Part shown: positions 1 through 7,466 of the stretch, one piece after another | How the letters are laid out: each line of letters opens with the position of its first letter | How positions within the stretch are numbered: position 1 is the first letter of the stretch | From: Nitrospira sp. | GTDB lineage: Bacteria > Nitrospirota > Nitrospiria > Nitrospirales > Nitrospiraceae | Assembly: GCA_020697375.1 (NCBI GenBank) | Contig: JAJFBJ010000138.1 | Coordinates: 1-7,466, forward strand | Reading direction: 5' to 3' | DNA length: 7,466 bases | Program-made: the position numbers and the translations under genes | Notes under the pieces: model-generated | Seen by the model: the letters and a program-made list of their open reading frames with translations, nothing else | Databases searched by the model: none | What the model was told of the DNA's origin: nothing

Positions 1-51
1 CGACGCCCGTATGGCAAGCGCGATGACGAATATCTGCGACTGAAATCCTGA
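1..51 (+). pseudogene. 3' end of a probable ISL3-type transposase gene (cut by the window edge)
   Basis: Frame 1 is open from the first base to a TGA at 49-51 and encodes a short basic tail, RRPYGKRDDEYLRLKS. The pattern (K)RRxYGxRDxEYxxLK resembles the extreme C-terminus of ISL3-family transposases as I remember them. Those are DDE enzymes whose last residues lie only tens of bases from the right inverted repeat. The sequence just downstream (85-111) fits such an end. Only 16 codons are visible, so family assignment is by motif memory plus context. Whether the full gene to the left is intact cannot be told. The reading could also be a chance open frame. Confidence 0.4.
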
Positions 52-84
52 CTTGCATGTTGCCCATCCGCTAAAATGATCGAA

Positions 85-111
85 TCTATCCACACGACTT
101 CCTGAAGAGCC
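85..111 (+). mobile_element. Probable right terminal inverted repeat of the ISL3-like element
   Basis: Read on the minus strand from 111 inward, the sequence begins GGCTCTTCAGGAAGTCGTGT. ISL3-family elements characteristically start with a GGCTCTT/GGGTCTT-type terminus, and the distance of about 60 bases from the putative transposase stop is normal for the family. If the element ends at 111 or 112, an 8-base target duplication would be the next bases (roughly 112-120). The partner copy lies outside the window, so the boundary is unconfirmed. The element ends about 50 bases before the glycosidase start and may have replaced that gene's original promoter region. Confidence 0.4.
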
Positions 112-152
112 CACAAATGGTGCATCCGTTAACAGCAGTACAGGAAGGCATC

Positions 153-157
153 GGAGG
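153..157 (+). promoter_or_regulatory. Ribosome binding site deciding the TTG start of the glycosidase
   Basis: A perfect GGAGG core lies 5 bases before the TTG codon at 163. No comparable site precedes the in-frame ATG at 268, where only a weak purine run is present. This favours the longer, TTG-initiated protein. The family-conserved part starts only at about residue 75, so conservation gives no support for either start. Confidence 0.5.
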
Positions 158-162
158 TTCTG

Positions 163-2997
<2,835 letters not shown>

Positions 2998-3183
2998 CGG
3001 CAGGATAGTCTGTCCTTGTCACTGGACAATTGGGGTTCCCATTCGACTTGAATCTCAATTGAGGAATCTGGAATATTTTTGGCGGTAAAAGTTGCCACAG
3101 CCGTCTGCTCTCGCATGTTCCCATAACGGCATTATTATGGAGACTAGCCAAGGGCTTTTGAAGTGCCAAGCCGGATCAGATAA
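2998..3183. other. Non-coding gap between the glycosidase and the higBA remnant
   Basis: No reading frame here gives recognisable protein, and I could not find the missing N-terminal part of HigB in any of the three forward frames. A small hairpin (TTGTC-ACTG-GACAA, 3016-3029) sits 18 bases after the glycosidase stop but lacks a T-run, so it is a poor intrinsic terminator. The stretch is probably spacer plus decayed sequence. Confidence 0.5.
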
Positions 3184-3249
3184 ATCGGGGCACTCAAAGT
3201 CTTTGGCAATCCACATCAAGAGTATGACCAGATCGATGTACACCACGTC
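3184..3249 (+). pseudogene. higB: C-terminal remnant of a HigB-type toxin
   Basis: After an in-frame TAA at 3181, the frame reads IGALKVFGNPHQEYDQIDVH and then HV. The second half matches the C-terminal strand and tail of HigB/RelE-like mRNA interferases (pattern VxxxGxHxEYDxID). HigB toxins are about 95-115 residues; here only about the last 22 codons remain, with stops in the frame further upstream. The expected stop after HV is CGA (3250-3252) rather than TGA, so the frame runs on into the antitoxin remnant. Position just before higA, toxin first, is the normal higBA order. The fragment cannot make an active toxin. Confidence 0.65.
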
Positions 3250-3267
3250 CGACAAGGTACGGGAACC

Positions 3268-3587
3268 ACGAATATTTATTCCATCAAAACCAAATGGGAT
3301 CATGAGCGTGCGTTGCTCCGCCTCGAACAGCTGAGGGATGCCAAGCCCGGCACCAAGGCCGGAGATGAACTGGACGTCCTCACCACCTTTGTGGAGGCCT
3401 ACGAGACCAAGCACCATATGGAACAAGTAGGCATGAGCCGGAAGGAGTTGGAGGCTCTACTTGGCGGACGCGGCCGAGTCTCGGAAATTCTCTCTCCAAA
3501 AAGCGCAGCCTCTCGCTGACCATGATTCGCCGAATCCATCTCACACTCCACATTCCGCTTGAAAGCCTGATCGGGACGGCGGCGTAG
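3268..3587 (+). pseudogene. higA: Decayed HigA-type antitoxin (XRE helix-turn-helix), frameshifted
   Basis: HigA is the DNA-binding antitoxin that neutralises HigB and represses its own operon. Family sequence starts at NIYSIKTKWDHERALLRLEQ, but its first codon is ACG (3268-3270) where ATG would be expected. It continues through DAKPGTKAGDELDVLTTFVE to KHH, then jumps straight to MEQVGMSRKELEALL. Intact homologues have about 14 more residues (a Pro-rich linker and start of a helix) between these points, implying an in-frame deletion near 3417. After GRGRVSEIL the frame breaks in a TCTCTC run (about 3490-3496) and ends at a TGA at 3517-3519. The true C-terminus, KKRSLSLTMIRRIH..LESLIGTAA, continues in another frame from 3498 to a TAG at 3585-3587. 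The helix-turn-helix straddles the break. A truncated product could still start at an internal TTG (3313) but would lack the end of the DNA-binding domain. Confidence 0.8.
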
Positions 3588-3662
3588 GATCATTGAAGAT
3601 ACAACCTTCGGGTTCAATTCTTTACATCCGAGCCGAAACACGTTGTGCATGCGACATTACGA

Positions 3663-4583
3663 TCATTCCAGGTCTTCTTCAAAGAAATCCGAGTCCACTC
3701 TTTTGATTTCATACGTGGAAGCTATAGAGACTCCCACACCGTGATCAATCATGTATCCCGCTAACTGGATGCCGTCGATGAGGATGATTCTAGAAGAATA
3801 TACAGATGCAAGCGCGTCTTTGGTGAAGGTGGATGTTGTGATGAAGATGCCCTTGGTCGCCTTCATTTTTGATAGCGCGCCCGCGAACTGATCGATGTCC
3901 GGACTTCCCACTGCCTTATCGTTCCATCGCTTCGCCTGGATATAAATATTGTCCAGTCCGAGTTTATCTTGCCGAATCACTCCATCGACTCCGCCGTCTT
4001 TGCTCTTGTCGATAGCTTGACCAGCGTCCTTCAATGAGCCCCCATAACCCATTTGGACGAGCAAGAGAATGACGAGTCGTTCGAAGAATTGCGGGCTGCA
4101 TTTCTTCACCCTTTCGAGAACTTCCGATGCAAGGGCCTCGCGTAACCTCTCATACTGGGTTGCCAATGATTCGATTGGCGTCTCGACGGAGCCGTTGGCT
4201 GAAGCTTCGACTTTATCGATTTTGCGTTCCTTCTTGCGGCCCTGAAACTCACGGAACTCTTCAAACTGCGATAGTAGGTTTCCGTCGACCCGGACCGGTT
4301 TACTCCTAAGAATAGTTCCCCCACGATCAGTGATACGGAAGTGACCTCGCTTTGTTGCTTCGAGAAGACCCGCCTTTTGCAGATATGTTCGCGCCCACGA
4401 CACACGGGAGGGAAATTTGAAAGTACCTCCACTCGGCAATAGCACATGTCGCTCTTCGGTCGTCAGCTTGAACTGCGCAGCTAATTTATCAACTGCTGTG
4501 ACAAGCGGAATCTCATCGCCATTCGCCTCCGCAGCGATCTGCAATAAAGGCAGCATCAGGGTTTCGTAATCTGGAATCGACAT
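3663..4583 (-). CDS. mrr: Mrr-family type IV restriction endonuclease
   Basis: This 306-residue protein aligns along its whole length with E. coli Mrr (304 residues), which cleaves foreign DNA carrying N6-adenine or C5-cytosine methylation and can trigger SOS. The N-terminal winged-helix recognition domain spans about residues 5-95 (IPDYETLMLPLL near the start, then an AGLLEATKRGHFRIT segment). A charged linker follows to about 155. The catalytic Mrr_cat domain covers about 160-290: SPQFFERLVILLLVQMGYGG, then KDGGVDGVI with Asp200 and IYIQAKRW with Gln216-Ala-Lys218. This is the D...QxK variant of the PD-(D/E)xK nuclease core that is normal for Mrr. KGIFITTSTFTKDA and a VDSDFFEE tail complete the match. 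All catalytic positions are present, so it should be active. It starts at ATG 4583 with only a weak ribosome site. No partner methylase lies in the window, as expected for type IV. Base composition looks more AT-rich than the TPR and ThyX genes, suggesting acquisition. Confidence 0.95.
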   Translation of the reverse strand: MSIPDYETLMLPLLQIAAEANGDEIPLVTAVDKLAAQFKLTTEERHVLLPSGGTFKFPSRVSWARTYLQKAGLLEATKRGHFRITDRGGTILRSKPVRVDGNLLSQFEEFREFQGRKKERKIDKVEASANGSVETPIESLATQYERLREALASEVLERVKKCSPQFFERLVILLLVQMGYGGSLKDAGQAIDKSKDGGVDGVIRQDKLGLDNIYIQAKRWNDKAVGSPDIDQFAGALSKMKATKGIFITTSTFTKDALASVYSSRIILIDGIQLAGYMIDHGVGVSIASTYEIKRVDSDFFEEDLE

Positions 4584-4739
4584 AGTGGATACGTCTCACT
4601 GTGACGGGTACGAGCGAAGATCCCTCTACTGGTTCTGACCTCTTTTCCCAATGAGGTTGGGGTATCGCCATCCACAGAGCCTGCCGGACAATCGCTGATT
4701 TCTCAGTAAACGCGAGGTCTCTTCCCTTCTGCCTCTCCA
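4584..4739. other. Spacer upstream of mrr, no gene recognised
   Basis: This is the mrr-proximal part of the 252-base gap. It should contain the mrr promoter, but I see no convincing -35/-10 pair on the minus strand. Open frames crossing it give no recognisable protein and run out of frame into mrr. Confidence 0.45.
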
Positions 4740-4837
4740 GAGGATCTGAGGCGATGTCCTTCCACTGCGCGCGTCGACCGAGGTCCTTCCCAGGGCGCGC
4801 GGTCCGCGAGCAAGGAAGGACATCGCCTCGGGTCCTC
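4740..4837. repeat. Long imperfect inverted repeat between the TPR gene and mrr
   Basis: The arms 4740-4763 and 4814-4837 pair over 24 positions, including a perfect 16-base core GAGGCGATGTCCTTCC / GGAAGGACATCGCCTC. A second stem, 4764-4772 with 4795-4803, stacks inside. A 10-base bulge (4804-4813) and a 22-base loop (4773-4794) remain. All three non-Watson-Crick pairs (4745/4832, 4747/4830, 4766/4801) are T-G on the plus strand, so they pair as U-G in a rightward transcript but mismatch in a leftward one. The right arm runs into the stop codon of the TPR gene (4836-4838). There is no T-run on either side, so a classical terminator is unlikely. It may be a REP-like or MITE-like element, or an mRNA 3'-end protector. 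The GTCCTTCC word also recurs in the loop (4783-4790) and could pair alternatively with the right arm. Confidence 0.7.
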
Positions 4838-5873
4838 AATCCCCCGTCTGCCCGCTTTGAAACAGCTCGTTCATGATTTGATTTTTTTTGAAGGGATCTT
4901 TCTCCAGCTTGATGGCTTTGGAGAAATTTTCGGCGGCGGTTTCCCGTTTTCCCTTGGCGGCGTAAATTCTGCCGATGCCGTAAAAGGCCTGCGCCTCCTC
5001 CGGATTGGCCTTGACGGCGCGGTTGAAGGATTCCATCGCCTCAGTCGGCCGGGCCTTTTCCATTAATAGCCAGCCGAGGGCTGTATGGGCGGATGCGAGA
5101 TTCACGTCGGCCTGCACGGCCTCGCGATATTCCTTCATGGCGAGATCGGCTCGTCCCTTCGTTTCGTATAACCCGCCCAGTGCGAGATGAATCTCCGCGT
5201 CCAGCGGGTTCAATCTCACGGCTTCTTTGTAGGCTTGCAGCGCCGGTTCGAATTTGCCCTGCTCCACCAACGCACAGGCAAGGTTGGCATGGGCGCTCGC
5301 GTCATTCGGGTTGAGCTTGATCACTTCGCGATATTGCGGGATCGCCATTTCGATCCGGCCCTGCTCCTGGTAGGCCACCCCGAGGTTCGTACGGGCCGCG
5401 GCAAAAGCCGGATCCAGCTTGACCGCCTCGCGATATTCCTTGATCGCCATCTCCATGTGCTCGGCCCGTTCATGAATCTGAGCGAGAAAGTAATGGGGAT
5501 AGGCGGAGTCCGGCGCCAGCTTCGCCGATTCCTTGTACGAAGCGATCGATTGCTCCGACTGGCCGGACTGAGCCAGGAACAGCCCCTGCACCAGGTAAGA
5601 GTGGGCATTGTCGGGATGCCGGTCGGCGATCGCCTGCACCCACAGGCGTACCTGCTCGATGTCGTCGGCTTCTTGCAGCGCGTGGACGTGCATCTTCCAC
5701 GCATCGGCAAACTCTCCACGAAGCAGATGCGTGACGTTGAGCGCGAAATAGGGATGGGGATTCTTCTCTTGGGCTTGCTCCACCGCCTGAGCCCAAGCCG
5801 CCGCCTCGCGTCCGAACCGCTCCCAGTCGCCCGCGAGGAGAGCCGCTTCGATCTGGTCTTGAAATGTTCCCAT
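4836..5873 (-). CDS. TPR-repeat protein with seven uninterrupted 34-residue repeats
   Basis: This 345-residue protein has no signal peptide or membrane segment and is probably a cytoplasmic scaffold. An N-terminal helical region (1-86) has a degenerate repeat at about 38-71. Seven consecutive tetratricopeptide repeats follow without a linker: 87-120, 121-154, 155-188, 189-222, 223-256, 257-290 and 291-324. Each shows the W/L-G-Y-A-F-A-P spacing, for example LGVAYQEQGRIEMAIPQYRE. A 21-residue tail (KDPFKKNQ...) closes the protein. Such arrays form a superhelix that binds partner proteins or peptides; the partner cannot be deduced. It begins 25 bases after the stop of the ThyX-like gene on the same strand, so the two are probably one transcript. 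No clear ribosome site precedes its ATG, so translation may be coupled. Its 3' end abuts the long inverted repeat. Confidence 0.9.
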   Translation of the reverse strand: MGTFQDQIEAALLAGDWERFGREAAAWAQAVEQAQEKNPHPYFALNVTHLLRGEFADAWKMHVHALQEADDIEQVRLWVQAIADRHPDNAHSYLVQGLFLAQSGQSEQSIASYKESAKLAPDSAYPHYFLAQIHERAEHMEMAIKEYREAVKLDPAFAAARTNLGVAYQEQGRIEMAIPQYREVIKLNPNDASAHANLACALVEQGKFEPALQAYKEAVRLNPLDAEIHLALGGLYETKGRADLAMKEYREAVQADVNLASAHTALGWLLMEKARPTEAMESFNRAVKANPEEAQAFYGIGRIYAAKGKRETAAENFSKAIKLEKDPFKKNQIMNELFQSGQTGD

Positions 5874-5898
5874 GGCTCGATGGTGGATTGGGAGTCGG

Positions 5899-7380
5899 TC
5901 AGCGTGTCAAAGCATCCTGCACATCCGGCGGAGTAGCCTGCATGCGCGCTCCGAGGACGGGATATCGTTCGGTGAGTTTCTGTTTCATGAGCCAGGCGAT
6001 GGTGCGATAGGACCAGTGCCCCTTCACGCCGGAACGCAACTTTGCGATGTATTCCGCTTCCGCATAGTCCATTTTGAAGAGGCAGCGCACTGAGAATCCG
6101 AATGGAATGGCGTACATGGCTGCTTCCTGGCTGGACTTGCGGAGGAGCTCGATATCCGATTTCACATGGCCCATAGCCTCCCGGTATTCGTGCTCGAGCC
6201 CGGCTTCCGTGAGGATGGGAGGCGTCTCGAATCCATGCAGCGTCGTGAAATTCTGCTGGACCTGCTGGCAGCGCCGGTGTCGATGCAGGTCGCGCCATCC
6301 GCCGATATCCATCAGCACATCGAAGATGAATGCGTACCCGCTGCGGAACTCTTTGATCAGCTCATCGTGCGGCCCGCGCTTCTGAAAGGCGACTTCGATC
6401 GTGTCCTGCTTCTGCTTCTCGGTCCATTCCCGCACCATGGCGAGAATCTTCCTATAGGGAGCCTGCGATACGCGGTACAGGAGCGTGGTGACCACTTCGT
6501 CGAGGGGATGGTGCGGCTCGATCAAGTCCACCGGTTCCGCGGCTCCCCAGGCGGAAGGCTGATCCAAACGGGTGCTCTTCAGCGCTTCTTTCGCATGCCG
6601 CGCGAGGTCGCTGTATACCTCGGCTTGATAGGTATTGGGTTTGGCATAGCGCGCGAGCGTCGGAGCCATCGGCTCACCCGACCCTGCTGCCTGTCCGGAG
6701 AGTTCTCCCCAGAGATTGACCGGCGCGCGCCCACAGGCCTCCTGCAGTTCCTCCCCCAGGAGACGGAGCTCCGGCAATTGCGATGAGAGCAGGCGCGTAA
6801 TCTGTTTTTCGAGGGTGCGAATGCTGACCACCTGCCCCACGTTCGTCTGCGCGGCCAGCGGCAGCAAATATCGAGTCACGTCGTACGCGCGGGCCCCAAT
6901 CGCCCGTTGGTAGGCCGCGGGAGTCATGTCTTCGGGTCGAGTGTCCCGCTCAGTCAGAAACCGGGTCAAGGGCTCGTGCAGGGCGCGGTACACCGTCGTA
7001 AGACCCCGGAGGATGCCAAGATAGGTCGCTTCCGTTTCCTGACCGCTGATGCTATCCGGAATGAACCAATTGCCGGATGCGAAGTTTTGGTACCGGCTCG
7101 ATTTGGCCTGCCCATCCCAGAGAGGTTCATCTTCCAATCGGATGGCGGCGAGCTCGGATATCTGCTCGCAACAGATGATGACATGGCCCAGATCCGCAAT
7201 CGAGGCATGGCCGTAGTCAAAGTAAAACTGTTCCCAGAATTTTTCCGACGAATGGGTATGGACCCATTTGATGCTCTCTTCGATGGAATCCGGAGAGCGG
7301 CTATAGCGCGCCAGGGCATAGGCGGATTTCTCGGGCGGCATCGGGGCAAGAGCGATCACGCGGCGGCCTTGAGTCGTCAT
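5899..7380 (-). CDS. thyX: Double-length ThyX-like protein (tandem flavin-dependent thymidylate synthase folds)
   Basis: ThyX enzymes make dTMP from dUMP using methylene-tetrahydrofolate and FAD, usually as homotetramers of 220-250-residue subunits. This 493-residue protein holds two copies of the fold. The first (about 10-225) has FDYGHASIADLGHV, like the ThyX GHxS motif, then QAKSSRYQNF and YLLPLAAQTN..IRTLEK. The second (about 275-480) has HDELIKEFRSGYAFIFDVLM, GGWRDLHRHRRCQQ and the closing IPFGFS..LRSGVKGHWSYR segment. The signature RHRxxSxxxxSxR is divided: RHR is 367-369 in the second copy, where its Ser and SxR positions are Gln372 and Asn377/Thr379. SxR is Ser94/Arg96 in the first copy, where RHR is replaced by Asp-Glu-Pro (84-86). 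The halves may jointly form one active site, or the protein may have another flavin or nucleotide role. I recall long ThyX-like proteins in several phyla, so this is a known architecture, poorly characterised. It starts at ATG 7380; no strong ribosome site is seen. Confidence 0.85.
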   Translation of the reverse strand: MTTQGRRVIALAPMPPEKSAYALARYSRSPDSIEESIKWVHTHSSEKFWEQFYFDYGHASIADLGHVIICCEQISELAAIRLEDEPLWDGQAKSSRYQNFASGNWFIPDSISGQETEATYLGILRGLTTVYRALHEPLTRFLTERDTRPEDMTPAAYQRAIGARAYDVTRYLLPLAAQTNVGQVVSIRTLEKQITRLLSSQLPELRLLGEELQEACGRAPVNLWGELSGQAAGSGEPMAPTLARYAKPNTYQAEVYSDLARHAKEALKSTRLDQPSAWGAAEPVDLIEPHHPLDEVVTTLLYRVSQAPYRKILAMVREWTEKQKQDTIEVAFQKRGPHDELIKEFRSGYAFIFDVLMDIGGWRDLHRHRRCQQVQQNFTTLHGFETPPILTEAGLEHEYREAMGHVKSDIELLRKSSQEAAMYAIPFGFSVRCLFKMDYAEAEYIAKLRSGVKGHWSYRTIAWLMKQKLTERYPVLGARMQATPPDVQDALTR

Positions 7381-7466
7381 GGCAGGCTGCTGAACAAGTC
7401 CACCGGCGGCGTTCTCGCGTCGCGCCGTGGCTCATCGTATGGGCATGGGAAAAGAGCCGGTCTCGA
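7381..7466. repeat. Probable edge of a dispersed intergenic repeat upstream of the ThyX-like gene
   Basis: The sequence GGCAGGCTGCTGAACAAGTC followed by CACCGGCGGCGTTCTCGC closely resembles the left end of imperfectly palindromic repeats that I remember as scattered through Nitrospira and related genomes. Those copies end in an inverted form of the same GCTGCTGAA word. Only one end is in view, so the partner arm cannot be shown. A short internal inverted pair (GGCTC at 7429-7433, GAGCC at 7454-7458) is visible. The repeat begins directly at the base before the ThyX-like ATG, so it would supply the ribosome-binding region and possibly the promoter. Confidence 0.35.

Follow-up and report, generated by a model that had tools for sequence, protein, structure and literature searches.

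The 7,466-nucleotide stretch of Nitrospira DNA analysed here (the window) encodes a protein that is likely to be the cell's flavin-dependent thymidylate synthase (FDTS, ThyX) in a fused, asymmetric form, which would assemble into a pseudo-tetramer where two sites are live and two are dead. The catalytic signature of ThyX is divided between its two halves: the first (D1) carries SxRY and has Asp-Glu-Pro in place of RHR, and the second (D2) carries RHR and has no SxRY. A first-pass annotation had described a tandem ThyX whose signature is split in this way, with neither half holding the whole. This description was borne out, and every residue that it named was correct on recheck. The contiguous motif RHRx7-8SxR within one domain is absent from both halves. 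We define a tandem ThyX, by a criterion of our own, as a protein with two Thy1 domains per chain, SxRY in D1 and RHR in D2, and the window protein has each of these features (Table 1; we drew the border between D1 and D2 at residue 232/233).

The protein matches the Pfam Thy1 model (PF02511) in two stretches, with 88 bits against a cut-off of 24.8, and scores 23.1 bits with TIGR02170, the NCBIfam thyX equivalog, which is below the cut-off of 87.9. Its five best genome matches, including that in Ca. Nitrospira defluvii FP929003, are 91-92% identical over the full length. D1 modelled alone gave a pLDDT of 45, and ThyX structures were matched by D2. A PDB sequence search with the tandem protein returned nothing specific; the single match, C6HR1_4r (E 0.027), ends in a His tag.

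Table 1. Features of the tandem ThyX gene and its neighbours (positions in the window; Tm, Thermotoga maritima ThyX numbering)
Feature	Position	Strand	Evidence or remark
Tandem ThyX gene, 493 aa + stop	5899..7380	(-)	Intact frame, two Thy1 stretches
D1, residues 1-232	6685..7380	(-)	hhalign vs canonical ThyX, E 7.3e-16
D2, residues 233-493	5902..6684	(-)	hhalign, E 7.7e-16; ThyX structures matched
H58, opposite Tm H53 (D1)	7207..7209	(-)	His in 40/40 Nitrospirales-group rows
S60, opposite Tm T55 (D1)	7201..7203	(-)	Ser 101/101; FAD contact from further subunit (PMC6514825)
D84-E85-P86, at canonical RHR place (D1)	7123..7131	(-)	hhalign to canonical ThyX
S94-S95-R96-Y97, SxRY kept in D1	7090..7101	(-)	S, R 101/101; Y 100/101
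R170, opposite Tm R147 (D1)	6871..6873	(-)	Arg 101/101
R367-H368-R369, RHR kept in D2	6274..6282	(-)	Sequence and family-1 alignment
Degenerate loop, residues 372-379 (Q372, N377, T379), at SxxxxSxR place (D2)	6244..6267	(-)	
R449, opposite Tm R174, dUMP contact (D2)	6034..6036	(-)	Arg 101/101
TPR-repeat gene	4836..5873	(-)	25 bases downstream of tandem thyX; not part of enzyme
Mrr-type restriction endonuclease	3663-4583	(-)	PF14338 + PF04471
Large protein, MGH1-like / GH63 glycoside hydrolase domains	163-2997	(+)	Domain search

From alignment, we take RHR, Ser71, Arg190 and Arg199 of the Mycobacterium tuberculosis enzyme (MtbThyX) to be Tm R78-80, T55, R165 and R174, and Arg87, Ser105, Arg107 and Tyr108 to be Tm residue 70, S88, R90 and Y91. 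In MtbThyX, the FAD of subunit A is bound by the RHR of A together with Ser71 and Arg190 of subunit B, and dUMP by Arg95 and Arg199 of A together with Arg87, Ser105 and Arg107 of subunit C, whose Tyr108 acts as a lid (PMC6514825). In both MtbThyX and the Helicobacter pylori enzyme, HpThyX, the RHR and the SxRY that serve one site belong to different subunits (PMC6514825), in agreement with the earlier statement that FAD and dUMP are bound by residues of several subunits. Since the two groups are already on separate chains, the site can survive in a fused pair even when each half has dropped one of them. The first-pass annotation had raised such a division of labour, with one half for flavin and the other for dUMP. 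We favour divided labour over departure from thymidylate synthesis, in view of the family-wide split, the subunit layout and the lack of another synthase in six relatives. The assignment of one ligand to each half is too simple, because the leading Arg of RHR is a dUMP contact as well, and the Ser and Arg of the third subunit are FAD contacts (PMC6514825).

In the canonical homotetramer, one subunit supplies RHR and the R174 equivalent of a site, and its SxRY comes from a second subunit. Following the tandem duplication, RHR and the R174 equivalent were kept by D2, and SxRY and the equivalents of R147 and Thr55 by D1. In the arrangement that we propose, two tandem chains may then form a four-domain pseudo-tetramer, in which clefts pairing the D2 RHR with the D1 SxRY would be working and the mirror clefts, with the D1 DEP and the degenerate loop of D2, would be dead. 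If subunit A is represented by D2 and subunit C by D1, the mirror site (A as D1, C as D2) would be without both groups, and hence four domains would hold two live sites and two dead ones. One working site probably requires both halves. We infer this assembly, the count of live and dead sites and the activity; the function is read from conservation and by elimination.

The conservation was assessed in tandem proteins gathered from three protein searches (the best 120 rows of each), phage and plasmid records and Nitrospirota genomes. Family 1 has 366 proteins, reduced to 101 at 80% identity, and a second, very divergent tandem family (family 2) has 15, reduced to 11. The reduced family 1 is divided into a Nitrospirales group (40 proteins, a label for those from two of the three protein searches), a Bacteroidota/Actinomycetota group (50 proteins from the third search, labelled from a few named members) and a phage/plasmid group (the remaining 11). 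The contiguous motif RHRx7-8SxR[YF] occurs in none of the 381 tandem proteins, of which 380 have SxR[YF] followed by RH[RN] (the exception is P0258). All 35 proteins of a single-domain ThyX set have the contiguous motif, with K allowed as the first R and no locus failing; 30 of these were chosen by the motif itself. Hence, the loss of residues is not confined to this gene, and the split is conserved across long ThyX-like proteins, the second family included.

In D2 of family 1, the R78, H79 and R174 places are occupied by R, H and R, each in 101/101 proteins. The third RHR place is R in 101/101 by alignment, and the raw motif reads RHN in 3/101; these are three Paenibacillus/Bacillus plasmid proteins (L153, L154 and L155). 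In D1, the S88, R90, R147, T55 (as Ser) and S30 places are each conserved in all 101 proteins, and the Y91 place is Y in 100 and F in one. The R147 place of D2 is mostly Q, L, P or I, its S88 place falls in an alignment gap and its R90 place is variable (N36, K29, R13 and P12 among the 101). At the RHR places of D1, the Nitrospirales group has D (40/40), E (40/40) and P (39/40), and the Bacteroidota/Actinomycetota group has K/R/W-G-R nearly throughout, with G in 47 of 50. Family 2 shows the same order and split, with SxRY kept by D1 and RHR by D2 in 11/11 proteins; a His is still present at the H79 place of D1 in all 11, and a Ser at the S88 place of D2 in three.

Other residues are less tidy and count against a clean split. 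The R174 place of D1 is still basic in 94 of the 101 family-1 proteins (R62, K32), and the RHR places of D1 have R at the third position in 53 and at the first in 13, so that only within the Nitrospirales group has D1 lost these residues cleanly. In canonical ThyX, H53 and R165 are supplied by a further subunit (PMC6514825; PMC11940539). Both residues belong to D1 throughout the Nitrospirales group (40/40 each); the Bacteroidota/Actinomycetota group has them in D2, R165 in 50/50 proteins and H53 in 49/50, the latter with an uncertain alignment. A fixed subunit assignment therefore fails to explain them. H53 and R165 may have switched sides between the groups, which goes beyond the simple model.

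Alternative thymidylate synthases were sought in six Nitrospira genomes related to, and distinct from, that of the window, among them N. defluvii FP929003 and N. moscoviensis CP011801, both complete by title. ThyA (PF00303) was found in none of the six, as were DHFR (PF00186) and thymidine kinase (PF00265); the same searches matched 9, 9 and 8 of 14 control genomes, respectively. PF02511 was present in all six, only as the tandem gene (controls, 6/14), and thymidylate kinase (PF02223) was also present in all six (controls, 13/14). In two of these genomes, thymidylate-kinase-like stretches lie in adjacent pairs (G002:C1:4401825-4403112 and G006:C2:409479-410763). With no separate thyA or thyX in its six relatives, the tandem ThyX appears to be the only thymidylate synthase of the cell. 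Among 148 Nitrospirota genomes, whose completeness was not given so that single absences are weak, PF02511 was detected in 121 and PF00303 in 18. A tandem ThyX was present in at least 52 by a hand count among the matches listed, 36 of the family-1 type and 16 of the family-2 type as judged by score pattern; the call required both Thy1 stretches in one open frame (475-601 aa), some having one stretch listed. None of the 52 genomes counted has ThyA. Sixteen of the 18 ThyA genomes are without ThyX (seven of them by deduction), and two (G013 and G080) have both. One genome (G121) has a single-domain ThyX beside the tandem gene and another (G014) has a third PF02511 match.

It could be argued that the protein has moved to another flavin-dependent reaction and that dTMP comes from something unrecognised. 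Neither half has an intact signature, the score stays under the cut-off of the NCBIfam thyX equivalog, and PolB, a UMP/dUMP methylase with the ThyX fold (4p5b), shows that the fold can accept another substrate. However, the six Nitrospira genomes have no ThyA, other ThyX or thymidine kinase; tandem ThyX and ThyA are mutually exclusive in the Nitrospirota set (0 of the 52 counted); and the dUMP-contacting S88, R90, R78 and R174 are all retained, each in one half. We regard a change of reaction as improbable. We give as little credence to a protein in which catalysis rests with one half alone, the other half serves as a structural partner and nearby residues stand in for those missing. Such a protein would fit with many D2 sequences being basic at the R90 place and with the dispensability of Ser88 in the T. 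maritima enzyme (PMC4913046), which, like the missed TIGR02170 cut-off, also counts against a split-site enzyme. The near-invariance of S94, R96, Y97 and the R147 place in D1 is, however, hard to square with a purely structural half, and the substitutions S88A, R90A and Y91A in the T. maritima enzyme strongly slow a catalytic step (PMC8316439).

Purifying selection acts on D1 and D2 alike. Comparison of the window gene with 10 relatives gave dN/dS values of 0.04-0.12 in D1 and 0.05-0.13 in D2, with one relative omitted for saturated dS and several others near saturation. These values, together with the presence of the gene in 6/6 Nitrospira genomes searched and the recurrence of the split in copies on phages and plasmids, make it extremely unlikely that we are dealing with a decaying gene or a non-catalytic regulator, as might be supposed from the lack of a complete motif in either half. 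A split-site thymidylate synthase is thus the reading that we retain.

Relatives of the tandem gene on phages and plasmids were collected by tblastn; a single-protein scan of viral contigs found no relative. Sixteen phage records had a tblastn match, 11 of which spanned at least 80% of the query, and tandem genes were found in the phages Tunturi_5, Ma-LMM01 and Vibrio phage BONAISHI. In Tunturi_5, the tandem thyX is preceded by a gene for dCMP deaminase, an enzyme that makes dUMP. Tandem ThyX was also present on 10 plasmids of Bacillus, Paenibacillus, Parabacteroides, Euzebya and Miltoncostaea, all of about 200-816 kb and typed as non-mobilizable; some of these may be phage-plasmids.

A quick tree was built from 48 domain rows (the halves of 12 of the 101 family-1 and 8 of the 11 family-2 proteins, and 8 of the 35 single-domain proteins). 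The family-1 D1s fell on one side of a branch, and the D2s likewise (support of 99 and 96, with long branches flagged), as expected if a single duplication preceded the spread of family 1. Across families, profile scores place D1 closer to D1 and D2 closer to D2. In the tree, D1a+D1b is already a clade with a support of 71, and the groupings D2a+D2b, D1a+D2a and D1b+D2b were not rejected (p-AU of 0.62, 0.56 and 0.49). Families 1 and 2 may go back to one duplication or to two, the tree being compatible with several groupings.

The TPR-repeat gene is a conserved neighbour of the tandem thyX: of 71 loci long enough to show it, 68 have it directly downstream. The Mrr-type gene was matched in only 1 of 80 Nitrospira thyX loci and is therefore probably strain-variable. 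For the MGH1-like/GH63 gene, there was no match in the 80 thyX loci of relatives, many of these loci being short.

We lean slightly towards a wider view, in which these proteins form a widespread class of thymidylate synthases on phages, large plasmids and chromosomes, as asymmetric pseudo-tetramers with two live and two permanently dead sites brought about when fusion was followed by complementary loss of subunit-specific catalytic residues; the split may have had two separate origins, one in family 1 and one in family 2. If true, this would be a clear example in nature of complementary loss following a duplication, within an enzyme that seems irreplaceable for the cell, and annotators should not take a long ThyX whose halves both have a 'broken' motif for a broken enzyme. 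ThyX is under study as a target for antibiotics. Any mutation in a homotetramer strikes all four sites together; where the residue groups that make up one site are on separate halves, an individual residue of an individual site could be altered.

The ThyX of Chlamydia trachomatis is probably of a long, tandem type and was reportedly the subject of a study by Griffin in 2005; it was not named among the best 120 rows of each of our three protein searches. The isolated enzyme is active, and its activity is lowered by an inhibitor (PMC3498832); a published table gives ThyA and Tdk as absent and FolA as present in this organism (PMC4913046). Valas and Bourne noted a duplicated ThyX, as uncharacterised, in Chloroflexi in 2009 (PMC3224940). 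The domain duplication is common to that protein and ours, and the excerpt of the published description is silent on motifs (PMC3224940). We found no account of a split of the ThyX catalytic groups in the open-access papers searched. Hence, the domain duplication is already published and little studied, and the family-wide complementary split is undescribed as far as our searches reach. The ThyX proteins of Microcystis phage Ma-LMM01 and Tunturiibacter phage Tunturi_5 are family-1 members like the window protein and likewise carry SxRY in the first half and RHR in the second, but are phage-borne and only 26.3% and 37.8% identical to it, respectively. With the canonical ThyX/FDTS homotetramers of T. 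maritima (TM0449), M. tuberculosis and H. pylori, the window protein shares the profile match of both halves, a common set of FAD- and dUMP-contacting residues and probably, to judge by the structures matched, the fold of D2. Unlike them, it has two domains per chain and confines RHR to D2 and SxRY to D1.
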